Assembly (NCBI RefSeq): GCF_000014065.1
Contig: NC_008044.1
Location: forward strand, 2,751,501 to 2,815,500
Length of the DNA: 64,000 nt
From: Ruegeria sp. TM1040
Lineage (GTDB): Bacteria > Pseudomonadota > Alphaproteobacteria > Rhodobacterales > Rhodobacteraceae
Direction: 5' to 3'
The translations under genes were made by a program, and so were the position numbers. The notes below the pieces were generated by a model. That model ran no database searches. It saw nothing but the letters and a program-made list of their open reading frames with translations, and was not told where the DNA came from. Positions 1 through 64,000 of this stretch are shown here, piece after piece. Within the stretch, counting starts at the first letter, position 1, and each line of letters begins with the position of its first letter.

Positions 1-98
1 GGGCCAAAGGCCCGGCGCGCGCGGGTCCACCCGGTCACGAGGGGAAACCCCTTTCGAAAGGTCGGCACGTCCCTCAGGCGCTCCGCTCTTTTGGGTGT

Positions 99-1412
99 TC
101 AGGTTTCCGGTTGATAGAGCGTAAAGAGCTCAATGGGTTCCGCCACGCCGCGCAACATGTAACGGCCCACGGACACCAGATCCGCGCCATCCGCGCCTGC
201 GGCGTCGCGGACATCTTCCGACAGAATGATCGACCGCTCCACGGCGCGATGCATGTCGGCTATCCGCGCCGTCAGGTTCACAGCCGGGCCAATCACGGTG
301 AAATCCAGCCGGTTCGGCGCGCCGATGTTGCCATAGAGGATCTCGCCGGCGTGCAGGGCCATCGTGTATTCCGCCAGCGGCAGGCCTTCGGCGGCGCGGA
401 CCTCATTCACGGCCCTCATGCGCGGACCAAGCTCCGCCACCGCCCGCAGGGCCGCCTGCGCGTCCTCCTGCAGGGTGCCGAGGTTGAACATCGCCATCAC
501 CGCATCGCCCATGAACTTCAGGATATTGCCCCCATGGGACTGGATCAGCTGGACAACGTGACCGAAGTAATCATTGAGCAAATCAACAAGCTCTTCACCC
601 GGCAACGACTCTGAGAGGGCCGTAAAGCCGCGCAGATCAAACAGGCAGATCACTGCATCAATACGTTGCGATGAGCCGCGCGCGATCTCACCCGACAGCA
701 CCCGCGCCCCGGCATCGCGCCCCAGGTAGACTTGCAAAAGGGCGCGCCCCATCTCCCGGTTTCCGGCAGCGGCCAACACCAGTGCCAGCGTCCCGAACAC
801 ATTGCGCAGCAACGCGAGACAGGGTTCGGCCTCCTCTGGCGGGCCATCAAAACTCCAGGACGCGACCAAGCCTTCGGCATTGGGGCTATCGGGGTCAAAC
901 TGCGCCTGACTGAAATCGCCAAAGGGCTGCCAATGGGCAAAATAGCTCGTCGCCCCCATCTCCTTCAGGCGGGTAAAGATCGGAAAGCGCGCTTCGTCCT
1001 CGCGGCTGAAGCGACTGTAGTACTCCGCTTCGCCCGAGCTGATCAGAGCAAAGAACGGACTTTGCACCCATTCATTGCGTGGCTCCTTGTGGTCCACGCG
1101 CTCAAAATACTCGGAATTCAACCCGTCCTGACGGGTCCAGGTGAAACCGATCCCCCCGAATTCCGGATGCAGCGCGCGCTGCGACAGTTGCATCCGCAAC
1201 AGAGGCACGCCGTGGTTGACCAGTTCCTCGCAGAAGCGGCGCAAGAGCTCTTCGCGCCCTACCGCCTTCAGACCCTGTTCGGTCAGCCAGTTCTTCAGAT
1301 CCTCGGTCGCGGCGTGAATGGCCCCATCCCCCTGTTGCTGATCAAGGCGTGCGGTCAGCCGGCGGCTCCATGCTGGCCAATTGCCGCAACATTCGGCGCA
1401 AGAGCGCAACAT
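99..1412 (-). CDS. Class III adenylate/guanylate cyclase, soluble
   Basis: Predicted to make cAMP (less likely cGMP) from the nucleotide triphosphate. The C-terminal cyclase domain runs from about residue 250. Both metal-binding aspartates are visible (D259 in FDLRGFT, D303 in KFMGDAV), with the substrate lysine K299, T372 in LDFTVIG, and the transition-state pair N379/R383 in VNLTARI, so it looks catalytically intact. Residues 40-235 form a region without membrane segments that is also present, diverged, in the cyclase at 36687-38240; the two are paralogues. The end of the upstream MarR gene overlaps the start by about 70 bases, and the only SD-like bases sit directly against the ATG, so a shorter protein is possible. 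Ligand and true start are unknown. Confidence 0.85.
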   Translation of the reverse strand: MLRSCAECCGNWPAWSRRLTARLDQQQGDGAIHAATEDLKNWLTEQGLKAVGREELLRRFCEELVNHGVPLLRMQLSQRALHPEFGGIGFTWTRQDGLNSEYFERVDHKEPRNEWVQSPFFALISSGEAEYYSRFSREDEARFPIFTRLKEMGATSYFAHWQPFGDFSQAQFDPDSPNAEGLVASWSFDGPPEEAEPCLALLRNVFGTLALVLAAAGNREMGRALLQVYLGRDAGARVLSGEIARGSSQRIDAVICLFDLRGFTALSESLPGEELVDLLNDYFGHVVQLIQSHGGNILKFMGDAVMAMFNLGTLQEDAQAALRAVAELGPRMRAVNEVRAAEGLPLAEYTMALHAGEILYGNIGAPNRLDFTVIGPAVNLTARIADMHRAVERSIILSEDVRDAAGADGADLVSVGRYMLRGVAEPIELFTLYQPET

Positions 1413-1800
1413 CCTCTGCCGAAAACCCCTGGGTCAATCGCTGATCGTAGACCTGCGCCTGCTGTCGCAGATCCTCGTAAACACTGCGCCCTGCTGCCGT
1501 CAACTCCAGGTGTTCGGAGCGACGATCTGACTCGTCGCGACTACGACTGACCCAGCGCCGCGCGGCCAGCTTGGCAACGGCGCGGCTGATCTTGGTCTTG
1601 TGGATCCTGGCGCGCTGGCTGATGTCGCTGGCGGTCATGCGGGTGTACATCCCCAGATGAAACAGCACCCGCCATTCCGTCCGCAACATCCCATACCGCC
1701 CCTTGTAGAGCTTCTGAAACTCCAGCGAGGAATCCTCTGCCGCTCGGTTGAGCAGAAACGGCAGAAAATCCTGCACCGCAAAATCATCATTTTTCGACAT
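1342..1800 (-). CDS. MarR-family transcriptional regulator
   Basis: A 152-residue protein with the MarR winged helix in the middle (TASDISQRARIHKTKISRAV recognition segment, wing RSRDESDRRSE with the conserved DxRxx pattern). It is transcribed divergently from hmgA across a 76-base gap that holds an inverted repeat TAGTT-N8-AACTA. MarR repressors usually control the divergent operon and respond to an aromatic pathway compound, so control of the homogentisate operon by homogentisate or a related acid is the natural inference. The reading frame overlaps the downstream cyclase gene. Confidence 0.85.
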   Translation of the reverse strand: MSKNDDFAVQDFLPFLLNRAAEDSSLEFQKLYKGRYGMLRTEWRVLFHLGMYTRMTASDISQRARIHKTKISRAVAKLAARRWVSRSRDESDRRSEHLELTAAGRSVYEDLRQQAQVYDQRLTQGFSAEDVALLRRMLRQLASMEPPADRTP

Positions 1801-1822
1801 GCCCAGGCTGTGCCTCCCTTGT

Positions 1823-1840
1823 TAGTTACAAAATCAACTA
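1823..1840. promoter_or_regulatory. Candidate MarR operator between marR and hmgA
   Basis: TAGTT (1823-1827) and AACTA (1836-1840) form an 18-base dyad in an AT-rich island of the divergent gap. Size, spacing and place fit a MarR dimer site that could shut both promoters. Protein-DNA binding is inferred only. Confidence 0.5.
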
Positions 1841-1876
1841 TTACCGAGAGGAAAATGCAAGAGGAGGTTGGTCAAA

Positions 1877-3232
1877 ATGACCCGTCACGCTTTGCCGGAC
1901 CAGATGATCCAGGCCCCGTCCAATCAGGGCACCCACGAGGGGTATATGCCCGGATTTGGAAATGATTTCGAAACCGAAGCCCTGCCCGGCGCCCTGCCCC
2001 AAGGCATGAACAGCCCGCAGAAATGCGAATATGGGCTCTATGGCGAACAGCTTTCCGGCACCGCCTTTACGGCGGAACGCCCCGAACGCACCTGGTGCTA
2101 TCGCATCCGCCCCAGCGTGAAGCATTCGCACCGCTACGAGAAAATCGACCTGCCTTATTGGAAGAGCGCGCCGCATATTCCCGAAGATGTGATTTCGCTT
2201 GGCCAATACCGCTGGGACCCGGTGCCGCATACCGAAGAGGGCCTCACCTGGCTCACTGGCATGCGCACGATGACCACGGCGGGGGATGTGAACACCCAAG
2301 TCGGTATGGCGACCCATATCTACCTCGTGACCGAATCGATGAAGGATGAATATTTCTTCTCCGCCGACTCGGAACTTCTGGTGGTGCCGCAAGAAGGCCG
2401 CCTGCGCTTTGCGACAGAGCTTGGGATCATCGACATTGAGCCCAAGGAGATCGCCATCCTTCCGCGCGGACTGGTCTATCGCGTCGAAGTGCTCGAAGGT
2501 CCCGCGCGCGGCTTTGTCTGCGAAAACTACGGACAGAAATTCGACCTGCCCGGCCGCGGCCCGATCGGTGCGAATTGCATGGCGAACCCGCGGGATTTCA
2601 AGGCCCCCGTGGCGGCCTTTGAAGATCGCGAGGCGCCCTCAACACTGACCGTGAAATGGTGTGGCCAGTTCCATGAGACCAAGATCGGCCAGAGCCCTCT
2701 GGACGTGGTCGCCTGGCACGGCAACTACGCGCCCTATAAATACGACCTGCGCACCTATTGCCCGGTCGGGGCGATCCTGTTTGACCATCCGGATCCGTCG
2801 ATCTTTACCGTGCTCACCGCGCCCTCTGGCCAGCCGGGCACGGCCAATATCGACTTTGTGCTGTTCCGCGAACGCTGGATGGTGGCGGAAAACACCTTCC
2901 GCCCGCCGTGGTATCACAAGAACATCATGTCGGAGCTGATGGGCAATATCTACGGGCAGTATGACGCCAAACCGCAGGGCTTTGTCCCCGGTGGTGTAAG
3001 CCTTCACAACATGATGCTGCCGCATGGACCTGACCGGGAGGCCTTTGAAGGGGCGTCGAATTCGAACCTTGGCCCCGAGAAACTCGACAATACCATGTCG
3101 TTCATGTTCGAAACACGTTTCCCCCAGCATCTGACAGAGTTTGCAGCCAAGGAAGCACCGCTTCAGGATACGTATATTGATTGCTGGAGCGACCTTGAGA
3201 AGAAATTCGACGGCACGCCCGGTAAGAAATAG
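1877..3232 (+). CDS. hmgA: Homogentisate 1,2-dioxygenase
   Basis: Opens the ring of homogentisate to maleylacetoacetate using Fe(II) and O2 in the cytoplasm. The 451-residue length is standard. The iron ligands known from human HGD are recognisable: the His and Glu of WYHKNIMSE and the His of [12 protein letters not shown]-terminal [19 protein letters not shown] is the family signature. The ATG at 1877 is preferred over an in-frame TTG at 1868 because GAGGAGG at 1861-1867 is spaced nine bases from it. First gene of an operon with fahA, an MBL protein, a FAD monooxygenase, its small partner and maiA. Confidence 0.97.
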
Positions 3233-3312
3233 GGAGGCTGGGGGCGCTGCCCCCTCTGCGGCCCCAATTGGGGCCGCATTCACCCCCGAGATATTTGTAA
3301 AAAGCTGAAGGA
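3233..3312 (+). repeat. Roseobacter-type intergenic palindromic repeat, copy A
   Basis: The hmgA-fahA gap contains GGGGGCGCTGCCCCC, then a perfect 20-base palindrome (GCGGCCCCAA and its complement), then CCCCCGAGATATTTGTAAAA and AAGCTGAAG. The order GC hairpin - GATATTT - A-rich AAG tail recurs at 52190-52233 and, inverted, at 4612-4655. This looks like a dispersed intergenic element rather than a terminator, since the operon continues. Confidence 0.6.
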
Positions 3313-3349
3313 GGGCCAGCAGAGCCCTCACCACCAAAAAGGAACGCGC

Positions 3350-4606
3350 ATGCCTTTGAAAAAGTCCTGGGTGACGTCGGCCAATTCCGCTGACCACCCT
3401 TTTCCGCTGAACAACCTTCCCTATGGCGTGTTTTCAACCCCCGACAGTGATCCGCGCTGTGGGGTCGCCATCGGCGATATGATCCTCGATCTTGCTGCGG
3501 CAGAGGCGGCGGGGCTGATCGACCTCGCAGATGAGCCAATGTTCGAAATGCCCTTCTGGAACGAGTTTATGGAAGAAGGCCCCGCGGTCTGGGCCGCGTT
3601 GCGCACCCGCCTGATCGCGCTTCTGGAAGAGGGCTCGGACGCGCAAAACAAGGTCGAGCCTTGTCTCGTACCGATGTCAGGCGCTGAGATGCATATGCCA
3701 ATCATGGTGTCGGAATACACCGATTTCTATGCCGGGCGTCATCACGCCACCAATGTCGGCACCATGTTTCGGGGCGCCGAGAACGCGCTGCCGCCAAACT
3801 GGCTGCATATTCCGATCGGATACAATGGTCGTGCCTCCTCGGTTGTGGTCTCCGGCACCGATGTGCGCCGTCCCTGGGGTCAGCTCAAGGGGCCAAATGA
3901 CGACGCACCCCGTTGGGCCCCCTGTGCGCGCTTTGACATCGAACTGGAGATGGGAGCCATCGTCGGGACACCCTCCGACGGGCCGATCACGGTGCAGGAC
4001 GCGGACGATCACATCTTTGGCTATGTGCTGCTGAACGACTGGTCCGCCCGCGATATTCAGGCTTGGGAATACCAGCCGCTCGGCCCTTTTCAGGCCAAGG
4101 CGACCGCCACCACCATCAGCCCCTGGATCGTCACCAAGGCCGCATTGGAGCCCTTCCGCTGCGACACCCCCGCGCGGGAGGTCGAGCTTCTCGATCACCT
4201 CAAGGACTGTGGCCCGATGCTCTATGACATCGACCTTGCCGTGACCCTGCGCCCCGAGGGGGGCGAAGAGGCCACCATCGCACGCACCAACTACAAGGAA
4301 ATGTACTATTCCGCCGCGCAGCAACTGGCCCATCACACCACATCGGGCTGCCCGATGAACGCGGGCGACCTGCTGGGTTCCGGCACCATCTCCGGTCCGA
4401 ACAAGGACGAACGCGGCTCGCTCCTCGAACTCAGCTGGGGTGGCAAGGAGCCTCTCACCCTGCCTTCGGGCGATACCCGCAGCTTTATCGAGGATGGCGA
4501 CACGCTGACCCTCAAAGGCGCGGCCAAGGGCGAGGGCTACACCATCGGCTTTGGCGACTGCACCGGCACGGTGCTGCCCGCCCTCAGCGATCCGTTTGCA
4601 CGCTGA
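3350..4606 (+). CDS. fahA: Fumarylacetoacetase
   Basis: Hydrolyses fumarylacetoacetate to fumarate and acetoacetate, the last step of tyrosine/homogentisate breakdown. At 418 residues it matches family length. D125 and H132 in DFYAGRHHATNVGTMF correspond to the metal-binding Asp and catalytic His of mouse FAH; further acidic metal ligands appear in FDIELEMGAIVG and in LLNDWSARDIQAWEYQPLGP. AAGGAA lies upstream of the ATG. The gene follows hmgA across a 117-base repeat-bearing gap on the same strand. Confidence 0.96.
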   Translation: MPLKKSWVTSANSADHPFPLNNLPYGVFSTPDSDPRCGVAIGDMILDLAAAEAAGLIDLADEPMFEMPFWNEFMEEGPAVWAALRTRLIALLEEGSDAQNKVEPCLVPMSGAEMHMPIMVSEYTDFYAGRHHATNVGTMFRGAENALPPNWLHIPIGYNGRASSVVVSGTDVRRPWGQLKGPNDDAPRWAPCARFDIELEMGAIVGTPSDGPITVQDADDHIFGYVLLNDWSARDIQAWEYQPLGPFQAKATATTISPWIVTKAALEPFRCDTPAREVELLDHLKDCGPMLYDIDLAVTLRPEGGEEATIARTNYKEMYYSAAQQLAHHTTSGCPMNAGDLLGSGTISGPNKDERGSLLELSWGGKEPLTLPSGDTRSFIEDGDTLTLKGAAKGEGYTIGFGDCTGTVLPALSDPFAR

Positions 4607-4611
4607 CGGTT

Positions 4612-4655
4612 CCATCTTTCCTCAAATACCTCCGCCGGAGGCACCCCAACCTGAC
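4612..4655 (-). repeat. Roseobacter-type intergenic repeat, copy B (inverted)
   Basis: Read on the minus strand this gives GTGCCTCCGGCGGAGGTATT followed by TGAGGAAAGATGG, the same GC hairpin - GxTATTT - AAAG arrangement as the copies at 3281-3312 and 52197-52233. It fills most of the fahA-MBL gap. Confidence 0.5.
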
Positions 4656-4688
4656 CTCCGGCGGACCAGACAAAAAGGATACGCAACC

Positions 4689-5639
4689 ATGGCCAAGGCC
4701 TTCGCATCCCAAGGCGACATGAGCGAAAAGAAAATCTCCTTCACCGAGGTGGGCGAGGGACTTTATGCCTTCACCGCCGAGGGCGACCCGAATTCAGGTG
4801 TGATCATCGGCGATGACTCGGTGATGATCGTCGAGGCGCAGGCAACCCCGCGTCTGGCCAACAAGGTGATCGAATGTGTGCGCTCCGTGACCGACAAACC
4901 GATCAGCCATGTGGTGCTCACCCACTACCACGCGGTGCGTGTGCTCGGGGCCTCGGCCTTTGGGGCCCAGAACATCATCATGTCCGACACGGCACGCGCC
5001 ATGGTCGTCGAGCGCGGCCAGGAAGACTGGGACAGCGAATTCCAGCGATTCCCGCGCCTGTTCGAGGGTCATGAAAGCATCCCCGGCCTCACATGGCCGA
5101 CGACCACGTTTTCGGACAGCATGACCGTCTACCTCGGCAACCGCCGTGTCGACATCAAGCATCTGGGCCGCGCCCATACCGCTGGCGACGCCGTGATCCA
5201 TGTGCCGGATCAGAACGTCATGTTCACCGGCGACATCGTTGAATATCACTCCGCCTGCTACTGCGGCGACGGGCATTTTGGCGACTGGGGCAAGACGCTC
5301 GACAACATCAAAGCCTATGACGTGGACGCCATCGCCCCCGGTCGTGGTGACGCGCTGGTCGGCAAGGACATGGTCAACGCCGCCATTGAAAACACCCGCG
5401 ACTTTGTGGAAAGCACCTATCGCCCCGCAGCCAAGGTTGCCGCGCGTGGCGGATCGCTCAAGGAAGCATGGGACGCGGTGCGCGACGCCTGTGACCCCAA
5501 GTTCAAGGACTACGCGATCTACGAACACTGCCTGCCGTTCAACGTCGCCCGCGCCTATGACGAGGCCCGTGGCATCGACACCCCCCGCATCTGGACCGCC
5601 CAGCGCGATCTGGAGATGTGGGAGGCGCTGCAGTCCTGA
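4689..5639 (+). CDS. MBL-fold protein with degenerate metal site, homogentisate operon
   Basis: A 316-residue metallo-beta-lactamase-fold protein. The fold is clear (THYHAVRVLG, LGRAHTAGDAVIHVP, MFTGDIVEYHS), but the canonical HxHxDH motif reads HYHAVR, so the Asp and third His are lost, and the usual final PGHG reads PGRG. The three ligands of zinc site 1 (two His of HYH and the His of GRAHT) remain, while site 2 is largely gone. Its place between fahA and the monooxygenase implies a role in aromatic catabolism, perhaps on a side product. The ATG at 4689 follows an AAAAGGA; codons further upstream overlap fahA. Substrate unknown. Confidence 0.8.
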   Translation: MAKAFASQGDMSEKKISFTEVGEGLYAFTAEGDPNSGVIIGDDSVMIVEAQATPRLANKVIECVRSVTDKPISHVVLTHYHAVRVLGASAFGAQNIIMSDTARAMVVERGQEDWDSEFQRFPRLFEGHESIPGLTWPTTTFSDSMTVYLGNRRVDIKHLGRAHTAGDAVIHVPDQNVMFTGDIVEYHSACYCGDGHFGDWGKTLDNIKAYDVDAIAPGRGDALVGKDMVNAAIENTRDFVESTYRPAAKVAARGGSLKEAWDAVRDACDPKFKDYAIYEHCLPFNVARAYDEARGIDTPRIWTAQRDLEMWEALQS

Positions 5640-5644
5640 TATCA

Positions 5645-5668
5645 GTCTCTAACCCATGGGTTAGAGAC
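5645..5668. promoter_or_regulatory. Perfect 24-base palindrome, candidate operator
   Basis: GTCTCTAACCCA followed directly by its reverse complement, beginning five bases after the MBL stop codon. The core TAACCCATGGGTTA has the size and AT-flanked shape of MarR-family sites. A second dyad, CCGGTCCC-N7-GGGACCGG, lies at 5705-5727. Together they suggest a separate regulated promoter for the monooxygenase-maiA part of the operon; a structured RNA is the alternative. Confidence 0.5.
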
Positions 5669-5761
5669 ACATCACAGCCATTGGCGGCCTTGACCGCCCC
5701 TGCACCGGTCCCCCACCGAGGGACCGGCCCAGTACCCGCTTGCCCGGAGGGAGGAGACCGG

Positions 5762-7369
5762 ATGAACAAGATATTTGAGGTGCCGCTTTATCCATATGCG
5801 CGCCATGCGGATCAGGACGCGCAGCCACCGGCTCGGCACAAGGTGGTCGTGGTGGGCGCGGGCCCAGTGGGCCTTGCCGCCGCCATCGACCTTGCCCAAT
5901 CGGGAGTCCCCGTGGTGGTGCTTGATGACAATGACAAGGTGAGCTTTGGCTCGCGGGCGATCTGTTTTGCCAAGCGCACGCTCGAGATCGCAGACCGGCT
6001 TGGGGTTGGTCATGCCATGGCGGACAAGGGCGAAGAATGGAACGTCGGCAAGGTGTTTTTTGGCGACCGCAAGGTCTATGACTTCAACCTCCTGCCCGAA
6101 GACGGTCACCAGTTCCCGGCCTTTGTGAATCTGCAACAATACTACATCGAGGAATATCTGGTGGACCGCGTCCGCGCGCTGCGGGACGAGGGCGCGCCGA
6201 TTGAAATCCGGGGCAAGAACCGGGTCACGCATGTCGAGGACCTCGGCGGCCATGTGGCGCTCACCGTGGACACGCCCGACGGCGCCTACCAGCTTGAGAC
6301 CGGGTGGCTGATCGCCTGTGATGGCGCAGGCTCGCCCCTGCGGGCGCAGATGGGGCTCGACTTTGTGGGCCGCGTCTTTGAGGACAACTTTCTCATTGCC
6401 GATGTGGTGATGGAGGCCGATTTCCCGACCGAACGCTGGTTCTGGTTTGATCCGCCCTTCAACAAGGGCCAGTCGGCGCTGTTGCACAAACAGCCCGATG
6501 GCGTCTGGCGCATCGACCTGCAACTGGGCTGGGACATCGACAAGGAGGAAGAGAAACGCCCCGAGAACGTGATCCCGCGTTTGAAGGCCATGCTGGGCGA
6601 GGACGTCCAGTTCGAGCTGGAATGGGTGTCGATCTACACCTTTCAGTGCCGCCGGATGGAAAAGTTCCGCCACGGCCGGGTGATCTTTGCCGGCGATAGC
6701 GCGCATCAGGTCTCGCCCTTTGGCGCGCGCGGGGCCAACTCCGGCCTGCAGGACACCGACAACCTGATATGGAAACTGAAACTGGTGCTCGATGGCGTGG
6801 CCGATGAGAGCCTCCTTGAGAGCTACAACGCCGAGCGGATTGCGGCAGCGGATGAGAATATTCTGAACTCCTCGCGCTCCACCGATTTCATCACGCCAAA
6901 GTCCGACATGTCGCGCATCTTCCGCGATGCGGTTCTGGATCTTTCAGAACATCACAGCTTTGCGCGGCCCCTGGTCAACTCGGGTCGGCTGTCGCTGCCC
7001 TCAGTCTATGATGGCTCGCGGCTCAATTCCGCCGACCGCCTGCCCGGTGCCCCCACCCGCACGCGTCCCGGCGCGCCCTGCCCGGATGTGCCGCTGGAGG
7101 GGGGCTACCTGCTGCCGCAGTTGGCGTCTGGCTTTACCCTGCTCGCCATCAATGCAGAGGTGCCCGACGGGTTTGAGGAAGCCGGGGTCTTTGTCCCGGC
7201 CCTGCGCCTGAACGGCGAGGCCTCCGCGCCCCTCGCAGAGCGGTATCTGGGAGAGGCCAGTTCAGCCGTCTACCTCATCCGCCCTGACCAACATGTCGCA
7301 ACCCGGATGGACCATTTTGACCCGGCCCATTTCCACGCCGCCCTGCGCCGCGCCATTGGCAAGGAGTGA
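5762..7369 (+). CDS. FAD-dependent aromatic monooxygenase, MhaA/MhpA-like
   Basis: A 535-residue class A flavoprotein hydroxylase. The FAD-binding GAGPVGLAAAIDLAQSG near residue 35, the DG motif (ACDGAGSPLRAQMGL) and the GD motif (FAGDSAHQVSPFGARGANSG) are all present, with a C-terminal thioredoxin-like tail as in phenol and MhpA hydroxylases. Combined with the 68-residue gene just downstream and with hmgA/fahA/maiA, it resembles the two-component 3-hydroxyphenylacetate 6-hydroxylase MhaAB of Pseudomonas putida U, which feeds homogentisate. That substrate is inferred; 3-(3-hydroxyphenyl)propionate is the other family option. GGGAGGAG precedes the ATG at 5762. Confidence 0.85.
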   Translation: MNKIFEVPLYPYARHADQDAQPPARHKVVVVGAGPVGLAAAIDLAQSGVPVVVLDDNDKVSFGSRAICFAKRTLEIADRLGVGHAMADKGEEWNVGKVFFGDRKVYDFNLLPEDGHQFPAFVNLQQYYIEEYLVDRVRALRDEGAPIEIRGKNRVTHVEDLGGHVALTVDTPDGAYQLETGWLIACDGAGSPLRAQMGLDFVGRVFEDNFLIADVVMEADFPTERWFWFDPPFNKGQSALLHKQPDGVWRIDLQLGWDIDKEEEKRPENVIPRLKAMLGEDVQFELEWVSIYTFQCRRMEKFRHGRVIFAGDSAHQVSPFGARGANSGLQDTDNLIWKLKLVLDGVADESLLESYNAERIAAADENILNSSRSTDFITPKSDMSRIFRDAVLDLSEHHSFARPLVNSGRLSLPSVYDGSRLNSADRLPGAPTRTRPGAPCPDVPLEGGYLLPQLASGFTLLAINAEVPDGFEEAGVFVPALRLNGEASAPLAERYLGEASSAVYLIRPDQHVATRMDHFDPAHFHAALRRAIGKE

Positions 7370-7374
7370 TTTGC

Positions 7375-7581
7375 ATGTCCGACGATCTGACCCTGACCCC
7401 GAACCTCGCACAGCCCGATGATGCCTATGCCCTCTTGCTCTCTGCCCACGAGGGTCTGAGCAAGGCGCAAAGCGATGCGCTCAACGCTCGGCTGATCCTG
7501 CTCCTTGCCAACCACATCGGCGACGCCGAGGTGCTGAAACAGGCTCTAACTCAGGCCAAACAGGGTCTCACCGATGGCTGA
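7375..7581 (+). CDS. DUF2783-like small protein, likely MhaB-type coupling partner
   Basis: A 68-residue acidic protein (MSDDLTLTPNLAQPDDAYALL start; later LNARLILLLANHIGD), predicted all-helical with no signal or membrane segment. I recognise it as DUF2783-like. It starts five bases after the monooxygenase stop with AAGGAG in front and overlaps maiA by eight bases, so all three are translationally coupled. MhaB, the small coupling protein of 3-hydroxyphenylacetate 6-hydroxylase, is of similar size and gene position. The functional link is inferred from context. Confidence 0.75.
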   Translation: MSDDLTLTPNLAQPDDAYALLLSAHEGLSKAQSDALNARLILLLANHIGDAEVLKQALTQAKQGLTDG

Positions 7582-8221
7582 CGTGGTGCTCTATGACTAC
7601 TGGCGTTCCTCCGCGAGCTACCGGTTGCGGATCGCGCTGAACCTCGCAGGGATCGCCTATGAGAGCCGCTCGGTCGATCTGGTGGCGGGCGCGCAGCGCA
7701 GCCCCGAGCATCTGGCGCGCAACCCACAGGGTTTTGTGCCGGTGCTGGAGATCGACGGGGAACGGTTCACGCAATCGCTGGCCTGTCTCACCTATCTCGA
7801 CAGCACGCGCGGCCTTGGCCTCTTGCCCCAAGAGCCCGTCGCACGCGCCCATGTCGAGGCGTTGGCGCAGAGTATCGCGGTGGATCTGCATCCGGTGTGC
7901 AACCTCTCTGTGGCGCGGTTTGGTGTCACCAGCAGCGGCGGCAGCTTGCAGATGGGCGACTGGATGCGGCAGTTCATCGGACCGGGGCTAGAGGCGTTTG
8001 ACAGGCTGCTTGCACGCTGGCCCGAACCGGGGGAGGGATCCTTTTGCACCGGCGCGCGTCCGGGGCTTGCGGACATCTGCCTGATGCCGCAGCTCTATAA
8101 TGCGCGCCGCTGGGAGGTGGACCTGAACCCATTCCCGCGCCTCCAGCGGATCGAGGCCAGCTGCGCCGCGCATCCCGCCTTTGCGGCGGCACATCCGGAT
8201 CACCACCAGCCGGCCCAGTGA
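7574..8221 (+). CDS. maiA: Maleylacetoacetate isomerase (zeta-class GST)
   Basis: Isomerises maleylacetoacetate to fumarylacetoacetate with glutathione, linking HmgA to FahA. The 215-residue protein has the zeta-GST N-terminal motif (YWRSSASYRLRIAL; most members read SSCSxRVRIAL, so the usual Cys is Ala/Ser here), GFVPVLEIDG and an all-helical C-terminal half with PGLADICLMPQLYNARR. It overlaps the upstream small gene by eight bases and ends the operon just before a terminator. Confidence 0.92.
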   Translation: MADVVLYDYWRSSASYRLRIALNLAGIAYESRSVDLVAGAQRSPEHLARNPQGFVPVLEIDGERFTQSLACLTYLDSTRGLGLLPQEPVARAHVEALAQSIAVDLHPVCNLSVARFGVTSSGGSLQMGDWMRQFIGPGLEAFDRLLARWPEPGEGSFCTGARPGLADICLMPQLYNARRWEVDLNPFPRLQRIEASCAAHPAFAAAHPDHHQPAQ

Positions 8222-8279
8222 TTGTGCACCCCTGCTCGCGCGACCCTGATCGCAGGCGAATGATGGGCCGGAACCACAG

Positions 8280-8301
8280 GAGCGCCACCCGGCGCTCTTT
8301 T
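8280..8301 (+). terminator. Rho-independent terminator of the homogentisate operon
   Basis: GAGCGCC-loop-GGCGCTC stem (7 bp) followed by TTTT, 59 bases after the maiA stop. Confidence 0.7.
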
Positions 8302-8357
8302 GTGGTGTTTTGGGCAAAGCGGTGGCATGCTCGGCCTTCGTTTGAAGACGGGACCCC

Positions 8358-9572
8358 ATGTCAAAGACCGCGCCCTCGCCCCCAGCCCCAGCCTCTGCCC
8401 CCGGCTCCGATCCCGGTTCTGATCCCGGCCCTGCCCACGTCCGGCCCCCCGGACGGGATGCAACACAAGGCCCGCGCCTGTTGTTCTTTTCCGGTGGCAC
8501 GGCCCTCAACGAGATCTCGCGCAGGCTCAAGGCCTACACGCAGAACTCGGTGCATCTGATTACACCCTTCGACAGCGGTGGCTCATCGCAGGTGCTGCGC
8601 AAAGCCTTTGGCATGCCCGCGGTCGGCGACCTGCGCAGTCGACTTATGGCGCTGGCGGATGAAACCGATAGAGGCCAGCCAGAGATCCTGCGCCTGTTCA
8701 CCCATCGCTTTGCAAAACACGCGTCAGAGCGGAATGTGACACAGGACGCTGCCCGGCTCTTTGAGGGCACGCATCCGCTTTTGCAGGGGATTCCAACGCC
8801 GGTACGACAGCAAATCCGCGAAGACCTGCGCCAGTTTCAGGACGCCGCCCCGGCGGATCTGGACTATCGCAACGCCAGCATCGGCAACCTGATCCTCGCG
8901 GGGGGCTATCTGCGTCACGGCCGCCAGCTTGAGCCGGTGCTTGCCCAGATGTCGCGGATGGTGGCGGTGCGCGGCACCGTGCGCCCGATTGCGGATGTGA
9001 ACCTGGAGATCGGTGCAGAGCTTCGGGACGGGCGGCGCGTCATCGGTCAGCGCCGGATGACGGGCAAGGAGCACGCACCGCTCACCAGCCCTATCGCGCG
9101 CCTCTTTCTGTCAGATGGCACCCGCGAACTGCCTGCGGATGCGGTGCCCCTCCCGCAAAGCAACCAAGACCTCATCGCCGGGGCGGACCTGATCTGCTAC
9201 CCGCCCGGCAGTCTCTATTCGAGCGTGATCTGCAATCTCCTGCCCAAAGGTGTGGGCCAGGCCATTGCCGCGCGCAACGTGCCAAAGGTCTATGTCCCAA
9301 GCCTCGGCACAGATCCGGAATGTCTGGCGATGACGCTCTCGGATCAGATCTCTGCCTTACTGGCACCGCTGCGCCGGGACGCTGGTGATGTGGCCACCTC
9401 AGCCTTTCTCAGCCATGTGATCTGTGACCTCAGCGTGTCAGAGGCGGCACGCGCAGAGGTCCTGCGCGATCACGGCATCCCCTGCATCGCGCGGCCTTTG
9501 GCGGTCTCTTCGGGCAAGTCGCCCTGCTATGCGCCGGATGCCCTCTGCAGACAGCTACTGGCACTGGCCTGA
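8358..9572 (+). CDS. CofD-like protein of the GAK-system type (orphan)
   Basis: A 404-residue protein of the CofD/YvcK superfamily. After a low-complexity Pro/Ala/Gly/Ser/Asp leader (residues 1-36) comes LLFFSGGTALNEISRRLKAY, then TPFDSGGSSQVLRKAFGMPA and VGDLRSRLMALADE, which bind phosphorylated substrates in CofD proteins. The pattern fits the CofD-like family named after the GAK (GNAT, ATP-grasp, Kinase) gene set, but none of the partner genes is in this window. It follows the homogentisate terminator and is convergent with the penicillin-binding protein gene. The substrate is unknown; the poorly conserved leader leaves the start uncertain. Confidence 0.75.
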   Translation: MSKTAPSPPAPASAPGSDPGSDPGPAHVRPPGRDATQGPRLLFFSGGTALNEISRRLKAYTQNSVHLITPFDSGGSSQVLRKAFGMPAVGDLRSRLMALADETDRGQPEILRLFTHRFAKHASERNVTQDAARLFEGTHPLLQGIPTPVRQQIREDLRQFQDAAPADLDYRNASIGNLILAGGYLRHGRQLEPVLAQMSRMVAVRGTVRPIADVNLEIGAELRDGRRVIGQRRMTGKEHAPLTSPIARLFLSDGTRELPADAVPLPQSNQDLIAGADLICYPPGSLYSSVICNLLPKGVGQAIAARNVPKVYVPSLGTDPECLAMTLSDQISALLAPLRRDAGDVATSAFLSHVICDLSVSEAARAEVLRDHGIPCIARPLAVSSGKSPCYAPDALCRQLLALA

Positions 9573-9647
9573 GCCCACAATGCGCTCGGGCCAGTCCGCG
9601 CAGGCCAATGTAGGCGGGCCAAGGCTTTCAGGCCAGAAAGTATCCGG

Positions 9648-11855
9648 TCAATTGCCAAAGATGTCCTGCAACACGCCATTCAAGGTGCGCTCAAGCTCCC
9701 GGCCAAAGCCGCCCCCATTGCGCCGCTGCGGCTGAGGCTCGGGCACCACGATCGGCTCGGGCGCTGCCATTGGCAGGGGCTGGGGGGCCAACCCATCGTG
9801 GACCCGCACCATCGTCTCGCGCCAGATCTCTGCGGGCAAACCGCCGCCGGTGACACCGGTGAGCGGCGTGTTGTCATCATAGCCCATCCAGACCCCGGCG
9901 ACGTAATCGGCGGTAAAGCCAATAAACCATGCATCCTTGGCCGAAGAGGTGGTGCCGGATTTCCCTGCCGCCTGCCAGCCGGGGATCTGCGCGCGTTGCC
10001 CGGTGCCCTCGGCGATGACTTTTTCCATCATCCAGATCAGCTCCTGCGCCGCGACGGGGCGGATCACCCGCTCCCCCATGCCGCCGGACGCGCCCATCAA
10101 TGGCTCTGAATCGCCGACCAGCGTCAGCGCCTCCACCCCGTAGGGTGTCACGGAGGAGCCACCGTTCAGGATGCCCGCATAGGCGCCGGTCATTTCCAGG
10201 AGCGTGCTTTCAGAGACGCCCAGCGCCAGCGAGGGCCCATCGGCAAGATCGCTTTCGATGCCGAATTCGCCTGCCACCAGACGCACCTTGTCGCGGCCCA
10301 CCGCCTCGGAGACTTTGACCGCGGGCACATTGAGCGAGTCCCGAAGCGCGCGCGCCAATGTCACCTCGCCATAGAACTTGCGAGTGTAGTTCTGTGGGCA
10401 CCACGGGCCGGAGCCGGGAATATCGAGACAATATTCCGCATCCAGCACCCGGTCATAGGGCGAATAGCCAAGCTCCAGCGCGGCGGCATAGACAAAGGGT
10501 TTGAACGCCGAACCGGTCTGGCGCTTGGCCTGCGTGGCGCGGTTGAACACACCCGAGGCACGCACCTTGCGCCCGCCCACCATGGCCCGCACCGCGCCAT
10601 CGGCGCTCATCACGACCACAGCGGTCTGCGCCTTGGAGCCTGCACGCACCTTGTTTTCAAACACATAGTTCACCGCATCCTCGGCGGCCTGTTGCAGCCG
10701 TTGATCAAGCGTGGTGCGGATCACCACATCTTCGGTGGTCTGATCGCCCAGAAAGGACGGCACCGTGTCCATGATCCAATCGGCAAAATAGCCCCCCGCG
10801 CGCGCTGCCGCCGCCTCGCTCAGCTCCGCGGGATTGGCGGCGGCCATCTGGCGTTCCTTGGGGCTGAGGTAGCCCTGTTCTTCCATCAGCCGCAGCACAG
10901 TGGCCGCGCGATTGCGTGAGCGTTCGATATTGTTGGTGGGCGCCAGCGTCGACGGCGCGGTCAAGAGCCCCGCCAGCATCGCCGCCTCCGGCGGGTTCAC
11001 CTGATTTGCGGATTTGCCGAAATAGCGCTGCGCAGCGGCCTCCACCCCATGTGCCCCACCGCCCATATAGGCGCGGTTCATATAGATGGAGAGGATCTCG
11101 TTCTTGGTGTATTTCACCTCCATCGCGAGGGCAAAGATCGCTTCCTTCCCCTTGCGCCAGAGCGACGACTGGCGGCAGTCGCTCTCATAGGCGGCTTCGC
11201 TCTCCCAGATGTCGGGATCATATTCCACCCCAAGGCACATCAGCTTGGCGGTCTGCTGGGTGATCGTAGAGCCCCCATGCCCCGACAGCGGGCCACGCCC
11301 TTCGCTGAGGTTGATGCGCACCGCGCTGGCGATGCCGCGCGGCGAAATCCCGAAATGGCGGTAAAACCGTTTGTCCTCGGTGGCGACGATCGCGTTCTTC
11401 AGATGCGGCGAGACGGTATCCGCCGTAACCACGCCGCCAAACTGATCGCCGCGCCATGCAAATGTCTTGCCGTTGCGATCGAGCAGCGTCACCGAGCCCT
11501 GATGCCGCCCATCCAGCAGCGCCTGATACTCGGGCAGCTTGGTGTAGTGAAAGGCGACCGCCCCGGCCAGAAAGAGACCGCCGACAACCCCCATGCGCCA
11601 GCTCACCGCCCAGATCACCCGTGCCACGATCTGAAAAGGCAGCAACAGCCAGCCCAGGAGTCCACGTCTGCGCTGCGGGCGCGCGGTCTTGCGCCGTCCA
11701 AACAGGCTCCAGCCGCGTTTGGCCTTTTGTGGGGCGCGCTTCCTTGGCGCTTTTTTGGCCGGTTTACGCTGATTGCCGCCCAAATTGCGTTTCTCTGCAA
11801 CCAGCGGGCCACGCCCGCGTCCAGTGCCGCGCCCAGAATTGCGCCCCTGAGTCAT
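9648..11855 (-). CDS. Bifunctional penicillin-binding protein (glycosyltransferase/transpeptidase)
   Basis: Class A PBP that polymerises and crosslinks peptidoglycan in the periplasm. It has a very basic cytoplasmic N-terminus (residues 1-66), one membrane anchor (about 67-103), a GT51 domain with catalytic E160 in EDKRFYRHFG and GGSTITQQTAK, and a transpeptidase domain with SxxK S449-K452 (TGSAFKPF), SLN 507-509 and KSGT 632-635. The C-terminal tail is Pro/Gln-rich. At 735 residues it is compact for PBP1A-type enzymes. It is transcribed alone, convergent with the CofD-like gene and divergent from glnK. Confidence 0.93.
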   Translation of the reverse strand: MTQGRNSGRGTGRGRGPLVAEKRNLGGNQRKPAKKAPRKRAPQKAKRGWSLFGRRKTARPQRRRGLLGWLLLPFQIVARVIWAVSWRMGVVGGLFLAGAVAFHYTKLPEYQALLDGRHQGSVTLLDRNGKTFAWRGDQFGGVVTADTVSPHLKNAIVATEDKRFYRHFGISPRGIASAVRINLSEGRGPLSGHGGSTITQQTAKLMCLGVEYDPDIWESEAAYESDCRQSSLWRKGKEAIFALAMEVKYTKNEILSIYMNRAYMGGGAHGVEAAAQRYFGKSANQVNPPEAAMLAGLLTAPSTLAPTNNIERSRNRAATVLRLMEEQGYLSPKERQMAAANPAELSEAAAARAGGYFADWIMDTVPSFLGDQTTEDVVIRTTLDQRLQQAAEDAVNYVFENKVRAGSKAQTAVVVMSADGAVRAMVGGRKVRASGVFNRATQAKRQTGSAFKPFVYAAALELGYSPYDRVLDAEYCLDIPGSGPWCPQNYTRKFYGEVTLARALRDSLNVPAVKVSEAVGRDKVRLVAGEFGIESDLADGPSLALGVSESTLLEMTGAYAGILNGGSSVTPYGVEALTLVGDSEPLMGASGGMGERVIRPVAAQELIWMMEKVIAEGTGQRAQIPGWQAAGKSGTTSSAKDAWFIGFTADYVAGVWMGYDDNTPLTGVTGGGLPAEIWRETMVRVHDGLAPQPLPMAAPEPIVVPEPQPQRRNGGGFGRELERTLNGVLQDIFGN

Positions 11856-12144
11856 ACTGAAAATCCTGTTCTGACTGCTCGTCTTTTAGGTCTCGGCGGG
11901 CTTACGCCTTCCTTGTTTTGCACAGAATAGCCCCTACGGCCCCTGATGTAGAGAGGCGGTTTTCCGCCAAATACGATCTAATTTGCGCCTAAATAACAAG
12001 CAAAGCCCCTTTTTTCAGCGAAATTATTCAGCCGCAGCCCAGAAAACAGGCGTCTTTACCCTGCTGCCGCGTTCCCACGACTCGGGAGGAGCGATCTTCT
12101 GCACCTGCAAACATCGGGCGCATGGCCCGGGAAAGGGTGACGAG
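11856..12144. other. Divergent promoter region, PBP / glnK-amtB
   Basis: 289 bases without a gene. It contains a small dyad GGCGG-TTTT-CCGCC near 11953-11967 and an AT-rich stretch at 11965-12035. I looked for a sigma-54 -24/-12 element, expected for many glnK promoters, and found no convincing one; NtrC control through the housekeeping sigma factor, as described for Rhodobacter, remains possible. GGGAGGAG at about 12084 has no good start after it. Confidence 0.4.
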
Positions 12145-12483
12145 ATGAAATTGATCATAGCAGCCATCAAACCCTTCAAGCTCGAAGAGGTGCGTGAAGC
12201 ACTGACCAAGCTTGGGGTGTCCGGTTTGATGGTAACCGAAATCAAAGGCTTTGGCGCGCAAGCCGGTCACACCGAAATCTACCGTGGAGCCGAGTACGAA
12301 GTGAACTTCGTTCCCAAGGTGAAACTGGAAATCGTCGTGCCGTCCGACCTCGCTGACCAGGTCGTCGAGACCATTACCCAGGCATCCCGCACCGGCAAAA
12401 TCGGAGATGGCAAGATCTTCGTGCTGGATGTGGCGCAGGCCGTGCGCGTGCGCACCGGGGAAACCAATCAAGACGCGCTCTAA
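12145..12483 (+). CDS. glnK: Nitrogen regulatory protein P-II
   Basis: A 112-residue PII trimer subunit that senses 2-oxoglutarate and ATP/ADP and gates AmtB. It begins MKLIIAAIKPFKLEEVREAL. The T-loop carries the uridylylation residue Y51 in YRGAEYEVNFVPK, and the B- and C-loop signatures TGKIGDGKIFV and VRVRTGE are intact. An upstream in-frame extension has no family support; the ATG at 12145 follows GGGTGACGAG. amtB begins 29 bases after the stop, the classic glnK-amtB pair. Confidence 0.96.
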   Translation: MKLIIAAIKPFKLEEVREALTKLGVSGLMVTEIKGFGAQAGHTEIYRGAEYEVNFVPKVKLEIVVPSDLADQVVETITQASRTGKIGDGKIFVLDVAQAVRVRTGETNQDAL

Positions 12484-12512
12484 CGCGCCTTTCGCAAAGG
12501 AAAGCCAAAGAA

Positions 12513-13835
12513 ATGAAGAAACTGACAGTGACACTCGCCGCCACGGCGCTGGCGACCCTGCCGGGTCTGGCCTTCGCGCAGGAAGCCGCGGCCGAGACAC
12601 CAGACATCAACCCTTATATCTTCACCACGCTCCTGTTCCTGATCGGCGGTTTCCTGGTGTTCTGGATGGCCGCAGGCTTTGCCATGCTCGAAGCAGGGCT
12701 CGTGCGCTCCAAGAACGTGACCATGCAGCTCACCAAGAACGTGGCGCTCTTCTCGATCGCCGCGATCATGTACTGGCTCGTGGGCTTCAACCTGATGTAT
12801 CCGGGTGATGGCTGGATCATCCCGGGCGTGATGGGGCCGCTCTTTGCCACCACCTCGCTGGAGCCTGTGGGCCTCGGTGCCGACGCCGCAGCGCTGGATT
12901 ATGCTTCCGTGGGTTCGGACTTTTTCTTCCAGCTGATGTTCTGCGCCACCACCGCCTCCATCGTATCCGGCACGCTGGCCGAGCGCATCAAGCTGTGGCC
13001 CTTCCTGATCTTCGTCGCGATCCTGACCGGCGTGATCTACCCGATCGAGGCCTCCTGGGTCTGGGGTGAGGGCTTCCTCGATGGGCTAGGATTCTCTGAC
13101 TTTGCGGGCTCCACCCTGGTGCATGCTGCTGGTGGCTTTGCGGCCCTCGCCGGTGCCCTGATCCTCGGTCCGCGGATCGGCAAATACAAAGATGGCCGCA
13201 CCATTCCGATGCCCGGCTCCAACCTCGCACTGGCCACTCTGGGTACCTTCATCCTGTGGCTCGGCTGGTTTGGCTTCAACGGTGGTTCGCAGCTGGCGAT
13301 GGGCACCGTGGGCGATGTGACCGACGTGTCGCGCATCTTTGCCAACACCAACATGGCTGCCGCAGCCGGTGCTGTGACCGCGCTGATCCTGACCCAGCTT
13401 CTCTTCAAGAAGCCCGACCTCACCATGATCCTCAACGGCGCACTGGCCGGTCTGGTCTCCATCACCGCAGGTCCGCTTGACCCGACCCTCTTTGGAGCGC
13501 TCCTGATCGGTGCCGTGGGTGGCGTGATCGTTGTCTTCACCGTGCCGATGCTCGACAAGATGAAGATCGACGACGTTGTGGGTGCGATCCCGGTTCACCT
13601 GCTGGCCGGTCTCTGGGGGACGTTTGCGGTTCCCTTCTACACCGAAGGCACCTCCTTCATCACTCAGATCGTCGGCTTTGCCACCATCGGTATCTTCACC
13701 TTCGTGGTCTCCGGTGTGGTCTGGATGATCCTGAAGGCCACCATGGGCATCCGCGTCTCCGAGGAGGACGAGATCAACGGTCTCGACATGGCGGAGCTCG
13801 GCATGGAAGCCTACCCGGAGTTCAAAGGCAGCTAA
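12513..13835 (+). CDS. amtB: Ammonium transporter
   Basis: A 440-residue Amt/Mep/Rh channel. A cleavable signal peptide (MKKLTVTLAATALATLPGLA then FAQ) precedes about eleven membrane helices. The pore twin histidines are seen in STLVHAAGGFAALAGALILG and DVVGAIPVHLLAGLWGTFAV. The cytoplasmic tail (VSEEDEINGLDMAELGMEAY) carries the docking region for GlnK. It is co-transcribed with glnK and ended by a strong terminator. Confidence 0.97.
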   Translation: MKKLTVTLAATALATLPGLAFAQEAAAETPDINPYIFTTLLFLIGGFLVFWMAAGFAMLEAGLVRSKNVTMQLTKNVALFSIAAIMYWLVGFNLMYPGDGWIIPGVMGPLFATTSLEPVGLGADAAALDYASVGSDFFFQLMFCATTASIVSGTLAERIKLWPFLIFVAILTGVIYPIEASWVWGEGFLDGLGFSDFAGSTLVHAAGGFAALAGALILGPRIGKYKDGRTIPMPGSNLALATLGTFILWLGWFGFNGGSQLAMGTVGDVTDVSRIFANTNMAAAAGAVTALILTQLLFKKPDLTMILNGALAGLVSITAGPLDPTLFGALLIGAVGGVIVVFTVPMLDKMKIDDVVGAIPVHLLAGLWGTFAVPFYTEGTSFITQIVGFATIGIFTFVVSGVVWMILKATMGIRVSEEDEINGLDMAELGMEAYPEFKGS

Positions 13836-13860
13836 GCCTTCGCTCCATAGAACAAAAGAA

Positions 13861-13889
13861 AACGCGGCTCCTCGGGGCCGCGTTTTTTT
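13861..13889 (+). terminator. Terminator between amtB and RNase T2 gene, probably bidirectional
   Basis: AACGCGGC-loop-GCCGCGTT stem followed by a run of seven T. The opposite strand gives TTTTCTTTTG after the same stem, so it could also serve the convergent RNase gene. Confidence 0.85.
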
Positions 13890-13907
13890 ATTCATTTATT
13901 CAGAATG

Positions 13908-14552
13908 TTAGCGCACCGGCTCGAAGGTCGCATTGGACAGGGTGCAATCGCGGATGACATCGCGCCCACAGGGCACTGGGTCCAAATCGCGCGACAGGCA
14001 AACCCGCGCTTCTTGAATAAACCCGTCACGACAGGTGATGGTCAGACTGTCCGCCGTGAGGCTTGGATTGGCCTTCAGAAAGGCCTCTTCGACCACCGAT
14101 GCGGGCAGCCTCACCGCCTTGTCGAGCCGGCGAAACACCTCGGGTCGCGTGACCGTGTCATAAGCCTGCCGTGACAACGCGAAATAGTCCCGCGCCGAAA
14201 GCCCGCTGCAGGTGCCGTGTTTCTTCCACTGGTGCCACGCCAGCCCCGGAGAGCCCATGATGTCGCGCATCTCGCCGGTCTGTCGCCGGGTCGGCGGCGC
14301 CTCGGTGGTGCGGCAATAGCTTGGCCAGCCGCGATGAAACTGCGGCCAGAGCCCATGCAGGGTCCAGCCGTAATCATGCCGGTCGTCACATTGCTCAGAG
14401 CCCTTGGCATCGCCCTCGATCGCGCACCAGTTGGGCGACCAGCTCAGCGCCATCACATAGTAATCAAACGCCCCCGCGCGCTCACCCTCGGCCTGCGCCG
14501 CCCCCGCCACAAGCCCCGCAGCCGTCAAAACAGTGAAGAAAACTCCCCGCAT
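13908..14552 (-). CDS. Ribonuclease T2 family protein, secreted
   Basis: A 214-residue endoribonuclease with signal peptide (residues 1-21, cleavage near AQAEG). The two catalytic signatures are present: CAS1 YGWTLHGLWPQ (H66) and CAS2 WHQWKKHGTC (H107, H112). The glutamate normally found as HEW in CAS2 is Gln here (HQW), which could lower activity, though I recall this variant from other proteobacteria. Several cysteines suit periplasmic disulfides. It stands alone, convergent with amtB. Likely role: RNA scavenging for phosphate or nucleosides. Confidence 0.9.
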   Translation of the reverse strand: MRGVFFTVLTAAGLVAGAAQAEGERAGAFDYYVMALSWSPNWCAIEGDAKGSEQCDDRHDYGWTLHGLWPQFHRGWPSYCRTTEAPPTRRQTGEMRDIMGSPGLAWHQWKKHGTCSGLSARDYFALSRQAYDTVTRPEVFRRLDKAVRLPASVVEEAFLKANPSLTADSLTITCRDGFIQEARVCLSRDLDPVPCGRDVIRDCTLSNATFEPVR

Positions 14553-14721
14553 TCGCCTCTTTCCTTATGGTTTCGAGCCGACTATATAGACGGGAAGTTC
14601 CCCGACAACGGAAACCCGCCCCGAAGCTCCGGGGAAGCCGATCTAAGGCGACGGGAGAGGTTTACCCGCAGGTTGTCCGGCTCAGGGTTGGGGACGGACG
14701 TGTTTCGAAGGAGTAAAGCAC

Positions 14722-15489
14722 ATGGCAAAACCGTTGATGGCCAAGGCGACCGCCGTGTGGCTGGTGGACAATACCACGATCAGCTTCAAGCAGATCGCTG
14801 ATTTCGTTGGCATGCACGAGCTGGAAATTCAGGGCATCGCGGATGGCGATGTGGCCGCTGGCGTAAAGGGCTTTGACCCGATTGCAAACAACCAGCTGAC
14901 CCAGGAAGAAATCACCACGGCGGAAAACAACCCGCTGCACAAGCTGAAGCTCAAGTTTAACGCCGCCGCCGCAGGCGAGGAAAAGCGCCGTGGCCCGCGC
15001 TACACCCCGCTGTCCAAGCGTCAGGATCGCCCGAACTCGATTCTCTGGCTGGTGAAATTCCACCCCGAGCTGGCCGATGCCCAAATCGCCAAGCTGGTGG
15101 GCACTACCAAACCGACCATTCAGTCGATCCGCGAGCGCACCCACTGGAACATCGCCAACATGGAGCCGATCGACCCGGTGGCGCTTGGCCTGTGTAAACA
15201 GTCCGAACTGGATGCAGCCGTGCAAAAGGCCGCCAAGAAGCGTGCCGCCGAAGGCGGCGTGATGAACGACGACGAGCGCCGCAAACTGGTCTCCACCGAG
15301 CAGTCGCTCGAGATGGACGCCGAGCCCAAGATCCCCTCCGCGATCGAAGGGCTGGAAACCTTCACGCTTGGCTCCTCTGACGAGGACGACAAGAAAGAAG
15401 ACGAAATCGTCGACGCCGACAGCTTCTTCAACCTGCCCGCCAGCAGCGATGAGGACGAAGACGACGACAGCGACGATCCGCGCTACTGA
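14722..15489 (+). CDS. trcR: Cell cycle transcriptional regulator TrcR (DUF1013)
   Basis: A 255-residue protein conserved in Alphaproteobacteria. The N-terminal part (MAKPLMAKATAVWLVDNTTI and following HTH-like FKQIADFVGMHELEIQGIAD) and the second helical block (QIAKLVGTTKPTIQSIRERT) both look like DNA-binding helices. The last 40 residues are strongly acidic (SSDEDEDDDSDDPRY end). AAGGAG sits nine bases before the ATG. Monocistronic, with a downstream terminator. The family is tied to the RNA polymerase and cell-cycle transcription; the exact targets here are not visible. Confidence 0.88.
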   Translation: MAKPLMAKATAVWLVDNTTISFKQIADFVGMHELEIQGIADGDVAAGVKGFDPIANNQLTQEEITTAENNPLHKLKLKFNAAAAGEEKRRGPRYTPLSKRQDRPNSILWLVKFHPELADAQIAKLVGTTKPTIQSIRERTHWNIANMEPIDPVALGLCKQSELDAAVQKAAKKRAAEGGVMNDDERRKLVSTEQSLEMDAEPKIPSAIEGLETFTLGSSDEDDKKEDEIVDADSFFNLPASSDEDEDDDSDDPRY

Positions 15490-15531
15490 GTGCGTGGCTG
15501 ACAGGCCCACGCGCCTGCCGACGTCTGACAA

Positions 15532-15570
15532 AAACACCGCAGTCGCCCCGTGCGCTGCGGTGTTTTTTTT
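15532..15570 (+). terminator. Rho-independent terminator of trcR
   Basis: AACACCGCA-loop-TGCGGTGTT stem (9 bp) followed by a T8 run. Confidence 0.88.
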
Positions 15571-15700
15571 GCCTCTTGCCAATATCCGACAAAAATACTA
15601 GGGAAATGGCGCCCAGCCTCTCGCCCGGTCCAGATGCAAACGCGCCCGACACATCCCGAATGTGGTTTGAGGGGGCGCATAGGTAAAAGGCGCAGTATCA

Positions 15701-16201
15701 ATGACCCTCCAGGTGACGCTCACTCCCGACTTGGTGCAGGCCCCTTTGGTGACCTTTGGCTTTGACCCGTTCGAGGCCCGGCTGGTGTCGATCATGCGCC
15801 ACTTTGTTGCGGCCGCCAACGCGCCGGGCAGTCAGGCGTGGCACCGCGCCTTTGTCATTGCGGCAGAAAACTGGGGCGAAGCACATGGTCTGGCGGTTGC
15901 GCATACCTTGTGGCCCGTGGTGCGCGAGCTGCTTGAACTCAGAGAAGGCGATTTCACCTCCAACGACCCGCTCGATCTCGACACCCGCGACCTGCTCACC
16001 ACCGATGAGGCGCAGTTTATCGCCATGCTGCACCACATGCGCCGCGACCATACCGCCAAGGCCCGCGATGCGGTCGAGGCGCTGACCCATGGGCAGATGA
16101 ACCCCGACCTCATTCGCGCGGGCCTGTCCTTTGCTGACCGCTTCCCCTCGGGCGCGCGGCAACGCCTGCGCGGCACTCCGGCCCTGCGCGTCGTCGGCTA
16201 A
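15701..16201 (+). CDS. Conserved hypothetical protein
   Basis: A 166-residue soluble protein that I do not recognise. It has no signal peptide or membrane segment and is predicted mostly helical (FEARLVSIMRHFVAAAN; AQFIAMLHHMRRDHTAKARD). The ATG at 15701 follows AAAAGG. Codon usage matches the neighbours and the frame is open across the GC-rich DNA, supporting a real gene. It sits between trcR and sseA with no clear operon partner. Confidence 0.7.
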   Translation: MTLQVTLTPDLVQAPLVTFGFDPFEARLVSIMRHFVAAANAPGSQAWHRAFVIAAENWGEAHGLAVAHTLWPVVRELLELREGDFTSNDPLDLDTRDLLTTDEAQFIAMLHHMRRDHTAKARDAVEALTHGQMNPDLIRAGLSFADRFPSGARQRLRGTPALRVVG

Positions 16202-16329
16202 GGGTGGAAAAACAGCAGTTTCGCTCTCCCAACAGGCGGTCTGCGCGGGAAACCATGGCAAGCGGCCTTGCACGACCGGGGCGCGGGTAGTAGGCATTTT
16301 GCCAACGCAAGTCCCGGGAGGCGTTGAGA

Positions 16330-17181
16330 ATGGACGATCCAAAAACCCTGGTTTCCACCGACTGGCTGGCCGCGCATCTGAAAGATCCCGACCTCAGGAT
16401 CCTTGATGCTTCTTGGTATCTGCCGCAGATGGAGCGCGACGCAAAGGCCGAGTATGACGCCGAGCACATCCCCGGCGCGCGCTTCTTTGACATCGACGAG
16501 ATTTCCGATCACCGCTCCGACCTGCCGCATATGGCGCCGCCGGTCGAGAAATTCATGTCCCGCCTGCGCGCCATGGGCGTCGGCGACGGGCACCAGGTGG
16601 TGATCTATGATGGCGCGGGGCTGTTTTCCGCCGCCCGAGTCTGGTGGCTCTTCCGTCTGATGGGACAGGTCAATGTGGCCGTGCTCGACGGTGGCCTCCC
16701 GAAGTGGAAAGCCGAAGGCCGCCCGCTCGAGGATCTGCCGCCCGTGATCCGCGACCGTCACATGACCGTGCGGGTGCAAAACCACCTTGTGCGCGACGTG
16801 ACCCAGGTGTCCTCTGCTGCCAAGCTCGGCGATCACGAGATCATCGACGCCCGCGCCGCCGAACGCTTTCGCGGTGAAGCGCCCGAACCCCGTCCGGGCA
16901 TGCGCGCAGGTCACATCCCGGGCTCCAAGAACGTCCCCTTCACCACGCTTCTCAATGACGACGGCACGATGAAGGACGCAGAGACCCTGCGCAGCCTCTT
17001 TGAAGCCGCCGGTGTTGATCTCACAAAGCCTGCCATCACCTCTTGCGGATCGGGCGTCACCGCCGCCGTGCTCAGCCTCGCCATGGAGCGCATGGGCAAG
17101 CACGATCACGCGCTCTATGACGGCTCATGGAGCGAATGGGGCGCCTTCCCCACTCTTCCCGTTGCAACCGGAGACAACTGA
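16330..17181 (+). CDS. sseA: 3-mercaptopyruvate/thiosulfate sulfurtransferase
   Basis: A 283-residue two-rhodanese protein that transfers sulfur from 3-mercaptopyruvate to a thiol or cyanide acceptor. The inactive N-terminal rhodanese domain has the signature HIPGARFFDIDEISD; the C-terminal one has the active-site loop SCGSGVTA, the CGSGVTA type of mercaptopyruvate rather than thiosulfate enzymes. GGGAGG at about 16317 supports the ATG at 16330 over a TTG six bases earlier. It ends three bases before the aminotransferase start, so the two are an operon; transamination of cysteine would give mercaptopyruvate, a plausible link. Confidence 0.92.
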   Translation: MDDPKTLVSTDWLAAHLKDPDLRILDASWYLPQMERDAKAEYDAEHIPGARFFDIDEISDHRSDLPHMAPPVEKFMSRLRAMGVGDGHQVVIYDGAGLFSAARVWWLFRLMGQVNVAVLDGGLPKWKAEGRPLEDLPPVIRDRHMTVRVQNHLVRDVTQVSSAAKLGDHEIIDARAAERFRGEAPEPRPGMRAGHIPGSKNVPFTTLLNDDGTMKDAETLRSLFEAAGVDLTKPAITSCGSGVTAAVLSLAMERMGKHDHALYDGSWSEWGAFPTLPVATGDN

Positions 17182-17184
17182 GAC

Positions 17185-18369
17185 ATGTTCGAGAACCTCA
17201 AACCCCAGCCTGCCGACAAGATTCTGGCGCTGATGCAGATGTACCGCGAAGATCCGCGGGACCAGAAGGTCGATCTGGGTGTAGGTGTCTACAAGAACGC
17301 CGAGGGTGTGACCCCGGTGATGCGCGCCGTGAAGGCCGCAGAACAGCGCATCATCGACGAGCAGACCACCAAGGCCTACACCGGCCTCGCGGGTGATCCC
17401 GCCTACGCCGACGCGATGATCGACCTCATCCTCGGTACCTCGGTCGAGCGCAGCAAGATCGCCGCCGTCGCGACCCCCGGTGGCACCGGTGCCGTGCGTC
17501 AGGCCTTTGAACTGATCAAGATGGCCAACCCCGAGGCACGCGTTTTTGTGTCCGACCCCACCTGGCCCAACCACGTGTCGATCCTGAAATACGTCGGCAT
17601 CGAAACCGTGGTTTACCGCTACTTTGACACCGAGACCCGTGCCGTGAACTTCGACGGTATGATCGAAGACCTCAAAGGCGCCAAGACAGGCGACGTGGTT
17701 CTGCTGCACGGCTGCTGCCACAACCCGACCGGTGCCAACCTCAACATCAGCCAGTGGCAAGCCGTGGTCGAGCTGCTCAACGAACGCGGCCTGATCCCGA
17801 TGATCGACATCGCCTATCAGGGCTTTGGCGACGGTCTCGAAGAAGACGCCGCCGGCGTGCGCCTTGTGGCCTCCTCGGTGCCAGAATGCCTGATCGCGGC
17901 GAGCTGCTCCAAGAACTTTGGCATCTACCGCGAGCGCACCGGCCTTCTGATGGCGATCAGCCAGAAGGGCGACGAAGCCGGTCTCAACCAAAAGACCCTC
18001 GCCTATCTGAACCGCCAGAACTACTCCTTCCCTCCTGATCACGGCGCACGCGTTGTGACCACGATCCTGAACGATCCCGAGCTGCGCGCGGATTGGCAGA
18101 AAGAGCTGGAAGAAACCCGCCTGGGCATGCTCGCCCTGCGCCAGCAGCTCGCGGATGAGCTGCAGCGCCTCTCCGGGTCGGATCGCTTTGGCTTTATTGC
18201 AGAGCACCGCGGCATGTTCTCCCTGCTCGGCACCACGCCCGAACTCGTCGAGAAAATGCGTGTAGACGCAGGGATTTACATGGTCGGGGACAGCCGTCTC
18301 AATATTGCGGGGCTCAACGCCCAGACCGTGCCGATCCTTGCCAAGGCGATCATCGACGCCGGCGTCTGA
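17185..18369 (+). CDS. Class I aspartate/aromatic amino acid aminotransferase
   Basis: A 394-residue PLP enzyme of the AspC/TyrB subfamily. It begins MFENLKPQPADKILALMQMY; the PLP lysine is in SCSKNFGIYRERTG, the cofactor residues in HGCCHNPTGANL and DIAYQGFGDGL, and the substrate-binding arginine in DSRLNIAGL. It could make 4-hydroxyphenylpyruvate from tyrosine, feeding homogentisate, or mercaptopyruvate for SseA directly upstream. Specificity cannot be read from sequence alone. Confidence 0.92.
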   Translation: MFENLKPQPADKILALMQMYREDPRDQKVDLGVGVYKNAEGVTPVMRAVKAAEQRIIDEQTTKAYTGLAGDPAYADAMIDLILGTSVERSKIAAVATPGGTGAVRQAFELIKMANPEARVFVSDPTWPNHVSILKYVGIETVVYRYFDTETRAVNFDGMIEDLKGAKTGDVVLLHGCCHNPTGANLNISQWQAVVELLNERGLIPMIDIAYQGFGDGLEEDAAGVRLVASSVPECLIAASCSKNFGIYRERTGLLMAISQKGDEAGLNQKTLAYLNRQNYSFPPDHGARVVTTILNDPELRADWQKELEETRLGMLALRQQLADELQRLSGSDRFGFIAEHRGMFSLLGTTPELVEKMRVDAGIYMVGDSRLNIAGLNAQTVPILAKAIIDAGV

Positions 18370-18385
18370 TCCCGCGCTGAGATTT

Positions 18386-18422
18386 TAAAAAAACGCGCTC
18401 CCTCGGGGGTGCGTTTTTTAGT
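18386..18422 (+). terminator. Terminator after the aminotransferase gene
   Basis: AAAACGCGCTCCC-loop-GGGGGTGCGTTTTTT; stem with one mismatch and T run. The complementary A-run makes it usable for the convergent crotonase gene as well. Confidence 0.75.
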
Positions 18423-18470
18423 TTTTGGGGGGGCAGGCGTCGCGCTGTTGGGGGCAGGCCTCGCCCGGAC

Positions 18471-19085
18471 TCAGGCGTCAGCAGCGCGCAGGATCGCGCG
18501 CGCCACATCAGGCTCTGCTGCAAGCGCGGGCGCAACCAGCGCCTCAGCCTCTGCCATCAGCTCTTCGGGCGCCACGATCCGGTCGATCAGCCCAAAGCCA
18601 TAGGCCTCCTCGGCGGTGATCTTCTGGCCCGCCGCAAGGATCAGCTTGGTGCGCGCAGGCCCTACAAGCGCCCGCATCCGCTTCGCATCCGAGGGCTGCG
18701 GCAAATAGCCAAGCTGCATCACCGGATAGAACACCTTGGCCGTGGGCACCGCGATGCGCAGATCACAGGCCAGCGCCATGCCATTGGCCCCGCCCGCCAG
18801 CGTTCCGTTGAGGGCCGCAACCTTGAGACAGGGGAGCGCCGCAAGCGCGCCCGAGAGCTCTTCCCACAAAGGCGAGGTCGCAAGCCCCGCCTTTGCCGCG
18901 TCCAGATCCGCGCCTGCGCTGAACACCTTGCCGGTGCCGGTCAGGATCAGCGCGCGGGCCTCTGTTGCGGTGCGCAGGATCTCGATCATCTGCGCCAGCA
19001 TCTCGGGCGTCAGCGCATTGGCCTTCTCGGGCCGGTTGAGCCGCAAGGTCAGCAGCCCGCGCGAATCCTGATGATGGTCGATCAT
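18471..19085 (-). CDS. Enoyl-CoA hydratase/isomerase family protein
   Basis: A 204-residue crotonase-fold protein, shorter than the usual 255-260 because the C-terminal helices are trimmed. RPEKANALTPEMLAQM, GKVFSAGADL (first oxyanion-hole region) and NGTLAGGANGMALACDLRIA (second oxyanion-hole region) are visible. The usual catalytic Glu positions are not evident in YLPQPSDAKRMRALVG, so hydratase activity is uncertain. It overlaps the SDR gene by four bases (ATGA), suggesting a shared pathway on acyl-CoA or 3-hydroxyacyl substrates. Confidence 0.85.
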   Translation of the reverse strand: MIDHHQDSRGLLTLRLNRPEKANALTPEMLAQMIEILRTATEARALILTGTGKVFSAGADLDAAKAGLATSPLWEELSGALAALPCLKVAALNGTLAGGANGMALACDLRIAVPTAKVFYPVMQLGYLPQPSDAKRMRALVGPARTKLILAAGQKITAEEAYGFGLIDRIVAPEELMAEAEALVAPALAAEPDVARAILRAADA

Positions 19086-19831
19086 ATGAGACCAACCCGT
19101 TTGCGGATGCCTTCATCGCGCAGCGCGATCTCGGTGCCCACAAATTCATCCGCATCCGCGCTCAGCATCCACATCAGCGTGCGCGCGGGCCATTCGGCGG
19201 GAATGTGATCTTCCCAGGCCAGCTGGCTCACCGGGTTGATGCCGCTGGCCTTGATCTCACGCTGCATCTGCGTGGCCACCGTACCGGGCGAGAGCCCCAT
19301 CACGCGGATGCCATTCTCGCCTTCTTCAAGGTGCAGCGCCTCGGTGAGCATGGCCGCCCCGGCCTTGGAGGTGCAATAGGCGCTCCAGCCCTCGAGCGGA
19401 CGTTGCGAGGCCCCCGACCCGATGGTCAGCACCGCACCACCGCCTGCCGCTTTGAGATGCGGCAGACCAGCACGCATCATGTTGAAAACGCCGGTGATAT
19501 TCACATTGATGAGCTGCGCCCAACCGGCAGGGTCCGCCTCTTCGAGCCGCGCGATGGGGTCGATCATGCCAGCGTTGCAAATCAGTACATCGAGACTGCC
19601 GAAATGATCGCGCGCCCGCGCAAACGTCGCCTCCACGGCGGCGTAATCCGCCACGTCGCAGGCCAGCGCCAGCGCTTTCTCGCCGATCTCCTGCGCCAGC
19701 GCCTCCAGCGCGTCCGCACTGCGTGCAAGCAAGACGACATTGGCGCCCTCTGCGGCAAATTCCTTTGCTGCACTGGCCCCGATCCCGCGGCTTGCACCGG
19801 AAATGACGATCGTTTTATTCGCGAATTTCAT
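19082..19831 (-). CDS. Short-chain dehydrogenase/reductase
   Basis: A 249-residue classical SDR. It has the cofactor motif GASRGIGASAAKEF, NAG in ICNAGM, the catalytic Ser in LTIGSGASQ and YxxxK in WSAYCTSKAG. The ATG at 19831 is preceded by GGGAGA; a longer frame upstream has no family support. It is the first gene of a two-gene unit with the crotonase and divergent from the exported DUF2125-like gene. The residue after NAD-binding Gly-rich loop (LLARS) hints at NADP, but substrate is unknown. Confidence 0.9.
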   Translation of the reverse strand: MKFANKTIVISGASRGIGASAAKEFAAEGANVVLLARSADALEALAQEIGEKALALACDVADYAAVEATFARARDHFGSLDVLICNAGMIDPIARLEEADPAGWAQLINVNITGVFNMMRAGLPHLKAAGGGAVLTIGSGASQRPLEGWSAYCTSKAGAAMLTEALHLEEGENGIRVMGLSPGTVATQMQREIKASGINPVSQLAWEDHIPAEWPARTLMWMLSADADEFVGTEIALRDEGIRKRVGLI

Positions 19832-19965
19832 AAATTGTCTCCCAGTGGATGAGTTCTTATGTGTTAATCTGGCTTGGGGGGAACGGTCCAGACATTCGCT
19901 CCCTTGACCGCACGCGTACAAGCGGAGAGGTTCGCCCCAACGCTTCGATAGGAAAGGTTGTTGTT

Positions 19966-21480
19966 ATGTCTATTTCTTTTGTTCGCAAGCTGGGCGCCGT
20001 CGCGCCGGTTCTGCTGATTGCCCAGGCGGCACATGCTGACGTCACGGCACAGGACGTCTGGGCCGATTGGAAGGACTACATGTCCAGCACCGGCTACGAG
20101 ATCACCGCAACCGAAACCGAAAGCAGCGGCAAGCTCACCGTTTCCGACATCACCATGTCGATGGATGTCGAGGGCGACTCCTTCTCCATGACCATGGGAT
20201 CGCTCGATTTCATCGAGAACGGCAATGGCACCGTGAACGTCGTGATGCCCACCACTTTCCCGATGTCCTTCAACGTCAACGCAGATGGCGATGCGATCTC
20301 TGGGGATCTCCTCTATACCCACGACGGCAGCCCGATGGTCGTGAGCGGCGACACCTCGGAAATGGCGTATAACTACACCGGTGCGACCTCCGCCATCAGC
20401 CTCGCCAACCTGGTGATCGACGGCGATGCTGTGCCCGCAGACGCGATCATGCTCAATGTCAACGTGACCGATATGGTCAGCAACACGCTGATGAAGATCG
20501 GCGATGTGCGCTCTTATTCGCAGACCATGACCATGGCCTCGGTTGCCTATGACTTCATGTTCCAGGAGCCCGAAGGGGACGATGGCGCAGCCTTCAACGG
20601 CGCGCTGCAGGGGCTTGAGTTCACCGGTGACATGACCATCCCCGAGGTCGACGATCCCAGCGATTTGGCCGCGATGCTCAAGGCGGGCATGGCCTATGTG
20701 GGTGGCTTCACCTTCGAATCCGGCAACACCAATGTCAAAGGCAGCGACGGTCCGGATAATTTCGACTTTCAGACCTCCTCAAATGGCGGCGCTATCAACA
20801 TCGGACTGAGCCCCGCCGGCTTGAACTATGACGTGACCCAGCGTGACACGACGCTCAACATGATGGGGTCCGACATTCCGTTCCCGGTCTCGCTCAGCAT
20901 GAAAGAAATGGGCATGAACTTTGCCATGCCGCTGACCAAGTCCGACGAGGAGCAAGATTTTGCCCTCGGGATCGCGCTGCGTGAATTTGCGGTGCCGGAC
21001 ATGCTCTGGGGTCTGATCGACCCGGCGGGCGAGCTGCCGCGCGACCCTGCAAACCTCGTTGTGGATCTCTCCGGCAAGGGCAAGCTGTTCTTTGACCTCG
21101 TGGACGAAGAGCAAATGGCCGCCGTGGAATCCGGTGAAGAAATGCCGGGCGAGGTAAACTCCCTCAGCATCAACGAGATCCTGCTCTCGGTTGCGGGTGC
21201 CGAACTGACAGGTGACGGCGCCTTCACCTTTGACAACACCGACCTCGAGAGCTTTGACGGCATGCCCGCCCCCGAAGGCGAAGCCAGCCTGAAGTTGGTG
21301 GGTGCAAACGCCCTGATCGACAAGCTGATCGGCATGGGCCTCGTCTCCGAGGATGACGCCATGGGCGCGCGCATGATGATGGGCATGTTCACGGTTCCAG
21401 CAGGCGACGACACCGTGACCTCCAAGATCGAAGTCAACGAAGAAGGCCATGTGCTCGCCAACGGCCAGCGCCTGAAGTAA
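19966..21480 (+). CDS. Exported DUF2125-like protein
   Basis: A 504-residue secreted protein with a signal peptide (residues 1-25, cleavage after AHA). The mature part is rich in acidic residues and beta-strands, with an extended repetitive look (LTVSDITMSMDVEGDSFSMT, GALQGLEFTGDMTIPEVDD, SLKLVGANALIDKLIGMGLV) that resembles the AsmA-like lipid-binding fold of DUF2125 members. The chosen ATG at 19966 gives the signal peptide and has AGGAAAGG in front. It is monocistronic with its own terminator. Placement in the periplasm or outer-membrane interface is inferred; function is unknown. Confidence 0.75.
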   Translation: MSISFVRKLGAVAPVLLIAQAAHADVTAQDVWADWKDYMSSTGYEITATETESSGKLTVSDITMSMDVEGDSFSMTMGSLDFIENGNGTVNVVMPTTFPMSFNVNADGDAISGDLLYTHDGSPMVVSGDTSEMAYNYTGATSAISLANLVIDGDAVPADAIMLNVNVTDMVSNTLMKIGDVRSYSQTMTMASVAYDFMFQEPEGDDGAAFNGALQGLEFTGDMTIPEVDDPSDLAAMLKAGMAYVGGFTFESGNTNVKGSDGPDNFDFQTSSNGGAINIGLSPAGLNYDVTQRDTTLNMMGSDIPFPVSLSMKEMGMNFAMPLTKSDEEQDFALGIALREFAVPDMLWGLIDPAGELPRDPANLVVDLSGKGKLFFDLVDEEQMAAVESGEEMPGEVNSLSINEILLSVAGAELTGDGAFTFDNTDLESFDGMPAPEGEASLKLVGANALIDKLIGMGLVSEDDAMGARMMMGMFTVPAGDDTVTSKIEVNEEGHVLANGQRLK

Positions 21481-21507
21481 CGCGCACAGGGCCACGCCCA
21501 AAGGATC

Positions 21508-21541
21508 AGAGGCCGCTCCTTTGCCGGGGCGGCCTCTTTTT
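21508..21541 (+). terminator. Terminator of the DUF2125-like gene
   Basis: AGAGGCCGC-loop-GCGGCCTCT stem with TTTTT tail, 28 bases after the stop. Confidence 0.85.
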
Positions 21542-21616
21542 ATGGCGCAGAGCCCTTGCGATACGGCGGCGCTCTGGCTAGCTCTGGTTCAATGCCACCC
21601 ATTTGCGAAGGTGCCC

Positions 21617-22963
21617 ATGACACAGACTCCTGAAACGCTTTGCCACGCCCTCCTTGATGCCGCCCAAAAGGCCGGGGCCGATTCTGCCGACGCCATGGCC
21701 GCCGAGGGCAGCTCGCTCTCGATCGAGGTGCGCGAGGGCGCGCTGGAACATGCAGAGCGCTCCGAAGGGGTGGACATCGGGCTGCGGGTCTTTGTCGGCC
21801 AGCGTCAGGCGCAGGTGTCCTCCTCCGATACCCGCCCCGAAACCCTGACCGCGATGGCCGAACGCGCCGTGGCCATGGCCAAAGAAGCGCCCGAAGATCC
21901 CTATGCCGGGCTTGCTGACCCCGCGCAGCTGGCCAAATCCTGGGATCTCGACGCCCTTGAGATGGCCGACCCCAGCGCCGAGCCTGCGCCCGATCAACTG
22001 CAACAGGACGCGCTGGCCGCCGAAAGCGCCTGCGCCGCCATCGACGGCATTTCTCAGGTCCAGTCCGCCGCGGCGGGCTATGGGCGTCATGACATCCACA
22101 TGGCCGCGAGCAACGGGTTCTCCGGGGGCTATGCGCGCACCAGCCGCTCGATCTCCTGTGTGGGGATTGCGGGCACCGGCACCGGCATGGAGCGCGACTA
22201 TGACGGCGACAGCCGCATCTATCAAACCGATCTGCGCAGCGCCGAAGAGATCGGGCGCACCGCTGGCGAGCGCGCCATCGAACGTGTGAACGCCCGCCGC
22301 CCCAAAACTGGCGCCTATCCCGTGCTCTTTGACGAGCGGATCTCCTCATCCCTCATCGGGCATCTTCTGGGTGCCGCCAATGGCGCGTCGGTGGCGCGCG
22401 GCTCCTCGTGGCTCAAGGACAGTCTCGGCGCGCAGATCCTGCCCGAGGCCTTCTCGGTCATCGAGGACCCCCTGCGCCCCCGCGTTTCAGGCTCGCGCCC
22501 CTTTGATGGCGAAGGCCTGCCCACGCAGCGCCGCGCGATCGTCGACAAGGGCGTGCTGACCGGCTGGACCATGGATCTGGCTTCGGCGCGCAAACTTGGC
22601 CTTGAGAGCACAGGCAACGCCGCGCGTGGCATCGGGTCGGTGCCGTCGCCCTCCAACTGGAACATCGCTCTGACCCAGGGGCAACAGACCCGCGAAGAGC
22701 TGCTGCGCGACATGGGCACCGGGCTTCTGGTCACCTCGATGATCGGCTCCACCATCAACCCCAACACGGGCGACTACTCGCGCGGCGCTTCGGGCTTCTG
22801 GGTGGAGAACGGCGAGATCCAGTATCCGGTCAACGAGGTCACGATTGCCGGGAACCTCCTCGATATGCTGAAAACGCTGGTCGCCGCCAACGACGCCCGC
22901 ACACATCTGTCGCGGGTGGTGCCATCGCTTCTGGTAGAGGGACTGACCCTTGCCGGAGAATGA
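21617..22963 (+). CDS. pmbA: TldD/PmbA family metalloprotease component (TldE)
   Basis: A 448-residue member of the TldD/TldE family, the E (PmbA) subunit that pairs with TldD to digest unfolded peptides. ADSADAMAAEGSSLSIEVRE, GLRVFVGQRQAQVSSSD, SSWLKDSLGAQI and the C-terminal GDYSRGASGFWVENGEIQYP are family signatures; the zinc-binding HExxxH of TldD is absent, as expected for the E subunit. GAAGG precedes ATG 21617. First gene of an operon in which each following gene overlaps the last. Confidence 0.92.
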   Translation: MTQTPETLCHALLDAAQKAGADSADAMAAEGSSLSIEVREGALEHAERSEGVDIGLRVFVGQRQAQVSSSDTRPETLTAMAERAVAMAKEAPEDPYAGLADPAQLAKSWDLDALEMADPSAEPAPDQLQQDALAAESACAAIDGISQVQSAAAGYGRHDIHMAASNGFSGGYARTSRSISCVGIAGTGTGMERDYDGDSRIYQTDLRSAEEIGRTAGERAIERVNARRPKTGAYPVLFDERISSSLIGHLLGAANGASVARGSSWLKDSLGAQILPEAFSVIEDPLRPRVSGSRPFDGEGLPTQRRAIVDKGVLTGWTMDLASARKLGLESTGNAARGIGSVPSPSNWNIALTQGQQTREELLRDMGTGLLVTSMIGSTINPNTGDYSRGASGFWVENGEIQYPVNEVTIAGNLLDMLKTLVAANDARTHLSRVVPSLLVEGLTLAGE

Positions 22964-23750
22964 CCTCTCCCTTCTGATAGGGGCGGCCCAAAAGGCGGGC
23001 GAGATCGCGGGGCAATTCACCGGCACCGAGGCACAGAAATGGGACAAGCCCGATGGCGCGGGCCCGGTGACAGAGGCAGATCTCGCGGTCAATCGCTACC
23101 TCGAGGACAGCCTGCGCGCCGCCCGGCCCGACTATGGCTGGCTCTCAGAGGAGAGCGAGGACGACCCGACGCGCCAATCGCGCGCGCGCGTCTTTGTGAT
23201 CGACCCAATTGACGGCACCCGCAGCTTTGCCGATGGCTCTCGCACCTGGGCGCATTCGCTCGCGATTGTCGAGCAGGGCACGCCCATCGCGGCGGTGGTC
23301 TACCTGCCACAGCGGGATCTGCTCTTTGCCGCAGCCTCGGGTCAGGGCGCCACCTGCAATGGTGCGCGGCTCCAGACCACGCGCGCGCAGAACCCCGAGA
23401 CCGCGCATATCCTCAGTGCCAAGCCAACGCTCGAGGCCAAGCACTGGCAGGGCGGCACACCACCGGGGTTTCAGCGCAGCCACCGCCCTTCGCTCGCCTA
23501 TCGCATGTCGCGGGTCGCCGATGGCAGCTATGATGCCATGCTGACCCTGCGCCCCACCTGGGAGTGGGACATCGCCGCAGGGGTGCTGATCGTGCAGGAA
23601 TCCGGCGGGCGGGCCACGGACCGCGATGGCGCGCCCTTGCGGTTCAATCGCGCCGACGCGCTGCAAAACGGGGTTGTCGCGGGCGGACCCAAGATGCACC
23701 GCGCCTTGCTCAACCGGCTGGTCTATGGCGCACAGGGGTCCAAACCCTGA
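22950..23750 (+). CDS. cysQ: Inositol monophosphatase family / CysQ-type nucleotidase
   Basis: A 266-residue Mg2+- and Li+-sensitive phosphatase. The metal-binding residues are in WLSEESEDD, VIDPIDGTRSFADG and TWEWDIAAG. It probably hydrolyses 3'-phosphoadenosine 5'-phosphate or inositol phosphate; the two cannot be separated by eye. The start is a TTG at 22950 that overlaps the end of pmbA by 14 bases, with AGAGGGA upstream; no upstream or nearby ATG keeps the family N-terminus. Confidence 0.87.
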   Translation: MPENDLSLLIGAAQKAGEIAGQFTGTEAQKWDKPDGAGPVTEADLAVNRYLEDSLRAARPDYGWLSEESEDDPTRQSRARVFVIDPIDGTRSFADGSRTWAHSLAIVEQGTPIAAVVYLPQRDLLFAAASGQGATCNGARLQTTRAQNPETAHILSAKPTLEAKHWQGGTPPGFQRSHRPSLAYRMSRVADGSYDAMLTLRPTWEWDIAAGVLIVQESGGRATDRDGAPLRFNRADALQNGVVAGGPKMHRALLNRLVYGAQGSKP

Positions 23751-24946
23751 TGTTTGGCCCCGGCGGAACACAGATCCCAAACCCCCTGCGGCTGAAACGC
23801 CCCGAGGGCGAGCTGGTCTGGGCCCATGCGACCACCCAGGAACGTCTCTTGGGGCTTTGTGACGTGGGCTGTCGTCTCAAAATGATGCGCCCGGACCTCT
23901 CGGTGATGCTCACGTGGGAAGAGGACATGCGGCCCGCCAAATTGCCCGAGGGCTGCGACATCCCGCTCGGGCCGCTGACGGTGGAGCAACCCAACGACAT
24001 TCGCAACTTTCTGGACAATTGGTCTCCCGATGTCTGCGTCTGGGCGGGCGGGCGTTTGCGTCGCCTCCTGATGCGCCATATGCGCGAGCGGGAGATGCCC
24101 GCGCTCTTGTGCGACATCGACGCGGACGAGCTGCCAAGCCGGGCTTCGCGCTGGCTGCCGGATCAGCGCCATCGTCTGCTCAACGGGTTTGCCGCGATCC
24201 TGGTGCCAGGCACCGAGGTCTCAGAGCGGCTGAAACGTGCAGGTGTTGCGCCCGAACGCATCCACCCCGCAGGCCGCCTGTTTCAATCCAGCACCCCGCC
24301 AAGCTGCAACGACGACGAACTGGCGCAGATGCAGAAACAATTTGCCAGCCGCCCGCTCTGGCTTGCCGCGCATGTCTCGCTTTCGGAACTCCCCGCCGTG
24401 CTCAAGGCGCACCGGGGGGCCCTGCGACTGCTGCACCGGCTCTTGCTGGTGCTCACGGTGGACACGTTTGAGGATCTCGACGCCGCCCGCAGCCTCCTCA
24501 GAAAAGAGGGGCTCTCCTTTGCCGACTGGGACATGGGCGAAGACCCCGAGGACCACACGCAGGTCGCCATTGGCCTCACGGAAAATCTTGGTCTGTGGTA
24601 TCGGCTCTGCCCGATCAGTTTCCTCGGCAACAGCCTCATTCGGGGGGCGCAGGGCACCAACCCGCTGGACGCCGCCGCACTTGGCTCTGCGATCCTGCAT
24701 GGCCCCGGCGTCGTCGCCCATGCCCAGGCCTATCAGCGCCTCGCGGCCCTTGATGCGGCCGAGCGGATCCACGGCGAAGAAGAGCTTGCCGATGCTGTCT
24801 TTCGCCTGTCATCACCGGACCGTGCCGCCGAAATGGCCCTTGCGGGCTGGCAGGTGGTGACCGAAGGTGCGGTCATGACAGACACCCTCCTAGAGCGGAT
24901 CCAGGATCTGCTGGATCAAAGCGAACTCTCCCATGCGCCCGCCTGA
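23750..24946 (+). CDS. waaA: Kdo transferase-like glycosyltransferase (WaaA/KdtA family), diverged
   Basis: A 398-residue protein related to 3-deoxy-D-manno-octulosonate transferase, which adds Kdo to lipid IVA. The C-terminal GT-B half is typical ([40 protein letters not shown], near-motif for the sugar-nucleotide site). The N-terminal half is diverged: the usual membrane anchor is missing and the acceptor-site HAxSxGE reads HATTQER. The start codon overlaps the cysQ stop (TGATG) and lpxK follows with overlap, so a lipid A role is strongly supported by context. It may be a second, specialised transferase. Confidence 0.78.
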
Positions 24947-25934
24947 ATTCTGGAACAAACCGCCCAGCCACTTTGACCTGCGCGCCTGCCTGCTGTCGCC
25001 GCTGGGCGCTCTTTATGCCAAAGGCACTGCCACGCGGCTGCGCAAGGGCGCGCCCACACGGGCGCCAGTGCCGGTGATCTGTGTCGGCAATCTCAATGCA
25101 GGTGGCACCGGCAAAACCCCGACCGTGATCTGGCTGATGGAGCAACTGGGCGCTGCCGGCCACGAGGTCCATGTGGTCTCGCGCGGCTATGGCGGGCGCC
25201 TTGAGGGGCCCGTTCAGGTGGACCCGCGCCGCCACAGCGCCGCCGATGTCGGTGATGAGCCGCTGCTGATGGCTGCCTTTGGCGAGGTCTGGGTCGCCAG
25301 AGATCGCGGCGCGGGCGTCACCGAGGCCGCAGCTGCCGGAGCCTCGGTAATCGTGATGGATGACGGGTTTCAGAACCCCTCGGTGGCCAAGGATTTCTCC
25401 ATCATCGTGGTGGACGCCAAACGCGGCTTTGGCAACGGGCGCTGCCTGCCTGCGGGGCCGCTGCGCGAGCCGGTTGCCACCGGCCTCAGCCGCGCCGATC
25501 TGGTGCTGTCGCTGGGCGATGCGCGCGCACAAGAGACGTTTCAATCCATCTGGGGCGCAGAGATCCCGGTGCCCCACCTCACCGGCCATGTGGAGCCGCT
25601 GCCCACCGGCATGCCATGGCAGGGCACCAAGGTGCTGGCTTTTGCGGGCATCGGCCATCCAGAGAAATTCTTTGCCACACTGCGCGGACTGGGCGCCGAG
25701 CTTTGCCGGGCCGAGGCGCTCGAGGATCACCAGACGCTTGCGCCCGCGCTCCTCACCCGTCTCGAACAGGAGGCACGCCTTCTGGGTGCGCAGCTGGTCA
25801 CAACCGAAAAGGACGCCGTGCGCCTGCCGCTGAGCTTTCGGCCCAAGGTCATCACCCTGCCGGTGCGCCTGCGGGTCGCGCAGGGCGACACGCTTCTGGC
25901 CCGCCTCAAAGACATCGCGCCGCCCCCCGACTAG
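24933..25934 (+). CDS. lpxK: Tetraacyldisaccharide 4'-kinase
   Basis: A 333-residue inner-membrane-associated kinase that phosphorylates the 4' position of the lipid A disaccharide. The P-loop is [12 protein letters not shown] (about residues 52-63), followed by [13 protein letters not shown] and the metal-site DDGFQNP. An N-terminal hydrophobic helix ([12 protein letters not shown]) should insert in the membrane. It overlaps waaA by 14 bases and is the last gene of the pmbA-cysQ-waaA-lpxK operon. Confidence 0.95.
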
Positions 25935-25970
25935 GAGAGCGGCGCGCACAACCGTCAGCGACGGATCTCT

Positions 25971-26672
25971 TTAGCCTTCAAGCTCGGCGTCGATCAGCGC
26001 CTTCAGATCCTCATAGGGCTGGTTGGCGATCTTGGTGCCGTTGAGGATGAAAGACGGGGTCGAGCTGATGTCATCCTTGGTGGCGTTCTCCTGATACCAG
26101 GTCACCAGCGTCTGTGCCTTGGTGGCATCCTGCAGGCAGGCCTCCAGCGCGTCGCCGTCCACACCGGCCACGCGACCGATCTTTTTCAGCGCTTCCACCA
26201 TCTCGGCAGGGCCGCCAGCACGGGTCCATTCGGCCTGCTGCTTGAAGATCAGATCGGTGATGCCAAAGAACTTTTCTTCGCCACCACAGCGCGCCACCAT
26301 CGACGCCCAGAGACCAAAGCGGTCGAAATAGACCTCGCGGTAGACCAGCTTTACCTTGCCGGTATCGATATATTCGGCCTTCAGCTTCTTATAGGCATCG
26401 GCGTGGAAATTCGCGCAATGCGGGCAGGTGTAGGACGAATATTCGATCAAGGTCACAGGCGCGTCTTCGGCGCCCTGTACCATTTCCATGATCGTGGAGG
26501 TGTCCACCTCTGCCGCCTCGGCGCCCTGGCTGCTCTCTTGCGCATTGGCCGCGCTCACCAGCTGGATGTCCAAAAGGCTTGCGTTGTCTTCGCGGCCCGA
26601 GAAATTGTTGATCGCGTATACGCCCGCTGCAACGGCAACGGCCGCGCAGATACCTGTCATGATGCGGGTCAT
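25971..26672 (-). CDS. DsbA-family thiol:disulfide protein
   Basis: A 233-residue exported thioredoxin-fold protein. A hydrophobic N-terminus (ICAAVAVAAGVYAINNF) acts as signal or anchor; the active site is C83-P-H-C86 in YSSYTCPHCANFH, the DsbA-type CPHC. The cis-proline loop is in SSTPSFILNG. The C-terminal half matches the DsbA/DSBA-like oxidoreductase helical insert. It overlaps the DUF721 gene by four bases. It probably oxidises periplasmic thiols. Confidence 0.92.
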   Translation of the reverse strand: MTRIMTGICAAVAVAAGVYAINNFSGREDNASLLDIQLVSAANAQESSQGAEAAEVDTSTIMEMVQGAEDAPVTLIEYSSYTCPHCANFHADAYKKLKAEYIDTGKVKLVYREVYFDRFGLWASMVARCGGEEKFFGITDLIFKQQAEWTRAGGPAEMVEALKKIGRVAGVDGDALEACLQDATKAQTLVTWYQENATKDDISSTPSFILNGTKIANQPYEDLKALIDAELEG

Positions 26673-27196
26673 TTATACCCCTTTCGCAGTGATTTTTGTC
26701 GTGTCAGCACATTGCGCCCAAGCCGCTCGAGAGCTGCGCGCAAGTCGTCATTCTCTACACCCGTCGCCGTCTCCTTGGCGGCGGCCACATCCTCTGGCGC
26801 AGGCTCTTCCTGTTTGCGCGTCTTGGGCGCATAGCGAAAATCCACCTGCCCGTCGGCAAATCCGATTGGGGCGGTCTGCGTGATGTGAAGTTTGGAAATG
26901 GCGTTATAGCCATAGACCGCGTTCACCTTCTCGCGCAGTGCCGCCTTTTGCATCTCCAGCATCGGCGCCATCGCCCCCGTGGTCAGCACCGTCAGCGTCG
27001 CCCCAAAACCGCCGCGCCCATAGCCGACCTTCACAGGGCGCGCCATGGCCGCCAGCTCCGGGCCGACGATCTCTTCCCAATGGGTCAACAGCCGTGACAC
27101 CGCAAAGCCGCGGCTTTCGCCCGCCTTGCGAATCTGATCGTTGAGCAACGATCCCGTGCGTTTGAAACCGCGTGTGGAGGAATGCCTATATGCCAT
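26669..27196 (-). CDS. DUF721 family protein, possible DciA-type helicase loader
   Basis: A 175-residue protein with the DUF721 domain in its first 110 residues (VSRLLTHWEEIVGPELAAMA then RPVKVGYGRGGFGATLTVLT and a KVNAVYGYNAISKLHITQTA block), which folds like a KH domain. DciA members of this family load the replicative helicase DnaB. The C-terminal 60 residues are charged and probably disordered. It overlaps the DsbA-like gene by four bases and is divergent from mutY. Confidence 0.8.
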   Translation of the reverse strand: MAYRHSSTRGFKRTGSLLNDQIRKAGESRGFAVSRLLTHWEEIVGPELAAMARPVKVGYGRGGFGATLTVLTTGAMAPMLEMQKAALREKVNAVYGYNAISKLHITQTAPIGFADGQVDFRYAPKTRKQEEPAPEDVAAAKETATGVENDDLRAALERLGRNVLTRQKSLRKGYK

Positions 27197-27216
27197 ACCA
27201 GTGGTTTTGCGTGTGT

Positions 27217-27241
27217 CTCGGCCCTATTGTAAAGGGCCGAG
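27217..27241. promoter_or_regulatory. Inverted repeat in the mutY / DUF721 divergent promoter
   Basis: CTCGGCCCT-ATTGTAA-AGGGCCGAG, a perfect 9-bp dyad with a 7-base AT-rich centre, midway between two divergent starts. It could be an operator or an RNA hairpin in either leader; no T-run follows. Confidence 0.45.
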
Positions 27242-27281
27242 TGCAAGAGACCAGCCAAACCCAGAGGCCAGAGGATAAAGA

Positions 27282-28343
27282 ATGCGTGACCACCCCGTGT
27301 CTGCCGAGCAACTGAGCCAGGATCTCTTGGTGTGGTACGATACCCACGCCCGCGAGATGCCATGGCGCGTCGGCCCAGCCGCGCGCGCCTCCGGTGTGCG
27401 CCCCGATCCCTACCGGATCTGGCTCAGCGAGGTCATGCTGCAACAAACCACCGTCGCCGCCGTCAAAGACTATTTCGAACGGTTCACCCGGCGCTGGCCC
27501 CGCGTCGGCGACCTGGCCGCTGCCGAGGACGGCGATGTTATGGCAGAGTGGGCGGGGCTCGGCTATTACGCCCGCGCGCGCAACCTGTTGAAATGTGCCC
27601 GCGTGGTGGCGGAGGAGTTTGAGGGTGTGTTTCCAGATGCCTATGAGGGGCTGATCGCACTGCCCGGCATCGGGCCTTATACGGCAGCGGCGATCTCTGC
27701 CATTGCCTTTGACCGGCCCGAGACGGTGCTTGATGGCAATGTGGAACGGGTGATGGCGCGGCTTCATGACGAACACGAACCGCTTCCGGCAGTGAAACCC
27801 GTGCTCAAGGCGCATGCCGCCCATTTGACGCCCAGCGCGCGGCCCGGCGACTATGCGCAAGCGGTGATGGATCTCGGGGCCACCATCTGCACGCCCAAAT
27901 CGCCCGCGTGCGGCATCTGCCCCTGGCGCGATCCCTGCCGCGCCCGCGTCAAGGGCACCGCGCCCGAACTGCCCAAGAAAACGCCCAAGAAACCCAAACC
28001 CACCCGCTATGGGTTTGTCTATCTGGCGCGCAGTGCCGAAGGCGACTGGCTCCTCGAGCGCCGCCCCGACAAGGGGCTTTTGGGGGGGATGCTGGGCTGG
28101 CCCGGTTCAGAGTGGAACGACGCTCCCACCGAGACGCCGCCCTTTGATGCCGACTGGCAGGATCTGGGCGCCGAGGTCCGTCACACCTTCACCCATTTCC
28201 ACCTGATCCTGCAGGTGCGCAGCGCCGAGCTGCCCGCGGATTTTGAGCCCCGCGCAGGTCAGGAACTGGTCCGACGCCACGACTTCCGCCCCTCCAGCCT
28301 GCCCACCGTCATGCGCAAGGCCTTTGATCTGACGCACCGTTAA
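27282..28343 (+). CDS. mutY: A/G-specific adenine DNA glycosylase
   Basis: Removes adenine mispaired with 8-oxoguanine. The 353-residue protein has the HhH-GPD fold with catalytic E50 in SEVMLQQT, LPGIGPYTAAAI hairpin-helix-hairpin, the catalytic Asp in YAQAVMDLGA, and the 4Fe-4S cluster cysteines of CTPKSPACGICPWRDPC (Cx6Cx2Cx5C). The C-terminal NUDIX-like 8-oxoG-reading domain is present (FVYLARSAEGDWLLERRPDK). Confidence 0.96.
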   Translation: MRDHPVSAEQLSQDLLVWYDTHAREMPWRVGPAARASGVRPDPYRIWLSEVMLQQTTVAAVKDYFERFTRRWPRVGDLAAAEDGDVMAEWAGLGYYARARNLLKCARVVAEEFEGVFPDAYEGLIALPGIGPYTAAAISAIAFDRPETVLDGNVERVMARLHDEHEPLPAVKPVLKAHAAHLTPSARPGDYAQAVMDLGATICTPKSPACGICPWRDPCRARVKGTAPELPKKTPKKPKPTRYGFVYLARSAEGDWLLERRPDKGLLGGMLGWPGSEWNDAPTETPPFDADWQDLGAEVRHTFTHFHLILQVRSAELPADFEPRAGQELVRRHDFRPSSLPTVMRKAFDLTHR

Positions 28344-28423
28344 GTTCACGACTTCCCCCTTGGGATACGCCCCGAACGGGTCTAGGCTCCAGAGTGAGAC
28401 GCCTCTGCCGCACGGAGACCTTC

Positions 28424-29566
28424 ATGACTGAGTTCATCCCGACCGAGAAACTGCGTGACTGGCGCCATGCGTTGCCCTTCTGGCTGTCGCTGGCGCTGGT
28501 GCCGCTGGTCTGGGCTGGCGCCTATCTGGGCAGTTGGTGGGTGCTGATGACACCGCTGGCGACCTGGTATCTCTTTGCGGTTCTGGACGGGGTTCTCGGG
28601 CTCGAACTCGAAAATGCCGACCCGCAAACGGCCGAGGCGGACCTCAAGTGGTATGTGCGGCTGACCTCGGTCTGGGTGCCGATCCATGTTCTGTGTCTCT
28701 TTGGCCTTATCGCCTATGTCAGCGACGCCACGCATCTGAGCCGGCTTGAAAAGATCGGCGTTTTCTTTGGCATGGGGGTGATCTCTGGCACCATCGGGAT
28801 CAACTACAGCCACGAGCTGATGCACCAACGCAGCCGGCTGGAGCGCTGGCTCGCGGATATTCTGCTTGCCATGGTGCTCTATTCGCATTTCCGCTCCGAG
28901 CATCTTCTGGTGCATCACCGCTATGTGGGCACGCCCCGCGACCCGGTGACGGCGCGCTATAACGAGGGGTTTCACCGCTTTTATCCGCGCGTGCTCTGGC
29001 AATGCTGGCGCTCTGCGTTTGGAGCCGAGGCAGACCGGCTGGCGCGCAAATCCCTGCCCTGGACGCACCGCAGCAATCCCTTCTGGCGCTATTGGGCGCT
29101 TCAGCTCGGGATGCTTGCACTGGCCTTTGCCTTGGGCGGGCTGTCGGGGGTGTTGCTGTTCCTTGTGCAGGCCAGCGCCGCGATCTGGCAGCTGGAGCTG
29201 GTGAATTACATCGAACACTATGGGCTGACGCGCAAACATCTGGGCGATGGCAAATACGAACATGTCAAACCGCATCACTCGTGGAACGCCGCGCATAAGG
29301 CCTCGAACTGGCTGCTGATCAACCTGCAGCGCCACTCCGACCATCACTACAAACCCGACCGGCGCTTTCCCCTGCTGCAGAACTACTCCGCATCCGAAGC
29401 GCCGCAATTGCCCTATGGGTATCCGGTGATGTCGATTGCGGCGATGATCCCGCCGCTGTGGCAGCGCATCATGAACCCGCGCGTGCGGCGCTGGCGCAAG
29501 CAATATTACCCGGAGATCACGGACTGGAAGCCCTACAACCGGCACCAAACCCCGATGCCGCGCTGA
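28424..29566 (+). CDS. alkB: Alkane 1-monooxygenase
   Basis: A 380-residue integral-membrane non-haem di-iron hydroxylase that oxidises medium-chain n-alkanes to 1-alkanols with rubredoxin electrons. All histidine boxes are present: H130-ELMH in NYSHELMHQ, H-LLVHH in SEHLLVHHRYVGT, NYIEHYGL, and LQRHSDHHYKP. Six membrane helices are evident. Start at 28424 with GGAG upstream; an earlier GTG in frame has weaker support. No rubredoxin or alkane regulator is adjacent; it follows mutY by 80 bases on the same strand. Confidence 0.94.
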   Translation: MTEFIPTEKLRDWRHALPFWLSLALVPLVWAGAYLGSWWVLMTPLATWYLFAVLDGVLGLELENADPQTAEADLKWYVRLTSVWVPIHVLCLFGLIAYVSDATHLSRLEKIGVFFGMGVISGTIGINYSHELMHQRSRLERWLADILLAMVLYSHFRSEHLLVHHRYVGTPRDPVTARYNEGFHRFYPRVLWQCWRSAFGAEADRLARKSLPWTHRSNPFWRYWALQLGMLALAFALGGLSGVLLFLVQASAAIWQLELVNYIEHYGLTRKHLGDGKYEHVKPHHSWNAAHKASNWLLINLQRHSDHHYKPDRRFPLLQNYSASEAPQLPYGYPVMSIAAMIPPLWQRIMNPRVRRWRKQYYPEITDWKPYNRHQTPMPR

Positions 29567-29771
29567 CGATCGCTCGGCCCTGAGTGCACCGGTGGCCGGA
29601 TGTACGCCATGTCTCGCGCTGGCATCCTGTCTCGTGCTTACATCCTGCGTCGCGTTTGGCTCATGCCGCGCGACTGCATTGCGCCTCTCTCTGGCCGGGA
29701 TTGCCCCCAAGCACAGTTGGGTGCCTTTCAGGTTTGCGTCTCACACGCGCTGCGCGTGACACCCGCACATC

Positions 29772-31268
29772 CTAGCCGCGATTGGCGAGACGTTCGAACT
29801 CCTTATCCTGCGCCGCCTCTCGCAACGCAATATCGCCGGTTTTGAACCCGTCCATGCTGGCCTTCAGCGCCGCCGAGTCCTGCGCCAGCGCATCCGCCGT
29901 GCTGGAGACCTCATTGGCCTGATCGGCGCTGTCCTGCGTGTATCGATCCAGCCGCTCCATCCGTTCGCTGATGTTTTCAAGCTGGCCGGTCTGCTCAAAG
30001 ATCACACCGTCGACCTCTTGCATGATCCGCGCCACGTTGTCCGCGCTTGATCGGATGCTGTCGAGCCGCTCCCCGGTCTGATGCACCAATTGACACCCCT
30101 CGAGGACCTGATCAGAGCTGGTGGCAATCAGTTTCTTGATATCATCCGCCGCATCCGTGGCCCGGCTTGCAAGCGCGCGCACCTCCGATGCCACGACGGC
30201 AAAGCCTTTGCCAGCTTCGCCCGCGCGCGCGGCCTCCACCCCGGCATTGAGCGCAAGCAATGTGGTCTGAAAGCTGATTTCATCAATCACATCAACGATC
30301 TTGTTGATCTGGCTGGAGGATTGTTCGATCCGTTCGACCGCCGTAATCGCATCGCGCACAACCGCGCCGCCCTCCTCGGCCACAAGTCGGTTGGCCTCGA
30401 TCTGCTTGGCCGCATCGTTGACCTTCTCGCTGGTTAGTCGTGTGCTGCAGGTCATGCTGTTCACAGACGTCACAGTCTCGTTCAGGGTGCTGGCCTGTTC
30501 GCCCGAGCGATGCGCCATCTCGCGGGTCATACGCGCTGTTTCGGCCATCTTGGCATCCACCGAATGCGCGCGCCGGGTGGCATCCGACAGGATCCCCGAC
30601 CAGTGGCGCAACAGGTGATTGTACGACAGACGCACATTGTCATAGCGCTCCGGCAAGCCGCCCTTGTCGCCCGACGGCATCTCGGTGGTCAGATCCCCGG
30701 ATTCCAATCGCTGAATCCCCTGGGTCATGACCGTGAGCGCCTTTTCACGTTCCTGCAGCTGCGCGTCGATATACCCTGCGATCACCCGCTCGCAATCAAA
30801 CAGAATGAGCCGCTGCAGCGCGCGCGCCTGTTTCATCCTTGCCTTGGTGCCGCGCCAGCCGTTTTTCTGCGTCAGGACCACCTTGAGGATACGGTCGCCC
30901 ACCGTGGCATAGCCGCCCAGAAACAGGTGAAACGGCAGATCAACCTCAAAATGCACCCGTCCAACCTTGTCGGCAGAGCTCATGTAGCTGTCGTCAAAAC
31001 GTCCCGAAAAGAGCTTCACCCAATGGGCGCGCTGCGCAGCCTTGGCATGGGCCACGATCTGTTCGGTCGGAAAATACCCTTTGGTTTCCGGCCGCGACAG
31101 GCAGAGGTCGTAGAAATCGTCGAGAACAGCATCAATGTGGCGCTCCACGAGGGGCGCCATACCGACAATAGAAGAACGATCTTCCTCGCCAAGTCCGAAC
31201 CAGAAAAGCAGCTCGTCTCGATGGATCTGCGACATCACATAAACCTTTTGAAATGGTGATGTCACCAT
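29772..31268 (-). CDS. Globin-coupled methyl-accepting chemotaxis protein (HemAT-like)
   Basis: A 498-residue soluble aerotaxis transducer. Residues 15-180 resemble a sensor globin, with the proximal haem histidine H106 in VGRVHFEVDLPFHLFLGGY. A short linker leads to the signalling domain with the conserved hairpin tip DVIDEISFQTTLLALNAGVE then AARAGEAGKGFAVVASEVRA. There is no membrane segment and no chemotaxis gene nearby. A start at 31235 (MSQIHRDEL, with AAAGG in front) is as likely as 31268. The cyclase lies 27 bases upstream on the same strand, so both are probably one transcript. Confidence 0.9.
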   Translation of the reverse strand: MVTSPFQKVYVMSQIHRDELLFWFGLGEEDRSSIVGMAPLVERHIDAVLDDFYDLCLSRPETKGYFPTEQIVAHAKAAQRAHWVKLFSGRFDDSYMSSADKVGRVHFEVDLPFHLFLGGYATVGDRILKVVLTQKNGWRGTKARMKQARALQRLILFDCERVIAGYIDAQLQEREKALTVMTQGIQRLESGDLTTEMPSGDKGGLPERYDNVRLSYNHLLRHWSGILSDATRRAHSVDAKMAETARMTREMAHRSGEQASTLNETVTSVNSMTCSTRLTSEKVNDAAKQIEANRLVAEEGGAVVRDAITAVERIEQSSSQINKIVDVIDEISFQTTLLALNAGVEAARAGEAGKGFAVVASEVRALASRATDAADDIKKLIATSSDQVLEGCQLVHQTGERLDSIRSSADNVARIMQEVDGVIFEQTGQLENISERMERLDRYTQDSADQANEVSSTADALAQDSAALKASMDGFKTGDIALREAAQDKEFERLANRG

Positions 31269-31295
31269 AGGTTCAGACCCTTAACGAATGGCTTA

Positions 31296-32690
31296 TCAAA
31301 GCGACGTCAGGGCCCAGACCGGCATGGGTTCTTGCAGTCCACGGATGGTTTGCTCCGGCGTACAGTGAAAACCGCGCAAAAGCGCCGCAGCACCGCCCTC
31401 CTCTTGCACCCGGCGATAGAGGGCGTCGCTCATCACGATTCGGGCCTGCATCGGGCGGGTCATGCCCTCAAGCCGCGAGGCGATGTTCACGGCGGTGCCA
31501 ATGACGGCGTATTCCAGGCGGTTTGCGCCGATGTCGCCTTGCACCGCCTCGCCAAAATGGATGCCGATGCCAGCATGGATCTCAGGCTCTCCAGTGGCGC
31601 GGCGCTCGGCGTTCCACTGGTCCAGCACCGCGCACATCGCCCGCGCGCAGGCCAGCGCGTCCGAGGCATCCTGCGGGCCCGGAGCAGGCGTGCCAAAGGT
31701 CGCCATCAACCCATCCCCAAGATATTTGTCGAGCGTGCCGCCATGGCGAAAGACTTCCGCCTCCATGCGGCCATGAAACCCGCGCAAGAGCTCGATCACC
31801 TCGACCGCGTCCCGATGCTCTGCCAGTCGCGTAAAGCCAACGATATCAACAAATAAAATCGCGATGCGCGAGGTGCGCACCTGGCTGATCGCCTCGTCGT
31901 TCTGCGACAGCTGGTCGACCACATTGGGCGAGAAGTAGCGCGACAGATTGGCCCGCTCTCGCGCCAGATCGGCATTCTGGTCCAGCATCAGATAGAACCG
32001 CCGGGTGGATTGCGCAAGGATCGCCGCCACCATCAGGAACACCATCGCTTCCTGGATGCGAAACCGGAATCCGACGTCGTTTGGATTGTACAAATCCTGC
32101 ACATGCGGCCAGTCCACCAGCACCTCGGAGAGGCGCCGCGCCAGCTCTTCGTCCGGGGTCATGAAGGCCCACATCAGCCCCGCCGCCCCGAGCCAGATCA
32201 CGCTTGCCCAGACCCCGATCGCCATCACCGTCCGCCAGCTGTAGGCAAGGGCACCGGTTGCAAGAATAATAAAGAAATACATGAAGTTATCATACTGATA
32301 CAGCATCGGTACCGGCATCTCGTTCGGATCGAACGGATTGGGTACCACCATGCCAAAGGTCATCAGCACAAGGTCCAGCATGATCAGGCCCAGCTCGGCC
32401 CGCGACCGCCCCACCCGCGCAAAACGGCGGATGAAAAACCCGTTGACGCACAGGAGCGCGAGGAGCGCCACATAATAAAGCTGCGACGGCTCCGGATAGA
32501 CCGCAATGAGGAACACGGCCACCATCGGCATGATGATCCAGCGCGCCAGAACGGCCATCTCGACGCCACGCTTCTTGTGTTCCTCAAGCGCGGCATGGAT
32601 GTGTTGGGACTGCAAAGCGTCGTCTTGCAAAATCGGATCCAGCGACGCGCGCGCGGGCGGGTCTGCTTTGGTTAGGGCGACATCAGCCAT
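31296..32690 (-). CDS. Membrane-bound class III adenylate cyclase
   Basis: A 464-residue cyclase with about six membrane helices (residues 45-230) and a cytoplasmic catalytic domain from about 270. Metal aspartates D282 (FVDIVGFT) and D326 (KYLGDGLMATFG), lysine K322, and N402/R406 (VNIASRL) are present. At the second substrate-specifying position, usually Asp or Thr, there is A395 (LEYAVIG), so base recognition may be altered. It is followed by the globin-coupled transducer in the same operon, suggesting shared control by oxygen or membrane state. Confidence 0.9.
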   Translation of the reverse strand: MADVALTKADPPARASLDPILQDDALQSQHIHAALEEHKKRGVEMAVLARWIIMPMVAVFLIAVYPEPSQLYYVALLALLCVNGFFIRRFARVGRSRAELGLIMLDLVLMTFGMVVPNPFDPNEMPVPMLYQYDNFMYFFIILATGALAYSWRTVMAIGVWASVIWLGAAGLMWAFMTPDEELARRLSEVLVDWPHVQDLYNPNDVGFRFRIQEAMVFLMVAAILAQSTRRFYLMLDQNADLARERANLSRYFSPNVVDQLSQNDEAISQVRTSRIAILFVDIVGFTRLAEHRDAVEVIELLRGFHGRMEAEVFRHGGTLDKYLGDGLMATFGTPAPGPQDASDALACARAMCAVLDQWNAERRATGEPEIHAGIGIHFGEAVQGDIGANRLEYAVIGTAVNIASRLEGMTRPMQARIVMSDALYRRVQEEGGAAALLRGFHCTPEQTIRGLQEPMPVWALTSL

Positions 32691-32772
32691 CCGGCCCTCC
32701 CTTGGGGATTTTGGCTACCAGTTCTATCGCCAAAACCGCGCAGGCACACGCGCCATTTGTCGCGTCACATGC

Positions 32773-32798
32773 AAAAAACCCCGCCAGACCGGCGGGGC
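32773..32798 (-). terminator. Terminator of ccrM
   Basis: On the minus strand GCCCCGCC-loop-GGCGGGG followed by TTTTTT, 76 bases past the ccrM stop. Confidence 0.85.
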
Positions 32799-32873
32799 AA
32801 GGTGCAGCGCGCTGAACCCTTGGGCAGCGCGCTGTCGGCGTTCGAATAAATTCGGAATTCGGCTAAGCGCCGG

Positions 32874-34075
<1,202 letters not shown>

Positions 34076-34088
34076 AGCAGGCTACGGT

Positions 34089-34706
34089 TCACTCTTGATA
34101 CAATATCTTGTGGACCGGCTTGAACGACCTTCTATGATGTGGGGTCACCCCTATTTTTATGAGCGCATCGCGGTGTTGTTTCGACGGATAGCCCGCATTT
34201 CGCTCCCAGCCATATCCGGGAAACTGTTGCGCTAAATCCACCATGATCCGATCACGGGCTTCCTTGGCCAGAATTGAGGCCGCGGCAATTGACAAAGAGC
34301 GCCCGTCCCCTTTGACCACCGCTTCGGCCGGAATGTGCAGCGCGCGCGGGATCAGATTGCCATCGATCAGCAGGTAATCCGGCTGCGGGTCGAGGGCGGC
34401 CACCGCGCGCTCCATCGCCAGATGTGACGCACGCAAGATATTGTGGTGGTCGATTTCCTCGACGCTGGCATGGGCCACCGCATAAGAGGCGCGCGCCATG
34501 ATTTCCGGTTCCAGCGCGGCCCGTCTGCGCGGCGTCAGCTTCTTGGAATCATTGAGCCCTTCGGGCAGATCCGCAAGATCGAGCACCACCGCGGCGGCCG
34601 TGACCGGTCCCGCCAGCGGGCCGCGCCCGACCTCATCCACGCCTGCAATCCGCGTATAGCCGCGCGCCTGCGCCGCCTCCTCGAGTGATAAATCCGGATA
34701 GTCCAT
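34089..34706 (-). CDS. rnhB: Ribonuclease HII
   Basis: A 205-residue RNase that removes ribonucleotides and RNA from DNA hybrids. Conserved acidic residues are in IAGVDEVGRGPLAGPV, LNDSKKLTP and YLLIDGNLIP, and the C-terminal GYGWERNAGYPSKQHRDAL is intact. The start at 34706 (MDYPDLSLEEAAQ) is preferred over longer frames because a terminator for the upstream gene lies at 34763-34792. The gene ends 108 bases before ccrM. Confidence 0.95.
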   Translation of the reverse strand: MDYPDLSLEEAAQARGYTRIAGVDEVGRGPLAGPVTAAAVVLDLADLPEGLNDSKKLTPRRRAALEPEIMARASYAVAHASVEEIDHHNILRASHLAMERAVAALDPQPDYLLIDGNLIPRALHIPAEAVVKGDGRSLSIAAASILAKEARDRIMVDLAQQFPGYGWERNAGYPSKQHRDALIKIGVTPHHRRSFKPVHKILYQE

Positions 34707-34762
34707 CCCGCCACTGAGCGCGTTTGCCGCGCGCATGCAAGAGGGCGCACCAAAAGCGGCAC

Positions 34763-34792
34763 AAAAAAAGGGGCGCATGCCAGATGCGCCCC
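34763..34792 (-). terminator. Terminator of the small exported protein gene
   Basis: Minus strand GGGGCGCAT-loop-ATGCGCCCC (9 bp) followed by TTTTTTT. Confidence 0.88.
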
Positions 34793-34821
34793 AGTCTGCT
34801 GCTCGAATGTGCCGCTGGTGC

Positions 34822-35289
34822 TTAGAGCCGCACCAGTCGGTAGCCGTATTGACGCAGGCAGGCCGGACGATAGCCGCGACGGCTCTGGGTGCGGTTGTCA
34901 AACTCGCGGTAGCAGCGGTTCGGCAATGTATTCACATGCGTGTAGTTGCGGCGCAGGCAGTGCATCCCGAGGAGGTTGCGCTCCTTGCCATGGACACGAA
35001 TGCTGGTGAGACACTGCGCCGGAAGATCATAGCGGCGCACACGCGGCGGCAGCGGCTTGGGCGCGGGCGTGGGGTCCACATGCGGCGGGCGGTGCCGGTC
35101 CTTCTTGTGGTCGTTGATCGCGGCACCGATGATCCCGAGAATCGCAGCCCCGGCAATGAACTTGGCGATGTCGTCACTGTCGGCGCGCGCAGGTGCGGCG
35201 GAAAAACCGGTGATGACAAGGGCCGTGGCGATCACGGCAGCGATGAACTTGCGGTGCAGGTTGCGGGTCGAAGAGGCAAGGCGGGTCAT
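34822..35289 (-). CDS. Small exported protein of unknown function
   Basis: A 155-residue protein with a signal peptide (cleavage near ARADS, about residue 36), a hydrophobic stretch (IAGAAILGIIGAAI), a Pro-rich linker, and a basic, Cys-containing C-terminal half (CLTSIRVHGKERNLLGMHCL; NRCYREF; ACLRQYGYRLVRL). Four cysteines could form two disulfides. AGGA is upstream of the ATG and a strong terminator follows, so it is an independent gene. I do not recognise a named family. Confidence 0.75.
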   Translation of the reverse strand: MTRLASSTRNLHRKFIAAVIATALVITGFSAAPARADSDDIAKFIAGAAILGIIGAAINDHKKDRHRPPHVDPTPAPKPLPPRVRRYDLPAQCLTSIRVHGKERNLLGMHCLRRNYTHVNTLPNRCYREFDNRTQSRRGYRPACLRQYGYRLVRL

Positions 35290-35467
35290 GGCAATGTATC
35301 CTGTGTAACTGTGTCTGAAGGCATGTCGTGGTTGAAGATCAACCGGATGCCCCGACCCTCGCCCCGCCGCCGCAAGACAGGCAATAACGCCCGCCTGTTA
35401 TCAAATATCAGCGTCCCAATGCCCTGTTGTCATTGAATATCAGCCGCCTCACCCGCATGATGCCCTC

Positions 35468-35761
35468 ATGAAACACACGCGCCTTCTCCCCGCTCTTTTG
35501 CTGCTCCTTCTGGCGCTTGCGCAGCCCGCGCAGGCCGCCGGATGTTACGCCGATTACAAGGCCAAACAGGACCAGCCGTTGAAACTTCATTATGGCGTGA
35601 TGGAGCTGTCGGGCGACTGCTCCAAAGCGGCCGCCAAAGGCGAGGTGGCCGAACGCCTCTCGCGCGCAGGCTGGACCCTTTTGAACGTCCTGACCGTCTT
35701 TGGCCCCGAAGGGCTTGAACAAAGGAAAGCGGATGCCGGACGCAACTTTCTCCGTTTCTGA
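35468..35761 (+). CDS. Small exported hypothetical protein
   Basis: A 97-residue protein with a clear signal peptide (MKHTRLLPALLLLLLALAQP then AQAAG). The mature part, about 74 residues, has two cysteines (AGCYADYKAKQ and SGDCSKAAAKG) likely to pair. Its last 29 bases overlap the start of the membrane winged-helix-like gene, so the two are co-translated. Two short AATATCAGC copies lie in the leader at about 35404-35411 and 35433-35441. Function unknown. Confidence 0.75.
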   Translation: MKHTRLLPALLLLLLALAQPAQAAGCYADYKAKQDQPLKLHYGVMELSGDCSKAAAKGEVAERLSRAGWTLLNVLTVFGPEGLEQRKADAGRNFLRF

Positions 35762-36434
35762 GGTCCGCCACGCCGGGTCCCGGGTGATCGCGCTTGGGAT
35801 TGGCGCCATTGTGGCCCTTCTGGTCGTCGCGGGCACGGTGCTGCTTCTGACCCTGCCGGACGGCAATGCGTTCAATGCCCGCATTGAACGGCTCTTTGTG
35901 GAAAACGACCTCACCACCCAGGCCGAGATCAAGCTGCTGGAGATCCTCGCCCAGAGCGGCACCGCCTTTGCCGACACGCTGGCAAGCTACCGTATGGTGA
36001 TCTTTGTGCTTTTGGTCTTTGCCACCGCGATGATGATTGCCGCCCTCGTGGTGCTGGCAATGCTGGTGATGCTGAACCGGCGCATGGCGCAGATCGAACG
36101 TGCCGGGATTCAGGTGACGGAACTGCTGATCAGCCGCGAGGAAAACACCGTTTACCTCAACAATATGGGCTTCAAGCTCACCCAGGCCGCGATGGAGACG
36201 CTCTCCGTCCTCGCCGAGGCGCGGCTTGATGATGATGTGCTCTCGGGTGCCGAGATCGAGGCGGTGATTTCCGGCAAATCCAGCCATGATTGCGAGGAAG
36301 CCGCCGGGGCGACCCGCATCAAACGGCTGCGCGACACCCTTGGCAATCAGATGATCAGCGAGCTGTTGGTGAAGAACATCGCCAAACGCGGCTATGTGCT
36401 GGCGATCAACAAGGATGTGATCCGCATGGTGTGA
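35733..36434 (+). CDS. Membrane protein with C-terminal winged-helix-like domain
   Basis: A 233-residue protein with two membrane helices (about residues 18-41 and 88-115) separated by a 45-residue loop. The C-terminal part (about 125-225) can be laid over the OmpR-type winged helix: a strand pair with VYLNNMGFKLTQAAMETLSV, DVLSGAEIEAVISGKS, then IKRLRDTLGNQ and LVKNIAKRGYVLAI, which matches the recognition helix and the GYxL wing. If real it is a membrane-tethered DNA-binding protein with the order opposite to ToxR/CadC. The domain call is by eye only. The start overlaps the small exported gene, which may be its partner or sensor. Confidence 0.6.
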   Translation: MPDATFSVSEVRHAGSRVIALGIGAIVALLVVAGTVLLLTLPDGNAFNARIERLFVENDLTTQAEIKLLEILAQSGTAFADTLASYRMVIFVLLVFATAMMIAALVVLAMLVMLNRRMAQIERAGIQVTELLISREENTVYLNNMGFKLTQAAMETLSVLAEARLDDDVLSGAEIEAVISGKSSHDCEEAAGATRIKRLRDTLGNQMISELLVKNIAKRGYVLAINKDVIRMV

Positions 36435-36535
36435 CGCCCGCCCCGGTCCACCTCCGTTACCCCGGATACGCAAAAGGCGGGGGCGCTCCCGCCCGTCGTC
36501 TGTGAATTGAAAATTCCCATCCGCCCGTTGGGCCC

Positions 36536-36564
36536 GGCAGGCCGCGCCGAAGGCGCGGCCTGCC
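36536..36564. repeat. 29-base perfect hairpin
   Basis: GGCAGGCCGCGCC-GAA-GGCGCGGCCTGCC, 13 bp stem with 3-base loop, in the gap upstream of the DUF427-cyclase gene. No T-run follows, so it is not a standard terminator; it resembles the GC-rich palindromic modules seen at 3233-3312. Confidence 0.6.
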
Positions 36565-36686
36565 CCCCGGCGACGTGTTTTGCACGGCGCAATCCCTCAA
36601 ATATGCTATCAGATGTTGAGAGGGGTCTGGAAATCCCTCCCAAACCTTCCCATATTGGGAAGGCTTCTATCGGAGAGCACCGCCTC

Positions 36687-38240
36687 ATGAACATTCAGCT
36701 CCCCTCGCGCAACGGCTATGGCATCCTTGTGGAACAACTGGACGGCCCGGTTTCGGCCTATCACGGCAACACGCTGCTGGCCCAAAGCAGCCGTGCCAAG
36801 GTCATGTATGAAACCCGCCTGCCCCCCGTGGTCTACTTCCCCAAAGAAGACTTGCAGGTGGACATGGATCAGGCCTGCAGCAAGACCACTTTCTGCCCCT
36901 TCAAGGGCACGGCGCATTACCGCGACCTGATCCTGCCCGGCAAGAAGGAGCTCTGCAGCGCGGTCTGGAGCTATGACGAAACCCTGCCCGAAGCGCGCCA
37001 GATCAAGGGCCACGTGGGCTTCATGCCCGACGCGCTGGACCGTCTGGACCTTGGCAACAATCGCCTTCAGGCGCCAGATGACGGCAATATCTCTGGTCCG
37101 CTGGTGGACTGGCTGCTGCGCGAAGCCGCCTTCCTGCCCTCGCCCGAGACGTTTACCGAGGTGCTGGTGGAGCGGCTCCAGCAACAGGGGCTACCGGTCA
37201 GTCGCCTCACCATCCTCGCCTGGGCGCTGCATCCGCGCATCGCAGGGCATCACTATCGCTGGGAAAAAGGTGGCGCCGGGGTCGAGACCTTCTCGCCCTC
37301 CTACGAGATTCACGAAAAACCGGAGTTCAAGAACTCCCCGCTGCGCCATGTCTCCAAGGGGCTTGGGGGCCTGCGCTACCGGCTCACTGGCAATGTCCCT
37401 TCCGAGGATTTCCCGATCCTGCGTGATCTGCGCGAGAAAGGCATGACCGACTATGTCGCCATGCCGCTGCCCTTCTCGGATGGGCGCATCAATGTGCTGA
37501 CCCTCGCCTCGGACGCGCCAGAGGGCTTCAGCACTGCCGATCTGGGCCTGATCTTTGAGTGCTCGGCGGTGATCGCCCGCTTTTACGAGGTCTTCATGCA
37601 GCGCGAAAACGCGCAGGCGGTGCTGGAAACCTATGTGGGCAAACGCTCCGGTGCGCGGGTGCTTGGCGGCGACATCCGCCGCGGCGATGGCGATGAGATC
37701 GACGCCGCGATCATGTTCTGCGACCTGCGCGGCTCCACGCAGCTCGAAGAGACCCTGCCGCGCGACAAATACGTCACCCTGCTGAACGAGTTCTTCGAGA
37801 CCACATCCGGCCTCGTGCATGAAAACGGCGGCGAAGTGCTGAAGTTCATCGGCGATGCGGTGCTGGCGGTGTTTCCCGCCGGTCAGAACCCGGCAGAGGC
37901 GCGCGCGCAGGCACTGAAGGCGGCCCAGGACATCGTCGCTGCCCTGGCCGAGATCGCGCCCTGCCCCTCGCTGCCCAATCTGGAATGCGCGATCGGGATT
38001 GCTTCGGGGTCGGTGCTTTATGGCAATATCGGCTCGCAGGAACGGCTGGATTTCACCGTTATCGGTCAGGCCGCCAATATTGCGGCGCGTCTTGGCGATT
38101 ACGGCAAGACCATTGGCCATCGCATCGTGGTGTCGCGCGACATCCTGACTCAAACCGCCGAGGCAAAGCCGCTGGGGCTTGTGAAACTGCACAATGTCTC
38201 GCAACCGGTCGAGAGCTTTGCCATCGCGGCATCATCCTGA
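36687..38240 (+). CDS. DUF427-adenylate cyclase fusion
   Basis: A 517-residue protein of three parts. Residues 20-115 match DUF427 (LAQSSRAKVMYETRLPPVVY, FPKEDLQVDM, CPFKGTAHYRD). Residues 135-320 correspond to the regulatory region of the cyclase at 99-1412. From about 335 comes a class III cyclase domain with D346 (FCDLRGS), K386 and D390 (LKFIGDAV), and LDFTVIGQAANIAARLG with intact Asn/Arg. No membrane segment. GGAGAG before ATG 36687 supports this start and DUF427 begins soon after. DUF427 folds are small beta-barrels of unknown ligand, so it may act as the sensor. Confidence 0.88.
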   Translation: MNIQLPSRNGYGILVEQLDGPVSAYHGNTLLAQSSRAKVMYETRLPPVVYFPKEDLQVDMDQACSKTTFCPFKGTAHYRDLILPGKKELCSAVWSYDETLPEARQIKGHVGFMPDALDRLDLGNNRLQAPDDGNISGPLVDWLLREAAFLPSPETFTEVLVERLQQQGLPVSRLTILAWALHPRIAGHHYRWEKGGAGVETFSPSYEIHEKPEFKNSPLRHVSKGLGGLRYRLTGNVPSEDFPILRDLREKGMTDYVAMPLPFSDGRINVLTLASDAPEGFSTADLGLIFECSAVIARFYEVFMQRENAQAVLETYVGKRSGARVLGGDIRRGDGDEIDAAIMFCDLRGSTQLEETLPRDKYVTLLNEFFETTSGLVHENGGEVLKFIGDAVLAVFPAGQNPAEARAQALKAAQDIVAALAEIAPCPSLPNLECAIGIASGSVLYGNIGSQERLDFTVIGQAANIAARLGDYGKTIGHRIVVSRDILTQTAEAKPLGLVKLHNVSQPVESFAIAASS

Positions 38241-38282
38241 GCCGCACACCCCATCGCCCTGACCATAGCGCTGAACGACATA

Positions 38283-38336
38283 CGCCCGCCCCGAGGTAAA
38301 ACCGGGACGGGCGCGGGACTGGCGCGCGTGCGCCAG
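38283..38336. repeat. Paired GC hairpins between convergent genes
   Basis: An imperfect stem GCCCGCCCC...GGGACGGGC (38285-38312) followed by CTGGCGC-GCGT-GCGCCAG (38319-38336), between the convergent cyclase and aldehyde dehydrogenase genes. A related GCCCGCCCCG...GGGACGGGCGC stem occurs at 60489-60520. They may act as terminators without a good T-run. Confidence 0.45.
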
Positions 38337-38358
38337 CCAAATCAGGACCGGCCCGACC

Positions 38359-39876
38359 TTAGATGTCGAACTTCACACCCTGCGCCAGCGGCAATTCCGC
38401 CGAATAATTCACGGTGTTGGTCTGGCGGCGCATGTAGGATTTCCACGCGTCAGAGCCGCTCTCGCGCCCACCACCGGTTTCCTTCTCGCCGCCAAAGGCA
38501 CCGCCGATTTCCGCGCCCGACGGCCCAATGTTCACATTGGCAATGCCACAATCGGACCCGGCTGCGGTGAGGAAACTCTCCGCCTCGCGCATATTGAGCG
38601 TGAACACGCAGGAGCTCAGCCCTTGCGGCACGTCGTTCTGCATCTCCACCGCGTCCTCAAAATCGTCATAGCCCATGACGTATAGGATCGGCGCAAAGGT
38701 CTCTTCTTTGACCGACGCGCTCTGACCGGGCATCTCGACGATGGCGGGCGCCATATAGACACCGCCTGCGGGCACGCCCTCGGTGACACGCGCGCCACCA
38801 TGCACCGTGCCGCCCTCGCTCTCGGCCGCCTTCAGCGCAGAGATCATCGCATCCCCTGCGGCCTCGTCCACGAGCGGGCCAACCAGCGTGCCCGCGGCCT
38901 GCGGATCACCAATCGGCAGACCGGCATAGGCGGCCTTCAGGCGCTTCACCAGATCCGCGCGGATGGAGTTGTGCACGATCAGGCGGCGCAGCGAGGTGCA
39001 GCGCTGACCGGCGGTGCCCACGGCAGAGAACACGATCGCCCGCACTGCCATTTCCAGATCCGCCGACGGGGCCACGATCATCGCGTTATTGCCGCCCAGT
39101 TCGAGAATGCATTTGCCAAACCGCTCTGCCACCACAGGTGCCACCGCGCGGCCCATGCGGGTCGACCCCGTGGCCGAAATCACCGGCACGGATGGGCTGG
39201 CGACCAGCTCCTTGCCCAGCTCCGCATCGCCGATCAGGATCTGCAGCAGGCCCTCGGGCGCATCCTCGCCAAAGCGTTTCACCGCGCGTTCAAAGATCTT
39301 GGTGCAGGCCAGCGCCGTCAGCGGTGTTTTCTCCGACGGTTTCCAGATCACCGGATCGCCGCAGACAATCGCCAGCGCCGCGTTCCACGACCAGACCGCA
39401 ACCGGAAAGTTGAACGCCGAGATCACGCCCACAGGCCCCGCCGGATGCCATGTCTCGCGCATGCTGTGGCCGGGACGTTCCGAGGCAATCGTCAGACCAT
39501 AAAGCTGGCGCGACAGACCCACCGCAAAGTCGCAGATGTCGATCATCTCCTGCACTTCGCCAAGGCCTTCAGAGGTGATCTTGCCCGCTTCCCAGCTGAC
39601 CAGCGCGCCAAGGTCCTCCTTGGCCGCGCGCAGCTCTTCACCGAGCAGGCGAATGAGCTCACCGCGCCGCGGGGCGGGCACCACGCGCCACGCCTTGAAC
39701 GCGGACTGTGCGCGGTCCAGAATCGCGGGCATCTCGCCTGCGGGTGTGTCGTGGACCTCGGCCAGCGTGCTGCCATCAATGGGCGAGCGCACCGCGCGGC
39801 TGCCACCGCTCAGCTCTGCCGCCGTCAGGCCCAGGTTCTTCAGGATATCGTCTGCTGTTCGTGCCATGTCTTTCAT
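38359..39876 (-). CDS. Aminoadipate-semialdehyde dehydrogenase (ALDH7 family)
   Basis: A 505-residue NAD(P)-dependent aldehyde dehydrogenase that should oxidise 2-aminoadipate semialdehyde (or its cyclic form) to 2-aminoadipate. Motifs: GVISAFNFPVAVWSWNAALA, the catalytic Glu in LELGGNN, and the catalytic Cys in GTAGQRCTSLRR, the latter characteristic of ALDH7/AmaB. IANVNIGPSGAEIGGAFGGE is also family-typical. The start codon overlaps the stop of the saccharopine dehydrogenase-like gene (TGATG), fixing the ATG at 39876 and tying both to lysine catabolism. Confidence 0.9.
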   Translation of the reverse strand: MKDMARTADDILKNLGLTAAELSGGSRAVRSPIDGSTLAEVHDTPAGEMPAILDRAQSAFKAWRVVPAPRRGELIRLLGEELRAAKEDLGALVSWEAGKITSEGLGEVQEMIDICDFAVGLSRQLYGLTIASERPGHSMRETWHPAGPVGVISAFNFPVAVWSWNAALAIVCGDPVIWKPSEKTPLTALACTKIFERAVKRFGEDAPEGLLQILIGDAELGKELVASPSVPVISATGSTRMGRAVAPVVAERFGKCILELGGNNAMIVAPSADLEMAVRAIVFSAVGTAGQRCTSLRRLIVHNSIRADLVKRLKAAYAGLPIGDPQAAGTLVGPLVDEAAGDAMISALKAAESEGGTVHGGARVTEGVPAGGVYMAPAIVEMPGQSASVKEETFAPILYVMGYDDFEDAVEMQNDVPQGLSSCVFTLNMREAESFLTAAGSDCGIANVNIGPSGAEIGGAFGGEKETGGGRESGSDAWKSYMRRQTNTVNYSAELPLAQGVKFDI

Positions 39877-40997
39877 CACTCAGCTGCCAATTTTGTTGTG
39901 TCTGTCATGTGGTCGATGTCGCCCGCCCGGTAGAGCTGGCCAAATTCTGTCTCGAGGAAGTCCTGCAGCTTCACCTGTTCCTGGCTTACAAAGCCGCGCG
40001 CGGGCAGGACGCCTTGCCGCACCAGATCCACAACCCCCAGCACCCCGGCGGTGGTGGTGACTTGGATCGCGCTCCAGGTCTTGCCGCCGATCTGGCGGGC
40101 ATAGCTCTTGTTGATGAGGCTCTTTTCACGCAGCTCGCCATTGATGCGGCCCCGCGCGGTGCAATAGACCAGCACCACGTCCTGATCGGTGCGCGGCAAT
40201 GCGCTCTCGAAAATCTCTTTCATCAGGTCGCGGCGGCGTTCCAGCCCCAGATCATGCAGCAGCATTTTCAGGATGTCGCAGTGACCGGGATAGCGGATCG
40301 ACCGATACGAGACCGCCCGCGCCTTCCCGTCCAGCGTCTCTGGCAAGGTGCCAAGCCCACCCGAGGTGTTGAAGCATTCATACTCAACCCCATCAAGGCT
40401 CAGACGCTCGTAATCTTCGAGCGGCGCTGTCTTGGTGCGCGCGCCATTCACGATGGCATCGCAGGGGTTGCAATACTCGTTGATCAGCCCGTCGGTGGAC
40501 CAGGTGAGATTATATTTCAACGCGTTGGTCGGAAACTTCGGCAGCGCGCCGACCCGCATGTGCAGGCTGTCCAGCTCATCGAATTCTGCCGCCAGTGACG
40601 CGCCCGCGATGCCCACGAAACCGGGCGCAAGGCCGCTCTGGGGCATGAACACCGTCTCGCTGCCTTCGGCCAGTTTGCGCACCGCTTCGGTGGCGGCCAC
40701 ATCCTCGGTGAGGTCGAAATAATGCGCGCCGGCGGTTTTTGCGGCCTCCGCTATCATTGGCGTCAAAAAGAACGGCGCGGCAGAAATCACCGCGTCAAAC
40801 CCCTGAAGCCCCTTTGCCAGCGACACCGGATCCTTGGCGTCGATCTGCCGGGTCGGCACCCCCAGCTCCGCCACCGCGCCCAGCGCATTCAGGTCATGAT
40901 CCGCGAGGGTCACCTGATAGTTGGCAGATGTCTTTAAAAACGTGGCAATCGCCTGGCCGATCTTGCCCGCGCCCACAACACAGATGTTCCATTGCAT
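39876..40997 (-). CDS. Saccharopine dehydrogenase-like protein
   Basis: A 373-residue NAD(P)-binding protein of the Lys9/saccharopine reductase group. The N-terminal Rossmann motif is [16 protein letters not shown], followed by [20 protein letters not shown] and [18 protein letters not shown], typical of the family. AGGAGGTG precedes ATG 40997. It is followed directly by the ALDH7 gene, so saccharopine to glutamate plus aminoadipate semialdehyde is the likely reaction. Lysine-ketoglutarate reductase, needed upstream, is not in this window. Confidence 0.88.
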
Positions 40998-41091
40998 GTG
41001 ACCTGCACCTCCTGTTTGAGAGCAGCGTGCAGGTTCAATTGTTCGATTTGTAGGGCCGGAATTGTCGGAGTGACGTAAAATCACGCCACTA

Positions 41092-41108
41092 TGACGGATC
41101 AATCGTCA
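41092..41108. promoter_or_regulatory. Candidate Lrp-type operator
   Basis: TGACG-N7-CGTCA dyad upstream of the saccharopine dehydrogenase gene, in the 127-base gap behind the lrp-like gene. A weaker GTGACGT...ATCACGCC arrangement lies at 41070-41085. Confidence 0.45.
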
Positions 41109-41124
41109 ATTTGTTCAGATACCG

Positions 41125-41553
41125 TCAGACGCGATCGATCCGGCGGCCAAAAACCACCAGCGTATTGGTGCGCTGCACGCCGGGAATGCGCCCGACCTCA
41201 TCGACCAGAATGTCCAGATCCTCGATGCGCGGTGCCTCGGCCGAAACCATCAGATCGTATTCGCCATTGATCGACAGGCATTGGCGAATTTCGGGGTAGG
41301 CCTCCAAGCGCTTGATAATGCGTCCGGTTTCCTTTTGCTGAACCTCAAGGAGCACCACCACCATGACCCGGTTACCTTCGTCGGGATCGCGCAGCACCAC
41401 GGTATATCCCGCGATGATGCCACGCTCTTCCAGCCGGGTGATGCGCTCATGCACTGTGGTGCGCGCCACCCCCAGCTTGGCCGCCAGTTTGGTGGTGGAC
41501 TCGCGGGCATTATGCTGCAGAGCAGCGACAATCCGACGGTCGAGATCGTCCAC
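41125..41553 (-). CDS. Lrp/AsnC family transcriptional regulator
   Basis: A 142-residue regulator with an N-terminal HTH (residues 1-60: STTKLAAKLGVARTTVHERI) and a C-terminal RAM ligand-binding domain (GRIIKRLEAYPEIRQCLSIN then GEYDLMVSAEA). It sits upstream of the lysine catabolic pair on the same strand, so lysine or another pathway amino acid is the likely effector. It ends 127 bases before the saccharopine dehydrogenase start. Confidence 0.93.
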   Translation of the reverse strand: MDDLDRRIVAALQHNARESTTKLAAKLGVARTTVHERITRLEERGIIAGYTVVLRDPDEGNRVMVVVLLEVQQKETGRIIKRLEAYPEIRQCLSINGEYDLMVSAEAPRIEDLDILVDEVGRIPGVQRTNTLVVFGRRIDRV

Positions 41554-41556
41554 GGA

Positions 41557-42312
41557 TCAGCCTCGCACAAAGATCGGGCGCTGCGGCGCGGAAGTCTCGG
41601 CGTCAAACGCATAGCCCCCAACCGTGAACCCCTTGAGGTCATCCGCCTCAGTGATGCCATTCTCCAGCACCCAGCGCGCCATTGCGCCACGCGCGCGCTT
41701 GGCCGCAACGCCAATCACCTTGCGACTGCCGCCGCGCTCCTCTTCAAAGCGCGGGCTGATCAGCGTCAGATCGCCCAGCGCTTTGGGCGGGACTGCCTTG
41801 GCGTATTCTTCAGAGGCGAGGTTCAGGACGCTGCCCACACCCAGCTCGCGGGCCTCTTCCACGATGGCCGCGGCAATCTTGTCGCCCCAGAACCCATAGA
41901 GCGTCCCGGCCGGGTGCCCCGGCGTTTTGCGTCCCATTTCAAGACGATAGGCCTCGATGGCATCCGTGGGGCGCAACAGACCATAAAGCCCCGACAGGAT
42001 CCGCAGCCGCCGCTGTGCGGCGTCCTTGGTCACATCGTCAAAGGTGGCGGGCTCCAGCTCCTTGTAGACGTCGCCGTCAAACATCAGCCCCGCCGCGCAT
42101 TGCCCATCACCGGACCAGGCCGCAAAGCGATCCTTGTTGAGCTTGGCCAGCGTCGCACTGATCCCCATCAGCTTGGCGATCTCATCCTCGGACCACGTGC
42201 GGGCCACCCCCGCCAGCTCTGCCGCCTGATCCAGAAACCGCGGCACCGTTGTGGCCTGACCACGCGCGCGCTCTTCGTTCAGTTTCTTGGCGGGGGATAC
42301 GAGAATAATCAA
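41557..42312 (-). CDS. yaaA: Peroxide stress protein YaaA
   Basis: A 251-residue UPF0246 protein that limits intracellular free iron during peroxide stress in E. coli. It begins IILVSPAKKLNEE, and RLRILSGLYGLLRPTDAIEA, NLASEEYAKAV and AKRARGAMARW are family signatures. The start is a TTG at 42312 with AGGAG eight bases ahead; upstream ATG codons would add non-homologous residues. It ends three bases before the lrp-like gene, so the stress protein and lysine operon may share a transcript. Confidence 0.92.
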   Translation of the reverse strand: MIILVSPAKKLNEERARGQATTVPRFLDQAAELAGVARTWSEDEIAKLMGISATLAKLNKDRFAAWSGDGQCAAGLMFDGDVYKELEPATFDDVTKDAAQRRLRILSGLYGLLRPTDAIEAYRLEMGRKTPGHPAGTLYGFWGDKIAAAIVEEARELGVGSVLNLASEEYAKAVPPKALGDLTLISPRFEEERGGSRKVIGVAAKRARGAMARWVLENGITEADDLKGFTVGGYAFDAETSAPQRPIFVRG

Positions 42313-42413
42313 CGGCTGCACTCCTGTCAGGTGAACTTGCCCAGAGTTGTAACGCAATTCGCACGGGTGCCAAGCGCTGCTGCGGCAAGGTCCGGTCAAA
42401 TCTGGGCGATGAC

Positions 42414-44453
42414 CTAGCCCGCGCCGCGCAGGACCTCCAGAAACGCCGAGGCAAACCGTTGCGCGCGGCGCTCCCCCAACAGCCGCTCCATCCCGCTCTC
42501 GTCATCGCTGCGCATCTGCGCCACTTTGGCCAGTTGCGAGGCCGAGCAAGTCAGCGGTTTCTGAGTGCCGCATTCGCCGCGTTGCAGCCGCGCCTGCACC
42601 TCCAGAAGTGTATCGTAAATCGACCCCTGCGCGCGCCCCGCCAGCTTGCGCCGCGCCGGGTGCAGCGCTTCGGCCTCGCCGGTGATCACACTGAGAAACG
42701 CATCGCCATACCGCTCGAGCTTTTTGGCGCCCACGCCCGAAATCCGCGCCATTTCATCCAGGCTTTGCGGGCGGTTCTCCGCCATCTCGATGAGGGTCCG
42801 ATCGGGAAAGATCACATAGGCCGGGACTTTTTGCGCCTCGGCGAGGGCGCGCCGCTTGGCCTTCAGCGCCGACAAAAGGGGCGCATCCTCATCCGAGACC
42901 AGCGCCTTGACCGCCGGGCGGCGGGTGGCGGATTTGATGGTGTCCTTGCGCAGGGTGATGCTGTCCTCGCCACGCAGGATCGGCAGCGCCGGTTCGGTCA
43001 TCCTGAGTGCCCCGTGACGCTCCGGGTCCGGCCGCACCAGATCGCGCCCCATCATCTGCCGGAAAATCGCCTGCCACTCGGGCTTTGAATGCTCGCGCCC
43101 GCAAGCAAAAACCGACAGATCGTCATGCCCCTTCTGGCGCACGCGGTCGTTGGCGTTGCCGATCAGAATGTCAATGAGATGCCCCGCGCCATAGGTCTCC
43201 TCGGTGCGCAGAATGGCCGAGAGCGCCTTTCGCACGGCGGTGGTGCCGTCAAAGGTCTCAACCGGCGTGTCGCACAGATCGCAATGGCCGCAAGGCTCTG
43301 GATTTTCACCAAAATAACTCAGCAGGCTCTGACGGCGACAACTCATGGCCTCCGCCAGCCCCAGCAATGCGTTGAGCCGCGCATGATCCGCGCCGCGCCG
43401 TTCGGGCGGTGCAAGCCCCTCGTCAATCTGGTTGCGGCGCAGGCGGATGTCTTCGGGACCAAAGAGCGTCATCGTCTCGGCGGGCGCCCCATCGCGGCCG
43501 GCGCGGCCGATTTCCTGATAATAGGCTTCGATGCTCTTGGGTAGGTCGGCGTGGGCGACCCAGCGGATGTCGGGCTTGTCGATGCCCATGCCAAAGGCCA
43601 CCGTAGCCACCACGATCAGCCCATCCTCGCGCGCGAAACGTGTCTCGACGATGCGCCGGTCCTCGGCCTCCATGCCGCCGTGATAATGGCAGGCGACATG
43701 GCCAGAGGCCTCGAGCGCGCGGGCGATGTCCTCGGTCTTGGCGCGGGTGCCGCAATAGACAATGCCCGACTGGCCGCGCCGCGCATCGGCGAACTCGAGG
43801 ATCTGTTTGCGCGGGCTGTCCTTGGCGGCAAAGGCGAGGTGAATATTGGGCCGGTCAAAGCCGCGCAAGAAGGCGCGCGGCGCCTCACCGTCGAACAGTT
43901 TCTGGACGATCTCGGCCTGGGTTTCCTGATCTGCCGTGGCGGTAAAGGCTGCCAAGGGCACGTCGAGCGCGCGGCGCAGCTCGCCGATGCGCAGGTAATC
44001 CGGGCGGAAATCATGGCCCCATTGGCTGACGCAGTGGGCCTCGTCCACCGCGATCAGCGAGACACCAATCCGGCGCAGCATGCCCATGGCGCTGCCCGCC
44101 GCCAACCGTTCGGGCGCCATGTACAAAAGCTTCAGCTCGCCCGCCTCGATGGCGTTCCAGACCGCCTCGGTCTCTTCTTCCGTATTGCCAGAAGTAAGCG
44201 CCCCGGCACAGACCCCGGCCTCCTGCAAGGCGCGGACCTGATCGCGCATCAGCGCAATCAGCGGCGAGATCACCACCGTGATCCCCGCGCGGCGCAGCGC
44301 AGGCAACTGATAACAAAGGGATTTACCACCCCCCGTGGGCATGATCGCGAGCACGTTTTCGCCCGCGCTCACGGCCTCGACGATTTCCTCCTGACCGGGA
44401 CGAAAGTCATCGAATCCAAAGATATCGCGCAACAGGGGGATTGCGTCGTGCAT
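42414..44453 (-). CDS. recQ: ATP-dependent DNA helicase RecQ
   Basis: A 679-residue 3'-5' helicase. Walker A MPTGGGKSLCYQLP (about residues 38-51), the DEAH box in VDEAHCVSQWGHDFRPDY, motif VI QEIGRAGRDG, the RQC zinc cysteines (CRRQSLLSYFGENPEPCGHC, DLC) and an HRDC domain (VIFPDRTLIEMAENRP, ISGVGAKKLERYG). All domains are intact. It acts in fork repair and recombination. It is transcribed with yaaA on the same strand, 101 bases upstream. Confidence 0.96.
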   Translation of the reverse strand: MHDAIPLLRDIFGFDDFRPGQEEIVEAVSAGENVLAIMPTGGGKSLCYQLPALRRAGITVVISPLIALMRDQVRALQEAGVCAGALTSGNTEEETEAVWNAIEAGELKLLYMAPERLAAGSAMGMLRRIGVSLIAVDEAHCVSQWGHDFRPDYLRIGELRRALDVPLAAFTATADQETQAEIVQKLFDGEAPRAFLRGFDRPNIHLAFAAKDSPRKQILEFADARRGQSGIVYCGTRAKTEDIARALEASGHVACHYHGGMEAEDRRIVETRFAREDGLIVVATVAFGMGIDKPDIRWVAHADLPKSIEAYYQEIGRAGRDGAPAETMTLFGPEDIRLRRNQIDEGLAPPERRGADHARLNALLGLAEAMSCRRQSLLSYFGENPEPCGHCDLCDTPVETFDGTTAVRKALSAILRTEETYGAGHLIDILIGNANDRVRQKGHDDLSVFACGREHSKPEWQAIFRQMMGRDLVRPDPERHGALRMTEPALPILRGEDSITLRKDTIKSATRRPAVKALVSDEDAPLLSALKAKRRALAEAQKVPAYVIFPDRTLIEMAENRPQSLDEMARISGVGAKKLERYGDAFLSVITGEAEALHPARRKLAGRAQGSIYDTLLEVQARLQRGECGTQKPLTCSASQLAKVAQMRSDDESGMERLLGERRAQRFASAFLEVLRGAG

Positions 44454-44581
44454 GCGGGGGCCTGTGGGTTGGTCTGCTCAGGTTATGAGCGGCACAATCC
44501 CACAGCTGGAATCGGGGGGCAAGAGGGCCTCAGCCCAGAAGCGGCGCCCAAGCCGCGGCAAAGCCGCCGCAGCCCAAGAGA

Positions 44582-44869
44582 TCACATGTAGCCAAACAGC
44601 GTCGGCAGGATATAGGCGCGCAGAGAGATCACGATGAGCAAGGCCGCAAGCGGCGCCAGATCCAACGGATGCGTGTTGGGCAGAATGCGCCGCAGCGGCG
44701 TGTAGATCGGCTCCAGCAGGCGGTTGATGCCATACCAGATCTGCGCCACGAACTGCTGGTGCAGGTTCAGAACCTGAAAATTGATCAGCCAGCTCATGAT
44801 GATGTGCACGATCATGATGAAGTACACAACGCTCAGGATCAGCTGAAGCGGTCCATAGATTGCCATCAT
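44582..44869 (-). CDS. YggT family membrane protein
   Basis: A 95-residue protein with two membrane helix regions (LILSVVYFIMIVHIIMSWLI and LDLAPLAALLIVISLRAYIL) and the conserved amphipathic centre RLLEPIYTPLRRILPNTHPL. This family is linked to cell division and envelope function. The start at 44869 follows GAGGA and matches family N-termini; upstream in-frame codons add a polar extension without support. Divergent from the thioesterase gene. Confidence 0.85.
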   Translation of the reverse strand: MMAIYGPLQLILSVVYFIMIVHIIMSWLINFQVLNLHQQFVAQIWYGINRLLEPIYTPLRRILPNTHPLDLAPLAALLIVISLRAYILPTLFGYM

Positions 44870-45003
44870 CGGTGTCAGGTCCTCGTCTGATTTCGCATTT
44901 GAGGTAATCATCTGCACAGATTTTCGCAACCCTTCCGCGAGGTCTTAGGTTGACGTGTGGTGAACAGGTGGCATGTAGAAGAGAAGTAAACCGGAGCGTT
45001 TAG

Positions 45004-45582
45004 ATGTACCCAATTGTCCGCCTGTTGAAAGATGCCGCCCTTGCCAGCCGCCAGCCCCGCCTTGGCCCGCTTGAGACCCATGTGTCGCGCCATCACTGCT
45101 GGCCCTGGGATCTTGATATCTGGCTTGAACTCAACAATGGCCGCACGCTGACGCTCTATGATCTTGGGCGCACCATGCTGACCCTGCGCACGGGACTTGC
45201 GGGTGTTCTCAAACGCGAAGGCTGGGCGGTGGCCGTTGCGGGTGCCTCGGTACGCTATCGCCGCCGCATCAAGGCGATGGAGCGGTTCGAGATGAAAAGC
45301 CGCGCGATCGGCTGGGACGATCGGTTCATCTATGTGGAACAGGGCATGTGGAAGGCCAACGGCGAATGCGCCAACCACGCATTGCTGCGCACGGTGGTCA
45401 CCGACAAGAACGGTATCGTACCTCCCGAGCGGGTCATCAAGGCCTGGGGACAAGACATCCAGAGCCCGGATCTGCCCGAGTGGGTCAAGGCCTGGTGCGC
45501 CGCCGAAGACCTGCGGCCCTGGCCTCCGATGGCAGAGTCATCCGCCGACAAAGGTGACGTGGCGCTTGCCAGCGCCTCCTGA
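45004..45582 (+). CDS. Hotdog-fold acyl-CoA thioesterase-like protein
   Basis: A 192-residue protein of the 4-hydroxybenzoyl-CoA thioesterase-like group. CWPWDLDIWLELNNGRTLTL then YDLGR matches the active-site helix with Asp and Asn, and the following strands (YRRRIKAMERFEMKSRAIGW) form the hotdog sheet. Substrate is not predictable. Divergent from the YggT gene and upstream of the MFS transporter. Confidence 0.8.
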   Translation: MYPIVRLLKDAALASRQPRLGPLETHVSRHHCWPWDLDIWLELNNGRTLTLYDLGRTMLTLRTGLAGVLKREGWAVAVAGASVRYRRRIKAMERFEMKSRAIGWDDRFIYVEQGMWKANGECANHALLRTVVTDKNGIVPPERVIKAWGQDIQSPDLPEWVKAWCAAEDLRPWPPMAESSADKGDVALASAS

Positions 45583-45632
45583 CCCCTGTCATAGCTGGTC
45601 CAAACAATGCACCAAAGCATTTGAGGACAGGT

Positions 45633-47015
45633 ATGACAGAGCAGTCACTGCAGAGTATTCCCCTGCGCAAGCGCATCTGGGGGTGGTGGTTTTTTGACTG
45701 GGCCAGCCAGCCCTATCACACGCTGCTAGTCACCTTTGTTTTTGGTCCCTTCTTTGCTGCAAGTGCGACGCAGTATTTCATCGGCACCGGCCTCGAGGGG
45801 GAGGCCGCAAAGGCCGCCGCGCAATCGAGCTGGTCGCTCTGCCTCACCATTACCGGGCTGATTATCGGCCTCTCGGCGCCCTTTCTTGGCGCATTGGCGG
45901 ACATCGCCGGACGCAAGCTGCCGTGGATCATCGGGTTTTCCATTGCCTATGTGCTGGGCGCTGCGGGGCTGTGGTTCATGGATCCTGCGGGGAGCAATCT
46001 GTGGTGGATGCTCATCAGTTTTGGCGTGGGCTTTATCGGTGCAGAGTTTGCGCTGATCTTTGTCAATGCGCAGCTGCCTTCGCTGGGCAGCAAGGACGAG
46101 GTCGGCGCGCTCTCGGGCTCTGGCTTTGCCTTTGGCTATCTGGGCGGGGTGGTGTCGCTGTTCATCATGCTGTTGCTGTTTGTCGAACAGGACAGCGGCA
46201 AGACGCTGATCGGCCTTGATCCCATTCTTGGCCTCGACGCCAGCGCCCGCGAAGGCACCCGCGCGGTGGGGCCCTTTGTGGCGATCTGGTTCGTGGCCTT
46301 TATGATCCCCTATTTTGCCTGGGTCCGCGATCCGCGCACCCCCCGGCGCGGCACGGCAAGCCTTGGGCGGGCGGTGTCGATGGTGGTCGCCTCGGTCAAG
46401 GGGCTGAAACATCGCAAGAGCCTCACCAGCTATCTGGTGTCGTCGATGCTCTACCGCGATGCGCTCAACGGGCTCTATGGGTTTGGCGGCGTCTACGCGG
46501 GGTTGGTGCTTGATTGGTCGATTACCCAGATCGGGATCTTTGGCATCATCGCCGCGATCTCTGCCGCTCTGTTCAGTTGGGCAGGCGGGCTTGCCGATGC
46601 GCGGTTTGGCCCCAAACCCGTGATTGTCTTGGCCATTCTGGTGCTGAGCCTTGTGTGCCTCATCGTCGTCAACATGACCCGGACGGAGGTCTTTGGCGTC
46701 GCTTTGGCAGAGAGCTCCGGTCTGCCGGATCAGATCTTCTTCGCCTGTGGCGTGCTGATCGGCGGTTTCGGCGGAATTCTGCAGGCCACCAGCCGCACCC
46801 TGATGGTGCGCCACACCACCCCGGAGACAGCTACCGAAGCCTTTGGTCTTTATGGGCTTTCCGGCCGGGCCACCGCCTTTGTCGCGCCTGCGCTCATCGG
46901 CCTTATGACAACACTGACGGGCAGTGCACGCCTTGGCATTACACCAGTGATTGCGCTCTTTGCCCTCGGTCTGCTTTTATTGCTTTGGGTGGATGGTGAA
47001 GGAGATCAGTCTTGA
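45633..47015 (+). CDS. MFS transporter, UMF1 (Atg22-like) family
   Basis: A 460-residue, 12-helix permease. WGWWFFDWASQPYHTLLVTF is the UMF1 N-terminal signature, followed by PFLGALADIAGRKLPWI. Members export or import amino acids or peptides; the substrate here is unknown. GAGGA lies in front of ATG 45633. The gene runs into mepA, whose TTG start overlaps its stop codon, so peptidoglycan fragments are a plausible cargo. Confidence 0.85.
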   Translation: MTEQSLQSIPLRKRIWGWWFFDWASQPYHTLLVTFVFGPFFAASATQYFIGTGLEGEAAKAAAQSSWSLCLTITGLIIGLSAPFLGALADIAGRKLPWIIGFSIAYVLGAAGLWFMDPAGSNLWWMLISFGVGFIGAEFALIFVNAQLPSLGSKDEVGALSGSGFAFGYLGGVVSLFIMLLLFVEQDSGKTLIGLDPILGLDASAREGTRAVGPFVAIWFVAFMIPYFAWVRDPRTPRRGTASLGRAVSMVVASVKGLKHRKSLTSYLVSSMLYRDALNGLYGFGGVYAGLVLDWSITQIGIFGIIAAISAALFSWAGGLADARFGPKPVIVLAILVLSLVCLIVVNMTRTEVFGVALAESSGLPDQIFFACGVLIGGFGGILQATSRTLMVRHTTPETATEAFGLYGLSGRATAFVAPALIGLMTTLTGSARLGITPVIALFALGLLLLLWVDGEGDQS

Positions 47016-47935
47016 GGTTATTGCGACATATCACCCTCGCGGCCTTTGTGCTTGCGGCCTGCGCCCCGGCGCAAGACAGCCCACGCCCCTCTGCCGCCGC
47101 CTTCGCCAACAAGGCCGCCAGTTCCACCGTGCCGGCCAAACAGCTGTTCGGCGCAAAACGCGGCCCCTCCGCCCAGCGCCCCGCGCCACTGGGATCTTAT
47201 GCCAAAGGCTGTGTCGCAGGCGCGGCACAACTGCCGGAAACCGGCCCCACCTGGCAGGCCATGCGCCTCAGTCGCAATCGCAACTGGGGCCACCCCGAAA
47301 CCATTGATTTCATTCAGGACCTGAGCCGTGTTGCGGCACGACAGCCGGGCTGGCAGGGGCTCTATGTGGGCGACATCAGCCAGCCGCGGGGCGGGCCGAT
47401 GCTGTCGGGCCATCGCAGCCATCAGATCGGCCTTGATGCCGACATCTGGATGCTGCCCCCCGACCGGCTCGACCTCAGCCGCGAGGCACGCGAGAATATC
47501 TCGTCGATCTCGTTGCGCCGCGCCAGTGGTGCCTATGTGAACGACAACTGGAGCGCCCAGCATCACGCGATCCTGAAGGCCGCCGCCTCCGACCCCCGAG
47601 TGGCGCGGATCTTTGTCTTTCCCGGCGCCAAGGTCAAAATGTGCGACACCGAGACCGGCGACCGAAGCTATCTGCGCAAGATCCGGCCGTGGTGGGGGCA
47701 TCACTACCACTTCCATGTGCGTCTGAATTGTCCTCGTGGCACCCGTGGCTGTGTCGAGCAGGATCCGCCGCCACGCGGGGATGGCTGCGATGATGCGCGC
47801 CAGTGGGTCGCCAATATCCTGAACCCGCCGCCCCCAAAACCGGTTGACCCGAACGCGCCAAAGCCTAAACCGCGCAGGGATTACACCCTTTCGGATCTGC
47901 CTCAGCAATGCGCCGCCGTTCTTTCATCCGACTAG
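47012..47935 (+). CDS. mepA: Penicillin-insensitive murein endopeptidase, predicted lipoprotein
   Basis: A 307-residue M74 metallopeptidase that cuts D-Ala-mDAP crosslinks. A lipobox LAAC (Cys17) indicates lipid anchoring, unusual because E. coli MepA is a soluble periplasmic protein. Zinc ligands are in GHRSHQIGLDADIWM and WWGHHYHFHVRLNCP. Several cysteines (CVAG, MCDTE, CPRGTRGC, GCDDA) suggest disulfides. Start is TTG at 47012 with AAGGAG upstream, overlapping the MFS stop by four bases. It overlaps the next gene by 28 bases. Confidence 0.92.
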   Translation: MRLLRHITLAAFVLAACAPAQDSPRPSAAAFANKAASSTVPAKQLFGAKRGPSAQRPAPLGSYAKGCVAGAAQLPETGPTWQAMRLSRNRNWGHPETIDFIQDLSRVAARQPGWQGLYVGDISQPRGGPMLSGHRSHQIGLDADIWMLPPDRLDLSREARENISSISLRRASGAYVNDNWSAQHHAILKAAASDPRVARIFVFPGAKVKMCDTETGDRSYLRKIRPWWGHHYHFHVRLNCPRGTRGCVEQDPPPRGDGCDDARQWVANILNPPPPKPVDPNAPKPKPRRDYTLSDLPQQCAAVLSSD

Positions 47936-48834
47936 CCTCCGTCGCGATCGGCCTCTTGGTCGCTCTCTGCGCGGCTGCCCTTGCGGCCTCCACCGTCTGG
48001 AGCGTGACTCACGCCGACAGCAACAGCGCCCGGCTTGTCTCAAGCTACCGCTGGCACGAAGATGCGCCGTGGTTCGGGGGCATGTCGGGGCTGGAACTCT
48101 CAGAGGACGGGACGCGCTTTGTCGCGATCACCGACCGTTCGCATCTGGTCAAGGGCGAGATCATTCGGCAGGACGGCGACATCACCGGCCTGCGGATGAC
48201 CGAACAACACCGTCTGCGCAACGCGGGCGGCGCGCGGATGCCCGAGGATGTCGAAGACAGCGAGGGCCTCGTGGTTCAGGGCGCGCAGATGTTTGTCTCT
48301 TTTGAAAGCCCCCATCGGGTGCTGGAGTACAACGCAACCGAGGTGCGCCAACTGCCCTCACCAAGAGGATTTCGGCGGTTCTCTTTCAACGCGTCCTTTG
48401 AAGCGCTGGCCCAAAGCCCCGAGGGCGATCTGGTCCTGATAGCCGAAAGCCCGCCGCGCAATAAAAATGTCTCAAGAGTCTGGCGCTGGTCCGGGGCCGA
48501 GGGCTGGCAGGGGCTTGGGCCCTACCCCGAAGCGGATGGCTTCCTGCCCGTGGGGGCGGATTTTGGCCCCGATGGCGCGCTCTATGTGCTGGAGCGGAAG
48601 TTCGCAAAGATCGGCTTTCGCAGCCGCCTGCGTCGCTTTGACCTCACTGCAAAGGGGCTCGGTGGCGGGGAGATCCTGCTCAATACGCCGCTGGCCCGCC
48701 ACGACAACCTTGAGGGGCTGAGCATCTGGCGCACCCCATCCGGCAATCTGCGCGCCACGATGATTTCAGACGATAATTTCTTTTGGGTGCAGCGCACGGA
48801 GCTGGTGGAATACGATCTGCCCGCGCGCCCCTGA
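47908..48834 (+). CDS. Phytase-like esterase-domain protein, exported
   Basis: A 308-residue protein with an N-terminal membrane signal (LASVAIGLLVALCAAALAAS) and a beta-propeller-like domain (GGMSGLELSEDGTRFVAITD, EDSEGLVVQG, SFNASFEALAQSPEGDLVLI, HDNLEGLSIWRTPSG), characteristic of the esterase-like activity of phytase family. Catalysis is unproven for most members. Overlap with mepA implies translational coupling and envelope location. Confidence 0.82.
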   Translation: MRRRSFIRLASVAIGLLVALCAAALAASTVWSVTHADSNSARLVSSYRWHEDAPWFGGMSGLELSEDGTRFVAITDRSHLVKGEIIRQDGDITGLRMTEQHRLRNAGGARMPEDVEDSEGLVVQGAQMFVSFESPHRVLEYNATEVRQLPSPRGFRRFSFNASFEALAQSPEGDLVLIAESPPRNKNVSRVWRWSGAEGWQGLGPYPEADGFLPVGADFGPDGALYVLERKFAKIGFRSRLRRFDLTAKGLGGGEILLNTPLARHDNLEGLSIWRTPSGNLRATMISDDNFFWVQRTELVEYDLPARP

Positions 48835-48949
48835 GCCCTGTCCCCGTCCAGCCAGACACGCAGCGCCCCATAAAATATGGGCGTATTGGCTTGCAATCGA
48901 CTCTGGATCTGCATAAACGAGGCGATCTTTCGCGCTCCTGAGGGGGCGC

Positions 48950-48980
48950 ACAAGTCTCCGCGACCTTGTCTAAAAAACGG
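48950..48980 (+). promoter_or_regulatory. Candidate preQ1-I-like riboswitch
   Basis: P1 ACAAG (48950-48954) pairs with CTTGT (48965-48969). The loop holds TCT, then CCG (48958-48960), then CGAC. After P1 comes CTAAAAAA (48970-48977) and CGG (48978-48980), which can pair with the loop CCG as P2. This is the H-type pseudoknot order of preQ1-I, including the A-rich third strand. It ends eight bases before the ATG of a queuosine-precursor transporter, and the CGG lies where the SD should be, so ligand binding could block translation. Confidence 0.6.
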
Positions 48981-48988
48981 TACTGTAC

Positions 48989-49621
48989 ATGACCCGCACC
49001 TATCTTCCTGGCGTTCTCGCCATGGCTGCCGTTGTGGTGGCCTCCAACATTCTCGTGCAATTCCTGTTCGGCAACTGGCTGACCTGGGGCGCGTTTACCT
49101 ATCCCATCGCTTTCCTCGTTACCGATGTGACCAACCGCGTCTATGGCGCAGGCCCCGCGCGCAAGGTCGTGCTGGCCGGGTTTGTGGTCGGCGTGATCTG
49201 CTCGCTCATTGGCACGCAGATTATGGGCGAGTTCGGCCCGCTTGTGACCCTGCGCATCGCGGTGGCCTCTGGTCTGGCGTTCCTTTTGGCGCAGCTCACG
49301 GATGTGGCGATCTTTGCCAGCCTGCGCGGCGGCAAATGGTGGCGCGCGCCGTTGGCCTCGACGCTGATTGGCTCTTCGCTTGATACCGCGATCTTTTTCA
49401 CCATCGCCTTCTCCGGCGCGCTGACCTTCCTTGAGCCCGCAAATGACGTCTCCTGGGCCGGTGAAATGCTGCCGCTTCTGGGCGCTGGTCCGGTTGCGCC
49501 CCTGTGGGTGTCGCTCGCCGTGGCCGACTGGCTGGTGAAACTGTCGCTGGCGCTGATCGCGCTGATCCCCTTCCGCCTGATTGTTGCGCGTTTAACGCAG
49601 GGCCAACCCAGCAAAGCGTGA
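48989..49621 (+). CDS. Queuosine precursor transporter (YhhQ/VUT family)
   Basis: A 210-residue membrane protein with about six helices. SNILVQFLFGNWLTWGAFTY then PIAFLVTDVTNRVYG is the YhhQ signature, and SSLDTAIFFTIAF is also typical. It takes up preQ0/preQ1 or queuine for tRNA modification. The ATG follows a preQ1-I-like pseudoknot and lacks a strong free SD, consistent with regulated translation. Confidence 0.9.
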   Translation: MTRTYLPGVLAMAAVVVASNILVQFLFGNWLTWGAFTYPIAFLVTDVTNRVYGAGPARKVVLAGFVVGVICSLIGTQIMGEFGPLVTLRIAVASGLAFLLAQLTDVAIFASLRGGKWWRAPLASTLIGSSLDTAIFFTIAFSGALTFLEPANDVSWAGEMLPLLGAGPVAPLWVSLAVADWLVKLSLALIALIPFRLIVARLTQGQPSKA

Positions 49622-49687
49622 TTTCGCGCGAATTTCATTTGGAGATCCGACTTTTCCGTGCCAACCTGAAGGCAACAGAAACAGAGA

Positions 49688-49705
49688 GAAAAGGAGGTGA
49701 TCCAG
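49688..49705 (+). promoter_or_regulatory. Extended Shine-Dalgarno, full complement of the 16S rRNA 3' end
   Basis: GAAAAGGAGGTGATCCAG is complementary, over at least 15 bases, to the CTGGATCACCTCCTT that ends alphaproteobacterial 16S rRNA. Ordinary SDs here are 4-7 bases. The AGGAGG core is seven bases from a GTG at 49705. Confidence 0.75.
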
Positions 49706-49761
49706 TGTCAAGAAAGGGATTGGAGCAAGGAGCAGCAACCACCGGAGCGGTCCGCCACTGA
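49705..49761 (+). CDS. Possible 18-residue micro-protein or leader peptide
   Basis: GTG start, encoding VSRKGLEQGAATTGAVRH (M at position 1 if initiated) and a TGA stop. Support is the extreme SD spaced seven bases away and the terminator 120 bases downstream. No signal or membrane segment. An alternative is that the region is a non-coding RNA that pairs with 16S rRNA or titrates ribosomes. Confidence 0.4.
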   Translation: MSRKGLEQGAATTGAVRH

Positions 49762-49883
49762 GGCAGCCCTCTCTGGCAGCGGCCAACCGGCTGGGTCTGC
49801 ACAGGCTGATACTGCCTGATACTGCGTCAGGAGAAACTGAAGTGACAGCGCCCTAACCTGCCTTTGCTCTCATAGACTTTCGG

Positions 49884-49914
49884 AAGGGCCGCGCCTTATG
49901 GGCGTGGCCCTTTT
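49884..49914 (+). terminator. Terminator of the micro-ORF transcript
   Basis: AAGGGCCGCGCC-TTAT-GGGCGTGGCCCTT stem with G-U pairs, followed by TT. It ends a transcript upstream of arfB. Confidence 0.75.
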
Positions 49915-50140
49915 CCGTATCCTGTTCCGTATCTAGGCTCGATATAGTCTTGGCATTTCGATGCGTGTTGCAGGGTATGGGCTTGAGCCGCCCCTGTGAC
50001 GCTGGCGGGGGATCGCCTGCAAGAGACACGCGCGCCCATCCCGCAAGCTGCGCGCAGTCCCCCTGCTCGCGCGCCGCGCCATGTCTCGCTACCCCGCGGC
50101 ATCCGCGTATGGCCGTCAAATGCGCGCGCAGCGCAATCCA

Positions 50141-50226
50141 GGTTCCCACTTTTGCGCGACATGCTCTTGGTAATGCCGCATGTCTGAGGTCGCAAAACCG
50201 GTTCCCACTTTTGCGCGACATGCTCT
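50141..50226 (+). repeat. Two exact 27-base repeats, alphaproteobacterial dispersed motif
   Basis: GGTTCCCACTTTTGCGCGAC plus ATGCTCT occurs identically at 50141-50167 and 50200-50226, start-to-start distance 59 bases. The second copy is preceded by GGTCGCAAAACC, so GTCGC-AAAA can pair with TTTTGCG-CGAC as a hairpin. The second copy ends 11 bases before the arfB start codon. Confidence 0.8.
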
Positions 50227-50237
50227 ATGGTCCGCCC

Positions 50238-50657
50238 ATGCTACGCATAAACGACGATATCACCCTGCAAGACTGGGAACTGACCGAGAGCTTCATGCGC
50301 GCCTCTGGCCCCGGTGGGCAGAACGTCAACAAGGTTTCATCGGCCGTTGAGCTGCGCTTTGAGGCCGAACGCTCTCCGCATCTGCCCGGCCCGGTCAAAA
50401 CCCGCCTGCGCCGCATTGCCGGGCGGCGCTGGACCAATGACGGCGCGCTGATCCTGCAATGTGACGAGACCCGCTCGCAGGCGCGCAATCGCGAGATCAT
50501 CCGCGAGCGTCTCGCAGAGCTCATTCGCCGTGCCCTGATAAAACCCAAGCGCCGTATCGCCACCAAACCCACCCGTGGCAGCGTCGAACGCCGCCTCAAG
50601 GCCAAGAAAACCCGCGCCGAGGTGAAATCCCTGCGCGGGCGGGTGGACGGCGACTGA
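50238..50657 (+). CDS. arfB: Alternative ribosome-rescue factor (peptidyl-tRNA hydrolase ArfB)
   Basis: A 139-residue rescue factor that releases peptides from stalled ribosomes lacking a stop codon. The GGQ catalytic motif is at residues 26-28 (ASGPGGQNVNKVSSAVELRF), and the C-terminal basic tail (KPTRGSVERRLKAKKTRAEV) that enters the empty mRNA channel is complete. The frame is open far upstream, but that part is repeats; the ATG at 50238 is the family start. No SD is seen, and the 27-base repeat lies just ahead. Confidence 0.94.
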   Translation: MLRINDDITLQDWELTESFMRASGPGGQNVNKVSSAVELRFEAERSPHLPGPVKTRLRRIAGRRWTNDGALILQCDETRSQARNREIIRERLAELIRRALIKPKRRIATKPTRGSVERRLKAKKTRAEVKSLRGRVDGD

Positions 50658-50797
50658 ATTTCACAATTGCGTCCGCATGTGAGGCGGGCCACCCTGCACA
50701 AAGTTGCGCCAGAACGCCAAACGGCGCGGCAGCGCTAAGACTGTGCGCCCGGAACGGGCGCTCCGCTTGAGACCCAGAACTGACGACAGGACAGCCC

Positions 50798-51820
50798 ATG
50801 AAACCCGGTCCCCGCAATCTCATCACCGATGTCACCGGCCTGCGTGTTGGCAATGCCGCGGACGCGCGGTTGAAATCAGGCACCACGGTCCTGACCGCGG
50901 ATCAGCCGTTCACGGCAGCGGTGCATGTGATGGGGGGCGCCCCCGGCACGCGAGAGACCGATTTGCTCGCGCCCGACAAAACCGTGCCCGCCGTTGACGC
51001 GCTCGTGCTCTCTGGCGGCTCGGCCTATGGGCTGGATGCCTGCTCGGGCGTGGTGGACGGGCTGCGCGCCATGGGGCGCGGGTTTCGTCTTGGTCCCGCC
51101 ATTGTGCCCATCTGCCCCGGCGCGATCATCTTTGATCTGTTGAACGGCGGCGACAAGGACTGGCGGGACAATCCCTATCCCGCGCTTGGGCGCGCCGCGC
51201 TCAGGGACGCCAGTGCGGAGTTTGCCCTCGGCACGGTGGGCGCGGGCACCGGCGCGCTCACGGGTATGCAAAAGGGCGGGCTGGGGTCGGCCTCGCTGGT
51301 GCTCGAAAATGGCCTCACCGTGGGGGCGCTGGTGGTGGTGAACCCGATTGGATCGGTGACCACCCCGGGCGAGCGCCACTTCTGGGCGGCCCCGTTTGAA
51401 ATCGACGGAGAATTCGGCGGGCTTGGGCCTGACCCCAGCGCCGGGATCGGGCGCAGCCTGCGCAGCCGCAAGATGGAGGCCATGGCAGAGCTGGCAGGCG
51501 CAGCCGTCTCCTCGGAGGGGTCCAACACCACGATTGCGATTGTGGCCACGGATGCGGCGCTGACCAAAGCCGAAGCCACCCGCATGGCGACCACCGCCCA
51601 TGACGGCATGGCGCGGGCCATCCTGCCGAGCCATGGGCCACATGATGGCGATCTGGTCTTTGCAGCCGCCACCGGCGCGCAGTCCATGACCGACCCCGCA
51701 GCGGATATGTTGGCGCTGTGCCATGCCGGATCGCTCTGCCTCGCGCGTGCGATCGCCCGCGCGGTCCATGCCGCCACCCCGGCCGAGGGTGATATTCTGC
51801 CCTGCTGGTCAGACTCCTGA
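50798..51820 (+). CDS. P1 family peptidase (DmpA/L-aminopeptidase-like)
   Basis: A 340-residue self-processing aminopeptidase of the DmpA superfamily. NLITDVTGLRVGNA at the N-terminus, ALVLSGGSAYGLDA, GTVGAGTGALTGMQKGGLGS and the processing region SSEGSNTTIAIVATDAAL are characteristic. Autocleavage before Ser/Thr in the GSNTT region would generate the active nucleophile. The specificity (D- or beta-aminopeptidase) is unknown. It stands alone. Confidence 0.9.
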   Translation: MKPGPRNLITDVTGLRVGNAADARLKSGTTVLTADQPFTAAVHVMGGAPGTRETDLLAPDKTVPAVDALVLSGGSAYGLDACSGVVDGLRAMGRGFRLGPAIVPICPGAIIFDLLNGGDKDWRDNPYPALGRAALRDASAEFALGTVGAGTGALTGMQKGGLGSASLVLENGLTVGALVVVNPIGSVTTPGERHFWAAPFEIDGEFGGLGPDPSAGIGRSLRSRKMEAMAELAGAAVSSEGSNTTIAIVATDAALTKAEATRMATTAHDGMARAILPSHGPHDGDLVFAAATGAQSMTDPAADMLALCHAGSLCLARAIARAVHAATPAEGDILPCWSDS

Positions 51821-52189
51821 AGGAGAGGCTGGATACGCGCAACGGACAGGTCTTTGCACCGGGCTGCCCTCTGGCATCCGGTGGGAGGAGTTTGTCTGGT
51901 CCGGTGGCGCGCTCTGTCCAAAGCGCCAGTGACCATTTGGTGTCCGTCTTGCGTGTTCATCTTGACGTCGCATGTCGAAAGAGAGGGCGGCGCCGCCCGA
52001 GGGGGCGGAGGTGGCCGGGAGTATCCTCCCGCGTGCTCAACGTTATCTCTGCACTGCTCCCCCAAGGGGAAGCCGTTTCCTGATGTCGCCGGATTTTATC
52101 CCGGCAAAGATCGCGATCCCGGCCAGCATAGATTTCCGAATTTAGAATTTCCTAAGCAGGGCGTGCGCTGATAGCGCAACGGGATGCGA

Positions 52190-52233
52190 GGCGCTGCCTC
52201 GCGCTCCGGGATATTTTGAGTTAGAAGAAGATC
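52190..52233 (+). repeat. Roseobacter-type intergenic repeat, copy C
   Basis: GCGAGGCGCTGCCTCGC, CTCCGGGATATTTTGAGTTA and GAAGAAGAT follow in the same order as the hmgA-fahA element (GGGGGCGCTGCCCCC, CCCCCGAGATATTTGTAAAA, GCTGAAG). Confidence 0.6.
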
Positions 52234-52292
52234 AGGGCAACGAATTGGTACATATGGAAAATTGTACCTTGGCTTCATTCTGATTGCCCTGA
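52232..52292. promoter_or_regulatory. Nested inverted repeats upstream of the DMT transporter gene
   Basis: Outer TCAGGGCAA (52232-52240) pairs with TTGCCCTGA (52284-52292); inner GGTACA (52247-52252) pairs with TGTACC (52263-52268) around TATGGAAAAT; a short GAAT/ATTC pair lies between. The 61-base element ends 40 bases before the start codon. It could be a double operator, a long RNA hairpin in the leader, or a small mobile remnant. Confidence 0.55.
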
Positions 52293-52332
52293 GGGCAGTC
52301 CTGCGCGACAACCCTCGGGGAGGCAAACGGAT

Positions 52333-53295
52333 ATGAGCGCAACTGTGGTACAATCCAATGTATTGGGCATCCTCGCCGCAATTGGAGCGGCGGTGGCCTT
52401 TTCTGTCATTGATGTCACCTTCAAGTTTCTCTCGGACGGCTATCCGCTCTACCAGGTGGTTTTTATTCGCTCTGTGGTTGCGCTGGTGCTGCTGTTGGCG
52501 GTGATCATCCCGCTCGAAGGCGGCGTGAAGATCCTGCGCACGCAGAATATCCGCCTGCATGGTCTGCGGGTGACGGCCGTGGTCTTTGCCAATATCACCT
52601 TTTTTTCCGGTCTGGCGGTGTTGCCGCTCGCCGAGGCGGTGGCCATCGCCTTTGCCACGCCCTTGATTGTTACCCTGCTGTCAGTGCTGTTTCTCAAGGA
52701 GCGGGTCGGCCCGTGGCGCTGGGGCGCGGTGATGGTGGGGTTCAGCGGCATTCTGGTGATCGTAAAGCCCGGGATGGCGGCGTTTCAGCCCTATGCGCTG
52801 CTGCCGTTTCTGGGCTCTTGCGGCTATGCGACGCTGCATATCCTGACCCGCCGGGCGGGCGGGTCGGACAAGGCCGCGACGCTGTCGTTTTATCCCACGC
52901 TTGGATTTTTGATCGTAAGCGCGCTGGCGGGGCTGGTGTTTGGGCATGGGCAGTGGGCCACCGGCGTGCCGCTTTGGGATGTGGTGCTCAAACCCTGGGC
53001 CTGGCCCAAGGGGATCGAATGGGTGATCTTTGCCGTCGCCGGGGTCTCTGGCGCGGTGGGCGGCTATCTGGTCGGGCAGGCCTATCGGCTCTGTGAGGCA
53101 GGTCTGGTCGCACCCTTTGAATATGTCGCCATGCCGCTGGCTGTGGTTTGGGGGGTACTGGTTTTTGCGGAATGGCCGGAACCTTCGGTCTGGCTCGGCT
53201 CGGCCTTGATTATCGGAGCGGGGCTTGTTTCTCTTTGGAGAGAGACCCGCACGCCCGGCCCGCCGCCGCGTCCGCGCCCGCGTTCCTCTGGCTAG
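52333..53295 (+). CDS. DMT superfamily (EamA) transporter
   Basis: A 320-residue, ten-helix transporter with two EamA halves (residues 10-140 and 155-300). AFSVIDVTFKFLSDGYPLYQ is the N-terminal signature, with VLPLAEAVAIAFATPLIVTL and PFEYVAMPLAVVWGVLVFAE as the paired helix-4 regions. The tail is Pro/Arg-rich. Substrate unknown. It starts the run of same-strand genes (HAD, OCD-like, alpha/beta hydrolase). Confidence 0.9.
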   Translation: MSATVVQSNVLGILAAIGAAVAFSVIDVTFKFLSDGYPLYQVVFIRSVVALVLLLAVIIPLEGGVKILRTQNIRLHGLRVTAVVFANITFFSGLAVLPLAEAVAIAFATPLIVTLLSVLFLKERVGPWRWGAVMVGFSGILVIVKPGMAAFQPYALLPFLGSCGYATLHILTRRAGGSDKAATLSFYPTLGFLIVSALAGLVFGHGQWATGVPLWDVVLKPWAWPKGIEWVIFAVAGVSGAVGGYLVGQAYRLCEAGLVAPFEYVAMPLAVVWGVLVFAEWPEPSVWLGSALIIGAGLVSLWRETRTPGPPPRPRPRSSG

Positions 53296-53310
53296 AAAGG
53301 CCCAGAAAAT

Positions 53311-53931
53311 ATGCCCATCACCGCCGTCGTCTTTGATATTGGTCGCGTTCTCATTGAGTGGGAACCGGAGCGCTTTTTTGACCGTTTGATCGGGGAGCCG
53401 CGCCGGCATGCGCTCTTTCAGGAGGTCGATCTGCATGGGGCGAACCTCGATGTGGACCGCGGCTATCCCTTTCGCGAAACGATTTATGGGCTGGCGGACA
53501 AACACCCCGACTGGGCCGCGGAGATCCGCCATTGGCACGACAGTTGGATCGAGATGGCCAGCCCCGAGATCCCGCATTCCGTGCGCCTGTTGCGCGCGCT
53601 CAAGGCCAAGGGCGTGCCGGTCTATGCGCTGACGAATTTTGGCGCGGAGACCTTTGTGATCGCACAGACCCATTATCCGTTCCTGCGCGAGTTCGATCAG
53701 GCGTTTGTGTCGGCGCATCTGCGGTGCATCAAACCGGATGCGGAGATCTATGCGCATCTGGAAGCGGGCACCGGGCGACGCCCCGACGAGCTGCTGTTCA
53801 CCGATGACCGCCCTGAAAACGTCACCGCTGCTGCCGTGCGCGGCTGGCACACCCATCTGTTCGATCGCCCCGAGACCTGGGCGGCGCGGTTGGTCGATGA
53901 GGGGCTGCTAACTCAAGAGGAGGCACAATGA
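53311..53931 (+). CDS. HAD-superfamily hydrolase, YihX-like
   Basis: A 206-residue HAD-IA phosphatase. Motif I is FDIGRVL with nucleophile D9 but Gly in place of the second Asp, the form seen in YihX-type sugar-phosphate phosphatases. TNFGAE (motif II), KPDAEIY (motif III Lys) and FTDDRPENV (motif IV) follow. The stop overlaps the next start by four bases. Confidence 0.9.
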   Translation: MPITAVVFDIGRVLIEWEPERFFDRLIGEPRRHALFQEVDLHGANLDVDRGYPFRETIYGLADKHPDWAAEIRHWHDSWIEMASPEIPHSVRLLRALKAKGVPVYALTNFGAETFVIAQTHYPFLREFDQAFVSAHLRCIKPDAEIYAHLEAGTGRRPDELLFTDDRPENVTAAAVRGWHTHLFDRPETWAARLVDEGLLTQEEAQ

Positions 53932-54845
53932 GCCTGACGCAAATCGGCTTTGACGAGGGAGAGGCGCTGCTGGAATGGGTGGCGCTGACGGATGCGCTGG
54001 CTGAGGGGCACAGGCGCCCAAAGGCCGAGGTGGGCGATACGTTTCTCTATCGGGGCAAGGATACGCTGTTGTCGCGCTCGGCCTGGATCGACGGGCTTGG
54101 GATCGCGGTCAAGACGGCGATGATCTTTCCCGACAACCCGACCCGCGAAGTGCCGATGATCAACGGCGCGGTGAGCCTCTTTGATGATGCCACCGGCCAG
54201 CCCGAGGCGCTGGTGGATTTTCACCTCGTCACAAAATGGAAAACCGCCGGAGACAGTCTCTTGGGCGCGCGCAGGCTGGCCCATCCCAATGCCAAGGAAA
54301 TCCTGATCGTAGGGGCGGGCACTGTCGCGGCGAGCCTGATCGAAGCCTTTTCAGCCGTCTGGGGCGACGCGCAGATCCGCGTCTGGAACCGCACCATTGC
54401 AAAGGCCGAGATGCTGGCAACAGCCTATCCCGGCGTCGCGGTGGCACCGGATCTGGAACAGGCGGTGACGGCTGCGGATATTATCCTCACCTCGACCATG
54501 TCGACCGACCCGGTGATCCAAGGCGCCTGGCTGCGGCCGGGGCAGCATCTCAACATGATTGGTGCCTATCGGCCCGACATGCGCGAGGCGGACGATCTGG
54601 CCCTGAGCCGCGCCCGGATCTATTGCGACAGCTTTGACACCACGCTCGACCACATCGGCGAGTTCAAGATCCCGCTTGCGTCGGGGGCAATGCAGCGGGC
54701 GGATGTGCTGGCGGATTTCTACGCGCTGGATCGGTTTGGGCGGTTTGACCCCGAGGCCATCACGCTCTTCAAGAACGGCGGCGGGGCGCATCTGGACCTG
54801 ATGACCAGTCGTCACGTTCTGGATCTGTGGACGCAGCAGACATGA
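53928..54845 (+). CDS. Ornithine cyclodeaminase/mu-crystallin family protein
   Basis: A 305-residue NAD(P)-binding protein. The Rossmann motif is ILIVGAGTVAASLIEAF, preceded by the substrate region KTAMIFPDNP and DFHLVTKWKTAGDSLLGA. DIILTSTMSTDPVIQGAWLR and LNMIGAYRPDMREAD are typical. Members act on ornithine, cyclic imines or as reductases, so the substrate is open. It overlaps the HAD gene upstream and the hydrolase gene downstream by four bases each. Confidence 0.88.
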   Translation: MSLTQIGFDEGEALLEWVALTDALAEGHRRPKAEVGDTFLYRGKDTLLSRSAWIDGLGIAVKTAMIFPDNPTREVPMINGAVSLFDDATGQPEALVDFHLVTKWKTAGDSLLGARRLAHPNAKEILIVGAGTVAASLIEAFSAVWGDAQIRVWNRTIAKAEMLATAYPGVAVAPDLEQAVTAADIILTSTMSTDPVIQGAWLRPGQHLNMIGAYRPDMREADDLALSRARIYCDSFDTTLDHIGEFKIPLASGAMQRADVLADFYALDRFGRFDPEAITLFKNGGGAHLDLMTSRHVLDLWTQQT

Positions 54846-55774
54846 TTTGGTTCCTCAGCGCAGTGCTCTGTCTGGGGGCGCTGCTGTTTTTGCCCGCCCT
54901 TCAGGAGACCCTGCGTCGGCCGCTTACCGAGTCGATGCGCCGCAACGCACCGGGTAAGTTTGCGGAGCTATCCCAGGGGCAGACGCATTATCGCTGGATC
55001 GGTCCCTTGCGCGGGCCGGTGGTGGTTTGCGTGCATGGCATCACCACCCCTTCCGAGAGCTTTTTGCCGCTGGCGCAGGAACTGGCCGAGATGGGCTATC
55101 GGGTGCTTCTGTATGATCTCTATGGGCGGGGCTATTCCGACTATGTGCCGGGGCTACAGGATCGGGCGTTTCTGCTGCAACAGCTTGATGACCTGCTGGC
55201 CTATGAGGGGATTGTCGAGGACTTCGTCCTGGTGGGCCATTCTGCGGGCGGGGCCATTGCCACCGCCTTTGCGGCGGCAAATATCTGGCGTGTGCGCAGT
55301 CTGATCCTTGTCACCACCGTCGGGCTGCACAAGCCGCGCACCCCCATGGCAGAGTTTCGAAAGCACGCCCATGGCATTCAGGACCTGATCCTGCGCTGGA
55401 GCTATCCGATCGTTGCCAGACGCTATGTCAAAGGCGTCTTTTCCGACCCGCGCACCCCCGACGCCGTGCGACAGGCGCAGCAGGCACAACTGAGCCGGCG
55501 CGGCTATATGCCGTCAAACCTCGCCGCGATCCGCGGTATTCTGCGCGATGATTTTGCCGAGGAACAAAAGCTCTTTAACCGACAGGGTCTGCCGGTTCTG
55601 GCGATCTGGGCGCGCGATGACGTGATTATCCCACCGCAGACCAGCGGCCGTCTGGCAGAACTGAACCGATCTGCCAAACAGGAGGTGGTCGAGGATGCAG
55701 GCCACGAGGTGGTCTACACCCATGCCGGGGACGTGGCTCGCCTGATCGCGGAGAACCAGCGCCGCGGGCTCTGA
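54842..55774 (+). CDS. Alpha/beta hydrolase
   Basis: A 310-residue protein with an N-terminal hydrophobic anchor (FLSAVLCLGALLFLPAL) and an alpha/beta fold. The nucleophile elbow is GHSAGGAIATAFAA; the acid is in IWARDDVII and the catalytic His in DAGHEVV. The ATG overlaps the OCD-like stop (ATGA). A membrane-attached esterase or epoxide-type hydrolase; substrate unknown. Confidence 0.9.
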   Translation: MIWFLSAVLCLGALLFLPALQETLRRPLTESMRRNAPGKFAELSQGQTHYRWIGPLRGPVVVCVHGITTPSESFLPLAQELAEMGYRVLLYDLYGRGYSDYVPGLQDRAFLLQQLDDLLAYEGIVEDFVLVGHSAGGAIATAFAAANIWRVRSLILVTTVGLHKPRTPMAEFRKHAHGIQDLILRWSYPIVARRYVKGVFSDPRTPDAVRQAQQAQLSRRGYMPSNLAAIRGILRDDFAEEQKLFNRQGLPVLAIWARDDVIIPPQTSGRLAELNRSAKQEVVEDAGHEVVYTHAGDVARLIAENQRRGL

Positions 55775-55776
55775 GA

Positions 55777-57015
55777 TCAGGCCGCAGCCGCCTGCAACGG
55801 ACGCTCGCGCACCGGCAGATGCACAATCGCGCTGAAGGCTCCGACGCCCACACCGATCCACCAGACCATCGTGTAGTCGCCATAGATGTCATACATCCGC
55901 CCACCGAGCCACACGCCGAGGAACCCGCCGATCTGGTGGCTCAGGAACACGATCCCATAGAGCGTCCCCATGTAGCGCAGCCCGTAGATATGCGCGACCA
56001 GCCCGGAAGTAAGCGGCACGGTCGCGAGCCAGAGCGAGCCCATCGCCACCGAAAAGAGGATCACCGACAAAGGCGTGATCGGCAGCAGGATAAAGGCCCC
56101 GGCCACGATGGTCCGCGCGGTGTAGATCCCCGCCAGCAGATATTTCTTGGAGTAATGCTTGCCCGCCCAGCCCGCGAGCAGCGTGCCTGCCACATTCGCC
56201 AGACCGATGAGCGAAATCGACACCGCACCCAGCGCCGAGGTGGTGGTGATCCCCATCCCATGCAGCACACCGCCGGGCATGATCGGCCCGCACATCTCGG
56301 TCACAAAGGCCGGAAAATGCGCCGTCACAAAGGCCAGCTGATAGCCACAGCTGAAAAACCCGAGGAATATCAGCGTATAGGACGGGTCGCGGAAGGCTTT
56401 TTTGAGGATCGCGCCCATGCTTTCCTCAAGCTCCGCCTTGCCCGCAGAGACCGGCGCGCGCATCAGGGGCAGCGACAGGATCAGCGCCAGCACCACGCCG
56501 GCAAAGACCAGGAACACCGACTGCCAGGACATCAGGCCAAGCATATATTCCGCCGTCGGCGCGCCGAAGATCTGCCCCGCAGAGCCTGCCGCGGTGACAA
56601 TCGCCAGTGACATGGACCGGTTCTCGTCCGAGCTCGCCCGGCCGACCACCGCAAGCACAACGCCAAAGCCCGTGCCCGCAACGCCAAAGCCCACCAGCCA
56701 CTCATAGGCCTGCATCTCGAAGGGGGTGGTGGCTCCGGCACTCAGCACAAGCCCCGCCGCATAGACCACGGCCCCGATGATGATCGCCTTGCGGTCTCCG
56801 ATCTTCTCGGCAATGGCGCCAAAGATCGGCTGCCCGATCCCCCAGGCGAGGTTCTGGATCGCGATGGCGAGGGAGAACTCGCTCCGGAGCCAGCCAAAAT
56901 CATCGGCGATCGGGATCTGGAACACCCCAAAGGAGGCGCGCACGGCAAAGCTCACCATGATGATCAGGCAGCCCACCAGCAGGACGGGGGTAAACAGAGG
57001 GGTGGATCGGTCCAT
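55777..57015 (-). CDS. MFS transporter
   Basis: A 412-residue 12-helix permease of the oxalate/formate-antiporter or monocarboxylate-like group (SFAVRASFGVFQIPIADDFG in helix 1, GAIAEKIGDRKAIIIG between helices 2 and 3). The start at 57015 has GGAGAAG upstream; the longer frame has no support. Convergent with the alpha/beta hydrolase gene, the two stops being two bases apart, and divergent from zapE. Substrate unknown. Confidence 0.9.
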   Translation of the reverse strand: MDRSTPLFTPVLLVGCLIIMVSFAVRASFGVFQIPIADDFGWLRSEFSLAIAIQNLAWGIGQPIFGAIAEKIGDRKAIIIGAVVYAAGLVLSAGATTPFEMQAYEWLVGFGVAGTGFGVVLAVVGRASSDENRSMSLAIVTAAGSAGQIFGAPTAEYMLGLMSWQSVFLVFAGVVLALILSLPLMRAPVSAGKAELEESMGAILKKAFRDPSYTLIFLGFFSCGYQLAFVTAHFPAFVTEMCGPIMPGGVLHGMGITTTSALGAVSISLIGLANVAGTLLAGWAGKHYSKKYLLAGIYTARTIVAGAFILLPITPLSVILFSVAMGSLWLATVPLTSGLVAHIYGLRYMGTLYGIVFLSHQIGGFLGVWLGGRMYDIYGDYTMVWWIGVGVGAFSAIVHLPVRERPLQAAAA

Positions 57016-57174
57016 GGCGCTTCTCCGCAAGAGTTGCCTGTCAGTGTCACCAACCTGCCCCATGCGTCAATTCAGGAGTTTTGAGGCGATGCATTAGGAA
57101 AATTGAACAATCGGGTTCAGCCAAGGGTCATGCCGCGCTTTCCTTTGCAAAATCATCCGGCTATGGCTGGGGGC

Positions 57175-58248
57175 ATGACACATATGACCGACCTCTATCA
57201 GGCCCGCGTCGACGCCGGGCAGATCCAGCCGGATCCCGCGCAGCAAGCGGTGTTGCCGGAGTTTGACAGGATTGCCGATGGCCTGCGCGCAGAGCCTGTA
57301 AAACGGGGCCTGTTTCGCAAGGCCGTGCGCCCGGAGGTCAAGGGGCTCTATCTCTGGGGCGGTGTCGGGCGCGGCAAGTCGATGCTGATGGATCTCTTTG
57401 TCGAGAGCCTTGATGACATCCCGAGCCGGAGGGTGCATTTTCACGCCTTCATGCAGGAGATCCACGCAAAGATGCATCTCGCGCGTGAAGCGGGCACCGA
57501 GGACGCTTTGGCACCGGTGGTGGCGGATGTGGTGGCCTCGGTGCGGCTGTTGGCCTTTGACGAGATGCAAATCACCGATATCACCGATGCGATGATCGTC
57601 GGCCGCCTGTTTGAGGCGCTCTTTGAGGCGGGTGTGGTGGTGGTGACCACATCGAACCGGGTGCCGGACGATCTTTATAAAAACGGGCTAAATCGGCAGC
57701 TGTTCTTACCCTTTATCGACCTCATCAAAGACAAGATGCAGGTGCATGAGATGGTCAGCCCCAAAGACTACCGACAGGACCGTCTGACCGGGTCGCGGGT
57801 CTATTTCACCCCCCTCAACGCCGAGGTGCGCGCCGAGATGGACGCGATCTGGCGCGATCTTACCGGCGGTGCGGCAGAGCCTCTGGTGCTGATGGTGAAG
57901 GGACGCGAAGTCACCCTGCCTGCCTATCGCAACGGGGTAGGACGGGCGACCTTTTATGATCTCTGCGGCACCATGCTGGGGCCGGGCGATTATCTGGCGG
58001 TGGCCGATGCGGTCAAGGTGCTGGTGCTCGAGAACATCCCCGCGCTGGGGCGCAACAACTTCAACGAGGCCAAGCGCTTTGTGACATTGATCGACGCCCT
58101 CTATGAGGCACGCGTGCGATTGATCTGTTCGGCCGCGGCAGAGCCGGAGTTCCTCTATATGGAGGGCGACGGGGCCTTTGAATTCGAGCGCACCGCCTCG
58201 CGCCTGCGGGAGATGCAGGACAAGGACTGGGGTCAGCCCAAGGCCTGA
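57175..58248 (+). CDS. zapE: Cell division protein ZapE (AFG1-like ATPase)
   Basis: A 357-residue AAA-type ATPase that interacts with the Z-ring or, as AFG1, with membrane proteins. Walker A is WGGVGRGKSM (about residues 61-70), Walker B LLAFDEMQI (D129, E130), and arginine-finger region TTSNRVPDDLYKNGLNRQ. The ATG at 57175 is chosen from a cluster of three close starts (57163, 57175, 57184). An RNA hairpin lies just after the stop. Confidence 0.92.
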   Translation: MTHMTDLYQARVDAGQIQPDPAQQAVLPEFDRIADGLRAEPVKRGLFRKAVRPEVKGLYLWGGVGRGKSMLMDLFVESLDDIPSRRVHFHAFMQEIHAKMHLAREAGTEDALAPVVADVVASVRLLAFDEMQITDITDAMIVGRLFEALFEAGVVVVTTSNRVPDDLYKNGLNRQLFLPFIDLIKDKMQVHEMVSPKDYRQDRLTGSRVYFTPLNAEVRAEMDAIWRDLTGGAAEPLVLMVKGREVTLPAYRNGVGRATFYDLCGTMLGPGDYLAVADAVKVLVLENIPALGRNNFNEAKRFVTLIDALYEARVRLICSAAAEPEFLYMEGDGAFEFERTASRLREMQDKDWGQPKA

Positions 58249-58252
58249 GCCA

Positions 58253-58288
58253 TGCTCATCTGAGAGGTATTGTAACCTCAAATGAGCA
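58253..58288. promoter_or_regulatory. Imperfect 36-base inverted repeat after zapE
   Basis: TGCTCAT (58253-58259) pairs with ATGAGCA (58282-58288), with GAGGT-ATTGTA-ACCTC inside. No T-run follows. It may end the zapE transcript or be a second operator for the downstream DeoR gene. Confidence 0.4.
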
Positions 58289-58348
58289 CAAACAGAGCCT
58301 AATCAAAGAGTTTTCTTGCATCATGCGCGGCGCCCCCTACAAAGGTAA

Positions 58349-58362
58349 TGTTCGTATGAACA
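58349..58362. promoter_or_regulatory. Candidate GlpR/DeoR-type operator
   Basis: TGTTC-GTAT-GAACA, 13 bases before the DeoR-family start. The TGTTCG half-site matches the known GlpR pattern. Likely autoregulation. Confidence 0.55.
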
Positions 58363-58375
58363 GGGGAGCGTGCGG

Positions 58376-59137
58376 ATGAATGCCACCGACCTGAGCGAGA
58401 GACAGCGCGATATTCTGCGGCTGCTGGAGCAAAGCGGCTTTGCCACCATCGAGGATCTGGCGGGGCGTTTTGGCGTCACCACACAGACCATCCGCCGCGA
58501 TGTCAACGACCTGCGCGACCGGGCACTGCTGATGCGGGTGCATCGGGGCGTCAGGCCGCATGAGGGCGCGCGGCCTTATGCCTCGCGCGCTGTGGAGCAA
58601 CAGCGTGAGAAGGCCGCATTGGCGCGCGAGGTGCTGCGGCTCATTCCGGCGGGGGCGTCGGTGTCGATCGGTCTTGGCAGCACCCCGGCAGAGGTGGCGC
58701 GGCTTTTGGCCCATGCGGGCGGGCGTGACGTCATCACCAACAATCTGGTGGCGGCAAGCCATCTGTGGGACGCCGAGGACATCACCCTATCGATCTGCGG
58801 CGGCGCCGTGCGCGATCGCAGTGTCTCGGGCAGTGCGGCGGCAGAGTTCTTTGCCGCCTACCGCGTGGATTTTGCGATCTTTGGCGTGGCGGGTGTGGAT
58901 GACGACGGCGCGCTTTTGGATTTTCGCACCGAAGAGGCACGCGCGCGGGCCGCGATGCAAACCCACGCACGGCAGTCGGTTCTGGTGCTCGATCAGGTCA
59001 AGTTCCAGCGCCGCGCGCCGGCGCGGGGCGGTTGGCTCCACGATCCCGATTATGTCGTCACAAATGCGCCGCCCCCAAAAGCCCTCGCTGCTGGGCTCTG
59101 CGCGGGGGCCTTGGTGCTGATATCGGAAGCGCCCTAG
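58376..59137 (+). CDS. DeoR/GlpR-family transcriptional regulator
   Basis: A 253-residue repressor. N-terminal DeoR HTH (LSERQRDILRLLEQSGFATI and LAGRFGVTTQTIRRDVNDLR), then the sugar-phosphate-binding DeoRC domain (VSIGLGSTPAEVARLL, VITNNLVAA, DFAIFGVAGVDDDGALLDF). AGGGGAG before ATG 58376 supports this start over GTG 58370. No sugar operon is next to it in this window, so its target lies elsewhere or it controls itself. The 3' end overlaps the convergent folC by four bases. Confidence 0.93.
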   Translation: MNATDLSERQRDILRLLEQSGFATIEDLAGRFGVTTQTIRRDVNDLRDRALLMRVHRGVRPHEGARPYASRAVEQQREKAALAREVLRLIPAGASVSIGLGSTPAEVARLLAHAGGRDVITNNLVAASHLWDAEDITLSICGGAVRDRSVSGSAAAEFFAAYRVDFAIFGVAGVDDDGALLDFRTEEARARAAMQTHARQSVLVLDQVKFQRRAPARGGWLHDPDYVVTNAPPPKALAAGLCAGALVLISEAP

Positions 59138-60405
59138 CCGTTCTCGCGCAGGATATTGCCCGCCAGATAGAGCGAGCCGCAGATCAGCACGCGGCTGTCT
59201 GGGTCGCGCGCCAGAATGGCGGTGAGCGCCTCGGCAACAGACTCCGCAGTGGTTGCTGGAAGGTCCACGGAACTGGCCGCCGCTTTGGTTTCCTCGGCCG
59301 AGAGGGTTGCCGCCTCGCCCGGGATCGACACCGCCGTGAGGCTCTGGGCCTCGGCGGCGAGCGGGCGCAGGTAGCCTGTGACATCCTTGGTATTGAGCAT
59401 ACCGCAAATCAGATGCGTCGGGCGTTTGGGCAGCTTGGCCAGCACATCGGCGAGAGCAATCCCGGCAGCGGCGTTGTGGCCGCCATCGAGCCACAGCTCG
59501 GCCGCGCCTGCGATTTCCACCAGCGGGCCGGTTTTGAGGCGCTGCATACGGGCGGGCCACTGTGCCCCCACAACAGCCGCCTCGCAGGCGGCCTCATCCG
59601 CGCCAAGGTGGCGCAGCACCGCAAGGGCGGCGCCGGCGTTCTGGATCTGATGCGCGCCCATCAGGTTGGGCAGCGGCAGGTCCAGCAGGCCGCGCTCGTC
59701 CTGATAGACGAGACGGCCGCGTTCCTCGTGGACGTGCCAGTGCTGGCCATAGGCGATCAGGGGGGCGCCCAGGCGCATCGCGGTGTCCTCGATGACCTCC
59801 ATCGCCTCTTCGGCCTGGGGGCCGACCACCACGGGCACGCCGCGTTTGATGATCCCGGCCTTCTCGCCTGCGATCTTGGCCAGCGTATTGCCGAGGAATT
59901 GCTCGTGATCGATCGAGACCGGCGTGATTACAGAGACCTCGGGCGTGATGACATTGGTGGCATCCAGACGCCCGCCAAGGCCAACCTCGAGGAGGGTGTA
60001 GTCGGCGGGTGTGCGTGAAAACGCCAGAAGCCCCGCGACGGTGGTGATCTCGAAATAGGTGATGCTTGCGTCGCCATTGGCGCTGTAGCACTCGTCCAGC
60101 ACCTCCGTGAGATGCGCCTCTGAGATCAGATCGCCCGCCAGACGGATGCGTTCATGAAAGCGCGCCAGATGCGGTGAGGTATAGGCGTGCACCGATTTGC
60201 CCCAGCCCTCAAGCCCGGCGCGGATCATCGCCTGCGTCGAGCCTTTGCCGTTGGTGCCCGCGATATGGATCACCGGGGGCAGCTTGTCCTGCGGGTTCTC
60301 AAGCGCCGCCAGAAGACGCCAGACCCGATCCAGCGTCAGGTCGATGATCTTGGGGTGCAGCGCCATCATGCGGGCGAGAATGGCATCGGAGGTCTGTTCG
60401 GTCAT
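59134..60405 (-). CDS. folC: Bifunctional dihydrofolate/folylpolyglutamate synthase
   Basis: A 423-residue Mur-ligase-like enzyme that makes dihydrofolate and adds glutamates. The P-loop is GTNGKGS at residues 50-56; YTSPHLARFHERIRL, EVGLGGRLDATNVI and LDGGHNAAAGIALADVLAKL are typical. The ATG at 60405 is the family start. It follows accD on the same strand, an order common in proteobacteria. Confidence 0.95.
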   Translation of the reverse strand: MTEQTSDAILARMMALHPKIIDLTLDRVWRLLAALENPQDKLPPVIHIAGTNGKGSTQAMIRAGLEGWGKSVHAYTSPHLARFHERIRLAGDLISEAHLTEVLDECYSANGDASITYFEITTVAGLLAFSRTPADYTLLEVGLGGRLDATNVITPEVSVITPVSIDHEQFLGNTLAKIAGEKAGIIKRGVPVVVGPQAEEAMEVIEDTAMRLGAPLIAYGQHWHVHEERGRLVYQDERGLLDLPLPNLMGAHQIQNAGAALAVLRHLGADEAACEAAVVGAQWPARMQRLKTGPLVEIAGAAELWLDGGHNAAAGIALADVLAKLPKRPTHLICGMLNTKDVTGYLRPLAAEAQSLTAVSIPGEAATLSAEETKAAASSVDLPATTAESVAEALTAILARDPDSRVLICGSLYLAGNILRENG

Positions 60406-60488
60406 GGCGGCCTGAACCTGTCTGATCACGGAGCGACACGGGGCCACATGCGATAGGGCCGCGCCCGTCCCGTCGGGGTGAAAGCGAA

Positions 60489-60520
60489 GCGCCCGCCCCG
60501 TTTGGGGCGGGACGGGCGCT
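60489..60520 (-). terminator. GC-rich hairpin between accD and folC
   Basis: GCGCCCGCCCC-GTTT-GGGGCGGG with an outer CGGGCGC on the other side, giving two alternative stems. The tail is TTCGCTTTC rather than T-run on the minus strand, so termination would be weak or the two genes are attenuated. Confidence 0.5.
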
Positions 60521-60559
60521 GCCCGACCTTGGGTCAGGCAAGAATGTTTATGCGAGGCC

Positions 60560-61522
60560 TCAGGCGCTCTTGTCTGCGCCCGATGCGTCCTCCGCAGGCG
60601 CTTTTTCGTCTTTTTGCGGGGCTTCGAGCTGTGCCTCGGGCGCCGGGGCCGGCAGATCGCCATGCACCTGCGGGGGCAGCTTCATCATCATACGGATGAT
60701 GGTGATGAGCTCCTCGCGCAGCTTGGTGCGCGGTGTCACCCGATCAAGCATGCCGTGATCCAGGAGATATTCGGCACGCTGAAAGCCCTCGGGCAGCTTT
60801 TCGCGGATGGTCTGCTCGATCACGCGGGGACCGGCAAAACAAATGAGCGCGTTGGGTTCGGAAATATGCACATCGCCCAGCATCGCATAGGACGCGGTCA
60901 CACCGCCGGTGGTGGGGTGGGTCAGCACGACGATATAGGGCAGGCCCGCTTCCTTGAGCATCTCGACCGCGACGGTGGTGCGCGGCATCTGCATCAGCGA
61001 CAGGATGCCTTCTTGCATGCGTGCGCCGCCTGCAGCGGAAAAGAGCACAAGCGGACGGCCGAGTTTCACGGCCTCTTCGGCGGCGGCAATGATGGCGTTG
61101 CCGACATACATGCCCATGGAGCCCGCCATGAAGGAGAAGTCCTGCGCGGCGGCCACGATGGGCGTGCGGCCGATTTCGCCGGTGGCGACCAGCATCGCCT
61201 CTTTTTCGCCGGTGGTTTTCTGCGCCGCCTTCAGGCGATCGGGATAGCGTTTCTGGTCGCGGAACTTCAGCGGATCGACAACCGGTTCCGGCACCTTCAC
61301 CTCGGCAAAGACACCGCCATCAAACAACGCCTTGAAACGGTCGCGCGGCGTGATGTGCATGTGGTGGCCGCAGTTGGTGCAGACGTTCTGATTGTCGCTC
61401 AACTCGCGGTGAAACAGCATGGTGCCGCATTCGTCACATTTCTTCCACAGGTTCTCGGGCACCTCGCGGCGCGAGAAGATCGAGTTGATCGTGGGGCGGA
61501 CGTAGTTGGTGATCCAGTTCAT
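60560..61522 (-). CDS. accD: Acetyl-CoA carboxylase carboxyltransferase, beta subunit
   Basis: A 320-residue subunit that transfers carboxyl from biotin to acetyl-CoA. The N-terminal zinc ribbon has C29, C32, C48 and C51 ([20 protein letters not shown]), and the crotonase-like core has [31 protein letters not shown] and [18 protein letters not shown]. The C-terminal 40 residues are an Ala/Pro/Glu-rich tail that is not conserved. The ATG at 61522 has GAGG upstream. Confidence 0.96.
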
Positions 61523-61584
61523 CAAATGGCCTCTGCCTGATTGGCGTTGCGTCCCCAGATAAGGTGACTTTCAGTCAATTGCAA

Positions 61585-62469
61585 TCAGGCCCTGATCGCA
61601 AGCCGTGCCGCAAGCCATGTGACCAGCATCACCATGAGATCCACCCAGAGCCACGGACGCAGCGCCAAGGGGTCATCCATCGCATAGGGATGCAGGTAGA
61701 GCGCAAGCCCACTGAGATTCGAGGGCGAAGCCACAAACAGAAGCGCCCAGACGTTGTTGACGAAATGCACAGCAATCGCGGGGCCCAGGCTGCCTGCACG
61801 GGCGGTGAGATCGGCCATCAGCATTCCATAGAGCGTGGCCCCCGCCACGATGAGCCAGGCGTTCTCGCCCGCGGCTTCCGGCATGTAGTGGCCCATGCCA
61901 AACAGGAGCGACGGCAGCACAAGCCAGACCAGCGGGCTGCTGAAGCGCGCGGCGAGACCCTGCTGGAGGTAGCCGCGAAACAGGATTTCCTCGGCGCTGA
62001 CCTGAATGAGCACCAAGACAAGCGACACAGGCAGAAGCGCCAGCCAGGGTCCAAACGCCAGATTCGGCTCGAGCGGCGCGCCCATGTCATAGGGCGGCAG
62101 CAGCATCAGCACGACCAGGAGGATCACGAGCATGCGCAGAACCCGGGCCCCCTGCGGGATCACAAGGGCCCGCGGCCCCAGAAGCCCGCCCAGACTGCGG
62201 CCATGGAGCATCTGCAGCACCAGCCCCACGGCGATGATCATAAAGATGAAATGCCCCAGCAGGATCGCCATGCCGGCGGGGTCGCTGCCGCCCGCTAGAT
62301 CGGCCTCGCCGGTGAGGGCCAGCACGCCGGGCAGCAGGACCAGATCAGAGATCAGCCCAAGCCCGAACCACGTCAGCACCACCAGAACCATGCCCAGCGC
62401 CAGCCGCCAGACCTCGGCTGTGGGGCGGGCCTGATGCAGCAGGATCTCGTGAGGGCGATAGCAGCGCAT
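61585..62469 (-). CDS. CPBP family intramembrane metalloprotease
   Basis: A 294-residue multi-helix protein (about eight helices). The catalytic motifs of the Rce1/CPBP family are present: SAEEILFRGYLQQGL (EExxxR), LPSLLFGMGHYM (FxxxH) and VHFVNNVWALLF (HxxxN). Substrates in bacteria are mostly unknown. It is transcribed alone in front of accD. Confidence 0.92.
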   Translation of the reverse strand: MRCYRPHEILLHQARPTAEVWRLALGMVLVVLTWFGLGLISDLVLLPGVLALTGEADLAGGSDPAGMAILLGHFIFMIIAVGLVLQMLHGRSLGGLLGPRALVIPQGARVLRMLVILLVVLMLLPPYDMGAPLEPNLAFGPWLALLPVSLVLVLIQVSAEEILFRGYLQQGLAARFSSPLVWLVLPSLLFGMGHYMPEAAGENAWLIVAGATLYGMLMADLTARAGSLGPAIAVHFVNNVWALLFVASPSNLSGLALYLHPYAMDDPLALRPWLWVDLMVMLVTWLAARLAIRA

Positions 62470-62594
62470 GGGCGGTCCTTCTTTGCTCAGAGGTCTACGC
62501 GCCTTTGGCCGTCGAGGCCAGTGGGCAGAACATCTGCGGTCGATCGGCGGTCACCCGGCACCCAGCGGGCGATCATTAGGCGGTCATGGGGCCG

Positions 62595-64000
62595 TCAGGG
62601 CTCGGCGCTGCCCTGAGCTGAGCGGGCGTCCTGCAGCGCGACCGCCGCGCTCGAGAGATGGCCAGAGACGGTCTGCAACAGGTGCAGCGCCACGGTGATG
62701 TCGCTCTCGATTACGGTGCGGAACTCCTCGGCCCCGATACGCAGAAAGACGCAATCCTCCACCGCAAACAGATCGAGCTGGCGCGGCGCGGCGGTAATCA
62801 CAGCCAGATCCCCGATCAGCCGTCCGGGCGCGATCATATCGAGCGCGCTGCCATCCTCGGGGAATTGCAGCTCCGCCTGCCCCGAAAGACACAGATAGAC
62901 CGCATCCCCCGCTTCGCCCGCGCGAAACACCGCCGCGCCGGTCGGCACGCGCACCCAAGAGGCCGAAAACGCCAGAAGACGGCGATGGCGGGCATCCAGA
63001 CGGGCAAAGAGATCCGCCGACCCGATCTCGGACAGCTTGCGGTCAAAATCATCCTCTGCCTCTTCGGGCGCGTCCAGAAGCACGGTCGCCACGCCGCTTT
63101 GCCCGTCGATCCGCCCGTCCCGGAGCGTGAGGTGAAGATCATAGCGCGAGGGATGTTCAAAATGATCCTCGAGGTGGATCATGGTGGTCTTGGGCAAGAG
63201 AGCCTGCAGCCGGTTGCGGGTTTTCAGCCGGTTGTCCGAGTCGTGGCTCGCCAGCACATGATCGAGGATCAAGATATCCGGCCGCTTGATCGCCGCGCGG
63301 GTGAAGGCGGCGCGTTCGCGGAACACCGGCTCCAGCAGCGCACCGCCAAGCCCGGTGGGCAGATCGTAGATCATCAGCGCCAACCGTGCTTTCAGGTCGT
63401 TATCGGCCATCACATCGGCCACAACGTCCTCGACCGCTTGAGCCTTGCCGCCCGCATGGATCGAGATCCGGCCAAAGAGCGCGTTCTCCAGCACCGTGAG
63501 CTTGCGGGCATATTCCCCGGCCCGCAGACGCCGGTAGACACCGCCGCAATCGGCGAGCAACAGATCGCCGCGACGGTTGCGGATTCCAAGGATGCGCAGC
63601 TTGTAATCGCGCGGCAGGCCCGCCCCGAGCTGCTCTTCGGTGAGCAGGAACGGCAGGGTACACAACAGCGCCCGGTCGGTGCCGTCCAGCACCCGGCCCT
63701 CGCGATAGCGGTCGGCTGCTTTGACGATCCGCGCATAGAGCTCTTCGTCGAGGTTCAGGCGGCGAAACAACGGGTGCGAGGTCTGGCCGCGCCCAAAGGT
63801 GCGTTGCAACGTGTCGATCAGCGCGAGGCTGATGTCGCGGGTCTGGGACTCCAGCCCTTCGGCGCGCAAGACCCGCTGGAAGGGGCCATCAGGATCGGTA
63901 AAGAGCGTTGGGGGCACTGGCTCCACCGGGAAGGCGAACATCATGTTTTCTGCCAGGGGCAGGGCTGGATTATAGAGATCGGGCAGAAAACGATAGACCA
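62595..64000 (-). CDS. ABC-type ATPase with cyclic-nucleotide-binding domain (5' end outside window)
   Basis: At least 468 residues; the start lies beyond 64000, as the frame is open to the edge (VYRFLPDLYNPALPLAEN then MMFAFPV). The visible part holds the second half of an ABC nucleotide-binding domain: LPTGLGGALL at the signature position, Walker B-like DILILDHVLASHD, where the catalytic Glu reads His, and TMIHLEDHFEHPSRYDLHLT for the switch region. A cNMP-binding domain follows (SASWVRVPTGAAVFRAGEAG then LIGDLAVIT and FRTVIESD). The ATPase looks degenerate or unusual, and cAMP may control it. Walker A is not in the window. Confidence 0.75.
   Translation of the reverse strand, partial: VYRFLPDLYNPALPLAENMMFAFPVEPVPPTLFTDPDGPFQRVLRAEGLESQTRDISLALIDTLQRTFGRGQTSHPLFRRLNLDEELYARIVKAADRYREGRVLDGTDRALLCTLPFLLTEEQLGAGLPRDYKLRILGIRNRRGDLLLADCGGVYRRLRAGEYARKLTVLENALFGRISIHAGGKAQAVEDVVADVMADNDLKARLALMIYDLPTGLGGALLEPVFRERAAFTRAAIKRPDILILDHVLASHDSDNRLKTRNRLQALLPKTTMIHLEDHFEHPSRYDLHLTLRDGRIDGQSGVATVLLDAPEEAEDDFDRKLSEIGSADLFARLDARHRRLLAFSASWVRVPTGAAVFRAGEAGDAVYLCLSGQAELQFPEDGSALDMIAPGRLIGDLAVITAAPRQLDLFAVEDCVFLRIGAEEFRTVIESDITVALHLLQTVSGHLSSAAVALQDARSAQGSAEP

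What the first reader, a model, noticed from the sequence alone, without database searches (positions are those of the whole stretch)
48950..48989. preQ1-I-like pseudoknot directly in front of a queuosine-precursor transporter
ACAAG/CTTGT forms P1, the loop CCG can pair with CGG after an A-rich CTAAAAAA strand, and the loop keeps the GACC element; this is the H-type pseudoknot order of preQ1-I. It lies upstream of a YhhQ transporter and overlaps the only SD-like bases, so a translational preQ1 switch fits well. The P1 stem and linker bases differ from the textbook consensus, so it may be a diverged subtype.
Basis: partly seen in the sequence, partly recalled or inferred. Interest (0 to 1): 0.72.

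Follow-up and report, generated by a model that had tools for sequence, protein, structure and literature searches.

The report
Compact preQ1-I-like riboswitch before yhhQ
A roughly 30-base RNA pseudoknot in front of a queuosine-precursor importer gene looks like a small, divergent preQ1-I riboswitch that hides the ribosome-binding site, and it recurs in relatives across one bacterial order although the standard RNA database model misses it.

Summary
In detail: ACAAG/CUUGU (P1), CCG/CGG (P2) and a CUAAAAAA strand lie at 48950-48980, 8 nt before the ATG of a YhhQ-family transporter. It is not chance: the 80 best-matching yhhQ loci fetched all carry it, and a model of the element, searched without the protein, led to yhhQ in 21 of 21 loci checked. 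The class-I pocket bases are present. The same genome's queC leader carries a Tte-like type II preQ1-I element, and relatives have one before queF. A translational preQ1-I riboswitch is by far the best reading; ligand binding is untested.

New here: the yhhQ element is a compact variant (26-30 nt from the CAAG core to CGG; 31 in the window with its fifth P1 pair). P2 is contiguous Watson-Crick with a covarying fourth pair. P1 is weak and preceded, mostly without linker, by a hairpin P0 of variable sequence (70 of 81 leaders) that begins near the predicted transcription start; 10 of 13 queC leaders tested lack it. Rfam RF00522 misses the element, but also misses the crystallised E. coli type III element. 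I file it as a new variant of a known kind.

The parts
48891..48919 (+). predicted sigma70-type promoter, -35 TTGCAA (48891-48896), 17-nt spacer, -10 TAAACG (48914-48919); start predicted by rule of thumb near 48926
   Evidence: TTG-N20-TA at this distance in 71 of 81 leaders; 0-3 in eight control windows that do not overlap; sequence
48932..48949 (+). hairpin P0: GCGCUCC / UGAG / GGGGCGC, ends at the base before P1
   Evidence: hairpin score >=14 in 70 of 81 leaders versus 1-8 at shifted positions; 53 distinct arm pairs
48950..48954 (+). P1 5' strand ACAAG (the last G is the G5 equivalent)
   Evidence: 4-bp core pairs in 81 of 81, outer pair in 31 of 81 including the window
48955..48960 (+). 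L1 UCU and P2 5' strand CCG (positions 6 to 11 by Tte numbering)
48961..48964 (+). L2 CGA plus specificity base C (48964, position 15)
   Evidence: pocket roles from PMC10622847 sections 8 and 9
48965..48969 (+). P1 3' strand CUUGU
48970..48977 (+). L3, A-rich CUAAAAAA
48978..48980 (+). P2 3' strand CGG, containing the only SD-like GG seen before the start
   Evidence: CCG/CGG pairs in 81 of 81; sequence
48989..49621 (+). yhhQ, queuosine (preQ0/preQ1) precursor transporter, 210 aa
   Evidence: TIGR00697 and Vut_1

Best explanation
A translational preQ1-I-type riboswitch. The yhhQ transcript is predicted to start at or just before hairpin P0. P0 stacks on a weak P1, and P1 carries an H-type pseudoknot. 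When preQ1 (or preQ0) is plentiful it sits between P1 and P2, read by C48964, U48955 and the L3 adenines, and stabilises P2 (CCG/CGG). This hides the only SD-like bases, 8 nt before the ATG, and turns importer synthesis down. Shown here: the sequence, its conservation, covariation, gene context, the sister queC/queF elements, and only 8 nt between P2 and the ATG, which leaves no room for a terminator. Inferred: ligand, direction of control, coaxial stacking, transcription start.
For: 81 of 81 leaders; 21 of 21 model-found loci precede yhhQ; descriptor enrichment. Core pairs kept 81/81; 4th P2 pair covaries, 55/81 paired versus permutation mean 38, largest 48 of 2000; on alignment A2, 0/500 shuffles reach the covariation score or the percentage paired. 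CGAG/CUUG wobble variants. Loop size and pocket bases match Tte type II as described in PMC10622847 section 9 and PMC11625349 section 4. Own queC leader carries UCCGG-UCGCAG-CCUAC-CCGGA-CAUCAAAA-CAAGG; of 26 R2 matches in the order search 21 precede queC by N-terminal motif and 5 precede queF (the 4 of those 5 tested are QueF by TIGR03139). Own genome encodes QueC and Tgt. E. coli uses a preQ1-I type III element on yhhQ (PMC10622847, abstract and sections 2 and 4).
Against: RF00522 gives no hit at this site. P1 core and CCG/CGG are nearly invariant, so most pairs offer no covariation; the outer P1 pair forms in only 31 of 81; 'further pair types' is reached by 271 of 500 shuffles, and the counts do not correct for relatedness. 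In nested folding P1 is in the minimum-energy structure in only 10 of 81, and CGG is unpaired in only 13 of 81: P2 alone (median -1.8 kcal/mol) outcompetes P1 alone (median +0.4; in the window P1 -1.3, P2 +0.3), so P2 might partly form without ligand in many relatives. The SD is weak (GG). Of 15 no- or weak-hit order genomes that have yhhQ, 6 leaders lack a descriptor match. No binding or expression data.
Confidence: 0.92

Rival explanations
1. A riboswitch of this fold whose natural ligand is preQ0 (or queuine) rather than preQ1.
For: YhhQ is reported to import preQ0 with preference over preQ1, and Tte type II binds preQ0 only 17-fold more weakly than preQ1 (PMC10622847 passages); the L2 base before the specificity C is C instead of A in 12 of 81.
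Against: The bases expected to read the guanine-like face are those of known preQ1 switches; the same genome's queC element looks like a standard type II; nothing here separates the two ligands.
Confidence: 0.12
2. The CAAG-N10-CTTG repeat is a DNA operator for a transcription factor, not an RNA structure.
For: The P1 arms are nearly invariant (CAAG in 78 of 81), as expected of an operator; CATG/CATG keeps the dyad.
Against: CGAG/CUUG variants break the DNA dyad but keep a G-U RNA pair; the base after CGG covaries with the loop; the motif lies downstream of the predicted start; the sister queC/queF elements share the RNA skeleton.
Confidence: 0.03
3. An RNA leader read by a protein or by temperature, without ligand.
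For: P2 without P1 is predicted in many leaders; P0 is an unusual addition.
Against: Full set of preQ1-I pocket bases and queuosine gene context.
Confidence: 0.03

Closest known systems
preQ1-I type II (Tte, Bsu; Rfam RF00522)
   Same: H-type pseudoknot; AC before the P1 3' strand; U after P1, C7, G11-C30, A14 and the C before the P1 3' strand at Tte spacing (5 nt between G5 and G11, 4 nt between G11 and C16); A-rich L3; SD-like bases in P2
   Different: P2 is contiguous Watson-Crick NCCG/CGGN instead of the CGCAG/CAAGG type with non-canonical purine contacts; P1 4-5 bp and weak; L3 6-9 nt counted after the 4-bp CUUG; 26-30 nt from CAAG core to CGG; P0 hairpin abuts in most; no RF00522 hit
preQ1-I type III (E. 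coli yhhQ)
   Same: same gene, pyrimidine-rich loop, two C-G pairs to the SD-like GG, AC before the P1 3' strand
   Different: U-C not U-U after P1 here (U-U in 7 leaders of one genus and in the degenerate L157); loop G11-C30 instead of U11-A28; tail ACGG not AAGG; shorter linker; reported almost exclusively in gammaproteobacteria (PMC10622847 section 2)
queC and queF preQ1-I elements of the same order (own genome G000:C3:2152651-2152684; L193-L218)
   Same: G-UC-N-C-N-G ... AC-C ... AAAAC skeleton; SD-like tail 5-10 nt before the first start codon taken in the queC cases
   Different: own queC has a strong CCGG P1 (-5.3 kcal/mol); CAAGG or CAGG tail; no abutting hairpin found in 10 of 13 queC leaders tested

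Membership tests
preQ1-I class | H-type pseudoknot P1-L1-P2-L2-P1'-L3-P2' in that order | tested here: met
   81 of 81 leaders; the descriptor also finds the E. coli type III element and a recalled Bsu 34-mer
preQ1-I class | specificity C immediately before the P1 3' strand, U after the P1 5' strand, G-C closing P1 | tested here: met
   81 of 81 leaders matched an expression that demands them, none failed; the expression was written after reading the leaders
preQ1-I class | A-rich L3 before P2' | tested here: met
   ends in AAAA or longer in 81 of 81
preQ1-I class | in front of queuosine synthesis or uptake genes | tested here: met
   TIGR00697; 21 of 21 loci found by the RNA model alone precede yhhQ; single site in own genome
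preQ1-I class | binds preQ1 | not testable with these tools
   needs in-line probing or ITC
preQ1-I type II | AC before the P1 3' strand | tested here: met
   window GAC; A at that place in 69 of 81, C in 12; rule read in PMC11625349 section 4
preQ1-I type II | C7, G11-C30 ceiling and A14 as in Tte | tested here: met
   window has all; C7 in 73 of 81, G11-C30 in 81 of 81; roles read in PMC10622847 section 9
preQ1-I type II | full published type II covariation model | not tested
   consensus figures not shown and the 2014 source paper not held
preQ1-I type III | U-U after the P1 5' strand and AAGG tail | tested here: not met
   window U-C and ACGG; U-U in 7 leaders of one genus and L157, with ACGG tail there too
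Rfam RF00522 model | score at or above gathering (39 bits) | tested here: not met
   no hit; the positive control, the E. coli type III leader L081, gives no hit either, and the own queC element also is not reported, so failure does not exclude the structural class
preQ1-II and preQ1-III classes | larger HLout pseudoknots (58 nt, passage; 100 nt, passage) | tested here: not met
   no Rfam hit and an H-type element of about 30 nt

The most novel reading that the evidence does not exclude
A fourth preQ1-I architecture, on yhhQ of Rhodobacterales: the smallest natural preQ1 aptamer so far (26-30 nt), whose P1 is too weak to fold alone and is buttressed by a 5'-terminal hairpin P0 that stacks on it, possibly tuned to a different preQ1/preQ0 preference than the type II elements on queC and queF in the same order.
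Probability: 0.5. Interest if true: 0.65.

Novelty: new variant of a known kind. Interest (0 to 1): 0.5.

Why it matters
It would extend preQ1-I control of yhhQ, which for type III is reported almost exclusively from gammaproteobacteria (PMC10622847), to a large alphaproteobacterial order, and would give a minimal aptamer in which the need for an added helix can be tested directly. One genome holds two architectures of one aptamer class, on synthesis (queC) and on uptake (yhhQ), a natural comparison of ligand preference and P2 design. It also suggests that RF00522 undercounts preQ1-I in Proteobacteria.

Tried and rejected
Rfam as a test: no preQ1 hit at this site; not taken as evidence against because the E. 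coli type III leader is missed too. In one search the E. coli control genome rings somewhere at E<=10, place not shown; only 1 of 14 control genomes is over the cut-off. Other alphaproteobacteria: model R1 in 289 class genomes gave 3 matches at E<=0.01, two in the same family and one (L105) inside an ORF that reads by eye like dxs, hence chance. That threshold also missed the window's own element (E 0.026), so this search cannot exclude long-L3 forms. 30 correctly oriented yhhQ leaders from other families gave no descriptor match, and 20 more gave one (L146) that I take as chance. In one search the minus-strand loci among L106-L135, and those among L156-L177, were read in the wrong orientation; one search replaces those rows. 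One search used a P2 register one column off; one search replaces it. Two rows with 21-22 nt between CGG and the assumed start (L030, L076) were kept in all counts. Nested folding does not favour P1 and is reported as evidence against. Of the R1 matches in 218 of 244 order genomes I checked 21 loci for yhhQ (20 and one, L104); the others were not inspected one by one. The 7 weak-hit genomes were chosen by me.

Full report
What is there. The downstream gene is a queuosine precursor transporter (TIGR00697 96.6 bits over its 50.95 cut-off, Pfam Vut_1). The genome is 4.15 Mb in 3 contigs; it holds one model match at E<=10, this site (24.6 bits, E 0.026), one yhhQ, one QueC over the cut-off and one Tgt.

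Conservation. All 80 leaders carry (C)CAAG-UCnCCG-CnAC-CUUG-nnAAAA-CGG or a near variant, with CGG 7-12 nt before the start in 79 of 81 including the window. A more general descriptor of preQ1-I pseudoknots (G-U after P1, C before P1', A-rich L3, three Watson-Crick P2 pairs), written after seeing the leaders, finds 80 of 80 leaders and 61 other sites in 1,022,436 strand-bases; it also finds the E. coli type III element and a recalled B. subtilis aptamer, and 3 other sites in the window. A covariance model (R1) matches 218 of 244 genomes of the order at E<=1. Of 21 model-found loci read (20, one), 21 have yhhQ 4-11 nt further on. At E<=0.01 it matches 3 of 289 genomes of the class, two of the same family and one judged chance; this threshold misses the window's own element, so the search is not sensitive to long-L3 forms. 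Of the 20 listed no-hit order genomes (6 more were not listed) 11 lack yhhQ and 9 have it; of 7 weak-hit genomes that I chose 6 have it. In these 15 leaders 9 carry a descriptor match, 7 of them a diverged CGAG-UU...UCCG...CUUG-UAAAA-CGG form of one genus; 6 do not, one of which (L157) looks like a degenerate copy. In 30 yhhQ leaders of other alphaproteobacterial families there is no descriptor match, in 20 more one that I take as chance.

Structure evidence. The P1 core pairs in 81 of 81, with a compensatory CAUG/CAUG in 2 and a G-U wobble form CGAG/CUUG in 1 and in the diverged genus; the outer P1 pair forms in 31 of 81 (permutation mean 21.4, 1 of 2000 as high). P2 CCG/CGG is invariant; the fourth pair is U-A 31, C-G 17, G-U 7, unpaired 26 (55 of 81; permutation mean 38, largest of 2000 was 48). 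On 38 aligned leaders (30 distinct rows; from the 54 with a 6-nt L3, leaving out 5 with a shorter L1 and 11 similar rows), 0 of 500 shuffles reach the covariation score or the percentage paired, 15 reach the number of pairs with a change on both sides, and 271 reach the number of further pair types. These counts do not correct for relatedness. The window itself has U-U at the fourth pair.

Hairpin P0. Directly 5' of P1 lies a hairpin (window 48932-48949, 7 bp). A perfect hairpin of score >=14 ends within 3 nt of the pre-P1 base in 70 of 81 leaders, against 1 to 8 at shifted positions and 5 to 11 in base shuffles. It has 53 distinct arm pairs, and its 3' end is the pre-P1 base in 56 and one base before it in 11 of the 70. 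In the 7 diverged leaders it is also there without linker, score 13-21; in L159 and L161 it scores 10 and 12. A TTG-N20-TA promoter dyad lies at one place in 71 of 81 leaders; in the 80 with enough upstream sequence it is 70, against 0-3 in eight control windows that do not overlap and 4 in one that overlaps slightly. With the start taken by rule of thumb 12 nt after the TA, P0 begins a median 1 nt after it in the 62 leaders with both; in 6 of the 62 it begins before it. In the window the distance is 6 nt by my count. P1 alone is weak (median +0.4 kcal/mol; window -1.3), whereas P1 of the own queC element is -5.3. Of 13 queC leaders tested (of 21) 10 have no such hairpin and 3 have one (scores 13, 15, 15; offsets 1, 3, 3). 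My inference is that P0 stacks on P1 and compensates for its weakness; protection of the 5' end is an alternative.

Sister elements. RF00522 searched in 41 genomes (own and relatives) gave no match over the cut-off; 22 had some match at E<=10, many of them noise, but 6 congeners matched at 21-32 bits (cut-off 39) in front of queC. The own genome gave none, yet its queC leader has the same element, UCCGG-UCGCAG-CCUAC-CCGGA-CAUCAAAA-CAAGG. A model of it (R2) matches 23 of 121 order genomes at E<=0.01. Of the 26 matches 21 precede queC, named by its N-terminal motif, and 5 precede queF (the 4 of 5 tested are QueF). The outer P1 pair occurs as A-U, U-A, C-G and G-C, and is mismatched in some (L203, L213). 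The short queF form (CCGG-UCGCAG-CCCAC-CCGG-ACAAAA-CAGG, L217) is intermediate in tail and L3 length between the queC and yhhQ forms. This common skeleton is the strongest reason to call the yhhQ element preQ1-I.

Comparison. By Tte numbering the window has U6, C7, G11-C30, A14 and C15 with type II loop sizes. The roles of C7, G8, C9, A10, G11-C30 and A14, and the G5-C16 pair, were read in PMC10622847 (outline, passages, sections 2, 4, 8, 9) and PMC11625349 (outline, passages, section 4); the numbers U6 and C15 and the Tte sequence itself are recalled. The element differs in having a contiguous Watson-Crick P2. Type III marks (U-U after P1, AAGG tail) are not met. PMC10622847 calls the E. coli element (36-mer wild type) the smallest natural aptamer; the forms here are 26-30 nt from the CAAG core to CGG, 31 nt in the window with its fifth P1 pair. 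The 2014 survey of preQ1 classes is not held, so I cannot exclude that some of these sequences were seen there. Searches for preQ1 and riboswitch with yhhQ, Rhodobacter, alphaproteobacteria and Roseobacter listed no paper on this element; three of the listed papers were checked by passages.

Mechanism. With 8 nt between P2 and the ATG, and with the only SD-like GG inside P2, translational repression is the natural reading. Caveat: in nested folding P2 forms more readily than P1 (CGG unpaired in only 13 of 81, P1 present in 10 of 81, P0 in 65 of 81), so ligand may act by locking a partly formed P2; in the window itself P1 is the one predicted.

Noticed in passing
window 49690-49761, + strand; same place in relatives: Downstream of yhhQ a very strong SD (AAAGGAGGTGATCC, complementary to the 16S 3' end as I recall it) precedes a GTG/ATG mini-ORF of 18 codons (window GTG 49705 to TGA 49761). 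AAGGAGGTG lies within 420 nt of the yhhQ stop in 73 of 80 leaders with enough sequence (window included), and the ORF is 18 aa in 67 of the 73.
   Followed up: partly
window 49681-49911, + strand; L001, L004, L005, L010, L014, L026, L046: The same stretch matches the Caulobacter sRNA family CC2171 (RF01867) below threshold: window 26.2 bits, 7 of 9 relatives scanned 27-39 bits (cut-off 75). Possibly a dual-function RNA; a later anti-SD-like CACCTCC, CCACCTC or ACCTCCT is seen in 43 of the 73.
   Followed up: partly
G000:C3:2152651-2152684 (-), outside the window; L193-L218: Tte-like type II preQ1-I elements before queC and queF in the order; those scored with RF00522 in congeners are below its threshold.
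   Followed up: yes
L010, L011, L025, L026, L032, L044, L047, L054, L055, L065, L072, L078 leaders: 12 of 81 yhhQ leaders have C instead of A at the L2 base before the specificity C; 5 of them also lack one L1 base.
   Followed up: no
L004, L008, L033, L034, L043, L050, L066, L068, L080 leaders: In the 9 leaders with G at N8 and G after CGG, the next base is C, so N8 could pair with it past a bulged G.
   Followed up: no
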